A stretch of DNA of 64,000 nt, from the NCBI GenBank assembly GCA_947492375.1, contig CANLMI010000001.1:1054001-1118000 (forward strand). Reading direction: 5' to 3'. The stretch's first letter is position 1. Every line of letters begins with the position of its first letter. Source of the stretch: an uncultured Kordiimonas sp. (lineage in GTDB: Bacteria > Pseudomonadota > Alphaproteobacteria > Sphingomonadales > Kordiimonadaceae). Both the position numbers and the translations under genes were made by a program. The notes below the pieces were generated by a model, which was given only the letters and a program-made list of their open reading frames with translations, did no database searches and was not told where the DNA came from. This document shows positions 1 through 64,000 of this stretch, piece by piece.

Positions 1-484
1 CATCAATCATAACATCAAGCAACGTCATATTTGCACGATATGCAATTGATTGCGGATTTGCAGCTTCACCAACAACACGAACCTGCTGTGAAAACGGACC
101 AACGAAACCTCTAACAATTACAGTAACAATCGGTTGTTGTAAGTAATCAGAGAGTTTTTTTTCTATGTCACGCGCCAGCTGACTAGGTGTTTTTCCTGTC
201 GCAGGCAAATCCTCAACAAGAGGCATCGAAAAACGACCATCTGGTCTTACAGTAATACCAAGCGATAGTTCAGGGTTTCTCCAAACAAAAATCTCCAGGT
301 CATCACGCGGCCCAATCAGGTAATTTTCACCTGGCCCCTCCTCAGGCGGCACAAACGGTGCTGGGGGGAGCTCTGGATACCCTGACCCACAAGCGGCAAT
401 AACCAGCGATATGATCGTAAGTGCTGATAACATTCTGGCTTTAGCACTTATAATCTGCACTGCCTGTCTCAACGAAAATTTCAT
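1..484 (-). CDS. Polysaccharide export (OPX) lipoprotein, XrtA/PEP-CTERM type, 3' end cut by the window
   Basis: Outer-membrane polysaccharide export protein of the Wza family, which would form the exit channel for exopolysaccharide. Only the first 161 codons are present; the frame is open to base 1. The start ATG at 484 has GGAGG five bases upstream. A lipoprotein signal ends in the lipobox VIAAC (Cys about residue 32). It is followed by a Pro-rich linker and a Poly_export/SLBB-like region with YLIGPRDDLEIFVWRNPEL and VRPDGRFSMPLVEDLPATGK. The neighbouring PrsT-type TPR protein and TIGR03013-like sugar transferase suggest the exosortase-A subgroup. The family is clear; the subgroup is inferred from context. 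Confidence 0.88.
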   Translation of the reverse strand, partial: MKFSLRQAVQIISAKARMLSALTIISLVIAACGSGYPELPPAPFVPPEEGPGENYLIGPRDDLEIFVWRNPELSLGITVRPDGRFSMPLVEDLPATGKTPSQLARDIEKKLSDYLQQPIVTVIVRGFVGPFSQQVRVVGEAANPQSIAYRANMTLLDVMID

Positions 485-676
485 TTAATCCTCCGGCCCC
501 GCGTAACTGGTGACATATCCAAACTTAATAATGAATCAATAAAATTCATTATTAATAGAAACTTGATACCAATTTATTAACGTCAATCACATATAGTTTT
601 AACGAATATTAACCATATTACAATAGAGATATGAATAGCCCCATTTCCCTACTGAATTTGCTATTTTAGTTTCATT

Positions 677-814
677 TTAAAATCGTTCAGCGTTTTTACG
701 TTGCTTCTTCAATTCATCCGTATGGAATTCACTATGATCATCAGCCTTGAGGCTAAAAATAATCAAAAATACCACCATCAGGCTAAAGCCAATGTAATAT
801 AATGTTTCAAGCAT
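677..814 (-). CDS. Small membrane protein, 45 aa, downstream of galE
   Basis: A short open frame that begins 19 bases after the galE-type stop codon, on the same strand. The ATG at 814 is preceded by AAGGGG about seven bases upstream, a good ribosome binding site. The product starts MLETLYYIGFSLMVV, has one hydrophobic segment (about residues 4-22), then a charged tail with DDHSEF and KKQRKNAERF. It looks like a single-pass inner-membrane microprotein. No known family is recognised. The RBS, the operon-like spacing and the TM-plus-charged-tail layout support it being real, but homologues are needed to be sure. Confidence 0.5.
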   Translation of the reverse strand: MLETLYYIGFSLMVVFLIIFSLKADDHSEFHTDELKKQRKNAERF

Positions 815-832
815 TCTTAGCCCCTTATATTA

Positions 833-1825
833 TCAATCACTCTTAACAGAAACTGAACGATACCATTCATACGCTGTTTCAATAATATCATGCAGATCAT
901 TATATTGAGGTTTCCAATCCAGAACCGATTGCAGCCTTAATGTATCAGCAATAACCGCCGCCGGGTCCCCTTCCCTTCTTTGGCCTATGTTTATATTCAT
1001 GGCTTTTCCGGTTACTGCATTAACCGCATCCACAATATCAAATACACTATAACCAGAACCATACCCTAAATTCAGGGTCTGCGAGGCGCCTCCGTTCAAA
1101 AGATAATTAATCATACAAACATGAATTTCTGCCAGATCCGCCACGCTGATATAATCGCGCACACCACTACCATCTTTCGTCTCAAAATCATTACCAAAGA
1201 TCGTCAGGGCCTGCCCTGAATGAACAGCATCAAAGCATCGACCAATCAAATGTTTTGCTTTTACACTATATGAGCCATGACGCCCAAGCGGATCAGCCCC
1301 TGCTACATTAAAATACCTGAGTATTCCATATGTCATATCGGATGCAGCACAAGCACTGATCAGTGAACGCTCAGCAAACAATTTTGACGATCCATAAGGG
1401 TTGATCGGATTGACCAGCATATCTTCTCTGGCAGGTTCCTTAATATCCCCGTAAACTGCCGCTGTTGAAGACAATACAAACGCTTGAATGTTTGCAGACC
1501 GCGCAGCCATTAATAGCGACTGTGTTGCGATCAGGTTATTGTCATAATAAGCAAAAGGGTCTTTTACAGACGCATCGACTTCAATCGAGGCAGCAAAATG
1601 CATAATCCCGGCAATCGAATTCTCTTCAAAAACCGTGGCTAACAAGGCTGGATCCTGCACAGCTCCCTGATAAAATTTCGTTTGTTTATGAAACTCGGAA
1701 ATTCTTCCACTGGAAAGATCATCCAGAACAACAACAGAATAGCCTGCATCCAATAACGCAAGAACCGTCTGCCCACCAATGTAACCTGCGCCGCCTGTCA
1801 CCAATATAGATGCATCTTTCGCCAT
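833..1825 (-). CDS. galE: UDP-glucose 4-epimerase (GalE-like)
   Basis: Extended short-chain dehydrogenase/reductase that interconverts UDP-glucose and UDP-galactose (or the GlcNAc/GalNAc forms) and supplies sugar nucleotides for exopolysaccharide. The 330-residue length is typical. An NAD-binding motif GGAGYIGG lies near residue 11. The catalytic triad region is seen as SSTAAVYG followed by YGSSK. NVAGADPLGRHGS resembles the GalE substrate loop. The stop codon of the upstream glycosyltransferase gene abuts this start, so the two are probably co-transcribed. Exact substrate preference cannot be read from the sequence. Confidence 0.9.
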   Translation of the reverse strand: MAKDASILVTGGAGYIGGQTVLALLDAGYSVVVLDDLSSGRISEFHKQTKFYQGAVQDPALLATVFEENSIAGIMHFAASIEVDASVKDPFAYYDNNLIATQSLLMAARSANIQAFVLSSTAAVYGDIKEPAREDMLVNPINPYGSSKLFAERSLISACAASDMTYGILRYFNVAGADPLGRHGSYSVKAKHLIGRCFDAVHSGQALTIFGNDFETKDGSGVRDYISVADLAEIHVCMINYLLNGGASQTLNLGYGSGYSVFDIVDAVNAVTGKAMNINIGQRREGDPAAVIADTLRLQSVLDWKPQYNDLHDIIETAYEWYRSVSVKSD

Positions 1826-2997
1826 TATTCAGTAATCGCTTTCTGAAATATTTCATACTGGCCGCGCGATGTAGCATCCCATGAATACCTACAAGCATGG
1901 CGACGGACACGCTTTCTAGCCGTGTTAGACTGTATGATTGTTCTGACCGCAGCCGCTATTTCAGTAGCATCCTCGCTATCAACCACACGCCCAACCTCAT
2001 CATTTGTTACGATATCCCTTGCTGCACCCATATTTCTTGTCACAACCGGAGTACCGCAGGCTTGCGCCTCCAAAAGCACATTAGCCCAACCTTCGCGGTC
2101 AGATGGTAATAATAAAACATCCGCAGCGCTATAATATTTTGGCATATCTGTTGGTGCTTTTTGCCCTAAAAACAACACACGGCTTTCGATGGACTTTTCC
2201 TTCGCAGTTTTTTCCAACTGTTCCCGAAGAGGCCCATCCCCAACAATCAAGGTTGTTAACTCGGGAATTCGCTCAGCAACATCAAGTACGATATCAAGGC
2301 GTTTACGCTCTATCAGCCATCCGGCATATATCATCACCGCCCCTGAAACACTTAAACCTGCCCGAACTTCCTCACGGTTATATTCATGATAATGTTGTGT
2401 ATCTACACCGTTTCGCAAGACAGTTACTTTTTCAGCTGATGCACCTTGCTCAACCAATTCATCTTTAAGCGAGCTACTGACTGTTATCGTCTTACTGGAC
2501 TTTTTGATTGCAGCCATAATTTGATCGCGGGCAAATGGGTAATTTCGCCCAATTTCAGTAACATCACTGCCTCTAGCCGTGATGACAAACGGTTTATTCA
2601 GTGTATCAGCCAACATCATTGCTGCCACGCCGTCAGGGTACAAATAATGGGCGTCAATCACATCAAAATCATCGCCTTGTGCAATAAGTGCTTTAGCTGA
2701 TTTTAGCCCTGCTTGATACATCAAAGCCGGGTTCTGTCGCATTGCCAATTTAGGAGCCGTTAAAAACCTCGGGTGATAAATATCAATTCCGTGCCTATTT
2801 TCATATAACGGTGCCTGCGCCGCCCTGCTATATCGGCCAAAAATCTTATTTTTAAAAGGGAAATAAGGAACAGGTGCAATAACCTTTGCACTTATCGTAT
2901 GGCTATTCAATAAATGACGTAACCGGTTTTCAACAAACACCCCTAAAGTTGGCTCTGCATAATGCGGAAACAGGCTTGAAAAAAGTAATATTTTCAT
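1825..2997 (-). CDS. Glycosyltransferase family 4 protein of the EPS cluster
   Basis: GT-B fold retaining glycosyltransferase of 390 residues that probably adds a sugar to the lipid-linked exopolysaccharide repeat on the cytoplasmic face. The N-terminal domain begins MKILLFSSLFPHYAEPTLG, typical of GT4 donors/acceptors. The C-terminal domain carries the family signature as LLLPSDREGWANVLLEAQAC followed by GTPVV. The exosortase-A EPS cluster context suggests it is one of the PEP-CTERM-associated glycosyltransferases. Its stop abuts or overlaps the galE-type start by one base, and PrsT lies 25 bases upstream. Donor and acceptor sugars are unknown. Confidence 0.88.
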   Translation of the reverse strand: MKILLFSSLFPHYAEPTLGVFVENRLRHLLNSHTISAKVIAPVPYFPFKNKIFGRYSRAAQAPLYENRHGIDIYHPRFLTAPKLAMRQNPALMYQAGLKSAKALIAQGDDFDVIDAHYLYPDGVAAMMLADTLNKPFVITARGSDVTEIGRNYPFARDQIMAAIKKSSKTITVSSSLKDELVEQGASAEKVTVLRNGVDTQHYHEYNREEVRAGLSVSGAVMIYAGWLIERKRLDIVLDVAERIPELTTLIVGDGPLREQLEKTAKEKSIESRVLFLGQKAPTDMPKYYSAADVLLLPSDREGWANVLLEAQACGTPVVTRNMGAARDIVTNDEVGRVVDSEDATEIAAAVRTIIQSNTARKRVRRHACRYSWDATSRGQYEIFQKAITE

Positions 2998-3022
2998 AAA
3001 GCTACTATCAATTTAGTATCCA

Positions 3023-5929
3023 TCACTTTAAAATAGCAGCTTGCCGCTCGGCTTCAATTCTACCGTGAAAATACTGCGGTTTTTCTAACGCTTTTTTCAG
3101 TTCACCAAGGGCAGAATCCTGATCCCCACTAGCAAGTAAAGCCATCGCATAATGATAGCGTATTTGTGCATTATCCGGGGCACGTTTTAAAGCAGCTTCA
3201 AAAGCAGTGATAGCCTCTTCAACCTTCCTCTCTACTTGCAACAATATCCATCCATGAACATCAAGAACATATGGGTCATTAGGATTAATCAATCGTGCCC
3301 GATCACTAAATAACAAGGCTTCTCCATTCCCTGTTTCGTGATAAGCACGCGCTATTCTCGCGAGTGTTATAGCCGATGTATTACCTGCCCGTATCATTGC
3401 TTCCAAATGAGGTACGGCGCTCTCAAATTGTTCTTGATCTAAAAAGAGTATCGCCAGTAATGAGCGCACTGACATATTTTCCGGGTTATCATTTATGAAA
3501 CTGGTAGCCAGTGCTATTGCTTTATCCCCGTCATCCGCTTTTGCCCGGCTTTGATAGGCGTGGATTAGCGAAATTACGACATCCGGGTCCCAAACATTAT
3601 CGGTTCTATCAAGTACATTGGTATAGGTTTCAATAGCGCCGTCAATATCGCCTTTGGCTTCATATGCCCTGCCAATCAGCGCCAAAGACAGATCATTTGG
3701 CAGCATTTCATGATCAAGGCTTGCAAGTTTTTCATCTAATGCGCCGCGCTCCAGATCATTCAAACTGGCTGCAAATTCATACCATGCCAATTGCCCGGAA
3801 AGTACAGTATCCTTCGTTAGAGACATTGCCCGTCCAAACGCATTTTTAGCGCCAGCATATAAGCCAGAATGCAATAAAGCACGACCATACAAAACATTAG
3901 CTCGCAGCGGGTCAATGCCCGAAACGCGGTAACGCGATAATATTCCAGCCGCAGGTGCAAAGGCATCCATATTTAATAACTGTTCGCCCAAATCACCAAG
4001 CTTTTTCATTTGTGTTGCTGCTCTGGCAACAGAACGCAGTAAACGTATCCCGCGCGCTCGATTGCCTGACCGGTCAAGCGCGCGTGCATAATCAATTGCA
4101 AGGTCAGCATCACGTGGGAACTCTTTGGATACAGTTGCGAAAATAGAGAGTGCCTCATCCAACTTGTCAGCAGCATTCTGCTCTAAAATTGCCTTCGCCA
4201 AAATCGCAAGTGCCCGCATATCGCTCGGGTTATCGCGGATAAAAGCCCGAATATCGCCCTCAACAGCAGAGAAGTTACCCAGTGCTAAATTAGCAAGCGC
4301 CCGGTTTTTTAAGGCCGCACCATATGCCGCATTCAAGGCTAGCGCTTCGTCATAAGCTAATATAGCTTCAGCGTGCTTACCCATTCGGTAATTTAAACTA
4401 CCGAGCATATTCTGACCGAAAGCACGGTCAGGCGCTATATCAAGTATTTTCTGGATCGTTTGACGCGCATTTTCGTAATCCTTGGCGCGCATCTGCATAC
4501 TGGCAAGTATACCAAGATTTTGTAGATCATTTTTCTGATTAGTAACCGCTTGCTCGAATGCAGATATGGACTGTGAATTCTGCTCTAAAACATATCCGCT
4601 TAAAATAGAATTTAGCTTAATCTGTTTTTCGATATCTTCATCAATTGGGGCGCCGTCAAACTGTGCTTGTTCAAAGTAGGTTTTCGCTTGCTCACTCTCA
4701 CCCAAACCAATGAGTGCCGCACCAGCGAGAAGAAGATGATTATTCGTGCGATCCTGAGATTTTATCACTGGCTCAATTACAGCAAAGGCATCGCCGTAAC
4801 GCTCGCTTCTTAAATAAGAGGCAGCCAGCAAAGTTCGAATTTCACCCCCTGTTGGCAACGCATCCAATCCACGCTCAAGAACATAGGCTGCCTGTGAATA
4901 TTCACCAAGCGCATAAGCCACGATACCACGCAAATATATCGCTGGTAAAAATCGCTCTGTTAATCTTCGCGTGCGTCCGAGCAAATTATCAGCCAGCTTG
5001 TATTCACCGTTCTGTGCCGCGATAAGAGCGCTCATATATAAAGCAACTGGATGGTTCGGTGTTCCCTCATAAACACGGTCCAGATAATCTTCAGCCTTCG
5101 CATAATCCATCCGGGAAATATTCAAGCTAGCCAATTCAATATTAGCCAAAAGGTTTCCGGGAAATAACTCTACAGCCTTTAGGAAATAGGTTTCTGCCCC
5201 AGCTTTATCTCCTTGATACAATTTCGTCAGCCCACTGGTATATTGCACCATGGTGTTGCCCGGTGCCTTTTGTTCAGCAAGCTTTAAATACTCTGCCGCC
5301 CGGTCAAGGTTACGATCACGAAGGTCAAGCCGCGCCAACCCTAGGTATGCAGAAAAGTCTTCTGGAAACCGGGTATTCGCTTGCTCATAAATACGTCTGG
5401 CAGCATCAAATCGCCCTTCAGCAAAATTAGCATCCGCCATTATAATCAGAGCATCATTTTGCTGGCTCTCTGCGACTTCCGCACCGCTCAGAATTTCAAT
5501 AGCTTTCGCATAACTGCCCTGTACAAGAAAAGCCTTTGCATAAGGAACTGCTGTTTCTGCGTAAGAGGCCCCCAGTGCCTTTGCTCGGTCCACGGCTGTC
5601 TCAGCGGCGATACCAGCCCCTTGCTCCAAATAAATACTGGCAAGGACAAGATACGTTTGCTTGCTCGCTCTGCCCTCTGCGCCGATCTGCTGGATCAACG
5701 TAATTGCATCCGCATAATTTCTGGCAGCCAGTAAGCGATTAAGTTCTTGACTATCATCAACCACTGTTTGGGCAAAAACTGATGGAACAGCAAAGGACAC
5801 CATCGATGTTATTAAAGATAACCCAGCAGCGAAACGAATAGACCGAGATGCATAGCCCCACGGAGCAATCAAGCTAGCGGATAGCAATTTATTGCGTTTT
5901 TTTGGGTCAGCATAATAGGTATTCATCAT
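3023..5929 (-). CDS. prsT: PEP-CTERM system TPR-repeat protein (PrsT-like)
   Basis: A 968-residue exported protein made almost wholly of tetratricopeptide repeats. Its length and its position next to the PEP-CTERM sugar transferase match the PrsT family. After a basic N-terminus there is a hydrophobic segment ending AVPSVFAQ, which looks like a signal peptidase I site near residue 53. No lipobox is obvious, although many PrsT proteins are lipoproteins. Dozens of helical repeats follow, such as LAALGNFSAVEG-like and AYDEALALNAAYGAALKN units. The start ATG overlaps the stop of the upstream sugar-transferase gene (ATGA), so they are translationally coupled. The family's role is thought to be assembly or export of EPS with PEP-CTERM proteins. 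Confidence 0.85.
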   Translation of the reverse strand: MMNTYYADPKKRNKLLSASLIAPWGYASRSIRFAAGLSLITSMVSFAVPSVFAQTVVDDSQELNRLLAARNYADAITLIQQIGAEGRASKQTYLVLASIYLEQGAGIAAETAVDRAKALGASYAETAVPYAKAFLVQGSYAKAIEILSGAEVAESQQNDALIIMADANFAEGRFDAARRIYEQANTRFPEDFSAYLGLARLDLRDRNLDRAAEYLKLAEQKAPGNTMVQYTSGLTKLYQGDKAGAETYFLKAVELFPGNLLANIELASLNISRMDYAKAEDYLDRVYEGTPNHPVALYMSALIAAQNGEYKLADNLLGRTRRLTERFLPAIYLRGIVAYALGEYSQAAYVLERGLDALPTGGEIRTLLAASYLRSERYGDAFAVIEPVIKSQDRTNNHLLLAGAALIGLGESEQAKTYFEQAQFDGAPIDEDIEKQIKLNSILSGYVLEQNSQSISAFEQAVTNQKNDLQNLGILASMQMRAKDYENARQTIQKILDIAPDRAFGQNMLGSLNYRMGKHAEAILAYDEALALNAAYGAALKNRALANLALGNFSAVEGDIRAFIRDNPSDMRALAILAKAILEQNAADKLDEALSIFATVSKEFPRDADLAIDYARALDRSGNRARGIRLLRSVARAATQMKKLGDLGEQLLNMDAFAPAAGILSRYRVSGIDPLRANVLYGRALLHSGLYAGAKNAFGRAMSLTKDTVLSGQLAWYEFAASLNDLERGALDEKLASLDHEMLPNDLSLALIGRAYEAKGDIDGAIETYTNVLDRTDNVWDPDVVISLIHAYQSRAKADDGDKAIALATSFINDNPENMSVRSLLAILFLDQEQFESAVPHLEAMIRAGNTSAITLARIARAYHETGNGEALLFSDRARLINPNDPYVLDVHGWILLQVERKVEEAITAFEAALKRAPDNAQIRYHYAMALLASGDQDSALGELKKALEKPQYFHGRIEAERQAAILK

Positions 5930-7317
5930 CTAGCCCCTGACGGAAATAAAACAACGCGCACAGTCTGAAGTATAATCAACAAATCAAAGACGAGCGAATA
6001 ATTCTTGATGTAGTAAAGATCATATTCCAATTTCCGACGGGCATCATCAATGGATGCACCATAAGGGTATTGGATTTGTGCCCACCCTGTTAAACCGGGT
6101 TTCACATAATGACGCTCACGGTAAAATGGAACCTCGCCGCCGATCTTCTCCACAAAATATGGCCGCTCAGGCCTGGGACCAACAAAACTCATCTGGCCGC
6201 GCAGTACATTAACAAGCTGAGGTAACTCATCAATTCTCGTTGTTCTGATAAAGCGGCCAATTACGGTCACACGAGGGTCCTTTTCTGCGGCCCAAATGGG
6301 CGCGCCTTCATTTTCCGCATCCAAAACCATACTGCGAAATTTCAGGAGCTCAAATCGCTCACCAAACTGTCCTATTCTCTGCTGCTTATACAGAACAGGC
6401 CCTCGACTAGTTAATTTTATTATCAAGCCGGTTAATAGCATTACGGGCAGCATTAACATCAAAAGCAAACAGCTGGAAAGCATATCCAGTAACCGTTTAC
6501 CTACAAGCTCGACATCATTAGTGCCTTTAAACCCTTCCGAATAGATAATCCATTCTGCGCTTAAAGATTCAAGTTTTACATACCCTCGAACGCGCTCATT
6601 GAATGTTGAAAATTCCTGAACTTCAATACCTTGCAGCTTGCACGCGATCATCGCCTCCATTGGCAATTGGCTATCCGCCTTATCATTTGCAACAATGATC
6701 AGTTCAGCTTGTTCTGTAAGGGCAAATTTATCAAATTCGGTATAATTCTCAATCGACACTGCATGGGAAACTTTTACAGCCTCACCCGGCACCTTACATA
6801 CCGCAACAACTCTAAGGCCGGATTCACGTGCAGACTGGATATAATCACTGACATATTTCGCTTTATCGCCCGCCCCCAAAATAATGACCCGACGGTTCCA
6901 ACGTTTTTGCCATAATACTTTCAAAAATAAAAAATGCCCCAAAAAGACACTGATCACAGCGACAAACAAAGCCAAAATAAGAATTGATCGCCACAGGGGT
7001 AAAAACGGGAATAAATACGCAGTAGCAAACAACAGCACGCCGCTTACGCCAAAACTAACAAATAACCTGATGAAGAAGACTTTGGATGATCGAATGCTAT
7101 CACTATGATAACAGCCAACACTAAACATCACCGGAACAATAATAATTGGGAAGAGAAACTTGGCGATCAATGCCTCAGTGCTCAATAAAATATCAATACC
7201 CAAAACGCTTAATCGCAACCACTCGGCGATAAAGATACTGGTACTAAGGATGGCCAAGTCCATCATGGCCAATCCAAGCTTTACAGGTGAAATATAATGA
7301 CGAAAAAGTCGTACCAT
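5926..7317 (-). CDS. Initiating sugar transferase, XrtA/PEP-CTERM type (TIGR03013-like)
   Basis: Polyprenyl-phosphate sugar-1-phosphate transferase that would start exopolysaccharide repeat synthesis on undecaprenyl phosphate. The N-terminal part (about residues 1-130) has several membrane helices, followed by a nucleotide-binding CoA-like domain with VIILGAGDKAKYVSDY. The C-terminal bacterial sugar-transferase domain begins KRLLDMLSS, with FELLKFRSM, TRIDELPQL, SFVGPRPERP and KPGLTGWAQIQYPYG. The 463-residue length matches the family. It is the first gene of the run with prsT (4-base overlap), the glycosyltransferase and galE. Confidence 0.93.
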   Translation of the reverse strand: MVRLFRHYISPVKLGLAMMDLAILSTSIFIAEWLRLSVLGIDILLSTEALIAKFLFPIIIVPVMFSVGCYHSDSIRSSKVFFIRLFVSFGVSGVLLFATAYLFPFLPLWRSILILALFVAVISVFLGHFLFLKVLWQKRWNRRVIILGAGDKAKYVSDYIQSARESGLRVVAVCKVPGEAVKVSHAVSIENYTEFDKFALTEQAELIIVANDKADSQLPMEAMIACKLQGIEVQEFSTFNERVRGYVKLESLSAEWIIYSEGFKGTNDVELVGKRLLDMLSSCLLLMLMLPVMLLTGLIIKLTSRGPVLYKQQRIGQFGERFELLKFRSMVLDAENEGAPIWAAEKDPRVTVIGRFIRTTRIDELPQLVNVLRGQMSFVGPRPERPYFVEKIGGEVPFYRERHYVKPGLTGWAQIQYPYGASIDDARRKLEYDLYYIKNYSLVFDLLIILQTVRVVLFPSGAR

Positions 7318-7431
7318 AACCCTACTTTACATAATCAATATAAAGGTACGCTTAACAAGCCCGACGTTCAAGTTATTGTTAAATGATTTCAATGAATTCT
7401 ATGCCTCAGCCCCCGAGCGGGCCTTTGCATA

Positions 7432-8310
7432 TTATGCATCAGGAACAGTCACTAAAGTTACAGCCCCCGCAATGAATGAAGTCGCAAGTGCAATACCACA
7501 CCCAGGCCCCACTCCAACACATTCAGCAATGATCGGCGTTATACCAAAAGACGTAACGACATCATATTGCTCAACTGTACTAACAGCCGCCACTCTTACA
7601 TGTGCGACATATTCTTCATTCATAGAGCGCAATAATATAAATGCAGCCAAAGCGCCCCATCCCTCGATTAACACGGGCAATCTCCGGCTTCTAGCTGCAA
7701 TAAGAGCACCGATCACCGCAGCAATTTCGCGGCCACCGTGCTCACGCAGCACTTGAAGGAAAGGCTGTATATCTCCGGCTTGGGTTTCTCTTTCCAACAG
7801 ATCACGGCAAGATTTAATAATAAGTTTTGCCTGCTTCTCATTACCCGGGGCCAAATCACTCAAACCAAGCAAATCCCCGCCCGAGGCTGTTGCCTCCATT
7901 CCAAACGCGATAGCGCCCATGCAATCCCGTTCATTCCAGTCTACGGTCACATCATGTGGCACGTCAGGTGCCAACTCTAAAACACGCAAACCAATACCGT
8001 TTTTAATACACATGTGATTAACCGGTGCACGCCCTTTTGATGCACGTTCAATATAATCCGAAACAACACTAATATCACTCAACCCCTTATAGGACGACGC
8101 CAAAACACAGATATGCGTTTGCCCCACAGTTGGCAATTCTGCCTCTTGCCACAAAGCCAGCCACTGAAGGATATTTTGAAGCCCCATTGGCTGAGTATTC
8201 GGTTTCTTTGAAATTTCACTGTTTACTTTATCCGCTTTATTCCGATCCCCTTCAGGGAGTTGTGCAAGAAGCCCAGCAAGATCGTCAAACGGTGATTGTT
8301 CTGATGACAT
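7432..8310 (-). CDS. CobT-like protein (nicotinate-nucleotide:DMB phosphoribosyltransferase family), probably diverged
   Basis: A 292-residue homologue of CobT, which joins nicotinate mononucleotide and dimethylbenzimidazole in cobalamin assembly. Family features are seen in AIAFGMEATASGGDLLG, LAPGN and LREHGGREIAAVIGALIAA followed by a glycine-rich IEGWGALAA. The protein is shorter than the usual 330-360 residues. Where CobT has LGEGxG with the catalytic general base Glu, this protein reads VGVGPGCG, with Pro in the Glu position. No other cobalamin gene is nearby; it sits between the EPS genes and a PEP-CTERM protein. It may be a non-catalytic or repurposed member. Confidence 0.72.
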   Translation of the reverse strand: MSSEQSPFDDLAGLLAQLPEGDRNKADKVNSEISKKPNTQPMGLQNILQWLALWQEAELPTVGQTHICVLASSYKGLSDISVVSDYIERASKGRAPVNHMCIKNGIGLRVLELAPDVPHDVTVDWNERDCMGAIAFGMEATASGGDLLGLSDLAPGNEKQAKLIIKSCRDLLERETQAGDIQPFLQVLREHGGREIAAVIGALIAARSRRLPVLIEGWGALAAFILLRSMNEEYVAHVRVAAVSTVEQYDVVTSFGITPIIAECVGVGPGCGIALATSFIAGAVTLVTVPDA

Positions 8311-8489
8311 GAGTACATCCTTATATTTTGAAATTTCAATAGGCGTTTATGCACGCCACAGATAACAAATCAAGCCCGCAAAAAACACCATTCATTAACC
8401 ATACATGTTTAAAACTGCTAAATACTGGTCATTTTAAGAGTAATCGCTTATACTTGCGGTTAATTTATTATAGTTGTGTGGTGTAGCTT

Positions 8490-10610
8490 ATGTTTGGCAA
8501 CAGTAAATCGATGATACTTGGAACGCTTGCAACCGGGGCTGTTCTAGCTGTAGGTGTTATTCTGTACGGAGAGTTTACAACGCAAACAAACGAAGCCCCG
8601 CTATCCAGCTATTTACCTCCTGTGTCTTCGGATATTCTGTTACCGCCACCTGCCAATATTTTTGTCACAACAACACCGCAAGAAACGATCCCGGGCATCA
8701 GACGCCTCAAGCTTGTTAGACCAAATATTAACAAAAGCGAGGGCGGCGAACAAAGCGAAGAGGATGCAAAAGATTATTATCTTACCGGCACCCGCAGCGC
8801 TGATCTTATTCGTGAACCTGTTGACGCTCAAATTGAAACATTCCCAAGTGCAACCCTTGAAGATGCTGTTATGGGCGCGCTTTCAGTTGATGAATGGGGG
8901 TTTCAGGCCGTTCAAAATTATCTGAATCAGGCACTAGGTGATGAAGATCAGTTAAAATTACGTATGGACGCCTTATTGACCCGCTTGGGTGAAATGGCCC
9001 CTGATTATGATCTTGCCACAGTTGCTGATGCTGCGAATCTGATTATTGAGGCAGGCTCACGGACATACTGGACTGCCTTTATGGTGCCTGTTGTTTTGGA
9101 TCCAAACTTTCAGCTAACAGATAACGCACTGGGCTGGGATCTTGGTCCGGCGGGATATGAGCCCTATCCCGAATTCGTTCGTGTAAGCCCGGCCAATAAA
9201 ATTGTTGTCGGCAGGCAAATGCGTCAGGTGAACCGAGGCGAAGAACAATCTATTCTACGTCAGGGCATTCGTGACATACAAACATTTGGGGTAAGCGGAC
9301 TGGATAATGGACGATATAGAGTTATTGTTCTTTCATCGCAAATGAGCGATTCAGTTGATCCACTGTACCCTTTTGGCGTCAATATTAAGCGTAATGGCGC
9401 CACTATTAATCTGGTTGATACACGAGCCACTGATGAATTGGTTCCTGTTATGGTCTTGGCGACCAACGGGCCGGGACGTTTATCTGATAGCCCCAATATT
9501 ATTAATGCAAGCGCGGATATCGCACCACCGGCCACAGGACACATGCTTATTACACGCGCTGATGTTATTGACGGTAACCTTACAATCAACTTTAATCAGC
9601 TTGGGCGGCAAGACACCTATATTACATCAGTCATAATATATGACGAGCCTGATACCAGTATTGAAGAAGACTTAGCCTTGCAAATTGCTGATTTCCTACA
9701 GGCAATCGCACCTGCTGCGGGCGGTAATCTTACACGCGAGCAAATACTTGCAAACCTACCGATTGTTGACCCGGTTCTCGTTTTTTCCGATGGCGGAAAC
9801 GGCCTGCCTGTTCCCGGTAGTAATCAAACACCACCACCTGGTCAGTTCCCCGACGATACTGGAGGGCCCGGCACGGGCTTCCCGCCTCCGGGTGGTAATC
9901 CTCCTCCGGGCGGTAATCCGCCGCCGGGCGGTAATCCTCCGCCGGGTGGTAATCCTCCGCCGGGCGGTAATCCTCCTCCGGGTGGTAACCCTCCGCCGGG
10001 CGGTAACCCTCCGCCGGGCGGTAATCCTCCTCCGGGTGGTAATCCTCCGCCGGGCGGTAATCCTCCTCCGGGTGGTAATCCTCCGCCGGGTGGTAATCCT
10101 CCTCCAACGACTACCGCTTCACTTGTGGCAGAGGCAGGAGTTTATGATCCAATCGATTTAGGCGAAGATTTCACCTTAAATGCCTGCGGTTCAACATTCA
10201 GTTCTGCAATATTATGCGCTATCACAGACCTTGATAATTTTGAATTGACCTGGTTGCTCGGCGATACCGTTCTTGGAACCGGCCAAACTGTTCTCCTTAA
10301 CAGTGGTGAAGGAACTCTATTCAGCACCACTGGTGACTATAATGTAACCCTGCAAATCCGTTTTGATGGGACATTATTAAGCGAAGGTGAATTCATAAAC
10401 CTTATCACTGGCGGCACTGTGTTTCTTCCGGGGGATATTATTTTGACAAGTCTGGATACAGCAATCATCAGTATTGTAGCAGCATCCGTTCCAGAGCCAG
10501 CGACAGGGCTTGTACTTGTACCAGGTTTGCTATTGATGATGCGCAGGCAGAGGCGCAAAAAACATCTGGCAACACAAATACCACAAACAGGTACAGGTAA
10601 AATTACTTAA
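8490..10610 (+). CDS. PEP-CTERM surface protein with NPPPGG repeats
   Basis: A 706-residue exported protein that ends in a PEP-CTERM sorting signal: VPEPATG, a hydrophobic stretch LVLVPGLLLMM, then the basic cluster RRQRRKK. Exosortase would cleave near the PEP motif and attach the protein to the cell surface. The N-terminus has one hydrophobic signal/anchor segment (about residues 8-26). The long N-terminal region has no recognised domain. Residues about 465-540 are a Pro/Gly-rich linker with 11 NPPPGG units, followed by a small beta-rich, PKD-like domain of about 100 residues. Unusually, about 16 residues follow the basic cluster. It is transcribed away from the EPS cluster, and a terminator follows. 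Confidence 0.87.
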   Translation: MFGNSKSMILGTLATGAVLAVGVILYGEFTTQTNEAPLSSYLPPVSSDILLPPPANIFVTTTPQETIPGIRRLKLVRPNINKSEGGEQSEEDAKDYYLTGTRSADLIREPVDAQIETFPSATLEDAVMGALSVDEWGFQAVQNYLNQALGDEDQLKLRMDALLTRLGEMAPDYDLATVADAANLIIEAGSRTYWTAFMVPVVLDPNFQLTDNALGWDLGPAGYEPYPEFVRVSPANKIVVGRQMRQVNRGEEQSILRQGIRDIQTFGVSGLDNGRYRVIVLSSQMSDSVDPLYPFGVNIKRNGATINLVDTRATDELVPVMVLATNGPGRLSDSPNIINASADIAPPATGHMLITRADVIDGNLTINFNQLGRQDTYITSVIIYDEPDTSIEEDLALQIADFLQAIAPAAGGNLTREQILANLPIVDPVLVFSDGGNGLPVPGSNQTPPPGQFPDDTGGPGTGFPPPGGNPPPGGNPPPGGNPPPGGNPPPGGNPPPGGNPPPGGNPPPGGNPPPGGNPPPGGNPPPGGNPPPGGNPPPTTTASLVAEAGVYDPIDLGEDFTLNACGSTFSSAILCAITDLDNFELTWLLGDTVLGTGQTVLLNSGEGTLFSTTGDYNVTLQIRFDGTLLSEGEFINLITGGTVFLPGDIILTSLDTAIISIVAASVPEPATGLVLVPGLLLMMRRQRRKKHLATQIPQTGTGKIT
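9897..10094 (+). repeat. Tandem 18-bp coding repeat, 11 units
   Basis: Eleven contiguous 18-base units encode NPPPGG, flanked by a degenerate FPPPGG unit before and a truncated NPPP after. The units differ only at third codon positions (for example CCT/CCG and GGC/GGT), so the peptide is perfectly kept while the DNA has drifted. The period is a multiple of three, so unit gain or loss would alter linker length without a frameshift. Confidence 0.97.
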
Positions 10611-10660
10611 TAAACAACCCCGGCTTTGATTGCCTTAATTAATATGACGACACATTATAA

Positions 10661-10694
10661 AAAAGCCCGCAAAGAGTATATCTGGCGGGCTTTT
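10661..10694. terminator. Bidirectional rho-independent terminator
   Basis: Inverted repeat AAAAGCCCGC / GCGGGCTTTT with a 14-base loop. It lies between the convergent PEP-CTERM gene and the XRE regulator gene. T-runs on both strands make it usable from either side. Confidence 0.85.
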
Positions 10695-10718
10695 CATTAT
10701 TTTATCTGGCAGTATGGT

Positions 10719-11117
10719 CTACATACCGTATTCATCAACCCCGCTTGATAACAAACGAGCCAATCCTAATACTTTTTTACGAATACGTGGATCAGCAATT
10801 CGGTAATATGCTTCAACTAATTCCTGCGTTTCCTGCTTAGTGAAAACATCGTCATCCAAAACGGATGCTTCATCATATCCTGGTAACTTTGTTTCCGCAC
10901 CTTCGAAGAAATACGCAACAGGTACATCAAGTGTGTTCGACATTTTAAATAGTCGGCTTGAACCTATACGATTTGTGCCTCGCTCATATTTCTGCACTTG
11001 CTGGAATGTCACTCCCAACTCGTTTCCTAATTCGGTCTGAGAGAGTCCAAGCATCTTACGACGCGCGCGAACACGCTGTCCAACATGAACGTCAATTGGG
11101 TCTGGTGTTTTTAACAT
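10719..11117 (-). CDS. XRE-family helix-turn-helix regulator
   Basis: A 132-residue DNA-binding protein. The N-terminal Cro/C1-type HTH spans about residues 12-70, with VRARRKMLGLSQTELGNELG followed by VTFQQVQKYERGTNRI. The C-terminal part contains FTKQETQELVEAYYRI and resembles the common alphaproteobacterial regulators of the PraR/SinR-like group, which control biofilm or symbiosis traits. It stands alone between the PEP-CTERM gene and pepN. The AT-rich 250 bases upstream (11118-11369) hold its promoter region; no specific operator was identified. Targets are unknown. Confidence 0.9.
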   Translation of the reverse strand: MLKTPDPIDVHVGQRVRARRKMLGLSQTELGNELGVTFQQVQKYERGTNRIGSSRLFKMSNTLDVPVAYFFEGAETKLPGYDEASVLDDDVFTKQETQELVEAYYRIADPRIRKKVLGLARLLSSGVDEYGM

Positions 11118-11369
11118 TTATATTTCCCGGTTTTCGATCATTATATTATGATCTCTATTACGATTACACACTTAAAGCGAACGCCTTTCAGCCCCCGCTT
11201 TATCAATCGCATTTTGATGTTATATTTTACTCATCCCTAAGATGGGTATAATATAATTTATTGTAATTGACAACAATTTACAACCTAAAGAAATAAAAAT
11301 TTTAAACTAAACAAGGCAGAAAGATTGAAATACAGCAACAGTATTTCCTGTAAGTTATAGTAAACTATT

Positions 11370-14030
11370 TTAATTTAATGACTTTTGCACCAATTCCCGC
11401 ACATCTGCACTTAATGTTGATTGCTTCAACATCATATCAAGCAGAGATTGTATTTTCTTTTGACGGTGCTCATCCAACCGCTGCCATTGCCCTAATGGGG
11501 CGACCAAGCGTGCCGCTGTCTGTGGGTTAATTGTGTCAACCTTGAGAACGACATCCGCCAATAATTCATAACCAGAACCATCTACATTATGGAAACCAGC
11601 CTGATTCAATATGGAAAAACTCGAAATTAAAGCCCGCAATCGATTGGGATTCACAAACGAAAAATGTTGATGTTTCATCAATGTTCGAACATCTTTAACA
11701 ACATCAGAACGCTTGCTTAAGGCTTGGACCGCAAACCATTTATCAACTACAAGCGCCTCACCTTTCCACTGCTCCAAGAATGCGGCTAGAGCATCATTTC
11801 GCCGCCCATCTTCGCCTGAAGCTAATAATGCCAGTGCAGCAATTTGATCGGTCATATTTTTGGCCGTCATAAATTGAGACCAAACAATATTTTTGCCCTC
11901 TGCGGTTCTTGAGATATAGCCTAACAGGGCATTCTTCAGCTTGCGCTCTGCCTGCCCTTCAGGGGACGGTTGTGACCGATCATTATGAAGCAAATAATAC
12001 CGATCTAATATTTGCTTGGAGTAACGAGCAGAAATTTGATCCAATAGCGCTTCACGCCGCCGATGGATTACCTCTGGCATAAAAGGGGCCATATGTTGAC
12101 CAATATCAATCTCATTGGGTACTGTGAGTAAATCAGCAAGAAATGCTGAATCTGTTTTATCATCTTCAAGAAGCTTTAAAAAAGTTTGAGCATACCCCTC
12201 TGGAATTACAACGTCATCTCGTTCGCCGTTAGTATCCTGTAACAGGTCAAGAGTCAGTGATAAAATAATATCTCTACTGATAGTTTGCATTGCTTCAGAC
12301 CGAACGAATGGGTCGCTATCAAATGCTGCCAGTAACAATAACTCATCAGTAGAGAGATCATGTTCGATATGTACTGGTGCAGAAAACTCTCTCATGAGGC
12401 TTGGAACCGCCTTAACCGGTATACCTTTAAACCTGAAAGTTTGCTGTTTCGCCGTTAAGTGTAAAAGATCAGGGGCTGTTTCGAAACTGTTACCGCGCTT
12501 AACTTCTGGTGTTAACTCCTGACCATTTTCAGGATCAATCCAAGCCATACGAACAGGTATATGAAATGGTTCGCCACTATGTTCTTGCCCTAAAACTTGC
12601 TCAACAGTCAGCAGAATATCATCACCGTCAATTTCGCGTGTAAATTTAAGTTTGGGCGTGCCTGCAACCGAGTACCAATGCCTGAACTGTTTCAAATCAG
12701 AATTTGAAGCTGATTCCATCGCCAAAACAAAATCTTCGCACGTTACCGCCTGCCCGTCATGGCGCTCAAAATATATATCCATGCCACGGCGAAAGGCTTC
12801 TGGCCCAATGATGCTATGCATCATACGGATTACTTCAGCTCCTTTATTGTAAACGGTTGCGGAATAAAAATTATTGATTTCTATATATTTTTCAGGCCGT
12901 ACTGGATGTGCTAGTGGCCCTGCGTCCTCGGGAAATTGATGCATTCTCAATACACGTACATCATCAAGCCGCTTCACTGCACGAGATTGCATATCGCCAG
13001 AAAATTCCTGATCGCGAAAAACAGTCAATCCCTCTTTCAAACTTAATTGAAACCAATCACGGCATGTAACCCTGTTACCAGTCCAATTATGGAAATATTC
13101 GTGACCTATAACACCTTCAACATTATTATAATCCTGATCAGTCGCAGTATCAGGGCTAGCTAAAACATATTTCGTATTAAAAATGTTTAGCCCTTTATTT
13201 TCCATCGCCCCCATGTTGAAATCAGAAACAGCGACAATATTGTAAACATCCAAGTCATACTCAAGACCGAAAGTCTCTTCGTCCCAGCGCATCGAATTCT
13301 TCAATGACTGCATAGCATGATGACATTTTGAAATATCATCATCAGCCGCATATATATTTAGCTCAACAGTGTTCCCGGACTTTGTGACAAAGGTATCTTC
13401 AAGGCATGAAAGGTTGCCTGCAACCATCGCAAACAGATAACTTGGTTTCCGAAACGGGTCCTCCCACACAACATAATGCCGACCATCAACTAATCGACCT
13501 TTATCAACAGGGTTGCCGTTTGATAAAAGCACCGGACATTCATCATACGAGGCTTCAATCCGCACACGATATTTGGTCATCACATCAGGGCGGTCCAGAA
13601 AATATGTGATATGGCGAAACCCTTCAGCTTCGCACTGAGTGCAAAAATTACCACTTGATTTATACAGACCTTCCAGTCTGGTATTCTCGACAGGCTTTAG
13701 CTGTGTAACAATTTTTAATGTAAAGCGGTCTGGAACATTATTAATACATAATGATGTGGCGTCTATTTCGTATTGCTCATCAGACAAAATAACGCCGTCT
13801 AGCTCGATAGACAAAAGGCGCATATAAGGCCCGCCGTCTAGGTGAATAGATTGCACTGATGGGTCTGTTCGGTAAAAATGAGTTATTGCCGTTACAACCG
13901 CATCATCACCAGCAAGCTCGAATAAAAGACTTACTTCATCAATTTGAAAAGGAGGCGGCGTATAATCTTTTAAAAAAATTTCAGTTTTTGAATTGGTCTT
14001 GTCAGAATTTAAGTCCAATTTTTCAGGCAT
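11370..14030 (-). CDS. pepN: Aminopeptidase N (M1 family)
   Basis: Zinc metallo-aminopeptidase of about 886 residues that removes N-terminal residues from peptides in the cytoplasm. The M1 exopeptidase motif is GAMENKGLNIFN. The zinc site is HEYFHNW followed by KEGLTVF with the third ligand Glu. The C-terminal helical domains match gammaproteobacterial-type PepN. I place the start at ATG 14030 (MPEKLDLN), because AGGA lies about ten bases upstream and ATGCCTGA overlaps the Lrp-type stop by eight bases. A longer in-frame start at 14081 would overlap the upstream gene by 59 bases. Translational coupling to the Lrp-type regulator is likely. Confidence 0.95.
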   Translation of the reverse strand: MPEKLDLNSDKTNSKTEIFLKDYTPPPFQIDEVSLLFELAGDDAVVTAITHFYRTDPSVQSIHLDGGPYMRLLSIELDGVILSDEQYEIDATSLCINNVPDRFTLKIVTQLKPVENTRLEGLYKSSGNFCTQCEAEGFRHITYFLDRPDVMTKYRVRIEASYDECPVLLSNGNPVDKGRLVDGRHYVVWEDPFRKPSYLFAMVAGNLSCLEDTFVTKSGNTVELNIYAADDDISKCHHAMQSLKNSMRWDEETFGLEYDLDVYNIVAVSDFNMGAMENKGLNIFNTKYVLASPDTATDQDYNNVEGVIGHEYFHNWTGNRVTCRDWFQLSLKEGLTVFRDQEFSGDMQSRAVKRLDDVRVLRMHQFPEDAGPLAHPVRPEKYIEINNFYSATVYNKGAEVIRMMHSIIGPEAFRRGMDIYFERHDGQAVTCEDFVLAMESASNSDLKQFRHWYSVAGTPKLKFTREIDGDDILLTVEQVLGQEHSGEPFHIPVRMAWIDPENGQELTPEVKRGNSFETAPDLLHLTAKQQTFRFKGIPVKAVPSLMREFSAPVHIEHDLSTDELLLLAAFDSDPFVRSEAMQTISRDIILSLTLDLLQDTNGERDDVVIPEGYAQTFLKLLEDDKTDSAFLADLLTVPNEIDIGQHMAPFMPEVIHRRREALLDQISARYSKQILDRYYLLHNDRSQPSPEGQAERKLKNALLGYISRTAEGKNIVWSQFMTAKNMTDQIAALALLASGEDGRRNDALAAFLEQWKGEALVVDKWFAVQALSKRSDVVKDVRTLMKHQHFSFVNPNRLRALISSFSILNQAGFHNVDGSGYELLADVVLKVDTINPQTAARLVAPLGQWQRLDEHRQKKIQSLLDMMLKQSTLSADVRELVQKSLN

Positions 14031-14529
14031 CTTTATTTTTCCTACGCCGTGAACGGCCTTTTCCATTGAACGCATATTCAAGTGGTAAAGCTGTTGTATA
14101 TTTTATCCGTTCCATCGCAAATGATGAACTCACATCACTCAGTTGAACACGTTTTATAAGCTCTTTATAAAACAGATCGTATGATGCCATATCAGGAACA
14201 ACAACCCGCATAAGATAATCTACTTCGCCGCTCATCCGGTATAGCTCTACAACTTCAGGAAAACCGGCAACTACCTTGGCAAATTCTTCCAGCCAATTCC
14301 AATCATGGTCTTTAGTACGAATAGAAATAAAGACATCAAGCGGTACGTTAATTTTTTCACGGTCAACGAGTGCAACCCGCTTAGTAATATACCCGCCATT
14401 TTCCAACATCTGAATACGGCGCCAGCATGGTGTAGTTGAAAGACCAACTGTTTCCGCAATATCAGCAGTACTCAAAGTAGCATCAGCCTGAAGAAGATTG
14501 AGAATCTTACAGTCAATATCGTCCATCAT
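14023..14529 (-). CDS. Lrp/AsnC-family transcriptional regulator
   Basis: A 168-residue feast/famine regulator that usually senses amino acids. The N-terminal winged HTH has ILNLLQADATLSTADIAETV and PCWRRIQMLENGGYI. The C-terminal RAM/AsnC ligand-binding domain (about residues 70-145) includes YRMSGEVDYLMRVVVPDM. A basic tail of about 15 residues (KGRSRRRKNKDA) extends past the usual end. The gene overlaps pepN, which suggests control of peptide or amino-acid use. An autoregulatory site upstream is expected but was not recognised. Confidence 0.92.
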   Translation of the reverse strand: MMDDIDCKILNLLQADATLSTADIAETVGLSTTPCWRRIQMLENGGYITKRVALVDREKINVPLDVFISIRTKDHDWNWLEEFAKVVAGFPEVVELYRMSGEVDYLMRVVVPDMASYDLFYKELIKRVQLSDVSSSFAMERIKYTTALPLEYAFNGKGRSRRRKNKDA

Positions 14530-14609
14530 ACTTTCCTGGGGGTAATCGTGGACGGCTCAACACCGCCCACATTTATTATATAATTTCAAGCAAATAGCAT
14601 TGCTCTCAT

Positions 14610-15083
14610 TTATTTATCGCCTAAAACTTTCTGACGAATAATATGGTCAATTGATGCTTTACCAGGGCCCATCAACAAGACAGCCAAGAGAGCAAAAATC
14701 CAGGCAAAGTTCGAAAGCATATCATGCCCTGAATATGAAATATTGATCACAATAGTCATAACCAACAGGCCGGCTGCAGCAAAACGACCGCCTAGTCCAA
14801 ACGCAAGCATGATTGGCAAAAATGTTTCACCGTAAAGCGCCAAAGTCGCTGCTGTTTCTGGTGACAAAACCGGTACACTATATTCACTTTCGAACAGTGT
14901 CACAGTAAAAGAACCCAGATCAAAATATTCACCGCTAAATGGATCCGCACTTGCAGCTTTACTACGGCCAGACACATAGAACGGGTGTGCGACAGCCAAA
15001 CGAGCGCCTAAAAGTGCAAGGAAACTTTTACCCGGCAGACCTTCTAAAAAATCAATAATCTTCTTAATAAATAACATCACCAA
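14610..15083 (-). CDS. bufD: DoxX-family membrane protein (BufD-like)
   Basis: A 157-residue inner-membrane protein with about four hydrophobic segments, including LALYGETFLPIMLAFGLG and the C-terminal FAWIFALLAVLLMGPG. This is the DoxX layout. It is the last gene of the bufA1-bufB-bufC-bufD run and starts 15 bases after the bufC stop. DoxX-like proteins are a regular member of bufferin operons, and a role in redox chemistry or export has been suggested. The family is clear; the specific function is inferred from context. Confidence 0.85.
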   Translation of the reverse strand: MVMLFIKKIIDFLEGLPGKSFLALLGARLAVAHPFYVSGRSKAASADPFSGEYFDLGSFTVTLFESEYSVPVLSPETAATLALYGETFLPIMLAFGLGGRFAAAGLLVMTIVINISYSGHDMLSNFAWIFALLAVLLMGPGKASIDHIIRQKVLGDK

Positions 15084-15098
15084 GTTCTCCTATATTTA

Positions 15099-15833
15099 TC
15101 AGGCTGCCAGGGTTAACATTCCGCGTTCAGCCATTTTTTTTAATTCATTATGATGAGAATTCTCATCGATCACGCCAGTAAAATTACCTTCGTGAAAACT
15201 CTTAACTAATTCTAATTGAACATCATTAATGGCTTGAAGTTGCACCGCCCCGTCAATTCTTATGACAAGTGCGTTTTGACCTTCTTGCTCAACATGAACT
15301 GCCTCCGGTGGCATTTGCCCTGTGCCAACCATCCATAAACTTAAAATCGGATGGTCACTGGATATAACTTGCATTTGCGGCACTAGAGCCAGTGACTTAT
15401 TTGATACAGCTTCATCAACTTCGATTACACTAACAGGCTCTCTTTCATCCGAATTCTGAATAACATGAACTGCCCATTCCAACCTTAGGAGGTCTGCAAC
15501 ATAAGAAACACTTGCAGCATGTTCATAAGTATCATAAAAATCTGCCAAAGCTCTGCCATATTCAACCAGCTGTGCCTTACCGGGCGGCGAACTCAACACA
15601 AATTGTTTGGCAGCCGCTTCAAAAAACGCCTCCCCAACAAACGCCTGCACAACAGGAAAAACAGCTTTCAAACTAGTTGTCAGTGTTTCTTTATAGTTAT
15701 TCCGGTGTATTTGCATACGCTGTGCTGGCTCAAGCCCCATCGATACTATATCAGTATCAACATTAGCCAAAGCCTGGTCGTCACCGAGAATCGCGCGTTT
15801 CATATCGCGTTGTAATCTTGCTAAATCTGACAT
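15099..15833 (-). CDS. bufC: DUF2063-type DNA-binding-domain-like protein (BufC-like, MNIO partner)
   Basis: A 244-residue protein with the DUF2063 signature near the N-terminus: LQRDMKRAIL, then RMQIHRNNYKETLTTSLKAV and FPVVQAFVGEAFFEAAAKQF. Although such proteins are often labelled putative DNA-binding, they work as partners that bring the precursor peptide to the MNIO enzyme. The gene starts four bases after the bufB stop, which suggests coupled translation and a stable complex. The C-terminal half is more variable, as is usual for substrate-recognition partners. Confidence 0.88.
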   Translation of the reverse strand: MSDLARLQRDMKRAILGDDQALANVDTDIVSMGLEPAQRMQIHRNNYKETLTTSLKAVFPVVQAFVGEAFFEAAAKQFVLSSPPGKAQLVEYGRALADFYDTYEHAASVSYVADLLRLEWAVHVIQNSDEREPVSVIEVDEAVSNKSLALVPQMQVISSDHPILSLWMVGTGQMPPEAVHVEQEGQNALVIRIDGAVQLQAINDVQLELVKSFHEGNFTGVIDENSHHNELKKMAERGMLTLAA

Positions 15834-15837
15834 TGGT

Positions 15838-16731
15838 TTACGCCGAAGCTTTTAATTTATTTTGATTTTGATCAGTCATGATGTTGTAAGCCTTGTTTGC
15901 TTCACCTTGAAGAACATCGAAATCAGGAACATTATTATCCCATTCAATCAACGTCGCTTTATCTCCTGACCGTTTAATTAACCGTTCATAGAGTGCCCAT
16001 ACATCATCGGATATTGCACTTCCATGATCATCAATTCGAAGTTCAACACCATCAACGTCTTTAACTAAATGACCGGCTAAATGAACCTCTCCGATAAGAT
16101 CAACATCGACACTGTCGATATACTCCTCAGGAGACCAACCCATATTGCGGCCAGAAACAAAAACATTGTTAACATCAAATAGTAAGCCACAACCAGTCGC
16201 GCCTGCCATCCTTGACAAAAATTCAACTTCAGGAATATCCGAAGAATTAAACGCCATATAACTGGAAGGGTTTTCGACAAGGATTTGTCGCCCTAATGCA
16301 TCTTGAACTGTGTTAACATTGTCGATAACAATATCGAGGCTTTCCTGATTTAAAGGGAAAGGTAAAAGGTCATTTAAATAATGCCCCCCTTCAACCGACC
16401 AGGCTAAATGTTCAGACACAAGAGTTGGGTTATATCTTTCAACGAGATCTCTAAATCGTTTTATGTGTTCGCTGCTGATGCCTTCTGCTGAACCAAGAGA
16501 CATCCCAACACCGTGGAGTGATAAAGGATATTTTTCAACAATTGCCTCAAGGAAGCGGTGATGAGCACCACCGTCAACCATGTAATTTTCTGCATGGATT
16601 TCAAAAAATGCAATGGACGGGGCATGTTCAAGAACCAACTGATAATACTGGCTCTTCAAGCTAACACCAACAGGCATATCGCCCAGAGATCTCAATGATG
16701 TCTCTGCTATATTCATATGCATCCCGTCCAT
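15838..16731 (-). CDS. bufB: MNIO (DUF692) multinuclear iron oxidase, bufferin maturation enzyme (BufB-like)
   Basis: A TIM-barrel iron enzyme of about 297 residues that oxidises cysteines in a precursor peptide. In bufferins they become thiooxazole heterocycles. Metal-ligand motifs are visible: FFEIHAENYM, LSLHGVGMSLG, LVSEHLAW, ILVENPSSY, LLFDVNNVFVS, EVHLAGH, IDDHGSAI and LIEWDNN. All His/Asp/Glu ligand positions I can recognise are kept. The start could be 16731 or the ATG at 16716; the ribosome binding signal is weak for both. It lies between bufA1 (30 bases upstream) and bufC. Confidence 0.93.
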   Translation of the reverse strand: MDGMHMNIAETSLRSLGDMPVGVSLKSQYYQLVLEHAPSIAFFEIHAENYMVDGGAHHRFLEAIVEKYPLSLHGVGMSLGSAEGISSEHIKRFRDLVERYNPTLVSEHLAWSVEGGHYLNDLLPFPLNQESLDIVIDNVNTVQDALGRQILVENPSSYMAFNSSDIPEVEFLSRMAGATGCGLLFDVNNVFVSGRNMGWSPEEYIDSVDVDLIGEVHLAGHLVKDVDGVELRIDDHGSAISDDVWALYERLIKRSGDKATLIEWDNNVPDFDVLQGEANKAYNIMTDQNQNKLKASA

Positions 16732-16760
16732 TACTTAATTGATAATAATACTACAAGAGA

Positions 16761-17024
16761 TTATTTTGTTGTCTTACCGCCAGCGATACGCTCGCAAAGA
16801 CCAGCAGGAACATACACCCACTCTTCAGGGTGATTGTTTACTTTAGCCTGGCCTGCACATGAGTGAGCAGATGTACCACAGTCGTTTTGACCTTTAGCTA
16901 CGATACCGAAACATTTCTCTTGTTTCTTATCAGCAGCATTTGCAACGCCAGCAGTCATAGTCATAGCGAAAGCAACTGCACCAGTTGTAGCAACAACGTT
17001 TTTTGTAAGGTTATTAATTTTCAT
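16761..17024 (-). CDS. bufA1: BufA1 bufferin precursor (DUF2282 family)
   Basis: An 87-residue secreted RiPP precursor. The signal peptide includes [17 protein letters not shown], with cleavage expected after ANA. The mature part has four Cys, in EKCFGI, NDCGTS, HSCAGQ and AGLCERI, which matches DUF2282/BufA1. In Caulobacter, this family is modified by BufB/BufC and binds copper in the periplasm. The start has AGAGGA about six bases upstream. It is the first gene of the operon. The 225-base region upstream (17025-17249) is AT-rich and contains a TATAAT-like element, but no confident sigma-F-type promoter was found. Confidence 0.92.
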
Positions 17025-17249
17025 GTTTCATTCCTCTTAAGTAGGTAACTGAATTTCATGCAAGGGTCTAATCACCCGCTGCATAATTGATTATATAGTA
17101 CCTAATCGAGAAATAAAAAATAATATGAAAATCACGAGTTAGTGAGGTAAAGTTTTTCTCAAATCACGAGCTAAACAGGATTTTTCTTCTAATATACAAA
17201 AAATGGCAGAAACTTGGGGTTTCCATAACAAAACAATCACGGCTAAACC

Positions 17250-20153
17250 CTATGGGCCTGAAAAATCGTCCCGATAATCGCGCATAAATGTCTGTAATTT
17301 TTCAACACTGGCAATCTGACCAGCAATAGTTCCGAGCTCTCTACCGGACAATTGTTGATCACTTGTGAGCAACGTGAAAGCACGTGAGAAGTCGCCGTCT
17401 CGCATTTGATTACCGTATCGGCGCCGGGCTTCGATTAAGCCTGCACGGTCTTCCGTAAATGTCATAGCAATCGCCATCCGGATCAAATTCAGCTTCTCAA
17501 CTGGCTCAAGCGCTACATCATTTCGCCACCCTTCCCCTAAAAGTCGCCGTGAAACAGCAATAAATCGCTGCCAATCTTTTGAAGCCCAATATATATCAGC
17601 ACGCAATTTATCTGCTGCGACACTTCTGTCGCTCTCTATTAGTATTTCAGCCTCTTCAAATCGCGTGCTTTCTATAAGGGCACGGCTCTCAATGCGCATA
17701 CGCTCTAGTTCAATATCTTCAGGAAGCCTTGGCTCACGTGTTGCCCGCAACATCTCCAATGCTTTCTGCGGTTTTTTATCCAACAAATATATTTTTGCAA
17801 GATTTCCAGCAATCTGTGCCCTCGCCGCTCCTTCAAGCCTTTCTGCTACTTGATATTCTAAAAGCTCTGCTGCACGACCGAGTAAATCCAATGAAACCAA
17901 ACGGTCTGATAGTCTCCTTATCATTAAATCACCGCGCGTTCCAAAAGGTGCAAGCTCTTCAAACTCAAAAAACAGTGCAATTGCAGTTACTGGCGCCAAG
18001 TTATCTGCTTTCCCACCTAAGAATAGATCAGAAAATACTGTGCCCATTTTTGACGCTACTGAAAACTCACGCGCAAGGTCCGGATAATATGTTAAAACCA
18101 ATCGTAACAGATTTAACCCATCTGTATAATTATTGGTTTCAAAATACAAATCTGCCAGCGTGTTCATGATTTCGACTTCAAGTCGGTTACCACGCCAACG
18201 ATATCTCAAGCGCTCCAGCTCAGCAATCGCAAGGTCATCGGTGATATCACCACTCTTGATCTGACTTGTTAATTTTTGAAAAGTCGCCCCCACCGCGATA
18301 TCATGTTCTTCAGCACCGCCCAAATCCTCATATTGAAGCAATGCAACTTCTGCATTACCAAGTTTGTCTTGTAATTGAGCGCTTAAATAGATTGACTCGC
18401 TTAACTGTGCTGTACTGATATTCAGACCGTTAAATAATTGCAGTTCTTCCCGTGCTAAATTTAAATCATCATTCGCAAGTGCAGACCTAATAACAGCCAA
18501 CTGGATAGCAGCTTTATCTTTGTCATCATATGTTCCAATAACATCGCGCCCTAAACGGTAATGTTCTAATGCCTCATCGAATTGCCCCAACGCCTCAGAT
18601 ACAAGAGTACGCCAAAGTTCGATGTCCTGCTCTGATGACAATGCCTGAATAGAAAGGTCGCGTTCCGCAGCCTCAAGACGGCCTTGTTTAAAATTAGCTA
18701 CCCCTCTTACTGCAACAAATTCCGCGTTTTCTCGCAAAGTTGGATCAAAATCCTCCATCAACGACAAAACACCCAAGGCCTCAGCAGCCCGGCTATGTGC
18801 TAAATAAAAGCGTGCTAAACGCCAGCGAAGAGCATTTTTTTCTTCACCATCAGCAATTGAAATTTCATAAAATAATCGCGACTTTTGCTTTTGATATTCC
18901 CATTCAGCGCCCTCTCGCCACGCTTTAAAGTCAATTAATCGTTTAAACTTCTCTGCGTCGGATGATGCATTATCACTGGCAAAACTTATATCGCCTTCTG
19001 AGATAGACACCCCTTCCCTAAATCTCTCAATACGAACCGTGTCTGTTTGGGGAATGACAGCTATCCCTTGCGATGTCTCCAGAACGCTTGCCATCGCATA
19101 ATCATAATTTTCAGCAATGCCTCTTCCTTGATCTAATAACGGCAGGATCGAGAATAAATCACCGATGACAGGGTCTTCAATTTCAATTTTACGCCCAATA
19201 TTTGCGACAGGGATAAAGATTTGCTGGCCGCCAGATTCAACGCGCCGGATCGGACTTAAGGGAAAGCGTGGTTTTGCAATATTATCTTTGAATGTAACCG
19301 TCCACCGAGCAGCGTCCTTTGTAACAACAGTGCTTTGATTATCAAGAACGCTCAGGCGAATGACAGTCGCATCCATATTTTCATCTTGCACAAAACTATT
19401 AATCCGCGTTCCTGCGGCCTGCAATGCAACACCAATATCATTTACAGGCACAGTGAAAGGACGATCAAAAATAATCCAGAGAGTTTGTGCGCGTTCAAAA
19501 ACCGCCAGCCCTGCATTACTCGGAATATCGAAATGCAGCTTTAATTCTTCAAACGTTGAAGAAGCCGTCAGCTTAAGCGGCGCTCCATTTTCGACGACAG
19601 GGTTTAACTCTAGTGTTTCATTATTAGTAGTATCGACTTCCTCGTCAGCTTCAGCATCGTTTGAAGTGGAATTAGAAGCCGTATCACTATCCTCCTCCAA
19701 GTTACTTGCTGCTTGCGATGAGGTAACATCAACATTTGTTTCATTATTGATTGACTGGTTTATAGCCTCAGGAGTTTCTAAAGCATCAACAACAATAAAC
19801 GTGTTGGCTCTAAAATGTTTTAGCCCAGAAGTTTCAGGTACTGTAAAGGTTACAATTGTAAGACCATTTTCGTTTGAAACAACAGGCGAAGAAATAAAGG
19901 CAAGATTTGTGTTTTCAAAAGCAGATAAATCAGGATTGAAATTAGCATCAAATTGAACAGTTAATTCGCTACCAGCTTTGGTTGCGCGGTAAGGTATCTC
20001 AACAGGAAAATCAAAAACAACGCGGGAATAATCAGAATGTTGACCCAAGCGGACATTCACCGTTGGCACATCTTGAGCCATAAGGGCAAAAGAGGAGACC
20101 AGCCAGATTAAAAGAAGGCTATAAGCTCTAACCATTTTCCTAGAAAATCCCAT
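17250..20153 (-). CDS. Large periplasmic TPR protein of the flagellar motor operon
   Basis: An exported protein of about 967 residues. It has a signal peptide with a hydrophobic core LLLIWLVSSFALMAQ. An AMIN-like beta region follows (about residues 28-110, with SRVVFDFPVEIPY), then an acidic Asn/Thr/Ser-rich linker (about 125-180), a second AMIN-like region, and a long helical TPR array to the C-terminus. I prefer the ATG at 20153, because AAGGG lies five bases upstream, giving a 14-base overlap with the MotB gene. Co-transcription with MotB- and MotE-like proteins suggests a stator scaffold role comparable to rhizobial MotC, although it is much longer. That role is inference. Confidence 0.78.
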   Translation of the reverse strand: MGFSRKMVRAYSLLLIWLVSSFALMAQDVPTVNVRLGQHSDYSRVVFDFPVEIPYRATKAGSELTVQFDANFNPDLSAFENTNLAFISSPVVSNENGLTIVTFTVPETSGLKHFRANTFIVVDALETPEAINQSINNETNVDVTSSQAASNLEEDSDTASNSTSNDAEADEEVDTTNNETLELNPVVENGAPLKLTASSTFEELKLHFDIPSNAGLAVFERAQTLWIIFDRPFTVPVNDIGVALQAAGTRINSFVQDENMDATVIRLSVLDNQSTVVTKDAARWTVTFKDNIAKPRFPLSPIRRVESGGQQIFIPVANIGRKIEIEDPVIGDLFSILPLLDQGRGIAENYDYAMASVLETSQGIAVIPQTDTVRIERFREGVSISEGDISFASDNASSDAEKFKRLIDFKAWREGAEWEYQKQKSRLFYEISIADGEEKNALRWRLARFYLAHSRAAEALGVLSLMEDFDPTLRENAEFVAVRGVANFKQGRLEAAERDLSIQALSSEQDIELWRTLVSEALGQFDEALEHYRLGRDVIGTYDDKDKAAIQLAVIRSALANDDLNLAREELQLFNGLNISTAQLSESIYLSAQLQDKLGNAEVALLQYEDLGGAEEHDIAVGATFQKLTSQIKSGDITDDLAIAELERLRYRWRGNRLEVEIMNTLADLYFETNNYTDGLNLLRLVLTYYPDLAREFSVASKMGTVFSDLFLGGKADNLAPVTAIALFFEFEELAPFGTRGDLMIRRLSDRLVSLDLLGRAAELLEYQVAERLEGAARAQIAGNLAKIYLLDKKPQKALEMLRATREPRLPEDIELERMRIESRALIESTRFEEAEILIESDRSVAADKLRADIYWASKDWQRFIAVSRRLLGEGWRNDVALEPVEKLNLIRMAIAMTFTEDRAGLIEARRRYGNQMRDGDFSRAFTLLTSDQQLSGRELGTIAGQIASVEKLQTFMRDYRDDFSGP

Positions 20154-20868
20154 ACACACCCTTCACCTGCTTATCGGTGAGCACAATAATATCCATTCGT
20201 TCTGAAAGGTCATATTTTTGTTGCAGTGTCAACTGGTCGTCAAGCTGCTGAAGCCGTGTATCTGCGTATGCAGCAACACCAATTGGCATCTGGTAGCCCG
20301 CCTCAGTCAATAGCCCTGCCAATACCCTAGCCCGTGTCAATGATAATTCCCAGTTCGAAATAAATTTGGCGTTTTCAATTGCCCGCCTGTCAGCATGCCC
20401 TTCCACAATAATACGATTTCCCAATCGAACTAAGGGTTTTATAATCGCTTCGGCAACCAGGCCTGCATTTTCAGATTGAACAACTTCCTTATCTTCGAAT
20501 AATAAGGTGGCCGGCAGGGAAATAACAAACCGGTCTGCAAGCGTATTCAATTGAATAGACGCTAAAACAGGCTCAGTATCAATTGCTTGTCTGATAAGGC
20601 CTTCAACATAGCTTAATTTAAACCCTATCTCTTGTTTCTGTCGCTGAAGGTCAGGTGTATCATGTTGTGTTTCTGCGACTTTAGCTCGTTTTGGATTAAA
20701 CTCTCTATTCATTGTTTGAACGATCGGTTCCCATTGTTCAAACTGGATAGCATTCATTGAAAATACCATCACAAAAAATGTCAAAAGTAGCGACAATAGA
20801 TCTGCAAAAGTGATCATCCATGATCCACCGTCATCTTCCTGGTGCTTTGATTTGAGAAAATCAGCCAT
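20140..20868 (-). CDS. motB: MotB-like stator protein with ion-binding Asp (OmpA/MotB family)
   Basis: A single-pass inner-membrane protein with a periplasmic OmpA-like peptidoglycan-binding domain. The N-terminal TM reads ITFADLLSLLLTFFVMVFSM; its Asp is at the position that carries the proton or sodium in MotB/PomB. The C-terminal domain has VEGHADRRAI and NWELSLTRARVLAGLL. The ATG at 20868 fits AGGTGG and an eight-base overlap (ATGGCTGA) with the upstream stop; a GTG at 20877 is an alternative. No motA is in the window, so the partner channel gene must lie elsewhere. Confidence 0.88.
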   Translation of the reverse strand: MADFLKSKHQEDDGGSWMITFADLLSLLLTFFVMVFSMNAIQFEQWEPIVQTMNREFNPKRAKVAETQHDTPDLQRQKQEIGFKLSYVEGLIRQAIDTEPVLASIQLNTLADRFVISLPATLLFEDKEVVQSENAGLVAEAIIKPLVRLGNRIIVEGHADRRAIENAKFISNWELSLTRARVLAGLLTEAGYQMPIGVAAYADTRLQQLDDQLTLQQKYDLSERMDIIVLTDKQVKGVYGIF

Positions 20869-21571
20869 TCTGTCCACCTAACGGCACAGTATCGAGAGGC
20901 TTTAGTTTCAGCGTGTTTTTATATGCCCGCGCTTCTCTGAAAACCGCAACAATCTGATCTTCCTCAATTGAAGTAAAACCTGTCGAGAATTGCCCTGCCC
21001 GTATTCCCTGTGTTCTCAAATATCTGGCAAGTGCCCCGGCCCGCCTAATGGCGATTTCCTGTGACCTGGTTACATCTTTCAAAGCAACTTCACCGCCAGT
21101 ACCAAACATAAAGGCCACATCCAATTGCCCGCCTACATTGACATTATTAAGGTCACTCACAATAGTTTTCAGGAAAGCCTGACGTGCCCCCCCTAATTCA
21201 AGTGCCCCTCTATCAAATAAATAATAAACGGGAAATTGAATTTGCAGCGCTCTACCACCTTCATTTGAAAACCGACCTTCAATTTCAAATTCAGCGTAAA
21301 AACGCCCTTGTATCTTTGTCAGTAAATCATCAAGCGGTGCACTGGTTACTTCATCGGATTGTAAATCTAAATCGGCAGCCGGAGGCGGGTTTTTATTCGA
21401 AAAAGTATTATTAACGCTATCTAATGCAGCCGATGACTTTGCAGTCGCCTGATTAGAGATCGAGTTAAGAATGATAAAAAATGCCAGAAGTATTAAATAC
21501 AGAGACACAAAGAGGCTCATGGTATTATCTTTACCAAAAAGCCGCTTCCCATGTTCCTGTTCTTCATACAT
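20861..21571 (-). CDS. MotB-like protein lacking the ion-binding Asp
   Basis: A 236-residue second OmpA/MotB-type protein encoded directly upstream of motB. The N-terminal TM reads MSLFVSLYLILLAFFIILNS. When aligned on the AFF/TFF motif, the conserved Asp is replaced by Ser. The periplasmic part keeps an OmpA-like fold, with IAIRRAGALARYLRTQGIRA, but the usual peptidoglycan-binding NxxLSxxR segment is degenerate. It ends GGQNG. It may be a structural partner of the stator rather than an ion-conducting subunit. Family assignment is good; function is inferred. Confidence 0.8.
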   Translation of the reverse strand: MYEEQEHGKRLFGKDNTMSLFVSLYLILLAFFIILNSISNQATAKSSAALDSVNNTFSNKNPPPAADLDLQSDEVTSAPLDDLLTKIQGRFYAEFEIEGRFSNEGGRALQIQFPVYYLFDRGALELGGARQAFLKTIVSDLNNVNVGGQLDVAFMFGTGGEVALKDVTRSQEIAIRRAGALARYLRTQGIRAGQFSTGFTSIEEDQIVAVFREARAYKNTLKLKPLDTVPLGGQNG

Positions 21572-21616
21572 CTATAAATACCCAGCCTAAGCTGTTAGAG
21601 CCAGCGTCAATAGCAC

Positions 21617-22264
21617 TTAAAAATCAAAACTCGCCAGAATAGCGTCAATTTCATCTTGGCTATTGCCTTCACCTTCTAATTGCGGGCCATTTAACAAATC
21701 TTCATCCTCAACAGCAACCCCCTCATCGTCAGTCTCCAATTCGTCCATTGGCTCGATATATTCATCACCAATTGCATCAGCAAGCGCATCTAATCGCTCT
21801 TCCAAAAGGCCAAGCACTTTATTTACTTTAGATATCCGCTGTCCGGTCAGGTCCTGAAAACTTGAAGCTTCAAACAGTTCTGTTGAAACATCAGCCAATC
21901 GTTTTGCCGATTCCTCATCAACATTTTCGGCAACTTCAGAGATTGCCTCCGCTGCATCCATAATCGTACTAGCCGCTGATTCAGTCGCATCAACAATCGC
22001 CCCAAGCTGCTCGTTTGCGTCTGGAATGTCGCGGTTTGAAATTGACTTGGCATTAATATTCGATAATTCACGTTTAGCAGCACCTACAAAATGCACTAAT
22101 TCATTTAGCTCATTTGCTAATTCACGAACCTCTTCGTTATTAGATCCATTAATCATGCTTCCAACAACATTGCTAATATCCTCAATAGCAATATTCTCGC
22201 CATGATTTTCTTTTAACGAATCCACCCGATCCTGGAGACTAACAGGGGTTGCCTGTTTATTCAT
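21617..22264 (-). CDS. cheZ: CheZ-like CheY-P phosphatase / flagellar chemotaxis protein
   Basis: A mostly helical protein of about 215 residues. The CheZ signature is FQDLTGQRISKV (about residues 140-150), where the catalytic Gln acts on phospho-CheY. The extreme C-terminus reads SQDEIDAILASFDF, very similar to the FliM N-terminal CheY-binding peptide seen in the fliM of this operon (QDEIDSLLGF). An acidic linker joins the two. The ATG at 22264 has AGGAG eight bases upstream; a TTG at 22270 is less likely. CheZ is not universal in alphaproteobacteria, which often use phosphate sinks. Confidence 0.82.
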   Translation of the reverse strand: MNKQATPVSLQDRVDSLKENHGENIAIEDISNVVGSMINGSNNEEVRELANELNELVHFVGAAKRELSNINAKSISNRDIPDANEQLGAIVDATESAASTIMDAAEAISEVAENVDEESAKRLADVSTELFEASSFQDLTGQRISKVNKVLGLLEERLDALADAIGDEYIEPMDELETDDEGVAVEDEDLLNGPQLEGEGNSQDEIDAILASFDF

Positions 22265-22404
22265 TCCCAATACTCCTTTGGCCCAGCACTCCCTTGGGCA
22301 TATTATTTATACTGACAACAAATATTGCCTGAAAAGGTTAATTTCTTCCCAATAACGTCAAACATTTCTTCTACTTGAAAAGCGCAAACACTAGCGCACA
22401 AAAA

Positions 22405-23088
22405 TTAACGGCCCGCCACATCCAAATCTTCGATACGAGGTGGCTGCGCAAACTCTGCTAAATTCGTCGTTAAATCACGCGCTTTCGAAGGGTCCATTGC
22501 AGCTAATATAGGTGCAAATTTAGCTTCTTTCATACGTGTTGCAATATCCAGTTGCACTTCCTGCGGCAGATTTTCAAAAATAGGCGCCGCAGACTTGGGC
22601 TTCATGGTTTCATAGATTTTAACCACTTTCGCGAATTCTTTTTCTTCACGCTCGTTAAAGATACGCAGGGACGCCTTAATACTGGATTCTAGTTGTTGAA
22701 GTTGGGAAATTTTATCATCAATTCTTTTCTCGTTTGCCTCTAATAGTCGCTCTTGCAGGTCAAGCTGGGTTGCTCTCGCATCAAGCTTGATACGCCGCGC
22801 TCTTAACTGCGAGTTTAAATCAATTTCTGTCCTACTGGGCAATCCTAGAGTAATCGGATCTAAAGCAGGCTGTCTGGCAGTATTTGCAGCCTCAGTTTCT
22901 TGATCAGTTTCATCCGGCGCGCTGCCATCATCAGGTAAATTATCAGCCTCTTGATCTTGCGCGATTACAGGTGAATTCAATAATTCAACGCCCGAATAAA
23001 TATCAAACATCCGAACACTAAGCGCCATCACAGCAACAGCAATCAATAGAGGGAATAACCTCACACGACTTAATATTGCATTTGCCAT
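22405..23088 (-). CDS. motE: MotE-like flagellar protein (COG3334; MgtE N-domain-like)
   Basis: A protein of about 227 residues with one N-terminal TM (LFPLLIAVAVMALSVRMF), an acidic Asp/Glu-rich linker, a coiled coil (about 95-150, with DLQERLLEANEKRIDDK), and a C-terminal MgtE-N-like helical domain (MKPKSAAPIFENLPQEVQLD, then ILAAMDPSKARDLT). In rhizobia, MotE is the chaperone for the periplasmic motility protein MotC. Here, the large TPR protein at 17250-20153 is the obvious candidate client. The ATG at 23088 is preferred over a TTG at 23106. Confidence 0.85.
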   Translation of the reverse strand: MANAILSRVRLFPLLIAVAVMALSVRMFDIYSGVELLNSPVIAQDQEADNLPDDGSAPDETDQETEAANTARQPALDPITLGLPSRTEIDLNSQLRARRIKLDARATQLDLQERLLEANEKRIDDKISQLQQLESSIKASLRIFNEREEKEFAKVVKIYETMKPKSAAPIFENLPQEVQLDIATRMKEAKFAPILAAMDPSKARDLTTNLAEFAQPPRIEDLDVAGR

Positions 23089-23119
23089 CTCATTATACCC
23101 TTTCAAGAGTCAGCATAAT

Positions 23120-23524
23120 TTACCGTGCTTCTTTTAACGCGGCCAGTATCTCTTTTTGCTGCTTGCGTGTTGTTTCGTTATCTTCAGACTTATCACCACC
23201 GTAATTCGCAATGTTACGGTCTATCCTGTCTGCAAGGTTGTTTCCAGCTTCCGTAATGAGGGTTAATTCATCCACGAGCTTACTGGCTTTGGTTATTTGA
23301 ATTCCAATCCGTTCTTCTACATCCTGAGAAGAAGCAGAAATATCTTTCACGCTTTTTTGCGCCTGTAGAACGGAAATATTGAGACTGTCCATCAATTCAC
23401 GCATTTCCACCTGACCATCCCGGATCGTCTGTAATCTTTTGTAAACAATCATACAAACAATAATCACCGCCACCAGCAGCACGGCAAGTATTCCATTGAT
23501 AATCAGGTCCATAACTGGCGTCAT
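23120..23524 (-). CDS. DUF6468 flagellar-cluster membrane protein
   Basis: A 134-residue protein with one N-terminal TM (LIINGILAVLLVAVIIVCMI), then a coiled coil with IRDGQVEMRELMDSLN and GIQITKASKLVDELTLITE. Similar proteins sit between fliM and motE in many alphaproteobacterial flagellar operons, and this matches DUF6468. It probably acts at the inner membrane near the motor, but no biochemical role is established. Confidence 0.8.
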   Translation of the reverse strand: MTPVMDLIINGILAVLLVAVIIVCMIVYKRLQTIRDGQVEMRELMDSLNISVLQAQKSVKDISASSQDVEERIGIQITKASKLVDELTLITEAGNNLADRIDRNIANYGGDKSEDNETTRKQQKEILAALKEAR

Positions 23525-23552
23525 TATTTAAAATCCGTTTATTCTACCGGGT

Positions 23553-24695
23553 CTATTCATCTTGCAACTGATTAACTTGCAAGCGCTCAGCCGTTCGGCG
23601 CACCTGCACAGCCACATTTTGGCCCGCACGCCCAATCGCACCACTGATCATAGGAACATCCCCACACTTGATAACAACCTCATCTTTCGGAGTTTTGTTA
23701 AACATAACCGTTTGTCCAACTTCCAAATTCATAACGTCATTAAGAGACATCGTAACTTCATCCATTACAACGTCCAATTCAACATCGGCGCTCCACAATT
23801 CGGTCGCCAAATGCGTTTCCCATATTGAATCACGTCCAAATTTCTCGCCCATGAAACGCTGAAGCAGCAATTCCCGGACGGGTTCTAATGTAGCATACGG
23901 GAACAAAACTTCAACACGGCCACCGCGGTCTTCCATATCAACACGCAATTTGATCAAAACCGCCGCGTTGGGGGGGCGAGCAATTGTTGCAAACCTTGGG
24001 TTCGTCTCTAAACGATCGAATGTAAAATTGACCGGACTTAGAGGTTCAAAAGCCCCGCACATATCTTTTAAAATAACCGAGATCATTCGCTCTACAAGCG
24101 TTTGTTCAATCGTAGTATAGGGCCGACCTTCGATCCGCATTGCTGCTGTGCCCCGACGACCACCAAGAAGCACATCCACAATCGAATAAATCAAACTGGA
24201 ATCGATTGTCATCAATCCATAGTTATCCCATTCTTCTGCGCGGAAGACCGCAAGCATCGCTGGCAATGGTATCGAATTAAGATAATCGCCAAACCTAACC
24301 GATGTAATATTATCAAGGGAGACTTCTATATTATCAGACGTAAAATTTCTGAGCGACGTTGACATCATTCGAACCATTCGGTCGAATACGATATCAAGCA
24401 TTGGCAAGCGCTCATAAGAAACCAAGGCACTATTAATTAGGGCCTGAATTCCAGTAGTCTCCCCGACGTCACCGTCGCCGTCAAAGCCAAGCAGGCTATC
24501 GATCTCGTCCTGATCGAGAACACGTCCGGGAACGCCATCCTCATCTTCTTCCTCATCGTCATCTGCCATGGCCTCCCACTCGGCAGCCATTGCATCTTGA
24601 TCTTCCCCGCCTTCGTCGTCATCCCCTTCTTCAGCCATAGCTTCCCACTCGGCAAGCATTGCCTCTTCGTCTACGGGTTCGTCATCATCAGCCAT
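23553..24695 (-). CDS. fliM: Flagellar motor switch protein FliM with acidic N-terminal extension
   Basis: A 380-residue C-ring protein that binds CheY-P and sets the direction of rotation. The CheY-binding peptide DQDEIDSLLGF lies at about residue 61 instead of the very N-terminus. It is preceded by a highly acidic extension with two copies of AEWEAMA (AEWEAMAEEGDDDE and AEWEAMADDDEEE). The FliM core follows: RMVRMMSTSLRNFTS, SLDNITSVRFGDYLNS, PLPAMLAVFRAEEWD, FEPLSPVNFTFDRLETNPRF. The C-terminal SpoA domain has LNDVMNLEVGQTVMFN. It lies between fliL and the DUF6468 gene. Confidence 0.95.
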   Translation of the reverse strand: MADDDEPVDEEAMLAEWEAMAEEGDDDEGGEDQDAMAAEWEAMADDDEEEDEDGVPGRVLDQDEIDSLLGFDGDGDVGETTGIQALINSALVSYERLPMLDIVFDRMVRMMSTSLRNFTSDNIEVSLDNITSVRFGDYLNSIPLPAMLAVFRAEEWDNYGLMTIDSSLIYSIVDVLLGGRRGTAAMRIEGRPYTTIEQTLVERMISVILKDMCGAFEPLSPVNFTFDRLETNPRFATIARPPNAAVLIKLRVDMEDRGGRVEVLFPYATLEPVRELLLQRFMGEKFGRDSIWETHLATELWSADVELDVVMDEVTMSLNDVMNLEVGQTVMFNKTPKDEVVIKCGDVPMISGAIGRAGQNVAVQVRRTAERLQVNQLQDE

Positions 24696-24825
24696 GTCTC
24701 TATTCCAAATAAGCCGGAGTTAAGTATTTGAAACCAATATCAACTCATCAAATATAAGCGGTTCTCATCGATCACCTTTAAAGCAAAATATGAACCAACT
24801 TCATGCATCCCATAAGTTTAACAAA

Positions 24826-25392
24826 TCAGGAGCCCTGAATAATAAACTCTTGGAACAAAACATCCTTCACACGCGACGGAGCAACAGATTGATTTATCCG
24901 GGAAAGCAGTTCTTCTTTCACATGCAAAACACCGCGCGCGCCATCGATGTCCTCAGGGCGAAGCTCTCGCATATAGATATTGAATTCATCCATAATTCTC
25001 GGCAGTTTCGCTTCGACATCAGCCCGGAAGCTTTCACGGTCAAGCTCAAGTGTTACTGCAGCCCGCAGGAAACTACTTCCCTGCCCACCAGTATTTAAAT
25101 TATAAAGCTGAGGATCAAGCACAATGAAAAGCGTTTGCAACTCTTCAGGTGTTTTATCAGCTTCCGCATCGGCGGTGGCATTTTGATCAGCAACGCCTTG
25201 TGAAAGCTCATCCAGTTCATCAACGGGTGGTTTTTCTTCTTCGCCGCCTAATAATAAAACGACAACAACGATGATGATAATAAGCACAAGTGCACCAGCA
25301 CCGCCAAATATCACCAGCTTCTTACCACTCATTTTTTTCTTCTCTAACCCTTCGGTCAGATCATCGGTCGCGCCTGCTTCTTCATCCGCCAT
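24826..25392 (-). CDS. fliL: Flagellar basal-body-associated protein FliL
   Basis: A 188-residue single-pass inner-membrane protein that surrounds or stabilises stators. A cytoplasmic acidic N-terminus is followed by TM residues about 26-47 (VIFGGAGALVLIIIIVVVVL). The periplasmic FliL domain has FLRAAVTLELDRE, MDEFNIYMRELRPEDIDGA and the C-terminal VKDVLFQEFIIQ. First gene of the minus-strand motor operon; transcription would start in the 368-base divergent region shared with flgF. No sigma-54 element was found on this strand. Confidence 0.93.
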   Translation of the reverse strand: MADEEAGATDDLTEGLEKKKMSGKKLVIFGGAGALVLIIIIVVVVLLLGGEEEKPPVDELDELSQGVADQNATADAEADKTPEELQTLFIVLDPQLYNLNTGGQGSSFLRAAVTLELDRESFRADVEAKLPRIMDEFNIYMRELRPEDIDGARGVLHVKEELLSRINQSVAPSRVKDVLFQEFIIQGS

Positions 25393-25760
25393 ATAATAAA
25401 GCCGCCATTTACTTGCCTGTTAACAGCGCCTTTTAAGAATATACTCAAATATAACGCCTATAATTTTGCTCATCTTATCTTTATTTATATATAGTTAACA
25501 AGGTGTAAAAATCATTAAATATCAGCTCTCTAGGAAACCATAACTCAATGAGCGGCAAAACCTACCCTTCCTTGCTACACATGCAATCATTTTACATCGG
25601 CAAAATATGTCTCAAACTAATATACCCACACTAAAAAATACATAAGTCTTTGAAAAATATAATATTATTTTCTGGCACACTTTCTGCTTATAGATGTTCA
25701 ACAAAAAATAAACTGCGCTAAAAGCTATAAAAATAAAATGCTATTTGCAGGAGAAGTAAA
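25393..25760. other. Divergent fliL-flgF intergenic region
   Basis: 368 AT-rich bases separate fliL (minus) from flgF (plus). They hold the flgF sigma-54 site at 25673-25687 and a ribosome binding site GGAGAAG just before the flgF start. No convincing small gene was found on either strand. The fliL-side promoter was not recognised. Confidence 0.6.
25673..25687 (+). promoter_or_regulatory. Sigma-54 promoter of flgF operon
   Basis: TGGCACACTTTCTGC has the -24 GG and -12 GC exactly ten bases apart, the defining RpoN geometry. It lies 74 bases before the flgF start, so it probably drives flgFGAH. Confidence 0.85.
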
Positions 25761-26507
25761 ATGGACACCGCATTATATGTGGGGTTAGCCCAAAGAACTG
25801 CGCTCAGACGGCGCCTGGATGTTGTTGCGCATAACGTTGCAAACATGTCAACGACAGCCTTTAATAAAGAAAGAGTGGTCTTTCGCCAATATCTGGTAGA
25901 CACTCCCGGAGCCGCAGCAACAACTGGCGGCAAGATTTCTTATGTCCTTGATCACGGTGTCGTCCGTAATCTGGATGTCGGCACACCTGTGACGACCAAT
26001 AATCCACTTGATATTTTCATCTCAAAAGGCGGTTATCTCTCGGTTGAAAGCCGGAATGGGGAAACACTTTACACCCGTAACGGACGGATGCGCCTCGACA
26101 CTGATAACTTCATTACACTTCTCAGCGGCGAACGTGTTCTCGACGTCGATGGAAACCCTATTCAATTAGAAAATGGTGACACGCGCGTTGATATCGCAGA
26201 TGACGGCACAATTTCTGGCGAGTTAGGCGTGGTTGCACAGCTAAGTATCTCAAGCTTTGCTAACGAGCAATCTCTCAAAAGGGTCGGGACTTCGCTTTAT
26301 GAAGCAGAACAAGATCCAATCGACCCAGCCGATGCACCGCTGATCGGAATAATACAAAAAGCTTATGAAAGCTCAAACGTCAACGCGATTGAATCCACTG
26401 TAGAGATGATCGATGTCCTTCGGACCTATCAAAATGCAGAGCAACGCGCGAAAGATATAACTGATCTCCGTGAAGACGCGCTTCGTCGCCTCTCACGAGT
26501 TCAATAG
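25761..26507 (+). CDS. flgF: Flagellar basal-body rod protein FlgF
   Basis: A 248-residue proximal rod subunit, exported through the flagellar type III system. The N-terminal rod motif is ALRRRLDVVAHNVANMSTTA. The C-terminal signature is SNVNAIESTVEMIDVLRTYQ. The middle region YLSVESRNGETLYTRNGRM is typical of the FlgF/FlgG/FlgE family. A strong GGAGAAG ribosome binding site precedes the ATG. It is the first gene of flgFGAH under a sigma-54 promoter. Confidence 0.95.
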   Translation: MDTALYVGLAQRTALRRRLDVVAHNVANMSTTAFNKERVVFRQYLVDTPGAAATTGGKISYVLDHGVVRNLDVGTPVTTNNPLDIFISKGGYLSVESRNGETLYTRNGRMRLDTDNFITLLSGERVLDVDGNPIQLENGDTRVDIADDGTISGELGVVAQLSISSFANEQSLKRVGTSLYEAEQDPIDPADAPLIGIIQKAYESSNVNAIESTVEMIDVLRTYQNAEQRAKDITDLREDALRRLSRVQ

Positions 26508-26539
26508 ATAGCTTACAGAGTTAAGGAAAGGACAGTCCC

Positions 26540-27325
26540 ATGAGAGCACTTAGTTCCGCAGCAACAGGTATGTTGGCTCAGCAGCTTAATGTTGATACAA
26601 TTTCAAACAATATCGCAAACCTGAACACAACTGGTTTCAAGCGTCAACGCGCTGAGTTTCAAGATTTATTATACCAAAATATCGAGCGTGCTGGCTCAAA
26701 CTCTTCAGACGCAGGCACAACACTGCCCAGCGGCATTCAGGTCGGCGTTGGCGTACGTGCAGCAGGTATTTACCGGATCGATGAACAGGGCAGCTTGGAA
26801 AACACTGGTAACACTTTTGACATCGCGATTAATGGAAATGGGTATTTCCGTATCCAGTTACCTGATGGTCAAGATGCCTACACCCGAGCAGGGTCGTTCC
26901 AGATCGATCAAAACGGTCAACTAGTAACACCGCAAGGCTTTATCGTTCAGCCACAGGTTACAATCCCGCAGGACGCACGCGATGTTTCAGTTAACGAACA
27001 AGGCGAAATCTCGTTTAGTCTTGACGGTCAGGTTCAACCCTCTGTTGCCGGACAGCTTGATCTGGCAATATTTCCCAATAGCGTTGGCCTAGAAGCAATT
27101 GGTGGAAACCTGTTGTTAGAAACACAAGCATCCGGGGCCGCTAATATTGCAACACCAGGCTCCCAAGGGTTTGGGTCTGTTTTACAGGGCTTTCTTGAAC
27201 GCTCGAATGTAAATGCAGTTAGCGAGATCACCGCCCTAATCTCGGCGCAGCGCGCATATGAATTAAACTCGCAAGTAATCCAGACAGCGGATGAAATGCT
27301 GAGCACAGCCGGTCAGCTTCGTTAA
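26540..27325 (+). CDS. flgG: Flagellar distal rod protein FlgG
   Basis: A 261-residue distal rod protein. It starts MRALSSAATGMLAQQLNVD and has SNNIANLNTTGFKRQRAEF; the C-terminus has FLERSNVNAVSEITALISAQ and RAYELNSQVIQTADEML. Length and motifs are textbook for FlgG. It lies 32 bases after flgF with AAGGAAAGGA before the start. Confidence 0.97.
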   Translation: MRALSSAATGMLAQQLNVDTISNNIANLNTTGFKRQRAEFQDLLYQNIERAGSNSSDAGTTLPSGIQVGVGVRAAGIYRIDEQGSLENTGNTFDIAINGNGYFRIQLPDGQDAYTRAGSFQIDQNGQLVTPQGFIVQPQVTIPQDARDVSVNEQGEISFSLDGQVQPSVAGQLDLAIFPNSVGLEAIGGNLLLETQASGAANIATPGSQGFGSVLQGFLERSNVNAVSEITALISAQRAYELNSQVIQTADEMLSTAGQLR

Positions 27326-27351
27326 TACCATTAGAGTGAAATGACAAGATC

Positions 27352-28332
27352 ATGAAAAACATCGGTAAAAAGATAAAATCATTCGCAAATACAAGCATAC
27401 TAATTGCTTCGGTCATTGGTATGTCATCATCAACAGTTGCTGAAAATGATTTACTATCAAACCTAAGCGTCACTGATAACATGGTCAAACTAAGCGATCT
27501 TTTTTCCAACACTGGTGCCAAGGGTGAGGAAATTGTTCTTACAGCTCCTGCCCCTGGCAAGAGCATTCAAATTTCAAGCTATCAGCTCGAAAAAATTGCT
27601 AATAAATATGCACTCGACTGGCAAAAACCGGATTACTTGAAACGCATTACCCTTAATCGGGAAGGCCTGCCGGTAAAGGCTGATGATATTCAACGGTTAA
27701 TCCGTGAAAACCTTGAGCTTGACGGCATCGCTGGCGGCATTGCCATACGTATTTTTGGGCATCGTAAAGGCATCTTTCTCCCCATAACGTCCAGCATTTA
27801 TGACATCGAAGTGTCAGAGATCGATGTCTCTGAGCGCCAGGATCGCTTCTCCGCAATTCTAAGCCTCCCGTTTAGCGGTCAGGAACGCAAGCAACTAAGG
27901 ATAACAGGCTCAATTGAACAGGTAGAAACCGTTCCTGTGTTTGCCCGCACCATAAAACCAGGCGAAATAATCGCTGAATCTGACATCAACTGGCAGGATG
28001 TTTCCATCAAGCGGATCAACAACCGGACAATCAGTGATATGGACACTCTTATAGGGCAAACGGTTAAACGCCCGGTCAGGGCAGGCAAAATGCTGGTAAC
28101 ATCGGATGTTCAAACCCCTGTTGCTGTTGGCAAAGGGGAACACCTCACCCTGATTTACAAAGCTGGTGCGATGCAGCTTACAACGGGGGCAAGAGCGCTT
28201 GAAACTGGCGGCATTGGCGACATTATTAATGTTATGAACATACAATCCCGCCAATCCGTTGAAGCCAAAATTACATCGCCCGGCATTGCAACAGTTACCA
28301 GCTACAACGTTTTAAAGCTTGCATCGCGGTAA
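27352..28332 (+). CDS. flgA: Flagellar P-ring assembly chaperone FlgA
   Basis: A 326-residue periplasmic chaperone for P-ring formation. The signal segment ILIASVIGMSSSTVAEND ends near residue 34. The C-terminal SAF/ChapFlgA domain includes VFARTIKPGEIIAESDINWQ, then TVKRPVRAGKMLVTSDV and VMNIQSRQSVEAKI. It is longer than the E. coli protein (219 residues), as is common in alphaproteobacteria, where an extra N-terminal domain is present. Lies between flgG and flgH. Confidence 0.92.
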   Translation: MKNIGKKIKSFANTSILIASVIGMSSSTVAENDLLSNLSVTDNMVKLSDLFSNTGAKGEEIVLTAPAPGKSIQISSYQLEKIANKYALDWQKPDYLKRITLNREGLPVKADDIQRLIRENLELDGIAGGIAIRIFGHRKGIFLPITSSIYDIEVSEIDVSERQDRFSAILSLPFSGQERKQLRITGSIEQVETVPVFARTIKPGEIIAESDINWQDVSIKRINNRTISDMDTLIGQTVKRPVRAGKMLVTSDVQTPVAVGKGEHLTLIYKAGAMQLTTGARALETGGIGDIINVMNIQSRQSVEAKITSPGIATVTSYNVLKLASR

Positions 28333-28380
28333 TATCGAATGGAATGCGCCCAAAGAAAAAGTGCGCCTGGAGAGGAAACA

Positions 28381-29178
28381 ATGAAACAATCATATCAAAA
28401 GCAATTAAAGTTATTCAGCTCTGTGGCTATGGTTTCACTCCTGAGTGCTTGCGGTAGTTTGGACCGGATCAAAGACATAGGAAAAGAACCAGACCTCACT
28501 CCAATCACAGAGGTTAAGGCGCCTGTCAGGCAACGCTCAATCAGTGTGCCATTACCTCAAAACATGCCGCAAAAATACGAAGCAAACTCTTTGTGGCGCA
28601 CCGGTGCCAGAGCCTTCTTCAAAGACCAGCGCGCATCAAACATAGGCGATTTATTGACTGTTCAAATCGATATTCAGGATCAAGCACAAATCGGCAATAC
28701 AACAGCCCGGAGCCGCACAACAGCAGAAAATGCAGGCATTGAAAACTTCCTCGGTATCCCGCAAGGTATTGATAGCCTGATTGGCAGCGGCGCAGAGCCA
28801 GGATCAACCCGCGCTGCAATTGCCGGGGGCTTTGATCCAGCAAACCTGATAGGTATCGATTCAACTAATTCTTATAACGGAACAGGTACCGTTAACCGCA
28901 GCGAAACCATCAGCCTTACAGCAGCTGTGATGGTAACCGAAGTATTACCGAATGGCAATTTCGTCATTCAAGGCCGACAAGAAGTACGAGTGAATTTTGA
29001 AAAACGCGAACTACTGATTGCAGGCATTATTCGCCCAGCCGATATATCCAGCTCCAATGTGATCCAACATACTCAGATCGCAGAAGCAAGGATTTCGTAC
29101 GGCGGCAAAGGGCAAATCACCGATGTACAACAGCCGCGCTATGGCACACAGTTGTATGATATTATTTTCCCATTTTAA
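28381..29178 (+). CDS. flgH: Flagellar L-ring lipoprotein FlgH
   Basis: An outer-membrane lipoprotein of about 265 residues that forms the L-ring. The lipobox LLSAC gives the acylated Cys near residue 24. FlgH motifs include SLWRTGARAFFKDQRASNIG, DLLTVQIDI, NRSETISLTAAVMVTEVLPN, GNFVIQGRQEVRVN and IRPADISSSNVI. I place the start at ATG 28381, preceded by GGAGAGGAAAC; an ATG at 28339 would add 14 unlikely residues before the signal peptide. A terminator follows. Confidence 0.95.
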   Translation: MKQSYQKQLKLFSSVAMVSLLSACGSLDRIKDIGKEPDLTPITEVKAPVRQRSISVPLPQNMPQKYEANSLWRTGARAFFKDQRASNIGDLLTVQIDIQDQAQIGNTTARSRTTAENAGIENFLGIPQGIDSLIGSGAEPGSTRAAIAGGFDPANLIGIDSTNSYNGTGTVNRSETISLTAAVMVTEVLPNGNFVIQGRQEVRVNFEKRELLIAGIIRPADISSSNVIQHTQIAEARISYGGKGQITDVQQPRYGTQLYDIIFPF

Positions 29179-29239
29179 ATGAAGGAGGTGGAGTATAAGT
29201 AACTAATTTTATACTTCTCAAAAAATAGCAAACTTTTAC

Positions 29240-29270
29240 GGCCAAACACCTCGCAGGGTTTGGCCTTTTT
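29240..29270 (+). terminator. Rho-independent terminator after flgH
   Basis: Stem GGCCAAAC / GTTTGGCC followed by TTTTT. It ends the flgFGAH transcript. Confidence 0.88.
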
Positions 29271-29292
29271 CTTGTGAGTGCAAAAGAGCAAC

Positions 29293-29320
29293 AAAAAAGC
29301 CGGCCCAAAAGCCAGCTTTC
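29293..29320 (-). terminator. Terminator-like hairpin after dksA (minus strand)
   Basis: Read on the minus strand, AAAGCTGGC and GCCGGCTTT pair (one G-U) and are followed by a T-run. It suits termination of the dksA transcript. Confidence 0.7.
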
Positions 29321-29368
29321 CGAAATAGTCATTATATTACAATCTATTCAATGCCTTACTTATGGCCT

Positions 29369-29800
29369 TTACTCTTCACGGTGAACTTTCTCTGCACGCT
29401 CATGAGCTTCTTGTGCCTCAATCGTCATTGTAGCGATTGGCCTCGCATCCAGACGGCGTAAACTAATTGGATCTCCAGATACTTCGCAATATCCATACTC
29501 GCCCTCTTCGATACGGCGAAGAGCTGAGTCAATTTTGGAAACAAGCTTGCGCTGGCGATCCCGTGTTCTCAGTTCTACCGACCAATCGGTTTCTGAAGAA
29601 GCGCGATCAGCGATATCCGGCTCACGCAAATTGTCTTCCTGAAGATTTTGTAATGTTTCAGCAGACTCGCGTAAAATATCATCTTTCCAATCTTCTAGTT
29701 TTCTACGAAAATATTCTAATTGATTAGCATTCATGAATTCTTCGTTTGGAGAAGGCATGTAACCTTCTGGAAGCTCTACAGCTGAGTTATTTTGCGTCAT
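29369..29800 (-). CDS. dksA: RNA polymerase-binding transcription factor DksA
   Basis: A 143-residue coiled-coil factor that enters the RNA polymerase secondary channel and helps ppGpp control rRNA and amino-acid promoters. The coiled coil has FRRKLEDWKDDILRESAETL and the tip region DIADRASSETD. The C-terminal finger reads YGYCEVSGDPISLRRLDARP; only one of the four zinc-binding Cys is present, as in many alphaproteobacterial DksA proteins. It lies among flagellar genes, between flgH and fliX. Confidence 0.95.
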   Translation of the reverse strand: MTQNNSAVELPEGYMPSPNEEFMNANQLEYFRRKLEDWKDDILRESAETLQNLQEDNLREPDIADRASSETDWSVELRTRDRQRKLVSKIDSALRRIEEGEYGYCEVSGDPISLRRLDARPIATMTIEAQEAHERAEKVHREE

Positions 29801-29962
29801 AGCAACTGCCCATTATCCCTAATCTTAACAAAGTCGACTATTTCTCAGTTTTTCTGAGTTCGGCGTTATATAATCGCTTCAAAGCGCGAGTACAAGAGGG
29901 AAAGGGTGGATTTAAACCAAGTTTACCGCTTACTTAACCGGGCAAAAAAAATCCAGAGGGTA

Positions 29963-30382
29963 TTACATGCCTAGCTTTGCAAGCTCTACTTCTGCACGCA
30001 ATTCAATTTCTTCAAGTATTTCATTAAGTTGCTCATCTTGAGTATTGCCCTTTTGTGATCTGGCAAGTGACGCAAGTGAACGAAGATTGCTAATAGGGAT
30101 CGCGCCCAACAGAAGGCCTTTACGGACCTCTTCGAGCAAATCCAACATCTCATTCGCTCGATTTAAGCCTTTGGAACGCCCTGTCGTAGAATCAGGAACC
30201 TCTTGAAGCGAAAGAAGTGCATCAACTGTTGCAAGCGGACTGGGTCCACCCACATTCGTAGCCTGAGACAAATCCTGCGGCCCTGATAGTGCGCTTGAAA
30301 AGCCCGCCCCATCACTAGCTTGCTTTGCCCCGGTCTTCTTAATTGTCTTGGACGTAATTCGCCCTGAACCTGAAATCTTCAT
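29963..30382 (-). CDS. fliX: Flagellar assembly regulator FliX
   Basis: A 139-residue alphaproteobacterial regulator. It begins MKISGSGRITSKTIKKTGA and has NEMLDLLEEVRKGLLLGAIP and EILEEIELRAEVELAKLGM, the FliX pattern. In Caulobacter, FliX holds the sigma-54 activator FlbD in check until the early basal body is assembled. It is divergent from flgI, whose promoter is sigma-54 type, in keeping with that checkpoint. FlbD itself is not in the window. Confidence 0.92.
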   Translation of the reverse strand: MKISGSGRITSKTIKKTGAKQASDGAGFSSALSGPQDLSQATNVGGPSPLATVDALLSLQEVPDSTTGRSKGLNRANEMLDLLEEVRKGLLLGAIPISNLRSLASLARSQKGNTQDEQLNEILEEIELRAEVELAKLGM

Positions 30383-30508
30383 ATCTCTAATTTATAGGCA
30401 TAAATACTATTGGGCAAGCTTTGCAATTCATTTCCGGAAAATAATACCTACAGCCTTCGCCGTTTCATAAAAAATATTAAATATCATACACTTAGTAATA
30501 ATAAAAAA

Positions 30509-30523
30509 TGGCACAAATTTCGC
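30509..30523 (+). promoter_or_regulatory. Sigma-54 promoter of flgI operon
   Basis: TGGCACAAATTTCGC has GG-N10-GC spacing and lies 45 bases before the flgI start. Confidence 0.85.
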
Positions 30524-30567
30524 TTTATAAGGTGTAAGAAATATTTTCACGCTGGAAAAGGGAAAAA

Positions 30568-31722
30568 ATGTTCATGAAAGCACTTAAGCAAGACAAACAT
30601 GTCACGCCAAATGTTGCCATGTCTATCACAGTTCTCATTGCAGCATTTCTTTTTGCTCTCATACATTCGTCAAACGCGGTTGCTTCTTCTCGTATAAAAG
30701 ATATCACCTCTGTTGAAGGAGTGCGGGAAAACCAACTTGTAGGATACGGCCTGGTAGTTGGCTTGAACGGTACAGGCGATACTTTCCAGAACGTTCCTCA
30801 TACCGAGCAAAGCCTTGTTGCTATGCTTGAGCGGTTTGGAACCAATATTAACGGCGAACAATTACGGCCTGAAAATGTAGCGACAGTAATAGTGACAGCC
30901 GACCTTCCTCCATTTGCACGCCCCGGCACACGAATAGACGTTTCAGTAAGCTCAATCGGCGACGCAGATGACTTAAGAGGCGGAACATTGGTTGTAACAC
31001 CCCTTCAAGGCGCAAACGGTGAAGTTTACGCTGTGGCACAAGGTACAGTGGCTGTATCAGGATTTAATGTCCAAGGTGAAGCCGCACAGATAGTGCAAGG
31101 TGTTCCGACAAGCGGCAGAATTTCAAATGGGGCAATCATTGAAAATGAAGTAAATTTTGAGTTGGCAAACCTGTCATCGGTGAAATTATCCCTACACAAT
31201 CCTGACTTCACAACTGCCAAACGCATTGCAACTGCCATCAATAAACATTTAGGTACTACGCTATCGGTAGCGCTTGATCCGTCAACAATTAAAATCAGCC
31301 GACCTATTGGTTACAGGCTTCCAATGTTTAACCTTCTTCAAGAGATCGAGCTTTTAGAGGTTGAACCAGATCAACGCGCAAGAGTTCTTATCGACGAACG
31401 TACCGGCATTATTGTTATGGGCAATCAGGTACGCATAAACCCTATTGCCATCGCTCAAGGAAATTTAGTGATTAATATTCAGGAAGGTGCACAAGTTTCA
31501 CAACCAAATGCATTTGGTGAAGGTGAAACCGTTGCCGTCCCTCAAACTGATATAAGTGTGGAAGAAGTTGGCACTGAACTTCGTGTTTTACCTGAGACCG
31601 TTACATTACGTGAGCTTGTTGATGGGTTGAATGCGCTCGGGGTTTCGCCCCGTGATATGATTTCAATTCTTCAGGCTATTAAAGCTGCTGGCGCAATGCA
31701 GGCTGAAATTGAGGTAATTTAA
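30568..31722 (+). CDS. flgI: Flagellar P-ring protein FlgI
   Basis: A 384-residue periplasmic P-ring subunit. An N-terminal signal (VLIAAFLFALIHSSNAVAS) is followed by FlgI motifs RIKDITSVEGVRENQLVGYG, LVVGLNGTGDTFQN, ARPGTRIDVSVSSIGDADDL, RGGTLVVTPLQG and the C-terminal LVDGLNALGVSPRDMISILQ. The start ATG follows AAAAGGGAAAAA. It heads flgI-flgJ-flgN-like under a sigma-54 promoter. Confidence 0.97.
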   Translation: MFMKALKQDKHVTPNVAMSITVLIAAFLFALIHSSNAVASSRIKDITSVEGVRENQLVGYGLVVGLNGTGDTFQNVPHTEQSLVAMLERFGTNINGEQLRPENVATVIVTADLPPFARPGTRIDVSVSSIGDADDLRGGTLVVTPLQGANGEVYAVAQGTVAVSGFNVQGEAAQIVQGVPTSGRISNGAIIENEVNFELANLSSVKLSLHNPDFTTAKRIATAINKHLGTTLSVALDPSTIKISRPIGYRLPMFNLLQEIELLEVEPDQRARVLIDERTGIIVMGNQVRINPIAIAQGNLVINIQEGAQVSQPNAFGEGETVAVPQTDISVEEVGTELRVLPETVTLRELVDGLNALGVSPRDMISILQAIKAAGAMQAEIEVI

Positions 31723-31724
31723 TT

Positions 31725-32180
31725 ATGACATTACAATCCATAGATCTAGCGGGCGGCGCAAATCAGCTCTTAGCTAATAGCAATAGCCAGTCACAGGCAT
31801 CAAAATTATCTGCCGCGCGCGCCAATATTGAGCTCGCTAAAGCAAACGGCGAAGGCGAGAAAAGCGCCCGTGACGCTGCCGAGCAATTCGAAGCTGTTTT
31901 TATCTCACAGTTTCTCGCGCCTATTTTTGATACAATCCCAACCGACGGACCATTTGGCGGCGGGCATGCCGAAAGCGTTTATCGTGGATTTATGGTTGAA
32001 GAGATCGGCAAAGCCATCGCAAAAAATGGCGGCTTTGGCATAGCAGATACCGTGTACGGCGAGATATTAAGAATTCAATCTGGTAGTGATGCAGCGGTAT
32101 CACCCAGCCCTTCTAAAGTTACAGCCAATAGTGCCTATGACAAAGCCGCTAAATTACAGGAGGTAAAAAATGCCGCTTGA
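31725..32180 (+). CDS. flgJ: Rod-binding protein (FlgJ N-terminal domain, no muramidase)
   Basis: A 151-residue protein equal to the N-terminal rod-capping domain of FlgJ: ARDAAEQFEAVFISQFLAPI, then GGGHAESVYRGFMVEEIGKA and GGFGIADTVYGEIL. The C-terminal peptidoglycan hydrolase domain of gammaproteobacterial FlgJ is absent, as usual in alphaproteobacteria, where a separate enzyme does this work. It starts two bases after flgI and overlaps the next gene. Confidence 0.92.
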   Translation: MTLQSIDLAGGANQLLANSNSQSQASKLSAARANIELAKANGEGEKSARDAAEQFEAVFISQFLAPIFDTIPTDGPFGGGHAESVYRGFMVEEIGKAIAKNGGFGIADTVYGEILRIQSGSDAAVSPSPSKVTANSAYDKAAKLQEVKNAA

Positions 32181-32646
32181 TGCTCACCCAAACCAACTGG
32201 AAAACAACACCCCTTTAATCACTGGCCCCGGCGAAAAGCTGGTGAAAATCACCTTAAAGCTAACGGACCTGATAAAACGGGAAACAAGCTTTCTTAAAAC
32301 ACACCGGAATAAAGATGCTCAAGGCCTGCACGGTGAAAAAAGCCGACTAATGGCCGAATACAGAGAAACTTTAAACAACCTGCAAGTCAACGAACACTTG
32401 CTCGGCCCTAAAGATTCTAAAGAACGGAAATATATCAAATCCATTACCGAACCATTTCGTGAGGCTCTGCGTGAGCACGCACGCATTGTTCTCAGGATGA
32501 AAGCTGTAACTGAAGGCTTGATAAAAAGTGTTGGCGAAGAAGCTAAGAAGAACAACCCTTCGGTTACAGGCTATAATAACACAGCAGCCTTTGCCATTCC
32601 GCAAAATCAACGCCCGACATCACTTAGTTTAAATCAGGTTATTTGA
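32170..32646 (+). CDS. FlgN-like flagellar chaperone
   Basis: A 158-residue helical protein whose ATG sits after a perfect AGGAGG and overlaps the flgJ stop by 11 bases. LTDLIKRETSFLKTHRNKDA and EKSRLMAEYRETLNN resemble the FlgN hook-filament junction chaperone. The position after flgJ agrees with alphaproteobacterial operons. Family call is moderate because FlgN proteins diverge quickly. Confidence 0.7.
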   Translation: MPLDAHPNQLENNTPLITGPGEKLVKITLKLTDLIKRETSFLKTHRNKDAQGLHGEKSRLMAEYRETLNNLQVNEHLLGPKDSKERKYIKSITEPFREALREHARIVLRMKAVTEGLIKSVGEEAKKNNPSVTGYNNTAAFAIPQNQRPTSLSLNQVI

Positions 32647-32647
32647 T

Positions 32648-32980
32648 ATGGCTGTGATAGGTGCAACAATTGCATCAATACCACATCAACATTCTCATAA
32701 AAGCTCTGTTTCTTCATCTACTAATACGGCAAATAATCAGCAGCTAGCTAATAACTTTGCCGCCCTTTTGAAAAGCAGAATTTTTCCCTCTCTCTCAATA
32801 TCGCGCTCAGTAACAGGGAATTCTCTACCCCCTACTCCGCCGAGCCACACATCAGGTATAAGCCAACCACACCAGCTTGCATCCTTTGCTATTTTAAATA
32901 GTAACAGTGCTAATTCGCTTAGCAGTCAAAATACAAATAGCAAAAAGAATAGACCAGCCAAGAAGCCTGCTCGCAAATAA
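32648..32980 (+). CDS. Hypothetical protein in flgI operon, 110 aa
   Basis: A 110-residue low-complexity protein rich in Ser, Asn, Thr and Pro, with a basic C-terminus (KKNRPAKKPARK). No family is recognised. It starts two bases after the flgN-like stop, so it appears translationally coupled. It has no obvious signal or TM segment. It may be a secreted or disordered flagellar accessory protein, but no function can be assigned. Confidence 0.55.
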   Translation: MAVIGATIASIPHQHSHKSSVSSSTNTANNQQLANNFAALLKSRIFPSLSISRSVTGNSLPPTPPSHTSGISQPHQLASFAILNSNSANSLSSQNTNSKKNRPAKKPARK

Positions 32981-33171
32981 TCGCGTTTTGAAGTCCCTTC
33001 CAATCACCTCTAATCATCAGGCAAAAGATTCCGAGAAAACCATCGGCAGAATCTGCAATACGCACACTCAATACATTCAAATGATTCCTACACATTATTT
33101 TATTATTTTAGAAAATCGTTAAATTTTAAATTTAATTGTTATTTTTCAAATACTTATACAAATAAAAAAAC

Positions 33172-33186
33172 TGGCACACCCTTTGC
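33172..33186 (+). promoter_or_regulatory. Sigma-54 promoter of first flagellin gene
   Basis: TGGCACACCCTTTGC has exact GG-N10-GC spacing and is closest of the five to the consensus. It lies about 62 bases before the flagellin ATG. Between them is one imperfect hairpin, CAAATACTC / GAGTTTG with a bulged T. Confidence 0.88.
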
Positions 33187-33247
33187 TTTTATCAAGTCAA
33201 ATACTCTAAATGAGTTTGAACAGATTGTGAAAGAAAGGAGAGGTAAA

Positions 33248-34075
33248 ATGGCCTTTTCAGTTAATGTAAACGAACCAGCTTTACTTGCGCTACGTGCTTT
33301 GACAAATACAAATACTGATCTTCAAACAACCCAGGAGAGGATCAGTACAGGCCTTGAAATTGGATCAGCACGTGACAACGCAGCGATCTTTTCAATCGCG
33401 CAACAGTTGCGCGGCGATGTGCGCGGCCTTAACGCTGTACGCCAATCACTTGATCGCGGTATTTCAACCATCGATGTTGCCCTTGCCGCATCTACAGCAA
33501 TTTCAGACTTGTTGCTAGAATTAAAAGAACGCGCCGTAGCCGCCGCTGATGCAGGCCTTGACCAAACCAGCCGGGACGCGCTTTCCACTGACTTTGTAAC
33601 TTTAAGGGATCAAATCTCTCAAATTGTCTCAAATGCAGAATTCAACGGCTCAAACCTTATTGATACCGGTAGCGACGCTATCGTTGCAATCACTAATTCA
33701 GATGCAACACAAACATTAAACATTGACCATGAGGACTTGTCGTTAGGTGGCGGTGTTATCGACATTGGCCCCACGCAAAGTATTGGCACACAAACCCTAG
33801 CTGCCGCAGCCGTAGCAGATATCAATACTTCTATCGACCAGTTGAACGAGGTATTAACACGCTTCGGTGCAGGAGCCACGGCACTGGAACAAAGCCGCGT
33901 GTTTAATGAACAGCTTCAGGATGTTGTAGAAGTTGGTATCGGCAACCTGGTAGACGCTGATCTTGCCCAAGAAAGTGCAAACCTACAAGCCCTTCAGGTA
34001 AGGCAACAGTTAGGCTTGCAATCGCTATCAATCGCCAACCAGTCACCACAGGCGATTTTATCCCTCTTCCAGTAA
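33248..34075 (+). CDS. fliC1: Flagellin 1
   Basis: Flagellin of about 275 residues with conserved terminal helices and a short variable centre. It begins MAFSVNVNEPALLALRAL and ends QSLSIANQSPQAILSLFQ, with the conserved VEVGIGNLVDADLAQESANL near the C-terminus. The ATG at 33248 follows AAAGGAGAGG; an upstream in-frame start at 33227 would add seven residues that include the RBS and is unlikely. It is clearly more divergent from the two tandem flagellins downstream than they are from each other. A terminator follows. Confidence 0.93.
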   Translation: MAFSVNVNEPALLALRALTNTNTDLQTTQERISTGLEIGSARDNAAIFSIAQQLRGDVRGLNAVRQSLDRGISTIDVALAASTAISDLLLELKERAVAAADAGLDQTSRDALSTDFVTLRDQISQIVSNAEFNGSNLIDTGSDAIVAITNSDATQTLNIDHEDLSLGGGVIDIGPTQSIGTQTLAAAAVADINTSIDQLNEVLTRFGAGATALEQSRVFNEQLQDVVEVGIGNLVDADLAQESANLQALQVRQQLGLQSLSIANQSPQAILSLFQ

Positions 34076-34095
34076 AAGGAAGACATTTCACAATC

Positions 34096-34125
34096 AAAAA
34101 AGCCGGATTGCGTATCCGGCTTTTT
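34096..34125. terminator. Bidirectional terminator between fliC1 and pseC
   Basis: Stem AGCCGGAT / ATCCGGCT with A- and T-tracts on both sides (AAAAAA...TTTTT). It serves the convergent flagellin and pse genes. Confidence 0.9.
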
Positions 34126-34144
34126 GCATTTATAGAAATCTATA

Positions 34145-35332
34145 TTATTTTAAACAGGTTTTTATCTGTTCAATAACATAGTCCTGTTCTTCATTCGCCA
34201 AGGTAGGGTAAAGTGGTATACTAAGTGCTTTCGCATAGTATGCATTAGCTCCAGGCAATTCTTGCTCACCGTACAATTTTTCATAATATGGCTGCTTATG
34301 GACCGGTATGTAATGTACTTGAGTACCGATATTATTAACATGCAATTCATCCATTACTTTTGCTCTTGATTTTCCAAGCTGATTAAAATCAATAAGTAAA
34401 GGATATAAATGCCACGCTGACGTTGAAAAACCATTACGTTCAATTGGCTGCACCAAATCAGAAAACGACATAAAGGCAGTATCGTAGCGAGCAACCAGTT
34501 CACGACGGCGTCCGCAAAATTGATCCAGTTTTTTTAACTGACTTAAACCAAGAGCACATTGCATATCAGTAGCTCGATAATTAAACCCAAGTTCGTGCAT
34601 TTCATAAAACCAAGGATTAGGCTTACCACTAGTATCCAATGCCATTTCATTGTTTTGCCAGAGGCTTTGATCTCTATTTAAATCATGGCTCCGCAGACGT
34701 CGCATACGTTCAGCTAGCTCGGTATTATTTGTCGTAACAATTCCCCCCTCGCCCATCGCAATTGATTTTACAGGATGCAATGAAAAACAACCAAAGTCTT
34801 CATACCTACCGTCCCCAGGCTTCCCACTATCAATATATTCCGCTCCTAAAGCATGACAACAATCGGTTATAATTGTCATTTCATGTTCACAGGCAACATT
34901 TGATATCTCGGCCATTTCGCATGATTGCCCATTAAGATGGACTGGTATGACAGCTTTGGGCCTTTTACTAGCAACGCTAATAGCATCTTGCATCGCCTCA
35001 CTAGTCATAAGCCCCGTTTTCGGATCAACATCAGCGAAAACAACATCTGCGCCAATCATACGAACAACATTTGCTGTCGATAGAAAAGTTATAGATGGAA
35101 CAACAACTAAATCACCTGGCTTTATATTCGCTGCAATCACAGCCAAATGTAGCGCTGTTGTTCCATTAGAACAAACAATGGCTTCTTTTACGCCAATTTT
35201 AGCAGCGAATGCTTTCTCAAGCTCTGAAACAACAGGGCCGCCGGTCAAGAAATCCGATTTCAATACCGAAGTAACTGCCTCGATATCTTCCGAGTCAATA
35301 CTATGACGCCCATAAGGTAAAAAGCCATCCAT
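34145..35332 (-). CDS. pseC: PseC: UDP-4-amino-4,6-dideoxy-L-AltNAc aminotransferase
   Basis: PLP-dependent DegT/DnrJ/EryC1 aminotransferase of about 395 residues for step two of pseudaminic acid synthesis. The PLP lysine lies in FSLHPVKSIAMGEGGIVTT; other motifs are CSNGTTALHLAV, DCCHALGAEY and NYRATDMQCALGLSQLKKLD. The ATG at 35332 is supported by GGAG six bases upstream; a TTG at 35344 is the alternative. It follows pseB with a 12-base gap, and both are divergent from pseG. FlmB is the Caulobacter equivalent. Confidence 0.94.
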   Translation of the reverse strand: MDGFLPYGRHSIDSEDIEAVTSVLKSDFLTGGPVVSELEKAFAAKIGVKEAIVCSNGTTALHLAVIAANIKPGDLVVVPSITFLSTANVVRMIGADVVFADVDPKTGLMTSEAMQDAISVASKRPKAVIPVHLNGQSCEMAEISNVACEHEMTIITDCCHALGAEYIDSGKPGDGRYEDFGCFSLHPVKSIAMGEGGIVTTNNTELAERMRRLRSHDLNRDQSLWQNNEMALDTSGKPNPWFYEMHELGFNYRATDMQCALGLSQLKKLDQFCGRRRELVARYDTAFMSFSDLVQPIERNGFSTSAWHLYPLLIDFNQLGKSRAKVMDELHVNNIGTQVHYIPVHKQPYYEKLYGEQELPGANAYYAKALSIPLYPTLANEEQDYVIEQIKTCLK

Positions 35333-35344
35333 GTGATACTCCAA

Positions 35345-36370
35345 TCAAGCACAGACTTCTGGTAAAATCTTGACGAGATCCTCAATTGTTAACCAGTCCG
35401 AATTACTATTGCTGGTATATTCAAATCCCTCAGGAACATTTCCAAAGCCATCGTTTCTATAAGATTTCCTCGATGTAAAACTGAGCTCTGGTTCGATAGC
35501 AAATCGGTCACCTAAATCAACTGTATGTCTTGCATTATAATCCGTAATCATAATCTCATGCAACTTTTCACCAGGTCTAATCCCTACATGTTTTGTAGGA
35601 ATTCCCGGGGCTATTGCTTCAACTAAATCCATAATTTTCATGGAAGGAATTTTAGGCACAAACACTTCACCACCACGCATCAAATCTAAGCAGGACAGTG
35701 TGAAATTCACCGCTTGCTCAAGCGTTATCCAAAACCGTGTCATTTGCGTATCAGTTATTGGAAGTTCAGTTGCTCCCTCTGAGAGTAATTTCTTGAAAAA
35801 AGGAATGACACTTCCACGTGACCCCAGAACATTACCATACCGTACAACTGAAAACTTCGAGCCACTTTGTGAACTTAAATTATTAGCTGCAACAAAAATT
35901 TTATCAGAAGCAAGTTTACTAGCTCCATATAGATTGATCGGATTAACTGCCTTATCTGTGGATAATGCTACAACATTTTTCACTTCAGTTCTTAGTGCAG
36001 CTTGCACAATATTTTCTGCACCCATAACATTAGTGCGTATACATTCGAAGGGATTATACTCTGCAAGCGGTACCTGCTTTTGTGCCGCAGCATGAATTAC
36101 AATATCAACACCACGAAAAGCCATAATCAAGCGATCAAGGTCTCGAACATCCCCAATGAAAAAGCGTACTTTTAACTTTTCATCATCAGTAAGAGAATTT
36201 TGTAGTTCAAAATGATTGTATTCACCGCGAGCAAATATAATTATCCGCCTTGGAGAATACTTATCAAGCAAATGCCTAATTAAAGCCTTTCCAAAAGACC
36301 CCGTCCCACCAGTAATCAAAATAGACTTTCCAGATAAATCTATCTTGGATGCGAATTTCATATTATCCAT
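35345..36370 (-). CDS. pseB: PseB: UDP-GlcNAc 4,6-dehydratase (inverting)
   Basis: NAD(P)-dependent SDR enzyme that begins pseudaminic acid synthesis from UDP-GlcNAc. NAD-binding motif TGGTGSFGKAL, then FAAA-type AAQKQVPLAEYNPFECIRTN and ALSTDKAVNPINLYGASKLA (catalytic Asp/Lys and YxxxK), and GTPTKHVGIRPGEKLHE-like C-terminal region (here GIPTKHVGIRPGEKLHEIMI). The ATG at 36370 is preferred over a TTG at 36376. FlmA is the Caulobacter equivalent. Confidence 0.95.
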   Translation of the reverse strand: MDNMKFASKIDLSGKSILITGGTGSFGKALIRHLLDKYSPRRIIIFARGEYNHFELQNSLTDDEKLKVRFFIGDVRDLDRLIMAFRGVDIVIHAAAQKQVPLAEYNPFECIRTNVMGAENIVQAALRTEVKNVVALSTDKAVNPINLYGASKLASDKIFVAANNLSSQSGSKFSVVRYGNVLGSRGSVIPFFKKLLSEGATELPITDTQMTRFWITLEQAVNFTLSCLDLMRGGEVFVPKIPSMKIMDLVEAIAPGIPTKHVGIRPGEKLHEIMITDYNARHTVDLGDRFAIEPELSFTSRKSYRNDGFGNVPEGFEYTSNSNSDWLTIEDLVKILPEVCA

Positions 36371-36482
36371 ATTCAAATACCTATTTACGGTTATTCTAAT
36401 AGTAGGATATACAATAATCCGGCCAAATATAAATGGTTTTAATACATTAAACTTTTAAATCGTTTAAAAGGCACACAAATTT

Positions 36483-37526
36483 ATGAACTTCTTAATTCGT
36501 GCAGACTCCTCAAATGACATGGGAATTGGTCATATAATGCGTTGTCTGGCAATTGCCCAGACAGGAATAAAGCGGGGTCATACATTTTCTTTTATTTCAA
36601 AGGAAAATGTTCATTTTGCGAGTTCACAAATAAAGCAAAGTAAAATAAAAACTTATACCATAATGAAGGACAGTTCTGAAACTGAAGAAGCATTGTATTT
36701 GAGCAAAATATGCCAAAACCAAGCCATAGATTATATTATTGTTGATGGTTATCACTATTCAAATTCACTAAGGAAATTGATAAAAAGCATTGGCCCTAAA
36801 ATTATTTCCATTAGCGATCATGATCGCGAAAAAAATTTACATGCAGATATAGTATTAGCGCCAAGCTTTGAGGTCGTTTCAAAAAAACTGATCAATAAAA
36901 ACCCGGAAACTGTCTTTATACATGGAAATAACTACACTATTCTTAGGCCTGCAATAACGGCGTCCGTCAAAAATATTCCACCATTAAAAGAAAGAAAAGA
37001 AACCCTTATCTCATTTGGCGGCAGTGATCCATTTGGACTTACACTCCCAACGGCTTGTGAAACATTAAGAATAAGCAGCAATGTTGTTAACATTATCACT
37101 TCTTCATCAACATGCAATTTATTCGAAATAGAAAAAATAGCGAAAGCTAATCCACAACAAATTAATCTTCACAAAGACTGCCAGAATATTGAAAATGTTA
37201 TCCTTTCGTGCGGCATAGCAATATCAGCAGGAGGAAATACTTTGAATGAATTAGTGACACTTCAGACCCCAACTATTGCCGTTGTAGTTGCAGACAATCA
37301 ATATAATAACTCCAACAAACTCGCACAGCTTGGCGCGTGCGAACTAGTTGATGTAAGGGAAATCATTAAAAAACCTGAAAAAATTGGCGTGAATATTGCT
37401 CAAACTTACCGAAACCTTAGGAATTCCAATTCCCATCGAGAGCGAATGGTTGACATTGCTATAAACACTTTTGACGGATTAGGTATTGAACGTTTTTTTG
37501 ATAAACTGGAACATCGAGTATCATAA
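36483..37526 (+). CDS. pseG: PseG: UDP-2,4-diacetamido-2,4,6-trideoxy-altrose hydrolase
   Basis: GT-B-like hydrolase of 347 residues that removes UDP in pseudaminic acid synthesis. The N-terminus reads IRADSSNDMGIGHIMRCLAI; GIGHIMRC carries the catalytic His. LISFGGSDPFGL and AISAGGNTLNELVTL are conserved nucleotide-binding segments. Base composition is notably AT-rich. Its stop and the pseI start overlap (TAATG), and the gene diverges from pseB across a 106-base region. Confidence 0.92.
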   Translation: MNFLIRADSSNDMGIGHIMRCLAIAQTGIKRGHTFSFISKENVHFASSQIKQSKIKTYTIMKDSSETEEALYLSKICQNQAIDYIIVDGYHYSNSLRKLIKSIGPKIISISDHDREKNLHADIVLAPSFEVVSKKLINKNPETVFIHGNNYTILRPAITASVKNIPPLKERKETLISFGGSDPFGLTLPTACETLRISSNVVNIITSSSTCNLFEIEKIAKANPQQINLHKDCQNIENVILSCGIAISAGGNTLNELVTLQTPTIAVVVADNQYNNSNKLAQLGACELVDVREIIKKPEKIGVNIAQTYRNLRNSNSHRERMVDIAINTFDGLGIERFFDKLEHRVS

Positions 37527-38575
37527 TGAGCACAAATTTCAAAATTAATGATCATCAAGTTGGTGAGGATCATGACCCTTACATAATTTCAGAGATGTCA
37601 GGGAACCACAACAATGATATCAATCGTGCCTTCAAAATAATAAAAGCCGCAAAAGATGCAGGTGCAGATGCAATTAAACTGCAAACTTACACACCAGATA
37701 CAATAACATTGGATCACGATGGCCCGGGCTTCACGTCTTCAGGCCTTTGGGAAGGGAAACGATTATACGATCTGTATGCGGAAGCAATGACCCCATGGGA
37801 ATGGCACAAAGATCTTTTTGATTATGCCAGAGAAATAGATATTACAATATTCAGCTCCCCTTTTGATAAAACTGCGGTGGACTTTTTGGAAAGCTTGAAC
37901 ACTCCAGCCTATAAGATAGCCTCTTTTGAAATTGTAGATATCCCTCTTATTCAATATGCCGCATCTACAGGCAAACCAATTATAATTTCGTCTGGCCTTG
38001 CAAGCTTAACCGAAATGCAGGAAGCAATTGATGCAGTAAAATCTACTGGCAACAGTAATATCGCAATGCTTCATTGTGTGAGTGGCTACCCTGCACCGTA
38101 TAACGACTGTAATCTGAAAACCATTCCAGACATGCAGAATAAGCTAGGAGTAACAATCGGACTTTCAGACCATTCACATGGCATATCTGCACCCGTAGCA
38201 GCTGTTACTCTTGGCGCTTCAATCATAGAAAAACATATGACTTTGAGGCGCCAAGATGGCGGCGTTGATAGCAACTTTTCTCTTGAACCAAAAGAGTTTG
38301 CCGCTATGTCAAAAGCATGCCGAGAAGCCAAGCAAGCACTCGGAAAAGTGAACTATAATTTAAAAAAGAGCGAAAAAGAAAATTTAAACCTCAGACGGTC
38401 TATTTATTCCTGCAAAGAAATAAAAGCTGGTGAGATATTTACAGCTGAAAATGTTCGCTCGGTGCGGCCTGGCTTCGGCCTAGCACCTAAACACCTACCT
38501 GATTTACTAGGAAAAGTTGCCAAAAAAAATATTCCATTTGGAACACCTATCAACTGGAGTATGATTAATGAGTAG
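37526..38575 (+). CDS. pseI: PseI: pseudaminic acid synthase
   Basis: NeuB-family condensing enzyme of 349 residues that joins phosphoenolpyruvate to the 6-deoxy-AltdiNAc sugar. The TIM-barrel part has EMSGNHNNDINRAF, AGADAIKLQTYTPDTITLDH, FSSPFDKTAVDFLE and GLSDHSHGISAPVAAVTLGA. The C-terminal SAF/antifreeze-like domain has LRRSIYSCKEIKAGEIFTAE. It overlaps both neighbours, which indicates one transcript for pseG-pseI-cytidylyltransferase. Confidence 0.94.
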   Translation: MSTNFKINDHQVGEDHDPYIISEMSGNHNNDINRAFKIIKAAKDAGADAIKLQTYTPDTITLDHDGPGFTSSGLWEGKRLYDLYAEAMTPWEWHKDLFDYAREIDITIFSSPFDKTAVDFLESLNTPAYKIASFEIVDIPLIQYAASTGKPIIISSGLASLTEMQEAIDAVKSTGNSNIAMLHCVSGYPAPYNDCNLKTIPDMQNKLGVTIGLSDHSHGISAPVAAVTLGASIIEKHMTLRRQDGGVDSNFSLEPKEFAAMSKACREAKQALGKVNYNLKKSEKENLNLRRSIYSCKEIKAGEIFTAENVRSVRPGFGLAPKHLPDLLGKVAKKNIPFGTPINWSMINE

Positions 38576-39302
38576 CGGCCAAAGTATTGCCTCAAAACCA
38601 GACAAAAATATTTCACCAATTATCTGCATATCACAAGCACGCATGACGTCAACGCGCCTCCCAGGAAAAGTCCTGATGGAAATTGATGGCAAGCCAATGC
38701 TTTGGTATCATCTTTCGAGGTTAAAGCGGTCCAAACATATTGATAAAATTGTTGTGGCTACCACAATAAATTCATCCGATGATCCAATTATCGAATTTTG
38801 CAACAATATGGGAATTGATACATTCCGAGGCGATGAATACAACGTATTAAGTCGCTATTATGATTGCGCAAAGAAATACAATGCCAAAACTATTGTTCGT
38901 GTCACATCAGACTGTCCGTTAATTGATCCAAGACTAATTGATGAATTAATTCAAAACTATAGCTATTGCACTAAAACATATGATTATATTGAATTATCTT
39001 CAATTTCATACCCGTCGGGGTTTGATGCAGAAATATTCTCGTTTGATAGCTTGTGCAAATCATACGAAAGCGCACACAAACCTTACCACCTTGAGCATGT
39101 GACTTCATATTTATATGAAAATCAGAAAATCTTTAGGACAAAACTTTATTCAAATACTCCAGAACATAACGCTGCTAAACTTAGTATCGATACAACAGAA
39201 GAGTTTGAGCGTGTCAGCAGTATTATACATCATTTCAAAAGACTTAATAACAATCACTATACTTGGTCTGATTGCATATCTTTTCTAAAACAACAATTAT
39301 AA
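38568..39302 (+). CDS. Cytidylyltransferase (SpsF-like), probable CMP-pseudaminate synthetase
   Basis: A 244-residue nucleotidyltransferase. The N-terminal motif is QARMTSTRLPGKVLMEIDGK, typical of SpsF/KdsB-like enzymes; VTSDCPLIDPRLIDEL supplies the Mg-binding region. In this operon position it most likely activates pseudaminic acid with CTP, filling the place of PseF. It overlaps pseI by eight bases. Its end overlaps the convergent oxidoreductase gene by six bases. Assignment to the family is firm; the substrate is inferred. Confidence 0.85.
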   Translation: MSSGQSIASKPDKNISPIICISQARMTSTRLPGKVLMEIDGKPMLWYHLSRLKRSKHIDKIVVATTINSSDDPIIEFCNNMGIDTFRGDEYNVLSRYYDCAKKYNAKTIVRVTSDCPLIDPRLIDELIQNYSYCTKTYDYIELSSISYPSGFDAEIFSFDSLCKSYESAHKPYHLEHVTSYLYENQKIFRTKLYSNTPEHNAAKLSIDTTEEFERVSSIIHHFKRLNNNHYTWSDCISFLKQQL

Positions 39303-40676
39303 CTCTACATCAAAAACATTTTTAAGCTCTTCGAAAATATACGCCTTGGAAAAAGCAGCTTTCTTGGAGAAATAGATATTACCTCGCCCCCAGAATTGCT
39401 CGCAAAACCTATTAAAACAAGCAGTGTATCCAATCTTTTTAAGCCCATACGAAACAGGCGTTTTCAAAACATTAGCCAGCCCTGGAAAGGTCACAACATC
39501 TCGTAGAACTTTTGATTTGGATACTTCATGCCAAATTACTTCCGCGAAACTTTCCGGCATATTCCATAAATCACTATATATTTTGGTTGGCACTTCAGCG
39601 CATATATATCCCATTCCGGCAGGCGTTGTATCATTACCAAACTTTGAAGGGGCGCTGATACGAAAAGACAATGTATCTTCATCATAATTATGTACATAAT
39701 CGATATCACCCAAGCTCGCCTCAGGTACATTGAAGTAAAAAAGTACAAGTGGAACAGATGTATTATATAGCGAAACATCTTCAGAAAACCCCATTAAAGA
39801 AGCAAGTTCGGATACATCTGTCGCCCAAAAAATACTATCATAAGTGTGCTGCATTGACTTTGTTTCAGATTTAACATCTATATCTAAAGTCGTATTATTT
39901 ATACTTGAGTTAATTTTTGTACACCTAGCAAAATGCACTATCTCTACGCCAAGTTCATTCAATTTTTTCTCGGCGCTCTCACAAAACCCAAGCATACCCC
40001 TAGTTTCAGGATAAAAGGTTCGGTACCCTTGATCGCTATTTGGCTGCCTGAACTTCAAAGGGTCATTTACGCTTCGCGCCGCAATACGTTGATCAAATTT
40101 CAGAATCTTTTTCAACGTCATGGCCATGCTATCAGGTAAAAAGCTTAAACGACGTAAATTGAGAACATTTAGATTAACAGAATCTAACTCTCTCAAATCT
40201 TGCTGAATAACTTTCTGATAAGCCTGCCTCAAAATCGTTGCAGCTGTCTTACCGTACCGATCTATAAGTAAATCATATAAACAATCAAACGACTGAATTC
40301 CACAGTCGTCAGTAATATTGTTCAACATCTCAAACAATATACGCGCTGCAAACGTTTGATCATGAGAATTAGCGACATGGCATAATTCACTACCTATACG
40401 AATATTTCCTTTAAAAACAGAAGCGTACAATGCATCATATGGATTAATTTTATAATTCAAAATATCTCTTATGACATCTGCTTGCTCACTATATGCGCCG
40501 TCCAACAGATGACAGCCCAGATCATATATATACCCATCTATTTCTGTTGAATGCAGCACCCCTCCAAGAAACGGGGCTGCATTAACTAATGTTACATCAA
40601 ATCCCTTTTTTGAAGCCATATAAGCTGCCGCGATACCAGAAAACCCTCCTCCAACGACACAAAGTCTCTGTTTCAT
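39297..40676 (-). CDS. FAD-dependent oxidoreductase (amine oxidase / protoporphyrinogen oxidase-like)
   Basis: A 459-residue flavoprotein. The N-terminal dinucleotide fold is VVGGGFSGIAAAYMASKKG, then VTLVNAAPFLGGVLHSTEID. The overall layout resembles the NAD(P)-binding FAD amine-oxidase family, sometimes found in surface-glycan clusters (UDP-galactopyranose-mutase-like or carotenoid-type oxidoreductases). AT-rich. It is transcribed with the methyltransferase at 40698-41384 and lies inside the flagellin-glycan island, so a sugar or lipid-linked substrate is plausible but unproven. Confidence 0.78.
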   Translation of the reverse strand: MKQRLCVVGGGFSGIAAAYMASKKGFDVTLVNAAPFLGGVLHSTEIDGYIYDLGCHLLDGAYSEQADVIRDILNYKINPYDALYASVFKGNIRIGSELCHVANSHDQTFAARILFEMLNNITDDCGIQSFDCLYDLLIDRYGKTAATILRQAYQKVIQQDLRELDSVNLNVLNLRRLSFLPDSMAMTLKKILKFDQRIAARSVNDPLKFRQPNSDQGYRTFYPETRGMLGFCESAEKKLNELGVEIVHFARCTKINSSINNTTLDIDVKSETKSMQHTYDSIFWATDVSELASLMGFSEDVSLYNTSVPLVLFYFNVPEASLGDIDYVHNYDEDTLSFRISAPSKFGNDTTPAGMGYICAEVPTKIYSDLWNMPESFAEVIWHEVSKSKVLRDVVTFPGLANVLKTPVSYGLKKIGYTACFNRFCEQFWGRGNIYFSKKAAFSKAYIFEELKNVFDVEL

Positions 40677-40697
40677 AAACGTTCCTTAATAACTTAA

Positions 40698-41384
40698 TTA
40701 ATTCTTGCGATAAGCTACTGCTGTCACAATACCTTGAGGGTCTTTTTGTTCCAGAATTCGTTTATAACCATATTTAGCAATAAGCGGGGCGAATATAGGC
40801 GTTGTGTAGCCTATCGTAATCGGGCGAGGTTTCCGAGCCAAAGTTTCATCAATATTCTTAAGGACGCTTTTAATAATATCTTCGGAAAAAGGGTTAGCCA
40901 TATATATAAAACATACATTATCAGGAATATGATATATTCCTGCATCACCGAGTGTAATGTCATATTCAAATTTATCAGTTTTTTCCGAAAAAGTGCTTAT
41001 ATTTTGCTCACAAATTTCAACCAATTGCTCGGAAAACTCAACACCCGCAACCCATTTGAAACCCGCCAATACCGCGAGCATCAATGCGCGACCTTTTCCA
41101 CACCCTAAGTCTAAAAAACCATTCTCGTAGTCTACATCATTCAACTCATCTAAGAATCCCTGGAAAGTATGAACGTAAGTTGCTTGATATTTAGTAGCCA
41201 TCGCTTTTAATTCGCTATCAATGTCGAGCATATCATCAAGTGCAACAAGTTCAATAGTTTCCACACCATAGCGCCATTCAAACCACAATTCTTTAATTGC
41301 TATATTGATCGTGTATTGAAACCCTCGCCTTCTCCAAGAGGACTTTATAAAACGATACATACTTGCAATATTCTGCCAAAACAT
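40698..41384 (-). CDS. Class I SAM-dependent methyltransferase
   Basis: A 228-residue Rossmann-fold methyltransferase. Motif I is FLDLGCGKGRALMLAVLAG, followed by GVEFSEQLVEICEQN. A variable N-terminal helical region of about 70 residues precedes it. Its place 21 bases upstream of the FAD-dependent gene suggests joint action on the glycan or on flagellin. Substrate unknown. Confidence 0.82.
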   Translation of the reverse strand: MFWQNIASMYRFIKSSWRRRGFQYTINIAIKELWFEWRYGVETIELVALDDMLDIDSELKAMATKYQATYVHTFQGFLDELNDVDYENGFLDLGCGKGRALMLAVLAGFKWVAGVEFSEQLVEICEQNISTFSEKTDKFEYDITLGDAGIYHIPDNVCFIYMANPFSEDIIKSVLKNIDETLARKPRPITIGYTTPIFAPLIAKYGYKRILEQKDPQGIVTAVAYRKN

Positions 41385-41450
41385 AAAAAATGCTTCTCTA
41401 CTGAAATAATAACCAACTTGTTACTATACCAAGCAAACTATAGGCCAAAT

Positions 41451-42134
41451 ATGAAAGTTTTTATAAATCAAAGCATTTTTATTCCTTGGAAAGGTTTCTT
41501 TGATAATATTGCCGCAGCAGATTTATATATTGTTTATGATCATGTAGCTTTTAATCAACCTTCTTTTAGAAATCGCAATAAAATTCAGACAGCACAAGGG
41601 CCAAGCTTCGTTTCCATACCGGTACAAAAAATGCCTCTTGGAACGGCTATTAACAAAATACTAATTGCCGATGACAAATGGGGAACGAAATGTTGGAATA
41701 AAATCGAAAGCAATTATCGAAAAGCTAAATTTTACAAAGAATACGCTAATGAATTCAAACCAATATTCAAAGAAACAACAGAGCTACGATTGTCAGAAAT
41801 TAACCTTATATTTATTCAGCGAATTTGCGAACTACTCAATATCAACACCCCAATCGCGCTTGATACTGACTTTCAACTGGCAGGAGAACGCAATCAAAAG
41901 CTAATCTCTCTTTGCCATCAGTGTAATGCAACTCACTACTTATCTGGCCCAGGTGCTAAAGAGTACTTAGATATTAAAACTTTTAAAAAAAACGGAATTG
42001 AAGTTGAATTTTCAGACTATGATAAATATCAACCATACTCACAAATGTTTCATCCCTTTTCCCATTATGTAAGCATATTGGATATGTTATTTAATTTGGG
42101 CCCACAAACATCCAAATATATGCTTCATCCTTAA
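41451..42134 (+). CDS. WbqC-like family protein
   Basis: A protein of about 227 residues with the WbqC signature: INQSIFIPWKGFFDNIAAAD, FNQPSFRNRNKIQTAQGPSF, VSIPVQKMPLGTAINKI and CNATHYLSGPGAKEYLD. WbqC genes are regular members of O-antigen and glycan loci, but the reaction is unknown. The start at 41451 was chosen because all conserved residues begin there; the longer frame from 41316 overlaps the divergent methyltransferase. It ends convergent with the FlmG-like gene, overlapping by four bases. Confidence 0.85.
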   Translation: MKVFINQSIFIPWKGFFDNIAAADLYIVYDHVAFNQPSFRNRNKIQTAQGPSFVSIPVQKMPLGTAINKILIADDKWGTKCWNKIESNYRKAKFYKEYANEFKPIFKETTELRLSEINLIFIQRICELLNINTPIALDTDFQLAGERNQKLISLCHQCNATHYLSGPGAKEYLDIKTFKKNGIEVEFSDYDKYQPYSQMFHPFSHYVSILDMLFNLGPQTSKYMLHP

Positions 42135-43843
42135 TTAATATTTAATATTTCACGAGCTTGTGTCACAGCTTTTGGTATGATTTCTTCCCACCCATCAACA
42201 TCATCACCATGAATAATCCAATTCTTATCTTCTTCTACAAAGGGAACTTTTGTTTTTAAACCAAACCCCCACCAGATACTCGACTTCAAAGAAAGAATAA
42301 TTATCGGCGTACCTGTAGCCAATGTAAATTGTACCGGAGCTGATGTGACAGATACCACCAAATCACAACATTGTATTAATGCAATATTGGCTTCAATATC
42401 ATCCTTTAAATTCACATCATCAAAATTAATTACATCAACATCATACTGGTCTTTAAACTCTTTTAGGCTGTCCGCCACATCACCGTATTGAAGATTAACA
42501 AACGTAACATGCCTCTTAAGAGCCATAATAGCTTTCATATCCTCAATTGCAGGGTATAAATGCGCTCTAGTTTTAGATTTATTTCCCGTCGTCCAGGCCA
42601 ATCCCACCCTGGGTTTAGAAGAAATGTTAGCTAATCGAGCTTCAAAGTCTCTAAGCTTCTCTGGGTCAGAAACAAACAGGTTTTTCTTATTCGGCTTTAT
42701 ATCCTCTGGTTTTTTCCAATAAAAAGAAGCGATAGTTGCAAAGGGGCATGCAAAATCAACTTTTAATTCGCCACTTTCAAGTTGTTTTTGAACTCTCGGA
42801 AAAATACGGTATCTATAGCCATGGGAAATTTTATCAACGTACTCACATACTATTGCATTTGGAAAAGAACGTTCAAAGATCGAGACCAATCTTCTATCAA
42901 CGCCTATAATAAGTTGCTTCGCCTCTTCATAAACCTTGGGTAAAATTGACGCAAACATAACTTCATCACCAATACCCTGCTCACATGTTGCAAATAGAGT
43001 TTTCCCTTTTAATGAAGAACCATTCCACTCAGGCAGCTTATGAGTATAAATGATATGCTGCTCTCTATTTCTAGTTGAATTTAATCTTATACTGTAATGC
43101 TCCCAAGCACCTATAAGATCACCTTTCCAAAACTTTGCAAACGCCAATCCCATGTTGACTTCAGTGTTATCCGGAATCATTTCGTATGCTTTTTCCAGAT
43201 AAGGAAGGGAACTATTATATCCACCGACAAACTCTTTAGCCAATGATAAGTTGTATAATACCCTAGCATCCTCAGGCTTCAACTCAAGCGCCTGTTCATA
43301 AAAAACGATAGCATCTTCAAAACCATCTCTGTATTGCACACAGATAGCGAGAGCGTTCCAAAGACTTGCTTCCTTTGGGAAAATAGGCACCATTTGTTGG
43401 CATAATTCTATTGCTTCATCATATTTTTCTTGATCAAACAAGATAAGAACATAATTACTATAGTGCTCACCAACACTTGGCTCCATACCAATTAGTATCT
43501 GAACCAGCTTTTCAGCAACGTCATATATTTTCATTGAACGTGCAAGGTTTATAATAATCTCGCAAATTGCCGGTGTGGGCGGATTACTTAGTAAATACTG
43601 CTTCAAAATGCCCATAGCCTCTTTACGAGCACCTAAAGTAGACAAGCCATATGATAAAATCAATAGAAGGTTCTTATTATCAGGGTACTTCTTCCAGACC
43701 TGAACAAGTCCCGGCAAGGCTTTCTCCCATTCAGACTTCAAGGCATGCCTCTGAGCAACCTTAAAAACCTTCCTCAATTTCATATCGGAAAAAACGATAT
43801 GATCAAAATCAGATTGTTCGGGCTCTCGAATTACATTTTGCAT
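42131..43843 (-). CDS. flmG: TPR glycosyltransferase, FlmG-like (flagellin glycosylation)
   Basis: A 570-residue two-part protein. Residues about 20-270 are TPR repeats (for example AIVFYEQALELKPEDARVLY). The C-terminal half has a GT-B/GT9-like domain with FATCEQGIGDEVMFASILP and VGLAWTTGNKSKTRAHLYP. This matches Caulobacter FlmG in layout and length: the TPR part binds flagellin and the GT part transfers pseudaminic acid. Its place between the pse genes and flbT/flaF/flagellin genes strongly supports that role. Direct proof of sugar and acceptor is lacking. Confidence 0.83.
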   Translation of the reverse strand: MQNVIREPEQSDFDHIVFSDMKLRKVFKVAQRHALKSEWEKALPGLVQVWKKYPDNKNLLLILSYGLSTLGARKEAMGILKQYLLSNPPTPAICEIIINLARSMKIYDVAEKLVQILIGMEPSVGEHYSNYVLILFDQEKYDEAIELCQQMVPIFPKEASLWNALAICVQYRDGFEDAIVFYEQALELKPEDARVLYNLSLAKEFVGGYNSSLPYLEKAYEMIPDNTEVNMGLAFAKFWKGDLIGAWEHYSIRLNSTRNREQHIIYTHKLPEWNGSSLKGKTLFATCEQGIGDEVMFASILPKVYEEAKQLIIGVDRRLVSIFERSFPNAIVCEYVDKISHGYRYRIFPRVQKQLESGELKVDFACPFATIASFYWKKPEDIKPNKKNLFVSDPEKLRDFEARLANISSKPRVGLAWTTGNKSKTRAHLYPAIEDMKAIMALKRHVTFVNLQYGDVADSLKEFKDQYDVDVINFDDVNLKDDIEANIALIQCCDLVVSVTSAPVQFTLATGTPIIILSLKSSIWWGFGLKTKVPFVEEDKNWIIHGDDVDGWEEIIPKAVTQAREILNIN

Positions 43844-43976
43844 ATATAACCTCGTTTATTTTAGAAAATAAAAGCAATATAAATGCCAACAAAGAATAGC
43901 TATGCAATACAGCATACTTTATATAAAGTATCTATAATAAGGCTTATTTGCACACTAAAACGAACAAGAGACACGT

Positions 43977-44378
43977 ATGGCATTAAAGTTATCACTTAAA
44001 CCTAATGAAAAACTTATCATAAATGGCGCAGTTATTGCTAATACAGATCGTAGATCTACAATTATAGTCCATAACAAAGCATCAATCTTAAGAGAAAAGG
44101 ACATTATAAAAGAAGAAGATGTAAACACACCTGCTAAGCGGATCTACTTTCCTGTAATGCTAATGTATATGGATGGTTTTCAAAATAAGTATTATGATGA
44201 ATTTGCAATCCGCATGACCGAATTTATGAGCGTTATTTCAACCGCAGAAGCAATTGCGAATTGTGTTGAAATTAGTAAATTTGTTATGGATAAGAATTTT
44301 TATAAAGCACTTATTAACTGTAAGAAGCTTATAAAGTTTGAAACTGAGCGAATGGGGAAGCTCAACAATGATGATTAA
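43977..44378 (+). CDS. flbT: FlbT, flagellin post-transcriptional regulator
   Basis: A 133-residue alphaproteobacterial protein: LKLSLKPNEKLIINGAVIAN, then TIIVHNKASILREKDII and TPAKRIYFPVMLMYMD. In Caulobacter, FlbT acts on flagellin mRNA 5' leaders and lowers their stability and translation until the hook is complete. Here it is followed within 15 bases by flaF and then by two flagellin genes with structured leaders. No sigma-54 element was recognised in the 132 bases upstream. Confidence 0.93.
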   Translation: MALKLSLKPNEKLIINGAVIANTDRRSTIIVHNKASILREKDIIKEEDVNTPAKRIYFPVMLMYMDGFQNKYYDEFAIRMTEFMSVISTAEAIANCVEISKFVMDKNFYKALINCKKLIKFETERMGKLNNDD

Positions 44379-44392
44379 AATAGAGCGAAAAT

Positions 44393-44815
44393 ATGTCGTA
44401 CCAAGCCTATCAAAAGACGCAACAGGCAGCTGAGACCCCAAGTCAAGTTGAATATAGACTACTGGCCCAAGTTACTACTGCACTTATCAAAGCAAAAGAG
44501 TTAAACCCTCGCGATAAAACTACAGTGCAAGCTCTCGATTGGAACCGACGCGTTTGGTCAACACTTGCAACTGACTGTGCTGTTGAAGGCAATCAATTAC
44601 CCAAAGAAATTCGAGCAGGCATTATTTCATTGTCAATTTGGGTATCTAAGCATACATCTGGTGTCATTAGGGGTAAAATGAAAATCGCTCCGTTGATTAA
44701 CATCAATCGGTCAATAATGGCTGGCCTTGCCAAACAGGCCGAACTACAGCAACAAATGGCGAACCAGCCAGATAGACAAAATTCATCGATCGTTTCCAAG
44801 AATACCATTTTATAA
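44393..44815 (+). CDS. flaF: FlaF, flagellin regulator/secretion factor
   Basis: A 140-residue protein: SYQAYQKTQQAAETPSQVEY, LFAKTTAALIxA-like region (here LLAQVTTALIKAKEL), LDWNRRVWSTLATDCAVEGN and LPKEIRAGIISLSIWVSKHT, the FlaF pattern. In Caulobacter it is needed for flagellin production and secretion and works opposite to FlbT. The tail of about 25 residues is Gln-rich. It forms an operon with flbT. Confidence 0.93.
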   Translation: MSYQAYQKTQQAAETPSQVEYRLLAQVTTALIKAKELNPRDKTTVQALDWNRRVWSTLATDCAVEGNQLPKEIRAGIISLSIWVSKHTSGVIRGKMKIAPLININRSIMAGLAKQAELQQQMANQPDRQNSSIVSKNTIL

Positions 44816-44948
44816 ATTTTTGACACTTTTCTTATTCAAATAGGTAGTTTTTTCTTAAGAATACGGCATTTTTTACCGACCTTTAAATGCATAAATGCAA
44901 AATTTTAAATTCTTTCATATATATCAAATACTTATATTCTTTTATTTT

Positions 44949-44963
44949 TGGCACACGAAATGC
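44949..44963 (+). promoter_or_regulatory. Sigma-54 promoter of second flagellin gene
   Basis: TGGCACACGAAATGC with exact GG-N10-GC spacing, 103 bases before the flagellin start. The leader RNA that follows is highly structured. Confidence 0.85.
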
Positions 44964-44977
44964 TCTTACCATTATTA

Positions 44978-45059
44978 AGAGCAAAAGCTCTGTTCACACA
45001 AAGCGAAACCGCTTTTAACCCACTAGAGCAAAATGCTCTAAGATTTCTCAGAATGGAGA
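44978..45059 (+). promoter_or_regulatory. Flagellin 2 leader: hairpin array over the RBS
   Basis: Four small inverted repeats follow each other in the predicted leader: AGAGC-AAAA-GCTCT (44978-44991), AAAGCG-AAAC-CGCTTT (45000-45015), TAGAGCA-AAA-TGCTCTA (45024-45040) and a weak TCTC...GAGA (45046-45059) that covers the GGAG ribosome binding site. Loops of the first three are A-rich. A likely target for FlbT/FlaF control. Confidence 0.65.
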
Positions 45060-45065
45060 TTTAAC

Positions 45066-45899
45066 ATGGCTTTTTCAGTCAATACAAACGCACAAGCTTT
45101 CGTCGCCTTGCAAAACCTGAACACAACAAATAGTGAACTTTCAGTCACACAAAATCGTGTAAGTACCGGGCTTGAAGTTGCCGGAGCACAAGACAATGCT
45201 GCTGTCTTTGCAATTGCACAAGGCCTTCGTGCCGATGTTGCTGGCTTAAATTCAGTTGCAGGTTCAATTGATAACGCTTCATCGGCACTTGATGTTGCGC
45301 TTTCAGCAGGTGAGGCTATATCCGATATCCTCATTGAACTTGAAAGTTTAGCCGTAGCTGCATCTGACGCGGGCATCAATGATGATAGCAGAGCAGCATT
45401 AAATGATCAGTTTCAACAATTGATTACACAGGTTGATTCAATTGTTAGTAATGCTGAATTTAATGGCATTAATGCCGTTGACGGAACCGATGATATTGTA
45501 GCCATCACGGATACAGACGCATCTGTAGCAGGCCGGATCACTATTGATGCTGAAAACTTTTCAACATCTGGAACGGGGTCACTCAGCATTAATGGGCTGA
45601 CCCTATCAGGTGCTGGCACTTCTGCCCAAGCCGCATTAACTCAAGTGCAAGCAGCAGCAACACAGGTCACATCGGCGCTATCCAATTTTGGTGCAGGTGC
45701 AAACCGCCTTGATATTCAGTCAAGTTTTACACAAAGCCTGTCTGATACAATTGAAGTTGGTATTGGTAACCTTGTTGATGCTGATCTTGCGCAAGAATCT
45801 GCAAACTTGCAGGCCTTGCAGGTACAACAGCAGCTTGGCCTATCGGCGCTTTCTATCGCCAATCAGGCTCCTGGTGCTGTCTTGTCATTGTTTGGATAA
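45066..45899 (+). CDS. fliC2: Flagellin 2
   Basis: A 277-residue flagellin. It begins MAFSVNTNAQAFVALQNLN and ends GLSALSIANQAPGAVLSLFG. The conserved N- and C-terminal helices form the filament core; the short centre (about residues 125-185) has VDGTDDIVAITDTDASVAGR and a Ser/Thr-rich turn region suitable for O-glycosylation. It is nearly identical to flagellin 3 downstream, including long stretches of identical DNA in the 3' half. A UUCG-capped terminator follows. Confidence 0.96.
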   Translation: MAFSVNTNAQAFVALQNLNTTNSELSVTQNRVSTGLEVAGAQDNAAVFAIAQGLRADVAGLNSVAGSIDNASSALDVALSAGEAISDILIELESLAVAASDAGINDDSRAALNDQFQQLITQVDSIVSNAEFNGINAVDGTDDIVAITDTDASVAGRITIDAENFSTSGTGSLSINGLTLSGAGTSAQAALTQVQAAATQVTSALSNFGAGANRLDIQSSFTQSLSDTIEVGIGNLVDADLAQESANLQALQVQQQLGLSALSIANQAPGAVLSLFG

Positions 45900-45922
45900 G
45901 AAGCAAAATGCGAAACTTTTAC

Positions 45923-45947
45923 AAGAGGCCTTCGGGCCTCTTTTTTT
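45923..45947 (+). terminator. Terminator after flagellin 2 (UUCG tetraloop)
   Basis: Stem AAGAGGCC / GGCCTCTT with a TTCG loop and then seven T. A very stable intrinsic terminator. Confidence 0.95.
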
Positions 45948-46107
45948 ATTAACCCGTAGGTATTTTTTACCCGTTAGCAAAATATCAGTGGGCCATTTTT
46001 GCCTACTATGCATTTTATGCCTACAATATTCTAAATAGTTTTGAGGCTGAAAATAATATTATTGTTTAATAATAACCAGTTAAAAAAAATCAACCTATTA
46101 AAAAAAC

Positions 46108-46122
46108 TGGCACATTCATTGC
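46108..46122 (+). promoter_or_regulatory. Sigma-54 promoter of third flagellin gene
   Basis: TGGCACATTCATTGC with exact GG-N10-GC spacing, 76 bases before the downstream leader's end at the flagellin ATG. It makes flagellin 3 an independent transcription unit. The rest of the 298-base gap 45900-46197 is AT-rich without a gene. Confidence 0.87.
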
Positions 46123-46134
46123 TTTACTCCGAAA

Positions 46135-46189
46135 GAGACAAAAGGTCTCGAAAGGCAAAATGCCTTAGTATAGTAACTCCAAAAGGGAG
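46135..46189 (+). promoter_or_regulatory. Flagellin 3 leader: hairpin array over the RBS
   Basis: Three inverted repeats in the leader: GAGAC-AAAAG-GTCTC (46135-46149), AAGGCA-AAA-TGCCTT (46152-46166) and CTCC-AAAAG-GGAG (46177-46189). The right arm of the last is the ribosome binding site GGGAG. Sequences differ from the flagellin 2 leader, but architecture and A-rich loops are the same. Confidence 0.68.
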
Positions 46190-46197
46190 AAAGCAAA

Positions 46198-47028
46198 ATG
46201 GCTTTTTCAGTAAATACCAATGCGGGCGCGTTCGTTGCCTTGCAAAATCTATCAAATACTAACAGTAACCTTGCCACCACACAAAATCGTGTAAGTACCG
46301 GACTTGAAGTTGCCGGAGCACAAGACAATGCTGCTGTCTTTGCTATTGCACAAGGCCTTCGTGCTGATGTTGCTGGTCTGAGTTCAGTTCAAGGATCACT
46401 TGATAACGCTTCGTCAGCACTTGATGTTGCATTATCAGCAGGCGAGGCTGTGTCTGACATCCTTATTGAACTAGAAGGGCTAGCAGTTTCCGCATCTGAT
46501 GCAGGCATTGATGCAGCTAGTCGGGACGCATTAAATGATCAGTTTCAACAATTAATTACACAAGTGGATTCAATTGTTAGTAATGCTGAATTTAATGGCA
46601 TTAACGCTGTTGATGGAACTGATGATATTACCGCTATCACGGATACAGACGCATCTGTAGCAGGCCGGATCACTATTGATGCTGAAAACTTTTCAACATC
46701 TGGAACCGGATCACTCAGCATTAGTGGGCTGACCCTATCAGGTGCTGGCACTTCTGCCCAAGCCGCATTAACTCAAGTACAAGCAGCAGCAACACAGGTC
46801 ACGTCGGCACTATCTAATTTTGGTGCAGGTGCAAACCGCCTTGATATTCAATCAGACTTTACACAAAGCCTGTCTGATACAATTGAAGTTGGTATTGGTA
46901 ACCTTGTTGATGCTGATCTTGCGCAAGAATCTGCAAACTTGCAGGCCTTGCAGGTACAACAGCAGCTTGGCCTATCGGCGCTTTCTATCGCCAATCAGGC
47001 TCCTGGTGCTGTCTTGTCACTATTCTAG
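46198..47028 (+). CDS. fliC3: Flagellin 3
   Basis: A 276-residue flagellin. It begins MAFSVNTNAGAFVALQNLSN and ends in APGAVLSLF. It differs from flagellin 2 at scattered positions, mostly in the N-terminal half (for example ESLAVAASDAGI to EGLAVSASDAGI), while long C-terminal coding stretches are identical at DNA level. It has its own sigma-54 promoter. Filaments probably contain both flagellins. Confidence 0.96.
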   Translation: MAFSVNTNAGAFVALQNLSNTNSNLATTQNRVSTGLEVAGAQDNAAVFAIAQGLRADVAGLSSVQGSLDNASSALDVALSAGEAVSDILIELEGLAVSASDAGIDAASRDALNDQFQQLITQVDSIVSNAEFNGINAVDGTDDITAITDTDASVAGRITIDAENFSTSGTGSLSISGLTLSGAGTSAQAALTQVQAAATQVTSALSNFGAGANRLDIQSDFTQSLSDTIEVGIGNLVDADLAQESANLQALQVQQQLGLSALSIANQAPGAVLSLF

Positions 47029-47046
47029 GATTAGACAAAAAGCTTC

Positions 47047-47072
47047 GATTAAGCTGGTTCGCCAGCTTAATC
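47047..47072 (+). other. Stable hairpin without T-run between flagellin 3 and flaG
   Basis: A perfect 11-bp stem, GATTAAGCTGG / CCAGCTTAATC, with a TTCG loop. No run of T follows, so it is more likely an RNA stability or processing element, or a partial attenuator, than a standard terminator. It could let fliC3 mRNA accumulate over flaG. Confidence 0.75.
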
Positions 47073-47130
47073 AGCCCTCTAATCATCACTATGAATAGTA
47101 ACAAGAAAGGAGTTATGTCGGAGAATAGAC

Positions 47131-47577
47131 ATGGCAGAGATCAACACATCAGGAAGTTTAACCCAAGGATTGTCCTTGCGTTCAACATCCACCAGCAATG
47201 ACACTAATACCACGGGCAGGCAAACAGTTGTACAAACTGATGTCGCACCACAATTAGCCGTTCCAGAAACCAGTGTTGCGGATGCAATATCGGATAGAGA
47301 AGCCTTGCGCGCTCGCCGTGATGCGCTTGAATTTGATGAAAATTCTGACCCACTTGCACAGGCCGCTGAAGCATTAAGTGATTTCATTCCTGACACAGAA
47401 GCATTTGCTAATACATCACTGCGGATTGAGCAAGATGAAGCAACCGGCCGGTTTATCTATCAAAATATAGATAACGCATCAGGGGAAGTCTTGCGACAGT
47501 TTCCACCGGAACAGATATTAGAGTTTTTGGCATTTTATAGAGAACCCGAAGGTATTGTCGTCGACGACGAAGCCTGA
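47131..47577 (+). CDS. flaG: FlaG-family flagellar protein
   Basis: A 148-residue protein with a disordered Ser/Thr-rich N-terminus and the C-terminal FlaG domain: LRIEQDEATGRFIYQNIDNA, then SGEVLRQFPPEQILEFLAFY. FlaG proteins affect filament length or motility. The start has GGAGAATAG just upstream. It lies about 100 bases after flagellin 3 and may share its promoter. Confidence 0.9.
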   Translation: MAEINTSGSLTQGLSLRSTSTSNDTNTTGRQTVVQTDVAPQLAVPETSVADAISDREALRARRDALEFDENSDPLAQAAEALSDFIPDTEAFANTSLRIEQDEATGRFIYQNIDNASGEVLRQFPPEQILEFLAFYREPEGIVVDDEA

Positions 47578-47745
47578 GGAACCACAATATTAATCCATAC
47601 TAATGGATAAACACAGACTATTATTGATGTCTGTGAACCCTTCCTTATACCCTAATTTATTTCATATATTCCAATCGATAATTGCGCTTATCCATTTCTT
47701 TGCTATAAGATTAATCAGAATGATTAAGTTATGGTGGAGTATACG

Positions 47746-48612
47746 ATGTCGTTAAACGACCCTACACAACAATCCCGCTTTTCAGGCACTGAAAATTATG
47801 TTGCAACCGATGATTTGAAAGTTGCCGTTAACGCAGCAGCCACTTTAAAGCGCCCTCTTCTGATTAAAGGCGAACCAGGCACAGGTAAAACTGTATTAGC
47901 ACAAGAAGTTGCCAAAGCTTTCGATACAGACTTGATTGAGTGGCATATCAAATCAACAACCAAGGCACATCAAGGCCTCTATGAATATGACGCAGTTTCA
48001 CGCCTACGAGACAGTCAATTGGGTGATGAAAAAGTCAAAGATATCCGCAACTATATCAAACGGGGTAAATTATGGGAGGCATTCACCCATGAAAAAACAC
48101 CCGTCTTGTTAATTGATGAAATTGACAAAGCTGATATTGAATTTCCTAATGATCTGCTACTGGAGATCGACCGCATGGAATTTCACGTTTATGAAACCGG
48201 CGAAACGGTAAAAGCTGTAAACCGCCCCTTAGTGATCATAACGTCAAATAACGAGAAAGAATTACCTGACGCCTTTTTACGTCGCTGTTTTTTCCATTAT
48301 ATCAAGTTCCCGGACGAAGCCACAATGCTTGACATCATCAATGTTCATTACCCCGACATTAAAAAAGAACTGGCACGCGAAGCGCTTAGTATTTTCTTTG
48401 ACGTCAGGAATGTACCAGGCATGAAGAAAAAACCATCCACCAGCGAGCTTCTTGATTGGCTTAAATTGTTGATGTCAGAAGATTTGCCAATGGACGTTTT
48501 AAAATCAAAAGACCCAAAAACATTAATTCCCCCCCTTCATGGTGCTCTCATCAAAAATGAGCAGGATATTCATTTGTTTGAACGCCTTGCCTTTATGAGC
48601 AAACGTACTTAG
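47746..48612 (+). CDS. MoxR-type AAA+ ATPase
   Basis: An ATPase of about 288 residues. Walker A GEPGTGKT (near residue 43), Walker B VLLIDEIDKAD, and sensor region LVIITSNNEKELPDAFLRR-type (here IITSNNEKELPDAFLRRCF). MoxR proteins act as chaperones that help partner VWA proteins insert metals or activate complexes. I start at ATG 47746, six bases after GGTGGAG; an upstream GTG would add five residues. The VWA gene follows after 11 bases. Confidence 0.93.
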   Translation: MSLNDPTQQSRFSGTENYVATDDLKVAVNAAATLKRPLLIKGEPGTGKTVLAQEVAKAFDTDLIEWHIKSTTKAHQGLYEYDAVSRLRDSQLGDEKVKDIRNYIKRGKLWEAFTHEKTPVLLIDEIDKADIEFPNDLLLEIDRMEFHVYETGETVKAVNRPLVIITSNNEKELPDAFLRRCFFHYIKFPDEATMLDIINVHYPDIKKELAREALSIFFDVRNVPGMKKKPSTSELLDWLKLLMSEDLPMDVLKSKDPKTLIPPLHGALIKNEQDIHLFERLAFMSKRT

Positions 48613-48623
48613 GGCGGAAAAAT

Positions 48624-49796
48624 ATGTTCACCAATTTCTTTTATGAACTCAAAGACGGCGGCGTTCCTGTTAGCATCAATGAATATCTGATGCTTATGGA
48701 GGCGCTACAGGCTGGCTGCACAGACTATGAAATAGACCAGTTTTATTATCTTGCACGTTCCACATTTGTCAAAGATGAGAAAAACCTTGATAAGTTTGAT
48801 CGTGTATTTGGGAAAGTATTTCAGGGCATTGAGTTTATTGGCGAAGAGGCTGTTGAAATTCCTGAAGAATGGCTTCGCAAGATGGCTGAATTGCATTTAA
48901 CCCAGGAAGAAATGGATGAAATAGAGGCTCTGGGTGACTGGGATAAAATAATGGAAACGCTGAAAAAGCGTTTGGAAGAACAGGAAAAACGCCACCAAGG
49001 CGGCAACAAATGGATTGGTACTGCTGGCCGCAGCCCTTTTGGCGCTTATGGTTATAACCCGGAAGGTGTCAGGATCGGCCAAGATAAAGGCCGTCACGGC
49101 AAAGCCATAAAAGTTTGGGACAAGCGAGAATTTAAAAACCTGGATGATAGTGTAGAACTGGGCACTCGAAACATAAAGGTAGCGCTTAGAAAAATCAGGC
49201 AATTTGCGCGCGAAGGTGAAGCCACTGAATTGGATTTGGATGATACGATAAGGTCCACCGCACACAAAGGATACCTTGATATCAAAATGGTACCCGAACG
49301 ACATAATGCAGTAAAAATATTGCTCTTTTTCGATATCGGGGGATCAATGGACCCTCATATTAAACTATGCGAAGAGTTATTTTCAGCGGCACGATCTGAA
49401 TTTAAACATCTTGAGTTTTTTTATTTTCATAACTGCCTTTATGAAGGTGTCTGGAAAGACAATAAACGCCGTCATAATGATACCATGCCAACGATGGATG
49501 TATTGCACACATATCCCCACGATTATAAAGTTATTATCGTCGGTGACGCCTCCATGAGCCCTTATGAAATTGCCTATCCTGGTGGTTCTGTAGAACATTG
49601 GAATGAAGAGTCAGGTGAAACATGGTTACGACGGCTTTTAAGTGTATATTCTAAAACAATATGGCTAAACCCTATTCCTGAAAAACACTGGGAATACGAG
49701 CAGTCAATCCAAATGATCAAACAATTGATGGAAAACCGAATGTTTCCGCTAAGTATCTCAGGCCTTGAGGATGCTATAAAAGAATTAAGGCGCTAA
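48624..49796 (+). CDS. VWA-domain protein of the CoxE-like family
   Basis: A 390-residue partner of the MoxR ATPase. The N-terminal half is helical and highly charged (EEMDEIEALGDWDKIMETL). The VWA domain begins about residue 225, and its MIDAS motif reads FFDIGGSMD: the usual DxSxS is DxGxS. VIIVGDASMSPYEIAYPGG and WLNPIPEKHWEY follow. This COG3825-like pair is widespread in proteobacteria; targets are unknown. Confidence 0.9.
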   Translation: MFTNFFYELKDGGVPVSINEYLMLMEALQAGCTDYEIDQFYYLARSTFVKDEKNLDKFDRVFGKVFQGIEFIGEEAVEIPEEWLRKMAELHLTQEEMDEIEALGDWDKIMETLKKRLEEQEKRHQGGNKWIGTAGRSPFGAYGYNPEGVRIGQDKGRHGKAIKVWDKREFKNLDDSVELGTRNIKVALRKIRQFAREGEATELDLDDTIRSTAHKGYLDIKMVPERHNAVKILLFFDIGGSMDPHIKLCEELFSAARSEFKHLEFFYFHNCLYEGVWKDNKRRHNDTMPTMDVLHTYPHDYKVIIVGDASMSPYEIAYPGGSVEHWNEESGETWLRRLLSVYSKTIWLNPIPEKHWEYEQSIQMIKQLMENRMFPLSISGLEDAIKELRR

Positions 49797-49860
49797 GCAG
49801 CACTGACTAAAACATAGGCCGCATAAGCAGCCTATGTTCACTGCTTAATTATATTGATAC

Positions 49861-50352
49861 TTATTCAGCATCTGCACTTAAAATTTGAATACTCGCGCTT
49901 AATGGGCCTCTATTTTGGGCAACATCAGAGCCCGTCACAATGCCCTGGCGCTTTAAGTTCCGATATTCAAAATAATTATCTGCAATCTGATAATTCAACT
50001 GCAAGGCAAATGTCATTGTTTTACCTTCATATCCCTCAGGTAGCGCTGGAAAGTCAGCTTTGCGAACAACAGACCTGGATGCAGAGTTCAAAAATCGACT
50101 ACTGGTTCCTCGTGTCCGTTTTGATTTAACAACATTACCTTCACGGTCAACCGTGATACGGTAACGTGCACTGCCTTCGTCACCTGCCCTTAGCGCAAAC
50201 TGCGGATATTTCATCACATTATCAATCGACTCGCCAGCACCCTTTGCCCACGATTTAAGGTTGTTATCGGCATCAGCAAATGCTGATGTAGAGAGGCAAG
50301 CACCTAAAAGTGCCGCAGTTGCAAAAATTTGTTTTCTGGTTGCTTTGACCAT
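49861..50352 (-). CDS. Periplasmic TonB C-terminal-domain-like protein
   Basis: A 163-residue exported protein. Signal peptide ATAALLGACLSTSAFADAD. The rest resembles the TonB C-terminal domain: YPQFALRAGDEGSARYRITV, DREGNVVKSKRTRGTSSRFL and VRKADFPALPEGYEG. There is no N-terminal TM anchor or Pro-rich region, so it is not a full TonB. The start has a GAGGAT ribosome binding site. Stands alone. Confidence 0.75.
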   Translation of the reverse strand: MVKATRKQIFATAALLGACLSTSAFADADNNLKSWAKGAGESIDNVMKYPQFALRAGDEGSARYRITVDREGNVVKSKRTRGTSSRFLNSASRSVVRKADFPALPEGYEGKTMTFALQLNYQIADNYFEYRNLKRQGIVTGSDVAQNRGPLSASIQILSADAE

Positions 50353-50805
50353 TTGTATATCCTCGCTCTATTTCAACGTCGCATATCCCATCGATATGTT
50401 TTGTGTTGACCATTAGTTTTGCTATCGTTTTTTATTTTCTACCTGTTTGATCAATTAATCTGATTAAGCAGGTATCCTGTCGTTTTGTATCGACACACTA
50501 TATATAGGATTTAAAAACAAGGATTTAAGGGTTAAGCGATAAAATGAGGAAGCTTTGCGTTTTACTGCTAAACCAATATCACTATTGTTATAGACATTTT
50601 ATATCTAAAGTCTCAAAAATCGGCATTTTTTGCCTGTCGCGGCTATCATATAAACAACGACATCATCATTTGTCAGAACAGACCGACAAATCTATTGACG
50701 TAAAATTATTACCATATATTGCTTGTACAGTCTCATATAGTGTAACGAACAATTAGAAAACTGCTTTTGAACACTATGTATTGCATTAATTATTGGATAT
50801 TGGAT
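50353..50805. other. Intergenic region between TonB-like and alkaline phosphatase genes
   Basis: 453 bases of divergent upstream DNA. They hold a 13-bp imperfect inverted repeat at 50441-50473. A 70-codon frame at 50544-50756 has no family features and a poor start, so it is not called. No convincing Pho box was seen ahead of the phosphatase gene. Confidence 0.5.
50441..50473. promoter_or_regulatory. Imperfect inverted repeat, possible operator
   Basis: Arms ACCTGTTTGATCA and TGATTAAGCAGGT (11 of 13 positions complementary) around a 7-base spacer. It lies about 90 bases upstream of the TonB-like gene start on the minus strand. No T-run, so an operator for a dimeric regulator or an mRNA hairpin is possible. 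Confidence 0.5.
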
Positions 50806-52281
50806 ATGCATATAAACCGTTTATTATGGTTAAGTACAGCGATCGCTGTCGGAGCCAGTACCGCTTACTCTCAGCAATCTAATCAAGAACAAGACTGGCT
50901 TAGTGACGGCGAAAAAGCCATCCAACAACGCCTTGTCATTACGCCTAACACCAAGCGTGCAAAGAACGTAATCTTATTTGTAGGTGATGGCATGGGGGTT
51001 TCGACCCTTACAGCAGGCCGTATCCGTGAAGCCCAGCTTCGCGGTGAAACCGGCGAAGAAAACCTTCTGGCCTTTGAAACTTTTCCATACACCGCGCTTG
51101 TCAAAACATACAATATTGATGCGCAAGTTCCGGATTCGGCCGGAACAGCATCTGCTTTGAACACTGGTTCCAAAACTCGCATCGGAGTTATTAATACCGG
51201 GCCAAATCAACCGCAAAGAGAATGCGCCGGCATGGCAGCGACAAATCTGACGCCGCTTGCATATTACGCGGAAAAAGTTGGCATGAGCACAGGTATCGTC
51301 AGCACAGCCAGATTAACACATGCAACACCAGCCGCAGTATATGCACACAGCCCGGCACGTGGCTGGGAAAACGATACAGAAATCCCAGAAGACAAACGCT
51401 CACCCGAATGCCGCGATATTGCACAACAAATCCTCGACAATATAAACGGTGACGGTATCGATGTTGCTCTTGGGGGTGGCAGACGAAACTTTCTCCCTGA
51501 AAGTAATGGCGGCCGCAGACAGGATGGTCTCAACATAACAGACGCGTGGGTAAAAAGCCGCGAAGGTGCAAAATATATAACAACGAATGACGAATTACAG
51601 AATGTTGATGTATCAAATACTAACCGGCTTCTTGGTCTTTTTGATAGCTCGCATATGGATTTCACGTCAGAAGGTAATCAAGATCAACCGCACCTGGCCG
51701 ACATGACAGAAGCAGCCATCAAGCTTTTATCCAAAAATGAAAACGGTTTTTATTTAATGGTAGAAGGTGGGCGCATAGATCATGCACACCACGGCGGCAA
51801 TGCTTTTAATGCACTTAACGAAACTGTCGCGCTTTCTGCTGCGGTTCGACGTGCGATTGAACTCGTTGACATCGAAGAAACACTGATCCTTGTAACCGCT
51901 GATCACAGCCATGTATTCACAATGGCCGGTTACCCCGAGCGCGGCAATCCTATTCTCGGCCTTGTCAAAGCGCCTTATAGTGAAGACGGAGAGTACACAA
52001 AAGGCACCGACGGCAAGCCCTACACCACACTCGGCTATCACAATGGCCGCGGCGCCATTAAAGGCGAACGCAAAGACTTGTCACATGAAGAAGTTTTGGA
52101 CCCAGAGTTTCAACAGCAAGCAGCTATTCCGACAGAAAGTGAAACCCACGGCGGCGAAGACGTAGCATTATTTGGAATTGGCCCATGGTCACATTTAGTG
52201 CGCGGTACGATGGAACAGAATGTAGTATTTCACATTATGGATCATGCGTTGGCTTTACGTGAGCGAGCCAAAGAAAAATAA
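50806..52281 (+). CDS. phoA: Alkaline phosphatase (PhoA family)
   Basis: A secreted phosphomonoesterase of about 491 residues. Signal region LLWLSTAIAVGASTAYSQQ. Active-site motifs: VGDGMGVST (metal Asp), PDSAGTASALNTG with the nucleophile Ser, EGGRIDHAHHGGNAF and VTADHSHVF (metal ligands). The ATG at 50806 starts directly before the signal peptide; a longer frame from 50767 adds 13 residues. It would release phosphate in the periplasm. Terminator downstream. Confidence 0.93.
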   Translation: MHINRLLWLSTAIAVGASTAYSQQSNQEQDWLSDGEKAIQQRLVITPNTKRAKNVILFVGDGMGVSTLTAGRIREAQLRGETGEENLLAFETFPYTALVKTYNIDAQVPDSAGTASALNTGSKTRIGVINTGPNQPQRECAGMAATNLTPLAYYAEKVGMSTGIVSTARLTHATPAAVYAHSPARGWENDTEIPEDKRSPECRDIAQQILDNINGDGIDVALGGGRRNFLPESNGGRRQDGLNITDAWVKSREGAKYITTNDELQNVDVSNTNRLLGLFDSSHMDFTSEGNQDQPHLADMTEAAIKLLSKNENGFYLMVEGGRIDHAHHGGNAFNALNETVALSAAVRRAIELVDIEETLILVTADHSHVFTMAGYPERGNPILGLVKAPYSEDGEYTKGTDGKPYTTLGYHNGRGAIKGERKDLSHEEVLDPEFQQQAAIPTESETHGGEDVALFGIGPWSHLVRGTMEQNVVFHIMDHALALRERAKEK

Positions 52282-52297
52282 TATGAGTGCTTAAAAT

Positions 52298-52327
52298 AAA
52301 AAAGCCTTCCTTTACGAAGGCTTTTTT
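52298..52327. terminator. Bidirectional terminator
   Basis: Stem AAAAAAGCCTTC / GAAGGCTTTTTT with a 6-base loop, between the convergent alkaline phosphatase and methyltransferase genes. Confidence 0.93.
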
Positions 52328-52329
52328 CA

Positions 52330-53097
52330 TTATGGCTTTCTAAATCGCATAATAAATCGATCAGTTCGGCCTCTAACCGATGGATCCCACATTGGAATAT
52401 CATGTGGATCATTAGCGTTAGCTAAAATATCACTCTGAGCCTCCAGAATAAAACCAACCGCCGTCATTTCCGCTTCTACAATAGCAGGGTCAATTCTATG
52501 CAATTTCTGCGCAATGCTATGCTCAGACCCCGGTAAAGCGGCGTGATCAATAACGCCCACAACACCGCCACTTTTTACACCTTTGAAAATCTCTTGCAGC
52601 ATTTTATTCACATCAAACTCGGGCCAATCTTCAGTGCGAATATAAAAATCATGATACGCCAGCGCCATAATTGCCAAATCATACCGATTTTCAACTAATC
52701 GCAGTTCCGGTGGCTCAGCTTCTAACAATTCCACATTGCCTAGCCTGTTACCTTTATAGCGTTCTTCAAGGTCATAGCTGAGAATACTCAAATACGCCTG
52801 GTTATTGTGCGCAGTAACCTGCCCTGTTTTCCCAACTGAGCGCGACAAAATTTCAGTATAATATCCACCGCCAGAGAATATATCGAGTACTGTATCGCCT
52901 TCTTTCAAGCCCATAAAGTCAAGAACTTCCGCAGGCTTTCTAAGAGGATCCCTATTTTTATCTGCGCGCTTTCTATCTGGAGACGATAGCGCCTCTTCAA
53001 TAAATCCAGCGTCAAACGCCAACAATGAAGATGCATTAGAAAAACCAACACACAATGCCAGACCACCTACAGCCAGAAAACCAGAAATCTTCTTCAT
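52330..53097 (-). CDS. Class I SAM-dependent methyltransferase-like protein with signal peptide
   Basis: A 255-residue protein. An apparent signal peptide (GFLAVGGLALCVGFSNASS) precedes a methyltransferase fold with VLDIFSGGGYYTEILSRSVG, LAIMALAYHDFYIR and GGVVGVIDHAALPGSEHS. This matches the COG4798 predicted-methyltransferase family, members of which are often exported even though SAM is cytoplasmic. A role as a binding protein or an activity with an exported cofactor are alternatives. The RBS GAGGAC precedes the start. Confidence 0.8.
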   Translation of the reverse strand: MKKISGFLAVGGLALCVGFSNASSLLAFDAGFIEEALSSPDRKRADKNRDPLRKPAEVLDFMGLKEGDTVLDIFSGGGYYTEILSRSVGKTGQVTAHNNQAYLSILSYDLEERYKGNRLGNVELLEAEPPELRLVENRYDLAIMALAYHDFYIRTEDWPEFDVNKMLQEIFKGVKSGGVVGVIDHAALPGSEHSIAQKLHRIDPAIVEAEMTAVGFILEAQSDILANANDPHDIPMWDPSVRGRTDRFIMRFRKP

Positions 53098-53193
53098 AAC
53101 GTCCTCGTATAAAGAGCAAATTTATATTCACTCATTCATTAAATACTAATACACAACAGCAATTTATTATTATTTTAACACGAAAATCAAAAA

Positions 53194-53691
53194 CTAAGAT
53201 GAATATTTTTCGATCGCATCATTCAAACTATCAGTCAGTTTTTTTCCTATTTCACCGCCGTCACCACTTACACGGCCACGAATAACTGCTCGCATAGAAT
53301 CAATATGTGATTTAACAAGCTCAACACGATTATCTGCAAAATCACTTGATCCAGAAGTAAAGCCATAGAGCGAGTCAGCAAAGGCCGTAATCAATGGATA
53401 TCCAAAAGTTCCCCCCTGACCTTTCATGTCATGTGCCATATGATTAATTGCCTCGAAACAATCACGGCGATCTTCCGGTGTATCAACACAGCGTCCATGC
53501 TGTTCCTGAAGTTTTGCAATCAAACCTGACACCCAATCAGGATAATCCTCTGACATCTTACTGAGTGCTTGCTGAGCAGCCTCTAATGCCTCTTCAGAAA
53601 TTGCAGCTTTGCCGCCGCCAAGCCCTGCGGTTTTTTCTCGCAATCTATTTTGAAAACGATAAAATCTTACGATAACAGGTTTATTAGCCAC
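53194..53691 (-). CDS. Hpt-domain phosphotransfer protein
   Basis: A protein of about 165 residues with the histidine phosphotransfer motif HDMKGQGGTFGYPLI near its middle, preceded by NHMA. The long helices around it fit an Hpt four-helix bundle. I choose the GTG at 53691 because GGAGG lies seven bases upstream and the start overlaps the response-regulator stop by eight bases. An alternative ATG at 53721 would overlap more and lack such a signal. Works with the upstream response regulator. Confidence 0.82.
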   Translation of the reverse strand: MANKPVIVRFYRFQNRLREKTAGLGGGKAAISEEALEAAQQALSKMSEDYPDWVSGLIAKLQEQHGRCVDTPEDRRDCFEAINHMAHDMKGQGGTFGYPLITAFADSLYGFTSGSSDFADNRVELVKSHIDSMRAVIRGRVSGDGGEIGKKLTDSLNDAIEKYSS

Positions 53692-54235
53692 GGATGACCT
53701 CCACACCTTCACTTTTATCATTGAGAACGCGCCGATCTGGCCCGCTGATATTTACCCGTTGTCGGCGTCGGTCTGGCCCAAAATAGTCTTTAGTGTGAAC
53801 AAACTGCCTCGGGCGCTCAATGATGGAGGTTAGTTTCTCACCAATATTTTTAATTGTGAATGGCTTCGCCAGCATCTCGGTAACACCCATTTCTCTGGCT
53901 TGTAGCACTCGCTCAGGCTCAGTGTAACTCGTGATCATGACGAAAGGGACAAACCTATCAGGGCTATCTTTATGGCGCCTAACCCAGCGCAAGAACATCA
54001 TGCCGTCAACGGGCGACATATCCCAATTGGAAATGACAATATCAATCTGCTGAACCCCGACTTTCATGGGTTCATTTTTAACTTGTTGAAGAAAGTTAAT
54101 AGCATCTCCACCGTGCTCAAGTGCATACACATTGCCAACACCAAGCACTTTAAGCGAGTTAATAAGCAGTGATCGAATGAACGGGCTATCTTCCGCTAAA
54201 AGAACATTTAATCGATCAAAATCATAATCACTCAT
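53684..54235 (-). CDS. Single-domain response regulator (CheY-like) with C-terminal tail
   Basis: A 183-residue protein with a REC domain (about residues 10-130): VLLAEDSPFIRSLL, the phosphoacceptor in DIVISNWDMSPVDG, VMITSYTEP and MLAKPFTIKNIGEKL. The tail has two copies of GPDRR, in YFGPDRRRQ and ISGPDRRVLN. No output domain. Together with the Hpt genes on either side it forms a kinase-less phosphorelay module. Confidence 0.92.
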   Translation of the reverse strand: MSDYDFDRLNVLLAEDSPFIRSLLINSLKVLGVGNVYALEHGGDAINFLQQVKNEPMKVGVQQIDIVISNWDMSPVDGMMFLRWVRRHKDSPDRFVPFVMITSYTEPERVLQAREMGVTEMLAKPFTIKNIGEKLTSIIERPRQFVHTKDYFGPDRRRQRVNISGPDRRVLNDKSEGVEVIRG

Positions 54236-54357
54236 AGAAACCCTTTACCTTACAGCGTGTGTGCTGACCACACAGCTCAGAAAATGTTAGTATTTCTTAG
54301 GCGGAACCTATAGTTACGTCAATAAATTCTCGTATTTTATACCGTCAAATGATTGAC

Positions 54358-54744
54358 TTAAGACAAAAGCCCTTGGATATGGGCAATCAATTCATCCAAG
54401 CGGACCTTCAATTCATGAAGGCAGCGCTCCCGGTCTTCATTATTAATAAAGGGGGCGTCCAGAAACTCGGCACGCTCACCCTGTTTTGCCGTTCTCCAGG
54501 CACCAAGCCCTCTTGCCGCTCCCTTAAGCTTGTGCGCCCGCTCTTTCCAATTATCCGTATCTGCGCTCAGCAACAGTTCATAATACTCGGGTGCATTTTC
54601 TATAAAAACACTCAAGGCTTTATCGCGTATTTCATCGCTACCGCCGGTATATTCCGACAGATGAGCGATATCCAGAATAACACTTTCGTCCCAATCTGTA
54701 TTCACAATGCCCCCTTTGACACAAATATTCTTAGCCTTAAGCAT
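54358..54744 (-). CDS. Hpt-domain protein, second copy
   Basis: A 128-residue Hpt protein with the phosphoryl-accepting His in AHKLKGAARGLGAWRTAKQG (near residue 77). ALSVFIENAPEYYELLLSAD is typical of Hpt helix A-B. It is upstream of the response regulator on the same strand with a 122-base gap. With two Hpt proteins and one regulator, the sensor kinase must be encoded elsewhere. Confidence 0.85.
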   Translation of the reverse strand: MLKAKNICVKGGIVNTDWDESVILDIAHLSEYTGGSDEIRDKALSVFIENAPEYYELLLSADTDNWKERAHKLKGAARGLGAWRTAKQGERAEFLDAPFINNEDRERCLHELKVRLDELIAHIQGLLS

Positions 54745-54871
54745 CTATGTAATTACATAACTGTTTAGGTCATTTTTATCCAACAGAATATAATATTGTC
54801 CAGATATTAAAAGAATGCCTCATCAAATTTATAAAGCCAATCAAAACCGACTTAAACATTACGCATATTTA

Positions 54872-55153
54872 CTACTGGTCGGCGATTTCACGCCCTGCCA
54901 CGGTCAACTTACAGACTAACCAGTCAGGTTTTAAGGGGTTATTATACCAAGGTTCACACCAACCTTTCGATAAACAAGCCCTGATAGTCTGTTCCTTAAA
55001 CCGTTGCCCATTTTGGTCGAACAGGGGTAATTTACCCCCCGGTTGGCTCAATCCACGTTGTAAATATTGCAACTGAACACGCGTTGGCCTTGCATGAGCT
55101 TTTGTTTTCATGTCATCAGCAATATTTTTAACCCTTTTCCGATGCGCTTCCAT
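54872..55153 (-). CDS. Hypothetical protein, 93 aa
   Basis: A 93-residue basic protein with no signal or TM segment. RPTRVQLQYLQRGLSQPGGK is followed by RFKEQTIRACLSKGWCEPWY and LKPDWLVCKLTVAGREIADQ. The pattern suggests a small winged-helix-like domain. The start is not strongly marked. I recognise no named family; related small proteins probably occur in other alphaproteobacteria. Confidence 0.6.
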   Translation of the reverse strand: MEAHRKRVKNIADDMKTKAHARPTRVQLQYLQRGLSQPGGKLPLFDQNGQRFKEQTIRACLSKGWCEPWYNNPLKPDWLVCKLTVAGREIADQ

Positions 55154-55484
55154 CTTATTGGTTCCGCAATAATTTTTGATGAAGTATCAACAAGATCATA
55201 ATCATGCCACATCTTAAGCGCAAGCTAATGTGCATATAGGCGCAGGATATACCCCAAAATAATAAGCTAACACTTATCGAAACAGAATTGTTATATACGT
55301 TCTCAGGTCCGGCAAAACCAAGGTGAATTAATTTTTGATGCTCATTGTATTTTATTAGACTTAATGCAATTCATGCTGTTCAATGTCACTAAGCATAAGC
55401 ATTATAGAAAGTGAGGTCGCCCTCACCTGATATGAAACAAAATATTTTCATACGATACGCTACAAGGCACAAGCAATCATAACG
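55154..55484. other. 331-base intergenic region with a hairpin
   Basis: AT-rich divergent region. It contains a perfect 6-bp hairpin, GTGAGG-TCGC-CCTCAC (55411-55426), about 60 bases before the coiled-coil gene. No T-run follows it, so it may be a leader RNA element. No gene was found here; a minus-strand frame at 55389-55760 overlaps the coiled-coil gene and lacks family features. Confidence 0.5.
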
Positions 55485-58247
55485 ATGAAACAAGAAGACA
55501 TACAAAACCTTAAAATGTCTGAACATACAGACCAAGAAAGCACGACCGCACAGGGTGAAGCATCCCTTGAGGAACAACAAGGACGGCGAATGCTGCCTGT
55601 TATGTTGGCTCTTGGTTTTAGTATAGTCTGGGCAGTTGCCTGTGGATACGGTATCTATGAATACTTTTCTTCTATTCCTACCCCGACCGAAATTGCCAGC
55701 TTGATAGCAGCTTTTAGTACACCAATAGCTATTTTTTGGTTGATCGCCCTCGCATTCCAAAGAACAGACCCTTTGCTTGAGCGAAGGCTCGCGATCGCCA
55801 ACAATCTACACAAGGCTGTTGCTCCGGTTGAAATTGCCGAAGACAGATTACGTAATCTGAATAAATCACTCAAAACTGAATTATCAAATATTGAAGCCGT
55901 ATCCGAACTTGCTGCCGAACGTATCGGAAATCTTGAAAATCGCTTTCAGGAACAAATTTCCAACCTATTTTCAGCAACAGCAGATACCGAAGCAAAAACG
56001 ACCAGTATAAGAGATGTTCTGGCTCGCGAACGTGACAGCCTTGGAACGCTTTCAAGCGATTTGGAACGCCGCTTTCTAACATTGGAAAAAACGGTCAATA
56101 CAATTGCAGAAACCCTCGAACAAGCAGGGCATTCAGTTAACTCGAACGCAAATACAGCGAAGTCAAAACTGGATGAAAGCCTTCAAGACTATAGCGAAAC
56201 AGCGGCTGAGCTTGAAGCACGCATTCAAATCGTTCAACGCGGTGTAGAAGCACAAACAGGCCAAATTCTGGATGCAGCCGAAACCGTAGAAGATAGACTT
56301 TCCGCAATCAATCAAAGTGTCATCAACAGTATGGGCGATTTCAAGGAAGACATTAACGGCCTTGAAAACCGATCAAGTGATCTGACACATCATATGAATA
56401 CGCAGGCAACTGTTTTAAAAGAACTGGCTGAACTAGCTGCCCTTGAATCAGCCAAGATAGAAGAAAGCCTCAAGACCCATGTTTCAGAAGTGCGGACAGC
56501 AGCAGATGACGCGCTAGAGCGCACGAATAACGTTAGTGAAATTGTTTCAAACCGTGCGCAAGCGATGTCAACAAAGGTTATCGAAACTGTTGAAACCGCA
56601 AAAAGTATGCTGGAAGAAGCAAGCACTACCTTAGAGCAACACTGCGAGAGTGCGTTAAAAACCAGCAATGAATTAAATCAGAAAACCACCGAGCAAACCG
56701 AAGAAACTGGCGCGGCTATCAAAGCCCAAGCGGAAGCATTTGACGCAATGCTAAGCGATAGTTTTGCGCGCGCAAAGAACACGCTTGAAGAAACCTCAAG
56801 CCTTTTAAGTAATAATGCTGCCAAAGCCGTGGATGAAGCCGAGGCAACAGCTGAGCGAACATTACAGCATATCAGGCAGCTACGCGCAGGTATTGAAGAT
56901 CAGATGCGCGAACTTGCAGAAGCAGGCAGCGCTTCCAAGGACAGCCTAATCGAAAGCGCTGATCAGTTAGCTGAAAAAGCCGCTGGCATAATAGAAGGCG
57001 CAGGTTCGATTAATGCAGAATTCGGCACCGCCAGAGAACAGATGGATGACCATAGTAGCGCGATAACGGAAGCACTTAATGATACCCGGATGAAACTCTC
57101 ACGCCTTGAAGAAGACCTGATGACACAGCGGCATATATTACAGACAGCATCCGACGCTTCAGCCGAAAGCGTTATCGAAGCCGCAGAAAGATTTATTCAA
57201 CAAACTGATGAAATACAACGAGCTGGCGAAGTTTCCAGCAAATTAATCGAAGAAAACGCTCATGATCTCGCCAAAACTATTTCCCTAGTGAATGATGCCG
57301 GCGAGTTGTCAGGCGCTACTTTAAACACATCGCTTAATACGCTTTCGGAAAACACTGAAAAATTAAGAACTGAACTAACCGAGACAGGGCGCTCGCTTGC
57401 CAGCGCTTTTGATGCCTTTGCAGGCGAGCGTGAACGTATCCAGCGCGAAAGCGAAGACAGTGTTACAAAAATCAATCAGGCATCCAATGCCATGAACAAA
57501 GAAGCAAGTGATTTGTTACAAAACTCGGTCGATGTATCCAATCAGCTTGATGCCGCCGCACAGAGCCTGTTGGATCAAACAAGCCGTATTGAAGAAAACC
57601 TGAAGACTTCGACCCTTTCAACTCAAGAAGAGCTTTCGGCCACCATGCAGGATATTGGCGATAAAGCAAGCGAGCGCATCACGTACCTTAAGGAAGAAAT
57701 GCATGCGACGCTTAACCAGGTCCTAAGCGAATACGGCGAAAACGCAGAACGCGCAGAAAAAGAAAGCGCGCTTCTTGCCATGCGACTGGGTAACGAAGCC
57801 AGCCGTATCAGCGAAACGGCTGATCAGTTTGTCGAAAAATCGCAAGAGATCGAAGCACGGATTGGCTCTGCTACCAAAAATGAATTTGCTCGTATATCAA
57901 AACTGTTGATGGAGAGTATTCAATCAACATCGATTGATATCAATAAGGCCCTGTCCACCGACATTCCAGACGAAACCTGGAGCAAATATATGGACGGTGA
58001 CAGATCGATCTTTATGCGTCGTTCGCTTAAAATGGGTGACAGAAAAACCCGCAAAGTTATTGCTGATAAATTTAAAACCGATAGTGAATTCCGTGAAGCA
58101 GTTTCCCGCTATTGCCGTGACTTTGAAAGCATGATGGAACGTGCCATGATTGGGGATAAAGGCAGTGTAATGTCAGTTACGTTGCTTTCAAGCGATATGG
58201 GCAAATTATATATATTGCTTGGACAATCGCTTAAAAAATTCTCATAA
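55485..58247 (+). CDS. Two-TM coiled-coil protein, TipN-like polarity factor candidate
   Basis: A 920-residue protein. Residues about 36-59 and 68-91 are membrane helices, so both termini face the cytoplasm. The remainder is an almost unbroken Ala/Glu/Ser/Thr-rich coiled coil (for example NLNKSLKTELSNIEAVSELA) up to about residue 830, followed by a compact C-terminal domain with SIFMRRSLKMGDRKTRKVIA and FREAVSRYCRDFESMMERAM. Length and topology resemble Caulobacter TipN, a birth-scar marker that positions the flagellum. Sequence identity cannot be judged by eye; MCP-like or other structural proteins are alternatives. The start codon is uncertain (55485 or 55515). Confidence 0.65.
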   Translation: MKQEDIQNLKMSEHTDQESTTAQGEASLEEQQGRRMLPVMLALGFSIVWAVACGYGIYEYFSSIPTPTEIASLIAAFSTPIAIFWLIALAFQRTDPLLERRLAIANNLHKAVAPVEIAEDRLRNLNKSLKTELSNIEAVSELAAERIGNLENRFQEQISNLFSATADTEAKTTSIRDVLARERDSLGTLSSDLERRFLTLEKTVNTIAETLEQAGHSVNSNANTAKSKLDESLQDYSETAAELEARIQIVQRGVEAQTGQILDAAETVEDRLSAINQSVINSMGDFKEDINGLENRSSDLTHHMNTQATVLKELAELAALESAKIEESLKTHVSEVRTAADDALERTNNVSEIVSNRAQAMSTKVIETVETAKSMLEEASTTLEQHCESALKTSNELNQKTTEQTEETGAAIKAQAEAFDAMLSDSFARAKNTLEETSSLLSNNAAKAVDEAEATAERTLQHIRQLRAGIEDQMRELAEAGSASKDSLIESADQLAEKAAGIIEGAGSINAEFGTAREQMDDHSSAITEALNDTRMKLSRLEEDLMTQRHILQTASDASAESVIEAAERFIQQTDEIQRAGEVSSKLIEENAHDLAKTISLVNDAGELSGATLNTSLNTLSENTEKLRTELTETGRSLASAFDAFAGERERIQRESEDSVTKINQASNAMNKEASDLLQNSVDVSNQLDAAAQSLLDQTSRIEENLKTSTLSTQEELSATMQDIGDKASERITYLKEEMHATLNQVLSEYGENAERAEKESALLAMRLGNEASRISETADQFVEKSQEIEARIGSATKNEFARISKLLMESIQSTSIDINKALSTDIPDETWSKYMDGDRSIFMRRSLKMGDRKTRKVIADKFKTDSEFREAVSRYCRDFESMMERAMIGDKGSVMSVTLLSSDMGKLYILLGQSLKKFS

Positions 58248-58306
58248 AGAACCTTTAAGGGATGTATATCTGTTTATGGGTATACAAGGGGTAAGGGAAA
58301 ATCAGT

Positions 58307-59389
58307 ATGAACCGCGTTAAATCCGCATTTGCCTGCGCATTAACCGCAAGCACGCTTATTCTTAATGGATGTAGTTCCCACAAAAACGATGAAAAAACAG
58401 ATGGTTCTCAAGACATTCAAAATGTTGAATGGCGCATGACGAGCACCTACCCCTCATCGCTCTTGATTATCGGTACGATGGGAAAACGTGTTCAGGAACA
58501 AATAGAAGACCTAACTGCCGGTTCTGTCAAAATCAATTTTCATGAACCCGGTGTACTAGCGCCGCCTTTTGAGACATTTGATGCTGTTAGTTACGGTGCG
58601 ATTGACGCAGGCTGGTCTACCCCCGGCTATTGGGCGGGAAAAGTGCCTGCACTGCAATTGTTTGCGTCCGTGCCTTTCGGGCCGTCAGCGCCTGAGTATC
58701 TTGCGTGGTATGATTACGGCGGCGGGCGTGCAATGTTCGAAGACTTATATCACGAACACAATGTCCACAGCATTATTTGCGGTCTAAGCCCGCCAGAGGC
58801 TGCCGGATGGTTCAAGGAAGAGATTAAAACGATTGAAGACTTTCAGGGGCTAAAAATACGGTTTTTTGGCCTCGGCGGTAAGGTATTAGAAGAAGTTGGC
58901 GCATCGCCGCAGTTAATAGCGGGCGGAGAGATATATCAGGCCTTAGAACTCGGTGTTATCGATGCCAGCGAATATTCGATGCCTGCTGTTGATTATAACC
59001 TTGGCCTCTATCAGGTTGCCAAACATTATTATTTTCCCGGCTGGCACCAACAATCCACATTCTATGAACTGATGATCAATTTGAAATCATGGAATGCCCT
59101 TCATGCAACGCAGCAGAAACAAATAGAAGCCGCCTGTGCCGCCAATATCAGAAACGGCATTTCTGAAGGCGAAGCACTGCAAGCTGATGCAATAGAAAAA
59201 CTATTAGCTGAAGGCGTACAATTTCATGAGCTATCGCCTGAAATTCTCGCTGAACTCAGAAAAGCATGGAGCAAGGTTGCAAGCGACCTCGCTGAAAGTG
59301 ATGAAGACTTTGCCCGTGTTTGGCAATCATTGCAGGGTTTTCGCGCCCGTTATAAAAGCTGGGCAAATCGCGGATACTTGAAGGAATAA
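58307..59389 (+). CDS. dctP: TRAP transporter substrate-binding lipoprotein (DctP family, TakP-like)
   Basis: A 360-residue periplasmic binding protein. The lipobox LNGC places an acylated Cys near residue 22, so it is membrane-anchored. Family motifs: GLKIRFFGLGGKVLEEVGAS, GGEIYQALELGVIDASEYSM and HYYFPGWHQQSTFYELMIN. This pattern resembles the TakP group that binds 2-oxo acids. It is the first of three adjacent TRAP genes; the ligand is inferred. Confidence 0.9.
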   Translation: MNRVKSAFACALTASTLILNGCSSHKNDEKTDGSQDIQNVEWRMTSTYPSSLLIIGTMGKRVQEQIEDLTAGSVKINFHEPGVLAPPFETFDAVSYGAIDAGWSTPGYWAGKVPALQLFASVPFGPSAPEYLAWYDYGGGRAMFEDLYHEHNVHSIICGLSPPEAAGWFKEEIKTIEDFQGLKIRFFGLGGKVLEEVGASPQLIAGGEIYQALELGVIDASEYSMPAVDYNLGLYQVAKHYYFPGWHQQSTFYELMINLKSWNALHATQQKQIEAACAANIRNGISEGEALQADAIEKLLAEGVQFHELSPEILAELRKAWSKVASDLAESDEDFARVWQSLQGFRARYKSWANRGYLKE

Positions 59390-59391
59390 GA

Positions 59392-59991
59392 ATGGATCGT
59401 CTTCTTACGCTTTCAAGAAACCTTAGTCGTTTTGTAAGCCTCATCGGTAAAGTTGGCGCCTGGTCGATTATCGGTTTGATCGTCGTCATTATGCTCGACG
59501 TGACACTGCGGCGCTGGTTTGTTATCGGTTCGACAAAATTACAAGAACTGGAATGGCACCTTCACGGCGCCCTGTTCCTGATGTGCCTTGGTTGGGCATA
59601 CCTGAAAAATACCCATGTACGGATCGAGCTTGTAAGCGAACGCATGACAGCAAAAGCCCGTGCATGGGTCGAATTGACCGGAATACTGATATTTCTCATT
59701 CCCTATGTCACTGCAATCATCGCTTTCGGTTTTGATTATGTCGACTTTAGTTATCGATATGACGAAGGGTCGGCATCACCAACGGGTCTACCAAACCGTT
59801 GGATAATCAAGTCACTCATTGTTTTTGGCTTTATTGTTTTGGGTATAGCGGCAATCTCGCGCCTCCTAGAATGCATTGTCTATCTGTTCGGCACACCAGA
59901 GCAAAAGCAGCAAACGTCCCTCGCGCCATCACTGGATAATCTTGACGACACTGTCGCTAAATCTGATTATTCCGAGGAGCGTGCCCTATGA
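59392..59991 (+). CDS. dctQ: TRAP transporter small permease (DctQ)
   Basis: A 199-residue protein with four membrane helices. IGLIVVIMLDVTLRRWFVIG and the DctQ-type ELEWHLHGALFLMCLGWAYL are present. The C-terminus is an acidic cytoplasmic tail. It starts two bases after the dctP stop and overlaps dctM by four bases (ATGA). It pairs with DctM to form the membrane part of the transporter. Confidence 0.94.
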   Translation: MDRLLTLSRNLSRFVSLIGKVGAWSIIGLIVVIMLDVTLRRWFVIGSTKLQELEWHLHGALFLMCLGWAYLKNTHVRIELVSERMTAKARAWVELTGILIFLIPYVTAIIAFGFDYVDFSYRYDEGSASPTGLPNRWIIKSLIVFGFIVLGIAAISRLLECIVYLFGTPEQKQQTSLAPSLDNLDDTVAKSDYSEERAL

Positions 59992-61358
59992 TTGAAACGC
60001 TCATCGACATATTACCCCTATTGATGTTTATGGTTCTTATCCCGCTCTTGTTCTCAGGCTATCCCGTTGCCTTTGTATTGGGCGGCGTCGGCCTCGCGTT
60101 TTGGTTACTCGCCGTAGGCTTGGGCATTGAGAACCCAAATAGCTTTTTTCTTGTCGTGTCACGGATATTTGGCGGCGTAGTAAACAAGCTGGTCTTGGTT
60201 GCGATACCTATGTTCATCTTCATGGGCACAATGTTGGAGAAAAGCGGTGTCGCACGCGATTTGTTGAACACATTGCAAATCATGACACGGCGGGTTCCTG
60301 GTGGCCTTGCCTTATCGGTAACAATGCTGGGGGTTGTTCTTGCCGCAACAACAGGTATCATCGGTGCAAGCGTTGTTATGATGACGCTTCTCGCTTTACC
60401 TGTAATGCTTGAGCGCGGGTATGACACTCCCCTTGCCACTGGCACGATCGCAGCATCCGGCACACTTGGTATTCTCTTGCCACCATCGATTATGCTTGTT
60501 GTGATGGCTGACCTTTTATCTACATCGGCAGGAACACTATTTCTGGCTGCAATTGGTCCGGGGCTGTTTCTCGTCGCCCTTTACCTCCTCTATATATTCA
60601 TCACGACATGGCGTAATCCAGAGCGTGCGCCAGCCCTTAACTCTTTAAGTGATACATTCGAAAAGCTTTCCATTAATTTGATTACAAAAAGTTTTCTACC
60701 GCCTTTCATTTTAATTTTTATGGTGTTGGGGTCTATTTTCGGCGGGATTGCAACGCCGACGGAGGCAAGCGGTGTTGGCGCATTTGGCGCTCTCATTCTC
60801 GCTCTAATAAACAGAAAGCTCAGTTTCAAAACATTAAACGATGTTATTGAGCAATCTGCTCTTACAACAACTATGTTGTTTGGCTTATTCGTCGGCGCAA
60901 CAGCATTTTCTTATGTCTTTGCTTTGCTTGGCGGACATGACATTATTCTGGATATTATTGCCTCAACGGGCGCGGATGCGTGGAGCGTCCTGATCGTTTT
61001 GATGATTACGGTTTTTCTATTGGGTTTTTTCTTCGACTGGATCGAGATCACTCTCATTATTTTACCTGTTTTTGCCCCAGTTATTGCAGCGCTGGATTTT
61101 GGCAATCATGTTGAAAACGCAGGCCTGATGGTCGCATGGTTTGCAACCCTGATGGCGGTTAATCTGCAAACCAGCTTCCTTACACCACCCTTCGGTTTTG
61201 CATTATTTTACATGAAAGGTGCGGCCCCAAAATCTGTTAAGCTCGGGCAAATTTATAAGGGCATAGTACCGTTCGTCCTATTACAAGTATTTTGCCTTGC
61301 CATATTAATGGCATGGCCCAAGCTTGCTCTATGGTTGCCGACCTATATGGGGCATTAG
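59988..61358 (+). CDS. dctM: TRAP transporter large permease (DctM)
   Basis: A 456-residue integral membrane protein with about 12 helices. Conserved stretches: PMFIFMGTMLEKSGVARDLL, GTIAASGTLGILLPPSIMLV and GIATPTEASGVGAFGALIL. It transports the ligand with Na+ in TRAP systems. Terminator downstream. Confidence 0.96.
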   Translation: MIETLIDILPLLMFMVLIPLLFSGYPVAFVLGGVGLAFWLLAVGLGIENPNSFFLVVSRIFGGVVNKLVLVAIPMFIFMGTMLEKSGVARDLLNTLQIMTRRVPGGLALSVTMLGVVLAATTGIIGASVVMMTLLALPVMLERGYDTPLATGTIAASGTLGILLPPSIMLVVMADLLSTSAGTLFLAAIGPGLFLVALYLLYIFITTWRNPERAPALNSLSDTFEKLSINLITKSFLPPFILIFMVLGSIFGGIATPTEASGVGAFGALILALINRKLSFKTLNDVIEQSALTTTMLFGLFVGATAFSYVFALLGGHDIILDIIASTGADAWSVLIVLMITVFLLGFFFDWIEITLIILPVFAPVIAALDFGNHVENAGLMVAWFATLMAVNLQTSFLTPPFGFALFYMKGAAPKSVKLGQIYKGIVPFVLLQVFCLAILMAWPKLALWLPTYMGH

Positions 61359-61383
61359 AAGATAGCCTGCTTCCTACTTAAAT

Positions 61384-61413
61384 AAAAAAGCCTGATCAAT
61401 GTCAGGCTTTTTT
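61384..61413. terminator. Bidirectional terminator
   Basis: Stem AAAAAAGCCTGA / TCAGGCTTTTTT with a 6-base loop, between the convergent dctM and DUF2336 genes. Confidence 0.93.
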
Positions 61414-61440
61414 ATTACTGCTTTAAAATAGAATTTATTC

Positions 61441-62568
61441 TTAGTGAACAGTATTTTGTGCGGCATCCAACGTGCCAAGTTTGCCAACAAGATAATCGAA
61501 GTTTTCCATATCAACATCATCTTCGACTGTTGTTAAAACACGTTCAATCATAAGCTGACGGAATAACTCTTTGCTATCGCCTGCCGTCATGTTCATTTCG
61601 CCGGCCACATCAAGCGCGCATTTTGCGATTGATAAATATTCCTGCGGCATTTCTGCGGCTTCAAATAACCGCTCAAGCCCCATACCACCTTTGTCATGCA
61701 CCAGTTTATAGGCGTTCACAACAGGAATACCGACCCGTTTGGCAAGCGCGGCTTCAAAAAAGGTTGTATCCCCTAAACAAAGCGCTCTCAGGATCAGGCT
61801 TGCCGTTAACCGACCCCCTTTATGTAATTGATCCACAAGTTCAACGACTGTATCTGTCTGTTTATTCCCTTCAAGAAGGGTTACCGTTGCCTTTTCACGG
61901 CTTTCCATTAACAAATCACTCGCTGTGCCGGGAGAGACTTCATGATGGGTCATAATATGCTGACGAAGCTGATCAGATACCATTGTTACCAAGCGCTCTG
62001 AAACACTCAGAGGTAATTGTTTCCGGTGAACCATAGGTTCTTTGACCAGATCACTCCCAGCAAATTTATCCAAAACTTTTTTGTACGTATGTTCCGCGAT
62101 TTCGGCGCCGTTATTTTCCATGAGTGTGGCAACAACCTGCTCATTGCCCTGTTCTGCAATCGCTTCAGACAATTGAGGGGAAACACTATCACGGCTTGCA
62201 ACAGCTTTTTGTATATGCTCGCCTCTTGTGTTTACTATGGCGATCAGATCTTCATCCGTGAGGACATCAGAACTCGTTACAATCGGCATTGCAACTTCAT
62301 TGACATCTTCAGCTAACGACAAGGCGACATCATGAGGAACATCAGGGTTATCTTTTAAGCTTTCTGACAATGCTGCACGCACTCGAACAGCCGCATCCTT
62401 AAGCATAATGCGGAAGATATCTTCCGCTATTTTCCGCTCCCCATCACTTAACGACACACCTTCAAAGGTTTTTGCTACTTTAACAGCAGCTGCCGCTCTA
62501 TTGTCATCATTTGTATCTTGCAATAATTTTGCGACATCTGTGCTGGTCAATATATTTTGGTCGGACAA
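61441..62568 (-). CDS. DUF2336-domain protein
   Basis: A 375-residue helical-repeat protein. The repeat-like N-terminal half has AAVRVRAALSESLKDNPDVP and VALSLAEDVNEVAMPIVTSS. A conserved central part reads LPLSVSERLVTMVSDQLRQH, and the C-terminal part GDTTFFEAALAKRVGIPVVN. These match DUF2336, a family common in alphaproteobacteria with HEAT-like repeats and no defined function. Single gene. Confidence 0.88.
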   Translation of the reverse strand: MSDQNILTSTDVAKLLQDTNDDNRAAAAVKVAKTFEGVSLSDGERKIAEDIFRIMLKDAAVRVRAALSESLKDNPDVPHDVALSLAEDVNEVAMPIVTSSDVLTDEDLIAIVNTRGEHIQKAVASRDSVSPQLSEAIAEQGNEQVVATLMENNGAEIAEHTYKKVLDKFAGSDLVKEPMVHRKQLPLSVSERLVTMVSDQLRQHIMTHHEVSPGTASDLLMESREKATVTLLEGNKQTDTVVELVDQLHKGGRLTASLILRALCLGDTTFFEAALAKRVGIPVVNAYKLVHDKGGMGLERLFEAAEMPQEYLSIAKCALDVAGEMNMTAGDSKELFRQLMIERVLTTVEDDVDMENFDYLVGKLGTLDAAQNTVH

Positions 62569-62927
62569 GGCTCAATCCCCATGAAAAATACTTTCCTGCA
62601 ACCATACTTTGAAACTGTTAATTAGCAGTTAATAGCTAAAGTTTTAGCCAATTTGACACTATAGTATTTAAGTAATCACCTGAGATATAAACAAAAGTTC
62701 TCGGTAGAGATGAATATCGATAACATAAAAGTCATGAGGGCTATCCTTATTATTTTATCTTTCCATTGTGATCTTAGGGATTACCCGCTAGCATGACGCC
62801 ACTTTTAACTTTAGGGGTTCAACCATTCGTACGATTGGTTGTTGGAACAATTATAAATAATATCTGAAATTGGGATAAACACTTTTAAGAGTTTAGCCCT
62901 TTTTTAATATAAAAATTGGGATTTACT
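62569..62927. other. Divergent intergenic region with palindrome
   Basis: 359 AT-rich bases between the DUF2336 gene and the symporter gene. The only clear element is the 22-base near-palindrome at 62821-62842. No small gene is supported. Confidence 0.5.
62821..62842. promoter_or_regulatory. 22-base near-palindrome, possible operator
   Basis: Half-sites CAACCATTCGT and ACGATTGGTTG pair at 10 of 11 positions with no spacer. It ends 85 bases before the symporter start and may bind a dimeric regulator. Confidence 0.5.
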
Positions 62928-64000
62928 ATGAATAGACTGCTTGTCTCGCTGGGCATGATATTAAGCTGGACTCAAGTAAGTATGGCACAATCAAATGACC
63001 GTACATTCTCCGATGCCGTCAACGACGTGATGACACCAATCGCTGAAGTGATAGAACATGTTGTATTCTACAAACTAGAGCTTGCGTGGCTTCTTGGTGA
63101 TGGTACACCAGGCATTCCCTTTATCGTTATCTGGCTCCTCGGCGCAGCTATTTTCTTCTCTTTTTATATGGGTTTTCCAAACATTCGTAATTTCAAACAA
63201 TCCATGCAAATTGTCTCGGGTAAATATGACGACCCGAATGACCCCGGCGAAGTTACGCACTTTCAGGCGTTAACAGCAGCCGTTTCAGGCACTGTCGGCC
63301 TTGGCAATATCGCAGGTGTTGCAATTGCAATCTCAATTGGTGGGCCCGGTGCAACCTTCTGGATGATTATGGCGGGCCTCTTTGGCATGACGAGTAAATT
63401 TGTCGAATGTACTCTCGGCGTTAAATACCGCGAAATTGATGAAAACGGTGTCGTATCAGGTGGCCCGATGTATTATCTCTCGAAAGGTATGGCAAAACGT
63501 GGGATGCCGGGGCTTGGTAAAGTCCTCGCAATTGCTGCCGCTATTATTTGTATCGGCGGTGCCTTTGGCGCAGGTGCGATTTTTCAGGTAAACCAGTCTT
63601 CTGCACAATTTACGAACGAGATTGTTGCCCTAACTGGTGGCTCTGATAGTTTCTTTTTCGGACGTCCATGGTTATTTGGTATTCTTTTCTCATTCTTTGT
63701 TGGCCTTGTTATCATTGGCGGCATCAGGAAAATCACTAGTGTTACAGAACTATTGGTTCCTTTCATGGCACTGATTTATATTTCAGCTTCGCTGGTTGTG
63801 ATTTTAAGCAATGCCAGCGAAATCCCGGGCGCTTTTGTCCAGATTTTTGTCGGCGCTTTCTCCCCAGAGGGCGTGCAAGGTGGTATTATCGGCGTATTGG
63901 TTCAAGGTTTGCGTAGGGCAACATTCTCTAACGAGGCCGGCCTTGGTTCTGCTTCAATTGCACACTCGGCCGCGAAAACAAAAGAGCCTGTTTCAGAGGG
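62928..64000 (+). CDS. Alanine/glycine:cation symporter (AGCS family), 3' end cut
   Basis: The frame starts at ATG 62928 and is open to the window end (357 codons). The signal-like start is followed by a domain with VSGTVGLGNIAGVAIAISIG, GGPGATFWMIMAGLFGMTSK and FVECTLGVKYREID, the AGCS signature. It imports alanine or glycine with Na+ or H+. Later parts include IGGIRKITSVTELLVPFMAL and LRRATFSNEAGLGSASIAHS. No ribosome binding site stands out. The C-terminal part lies outside the window. Confidence 0.95.
   Translation, partial: MNRLLVSLGMILSWTQVSMAQSNDRTFSDAVNDVMTPIAEVIEHVVFYKLELAWLLGDGTPGIPFIVIWLLGAAIFFSFYMGFPNIRNFKQSMQIVSGKYDDPNDPGEVTHFQALTAAVSGTVGLGNIAGVAIAISIGGPGATFWMIMAGLFGMTSKFVECTLGVKYREIDENGVVSGGPMYYLSKGMAKRGMPGLGKVLAIAAAIICIGGAFGAGAIFQVNQSSAQFTNEIVALTGGSDSFFFGRPWLFGILFSFFVGLVIIGGIRKITSVTELLVPFMALIYISASLVVILSNASEIPGAFVQIFVGAFSPEGVQGGIIGVLVQGLRRATFSNEAGLGSASIAHSAAKTKEPVSE

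Follow-up and report, generated by a model that had tools for sequence, protein, structure and literature searches.

Two flagellin genes of an uncultured Kordiimonas sp. are preceded by leaders that carry rows of short hairpins with A-rich loops, close to flbT and flaF, and the question that this locus raises is what these leaders do and what reads them. The stretch of DNA analyzed, hereafter the window, has 64,000 nucleotides (GenBank assembly GCA_947492375.1, contig CANLMI010000001.1, positions 1,054,001 to 1,118,000 of the forward strand). Among named organisms, the nearest relatives of this alphaproteobacterium are Kordiimonadales. FlbT was recognized decades ago as a regulator that acts on flagellins after transcription, and its control of flagellin mRNA is established in Caulobacter, where it is described as acting on the flagellin 5' UTR and as co-repressing the structural flagellins together with FljJ (PMC3930126, PMC7591256). 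A review (PMC4347634) lists no RNA recognition motif for FlbT, calls its mechanism unresolved and describes FlbT as an activator in Brucella.

The flagellin locus and its two hairpin leaders

The gene order on the plus strand is flbT, flaF and then the flagellin genes at 45066 and 46198, while a third flagellin gene lies further upstream. The features of the locus are:

33172-33186, plus strand: sigma54 promoter of flagellin 1, predicted from sequence
33248-34075, plus strand: flagellin 1, without the putative operator; candidate regulatory (FljJ-type) flagellin
43977-44378, plus strand: flbT (Pfam FlbT, 1.2e-41; NCBIfam FlbT equivalog, over the cut-off); proposed operator reader
44393-44815, plus strand: flaF (Pfam FlaF, 5.9e-33, and NCBIfam); flagellin secretion chaperone/regulator
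44949-44963, plus strand: sigma54 -24/-12 promoter TGGCACACGAAATGC of flagellin 2; consensus match, GG-N10-GC
45066-45899, plus strand: flagellin 2 (Pfam Flagellin_N and Flagellin_C); structural, with putative operator
45923-45945, plus strand: terminator-like hairpin and U run 3' of flagellin 2, from sequence
46108-46122, plus strand: sigma54 -24/-12 promoter TGGCACATTCATTGC of flagellin 3; consensus match
46198-47028, plus strand: flagellin 3 (Pfam); structural, with putative operator

The Pfam and NCBIfam identities of flbT and flaF bear out the preliminary description of this DNA, which had placed the flagellin genes next to both, and the genome carries a single FlbT, the copy at 43977-44378. 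The terminator-like hairpin after flagellin 2 suggests that flagellins 2 and 3 are probably transcribed separately. The transcription starts, inferred from the sigma54 consensus, are predicted before the hairpins and not inside or after them, as an RNA role of the hairpins supposes, and most of the flagellin leaders of relatives have the same sigma54 arrangement. The interval from flagellin 1 to flbT also contains a pseudaminic acid pathway, with pseC (34145-35344), pseB (35345-36376), pseG (36483-37526), pseI (37526-38575) and a cytidylyltransferase-like gene (38568-39302), as well as a TPR protein on the minus strand (42131-43843), which may be a FlmG-type flagellin glycosyltransferase. Furthermore, the gene at 8490-10610 encodes a PEP-CTERM-like protein that contains a long PPPGGN tandem repeat.

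The leader of flagellin 2 (leader 1) and that of flagellin 3 (leader 2) contain the following hairpins, in which the loop stands in square brackets and the strict form is C[ARAAN]G:

44978-44991, plus strand: leader 1 hairpin a, AGAGC[AAAA]GCUCU; tetraloop variant, outside the strict form
45000-45015, plus strand: leader 1 hairpin b, AAAGCG[AAAC]CGCUUU; divergent
45024-45040, plus strand: leader 1 hairpin c, UAGAGC[AAAAU]GCUCUA; strict form
45046-45059, plus strand: leader 1 hairpin d, over the Shine-Dalgarno, UCUC[AGAAUG]GAGA; from sequence and fold
46135-46149, plus strand: leader 2 hairpin 1, GAGAC[AAAAG]GUCUC; strict form
46152-46166, plus strand: leader 2 hairpin 2, AAGGC[AAAAU]GCCUU; strict form
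46177-46189, plus strand: leader 2 hairpin 3, over the Shine-Dalgarno, CUCC[AAAAG]GGAG; strict form
46187-46208, plus strand: alternative hairpin GAGAAAGC[AAAAUG]GCUUUUUC, with the start codon in the loop; excludes hairpin 3

Leader 1 thus shows two close copies of the strict design (c and d) with two looser ones (a and b) ahead of them, and its last hairpin has a form that is common among relatives. The fold of leader 1 has a z of -4.2, with none of 200 shuffles equally stable, and that of leader 2 a z of -4.7, with one of 200 equally stable. The two rows of A-loop hairpins ending over the Shine-Dalgarno, as first reported, are confirmed. Two qualifications concern their folding: in the minimum-energy fold of leader 1, stems a and c pair with each other because they share sequence, instead of forming two separate hairpins, and the Shine-Dalgarno hairpin of leader 2 has a competitor in the longer start-codon hairpin. 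The latter can form, with a stem of at least 4 bp, in 20 of 24 leaders of the leader 2 class, a count in which one arm is conserved Met-Ala-Phe coding sequence. Comparison with relatives shows that the conserved form is the array of hairpins itself. The predicted unpaired probability of the Shine-Dalgarno in both leaders is 0.06-0.20, that is, mostly paired, and on this sequence-based prediction the sigma54 transcripts have a 5' UTR able to hide it. A further hairpin, ACAC[AAAAUC]GUGU, can form inside both structural flagellin coding sequences (45147-45160 and 46279-46292); it consists of Thr-Gln-Asn-Arg-Val codons and its loop is similar to that of the leaders, which may be chance from codon use.

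Conservation and spread of the hairpin element

The comparison covered 80 flagellin regions of genomes of the same order; including the window, this made 148 leaders that precede an ATG start, of which 147 were long enough. C[ARAAN]G hairpins are present in 128 of these 147 leaders, in 105 of them at least twice, while Markov shuffles gave 1.6% and 0%, respectively. Counted without regard to a stem, CARAANG words occur 30 times per kb in leaders and 0.70 times per kb elsewhere (about 43-fold), and 68% of those in leaders are flanked by at least three further pairs compared with 8% of those elsewhere. The Shine-Dalgarno usually lies inside the last hairpin.

An alignment of 41 three-hairpin leaders shows changes on both sides in nine of 13 pairs, and 94.8% of its cells are paired, against 83.6% when shuffled and 26-53% when slid; the rows of this alignment were preselected for stems, and pairing was recounted without such selection. 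In this recount pairs 1-3 are paired in 88-92% of cases within the order (63-70% shuffled) and in 75-94% in other orders (49-62% shuffled), which exceeds all 500 shuffles both in the order and outside it. There are 13 distinct three-pair stems in the order and 15 in other orders. Conservation across orders is highest in the A-R-A-A-N loop, whereas stem bases vary and stay complementary. Selection on RNA structure and an A-rich loop as the shared feature had both been suggested from the window; the abundant compensatory changes in related genomes agree with the first, and the loop proved to be the invariant part across orders. That the RNA structure of the flagellin leaders is real is close to certain. 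In one relative, genome G057, flbT reads as two overlapping pieces (a possible frameshift or assembly error); a flagellin leader of the same genome (L087) keeps the stems, with loops that are no longer A-R-A-A-N.

The orientation of the element is strict: the A-rich loop is on the mRNA strand in 305 hairpins and on the other strand in none (205:0 in the order and 100:0 outside). Single non-Watson-Crick pairs in the stems are G-U/U-G 48 times and A-C/C-A 22 times. This strand specificity and the excess of wobble pairs argue for RNA and against a DNA site.

Structural flagellin genes that lie close to flbT are preceded by C[ARAAN]G hairpins in loci of Caulobacter, Phenylobacterium, Asticcacaulis, Maricaulis, Oceanicaulis, Rhizomicrobium, Sneathiellales and others. 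A total of 289 genomes of the class were scanned with a covariance model (R1), which under-detects leaders outside the order because its three-hairpin layout is fixed. Leaders 1 and 2 are the only matches at E 0.01 or better in the genome to which the window belongs: leader 2 scores 61.6 bits (E 3.5e-12 over the whole genome, leader 2 itself being part of the model) and leader 1 33.8 bits. In the class, 24 genomes show matches and 22 of these are FlbT-positive, compared with 99 FlbT-positive genomes among the 289 (Fisher p 1.5e-9). Of the 27 individual matches, 20 run up to the start of a flagellin gene and one lies before a flagellin-like gene, while two lie before a short reading frame that immediately precedes flbT. 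The other four have no flagellin gene behind them and appear to be chance matches. As these four include the matches of both FlbT-negative genomes, the convincing matches are restricted to FlbT-positive ones. In two related genomes (loci L153 and L154, at about 1501-1560 on the match strand), a hairpin leader with a sigma54 element stands before the short reading frame directly ahead of flbT, a position from which FlbT could control its own operon.

A separate sample of leaders gave strict hairpins in 10 of 22 FlbT-positive flagellin genomes and in none of 26 FlbT-negative ones. Since about half of the sampled FlbT-positive flagellin genomes are without strict hairpins, the link is one-way: the motif implies FlbT, and not the reverse. 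FlbT therefore need not use the A-R-A-A-N motif everywhere, in line with its activator role in Brucella, and the joint presence of FlbT and motif could also reflect shared ancestry without direct contact. Genome G071, the only clearly FlbT-positive one of its family among those sampled, shows a flagellin leader with GAAGC[AAAA]GCUUC and CAGAU[AAAAU]AUCUG after the sigma54 element; the strict pattern misses these two A-loop hairpins, which are no more than suggestive.

Flagellin 1, a flagellin without the element

Flagellin 1 starts at the AUG at 33248 and not at the GTG at 33227. Its leader shows one weak hairpin (33201-33217) and no C[ARAAN]G hairpin, and with R1 it scores 15.0 bits, against 61.6 and 33.8 bits for the other two leaders. 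The unpaired probability of its Shine-Dalgarno is 0.85 for the leader alone and 0.28 with coding sequence. In the flagellin tree, it belongs to a clade of 11 members of the same order (SH-aLRT 98), and all 11 leaders are without the element. A single imperfect hairpin and separate control of this gene had been proposed at the outset; the first is what the leader contains, and the separate clade sets flagellin 1 apart from the other two.

The other clade without the element (SH-aLRT 98) contains FljJ-like flagellins sampled from Caulobacterales and Maricaulales, whose rows in the tree were chosen as hairpin-less; a few FljJ-like genes in Maricaulis and in Caulobacter relatives show one hairpin with a related loop. 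The two groups are separate clades in the tree, although a single clade of both is not rejected (AU p 0.16). In Caulobacter, FlbT is described as binding only the FljJ protein, and FlbT-FljJ as keeping the remaining five flagellins repressed until the secretion of FljJ (PMC7591256). A putative operator on the structural flagellins and none on the divergent flagellin 1 fits this scheme, and by analogy flagellin 1 is a likely candidate for the FlbT co-repressor.

A putative translational operator and its reader

The element stands before flagellin genes across many FlbT-carrying alphaproteobacteria and is therefore probably an RNA signal by which flagellin translation is held back. We consider it likely that the leaders are multivalent translational operators read by FlbT, with FlbT as the putative binder, repression as the putative outcome and flagellin 1 as the putative co-repressor. 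The observations behind this reading are the structure, the conserved loop, the strand specificity, the position over the Shine-Dalgarno, the linkage with FlbT and the absence from the flagellin 1 clade. After the sigma54 start, the mRNA would begin with at least two short C-G-closed hairpins with an A-R-A-A-N loop, strict or looser, and a last hairpin of the same kind would hold the Shine-Dalgarno. The repeated loop would most likely be recognized by FlbT, encoded just upstream, and several FlbT subunits, or an FlbT complex, on one leader may stabilize the last hairpin and exclude ribosomes until the hook-basal body is ready. A regulatory flagellin without operator, here probably flagellin 1, would act as co-repressor of FlbT by analogy with Caulobacter, and its secretion with the help of FlaF would release the structural flagellin mRNAs.

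A wider proposal seems possible rather than probable: FlbT would be a flagellum-specific RNA-binder whose code is the repeated C-G-closed A-R-A-A-N loop, with cooperative multivalent repression and an early-secreted flagellin without operator (flagellin 1, or FljJ in Caulobacter) as co-repressor, and the whole would be an old alphaproteobacterial secretion checkpoint with an RNA-binding domain unrelated to CsrA. The predicted fold of FlbT has a five-strand N-terminal domain and a four-helix bundle. Neither the whole protein nor residues 1-50 alone gave a significant match among solved structures, known RNA-binding folds included, and no solved FlbT homologue was found by sequence. A relationship with CsrA, prompted by the look-alike N-terminal sequence L-x-L-x-x-K-x-G-E-x-I/F-x-I, found no support: the hhalign probability is 0.3% (not significant), and CsrA is absent from the fold matches listed for the N-terminal beta domain, all with a Z of 3.2 or less. 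A weak similarity to the TRAP subunit (Z 2.8) does not rise above noise.

Among the alternatives, the one that survives best keeps the array as a real RNA operator and assigns it to another reader, FlaF, Hfq or some other protein, with FlbT acting elsewhere. The A-R-A-A-N loop resembles the A-R-N repeat preference of the Hfq distal face (table in PMC4347634), and linkage cannot separate FlaF from FlbT because their genes adjoin; however, Hfq is a general factor that would not explain the restriction to flagellin leaders within the genome or to FlbT-positive genomes, and the recent literature presents FlaF as a secretion chaperone (PMC7591256), so that we judge another reader rather unlikely. 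It is very unlikely that the hairpins serve only to stabilize an abundant mRNA at its 5' end, or to hold initiation at a constant low rate, without a specific binder: 5' hairpins commonly stabilize bacterial mRNAs and the pairing of the stems is conserved, but a stabilizer needs no fixed loop, whereas here it is the loop that is best conserved across orders and that co-occurs with FlbT. Finally, downstream enhancer (ftr) sites in DNA for the sigma54 activator FlbD, with RNA hairpins as a by-product, deserve consideration because downstream FlbD sites can be used by flagellar sigma54 promoters of Caulobacter (according to titles cited in PMC3096577) and the hairpins do come after sigma54 promoters, but they are hardly tenable. 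All 305 A-loops are on the mRNA strand, the bases of the stems change freely without losing complementarity, with 48 wobbles to 22 A-C mismatches, the Shine-Dalgarno is usually within the last hairpin, and the flagellin 1 clade is sigma54-driven and has no hairpins.

With FlbT as the preferred reader, the closest known system is that of Caulobacter. It shares homologous FlbT and FlaF and sigma54 flagellins, its control through the 5' UTR would have a parallel here, and its one regulatory flagellin outside this control has a candidate counterpart in flagellin 1; the Caulobacter and Phenylobacterium loci show C[ARAAN]G hairpins before structural flagellins. It differs in that the array with its conserved loop, and how widely it occurs, are first delimited in the present comparison, and FlbT binding in Kordiimonas is putative. 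No earlier description of the RNA element or of its breadth was found, in a search that covered Anderson and Gober 2000 and Ardissone et al. 2020 through PMC3930126, PMC4347634 and PMC7591256; hairpins of fljK may be drawn in the originals. The apparent novelty lies in a repeated element defined by its loop, in its covariation and breadth, and in the possibility of separating controlled from exempt flagellins by it. A short, repeated element defined by its loop, which predicts the controlled flagellins and the exempt co-repressor, makes the FlbT mechanism testable across many alphaproteobacteria.

The flg-Rhizobiales RNA (RF01736, listed in PMC2864571), judging by its name and clade, is probably a flagellar cis element of that group. 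Neither the window nor 12 related loci matched this family at the gathering threshold, and the leader region gave no match to it even with E allowed up to 5. More generally, no Rfam family covers the leader element in the window and the 12 related loci at the gathering threshold.

In Bacillus and Campylobacter, CsrA and FliW control hag/flaA: the protein binds hairpin loops of the flagellin leader, one of them over the Shine-Dalgarno, and translation is coupled to secretion. FlbT/FlaF have been likened to this control (PMC4894983). The leaders described here are alike in showing hairpin loops in a flagellin leader, one of them over the Shine-Dalgarno, and would work alike. They are unlike in that the genome gave no PF02599 match for csrA, which was detected in the positive controls E. 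coli, B. subtilis and T. maritima, and in that the loops are A-R-A-A-N instead of GGA, which occurs only in the Shine-Dalgarno arm or its loop junction; the FlbT-CsrA alignment, moreover, is not significant. If the wider proposal is true, the FlbT checkpoint would play, in bacteria that carry FlbT, the part that CsrA-FliW plays in other bacteria.
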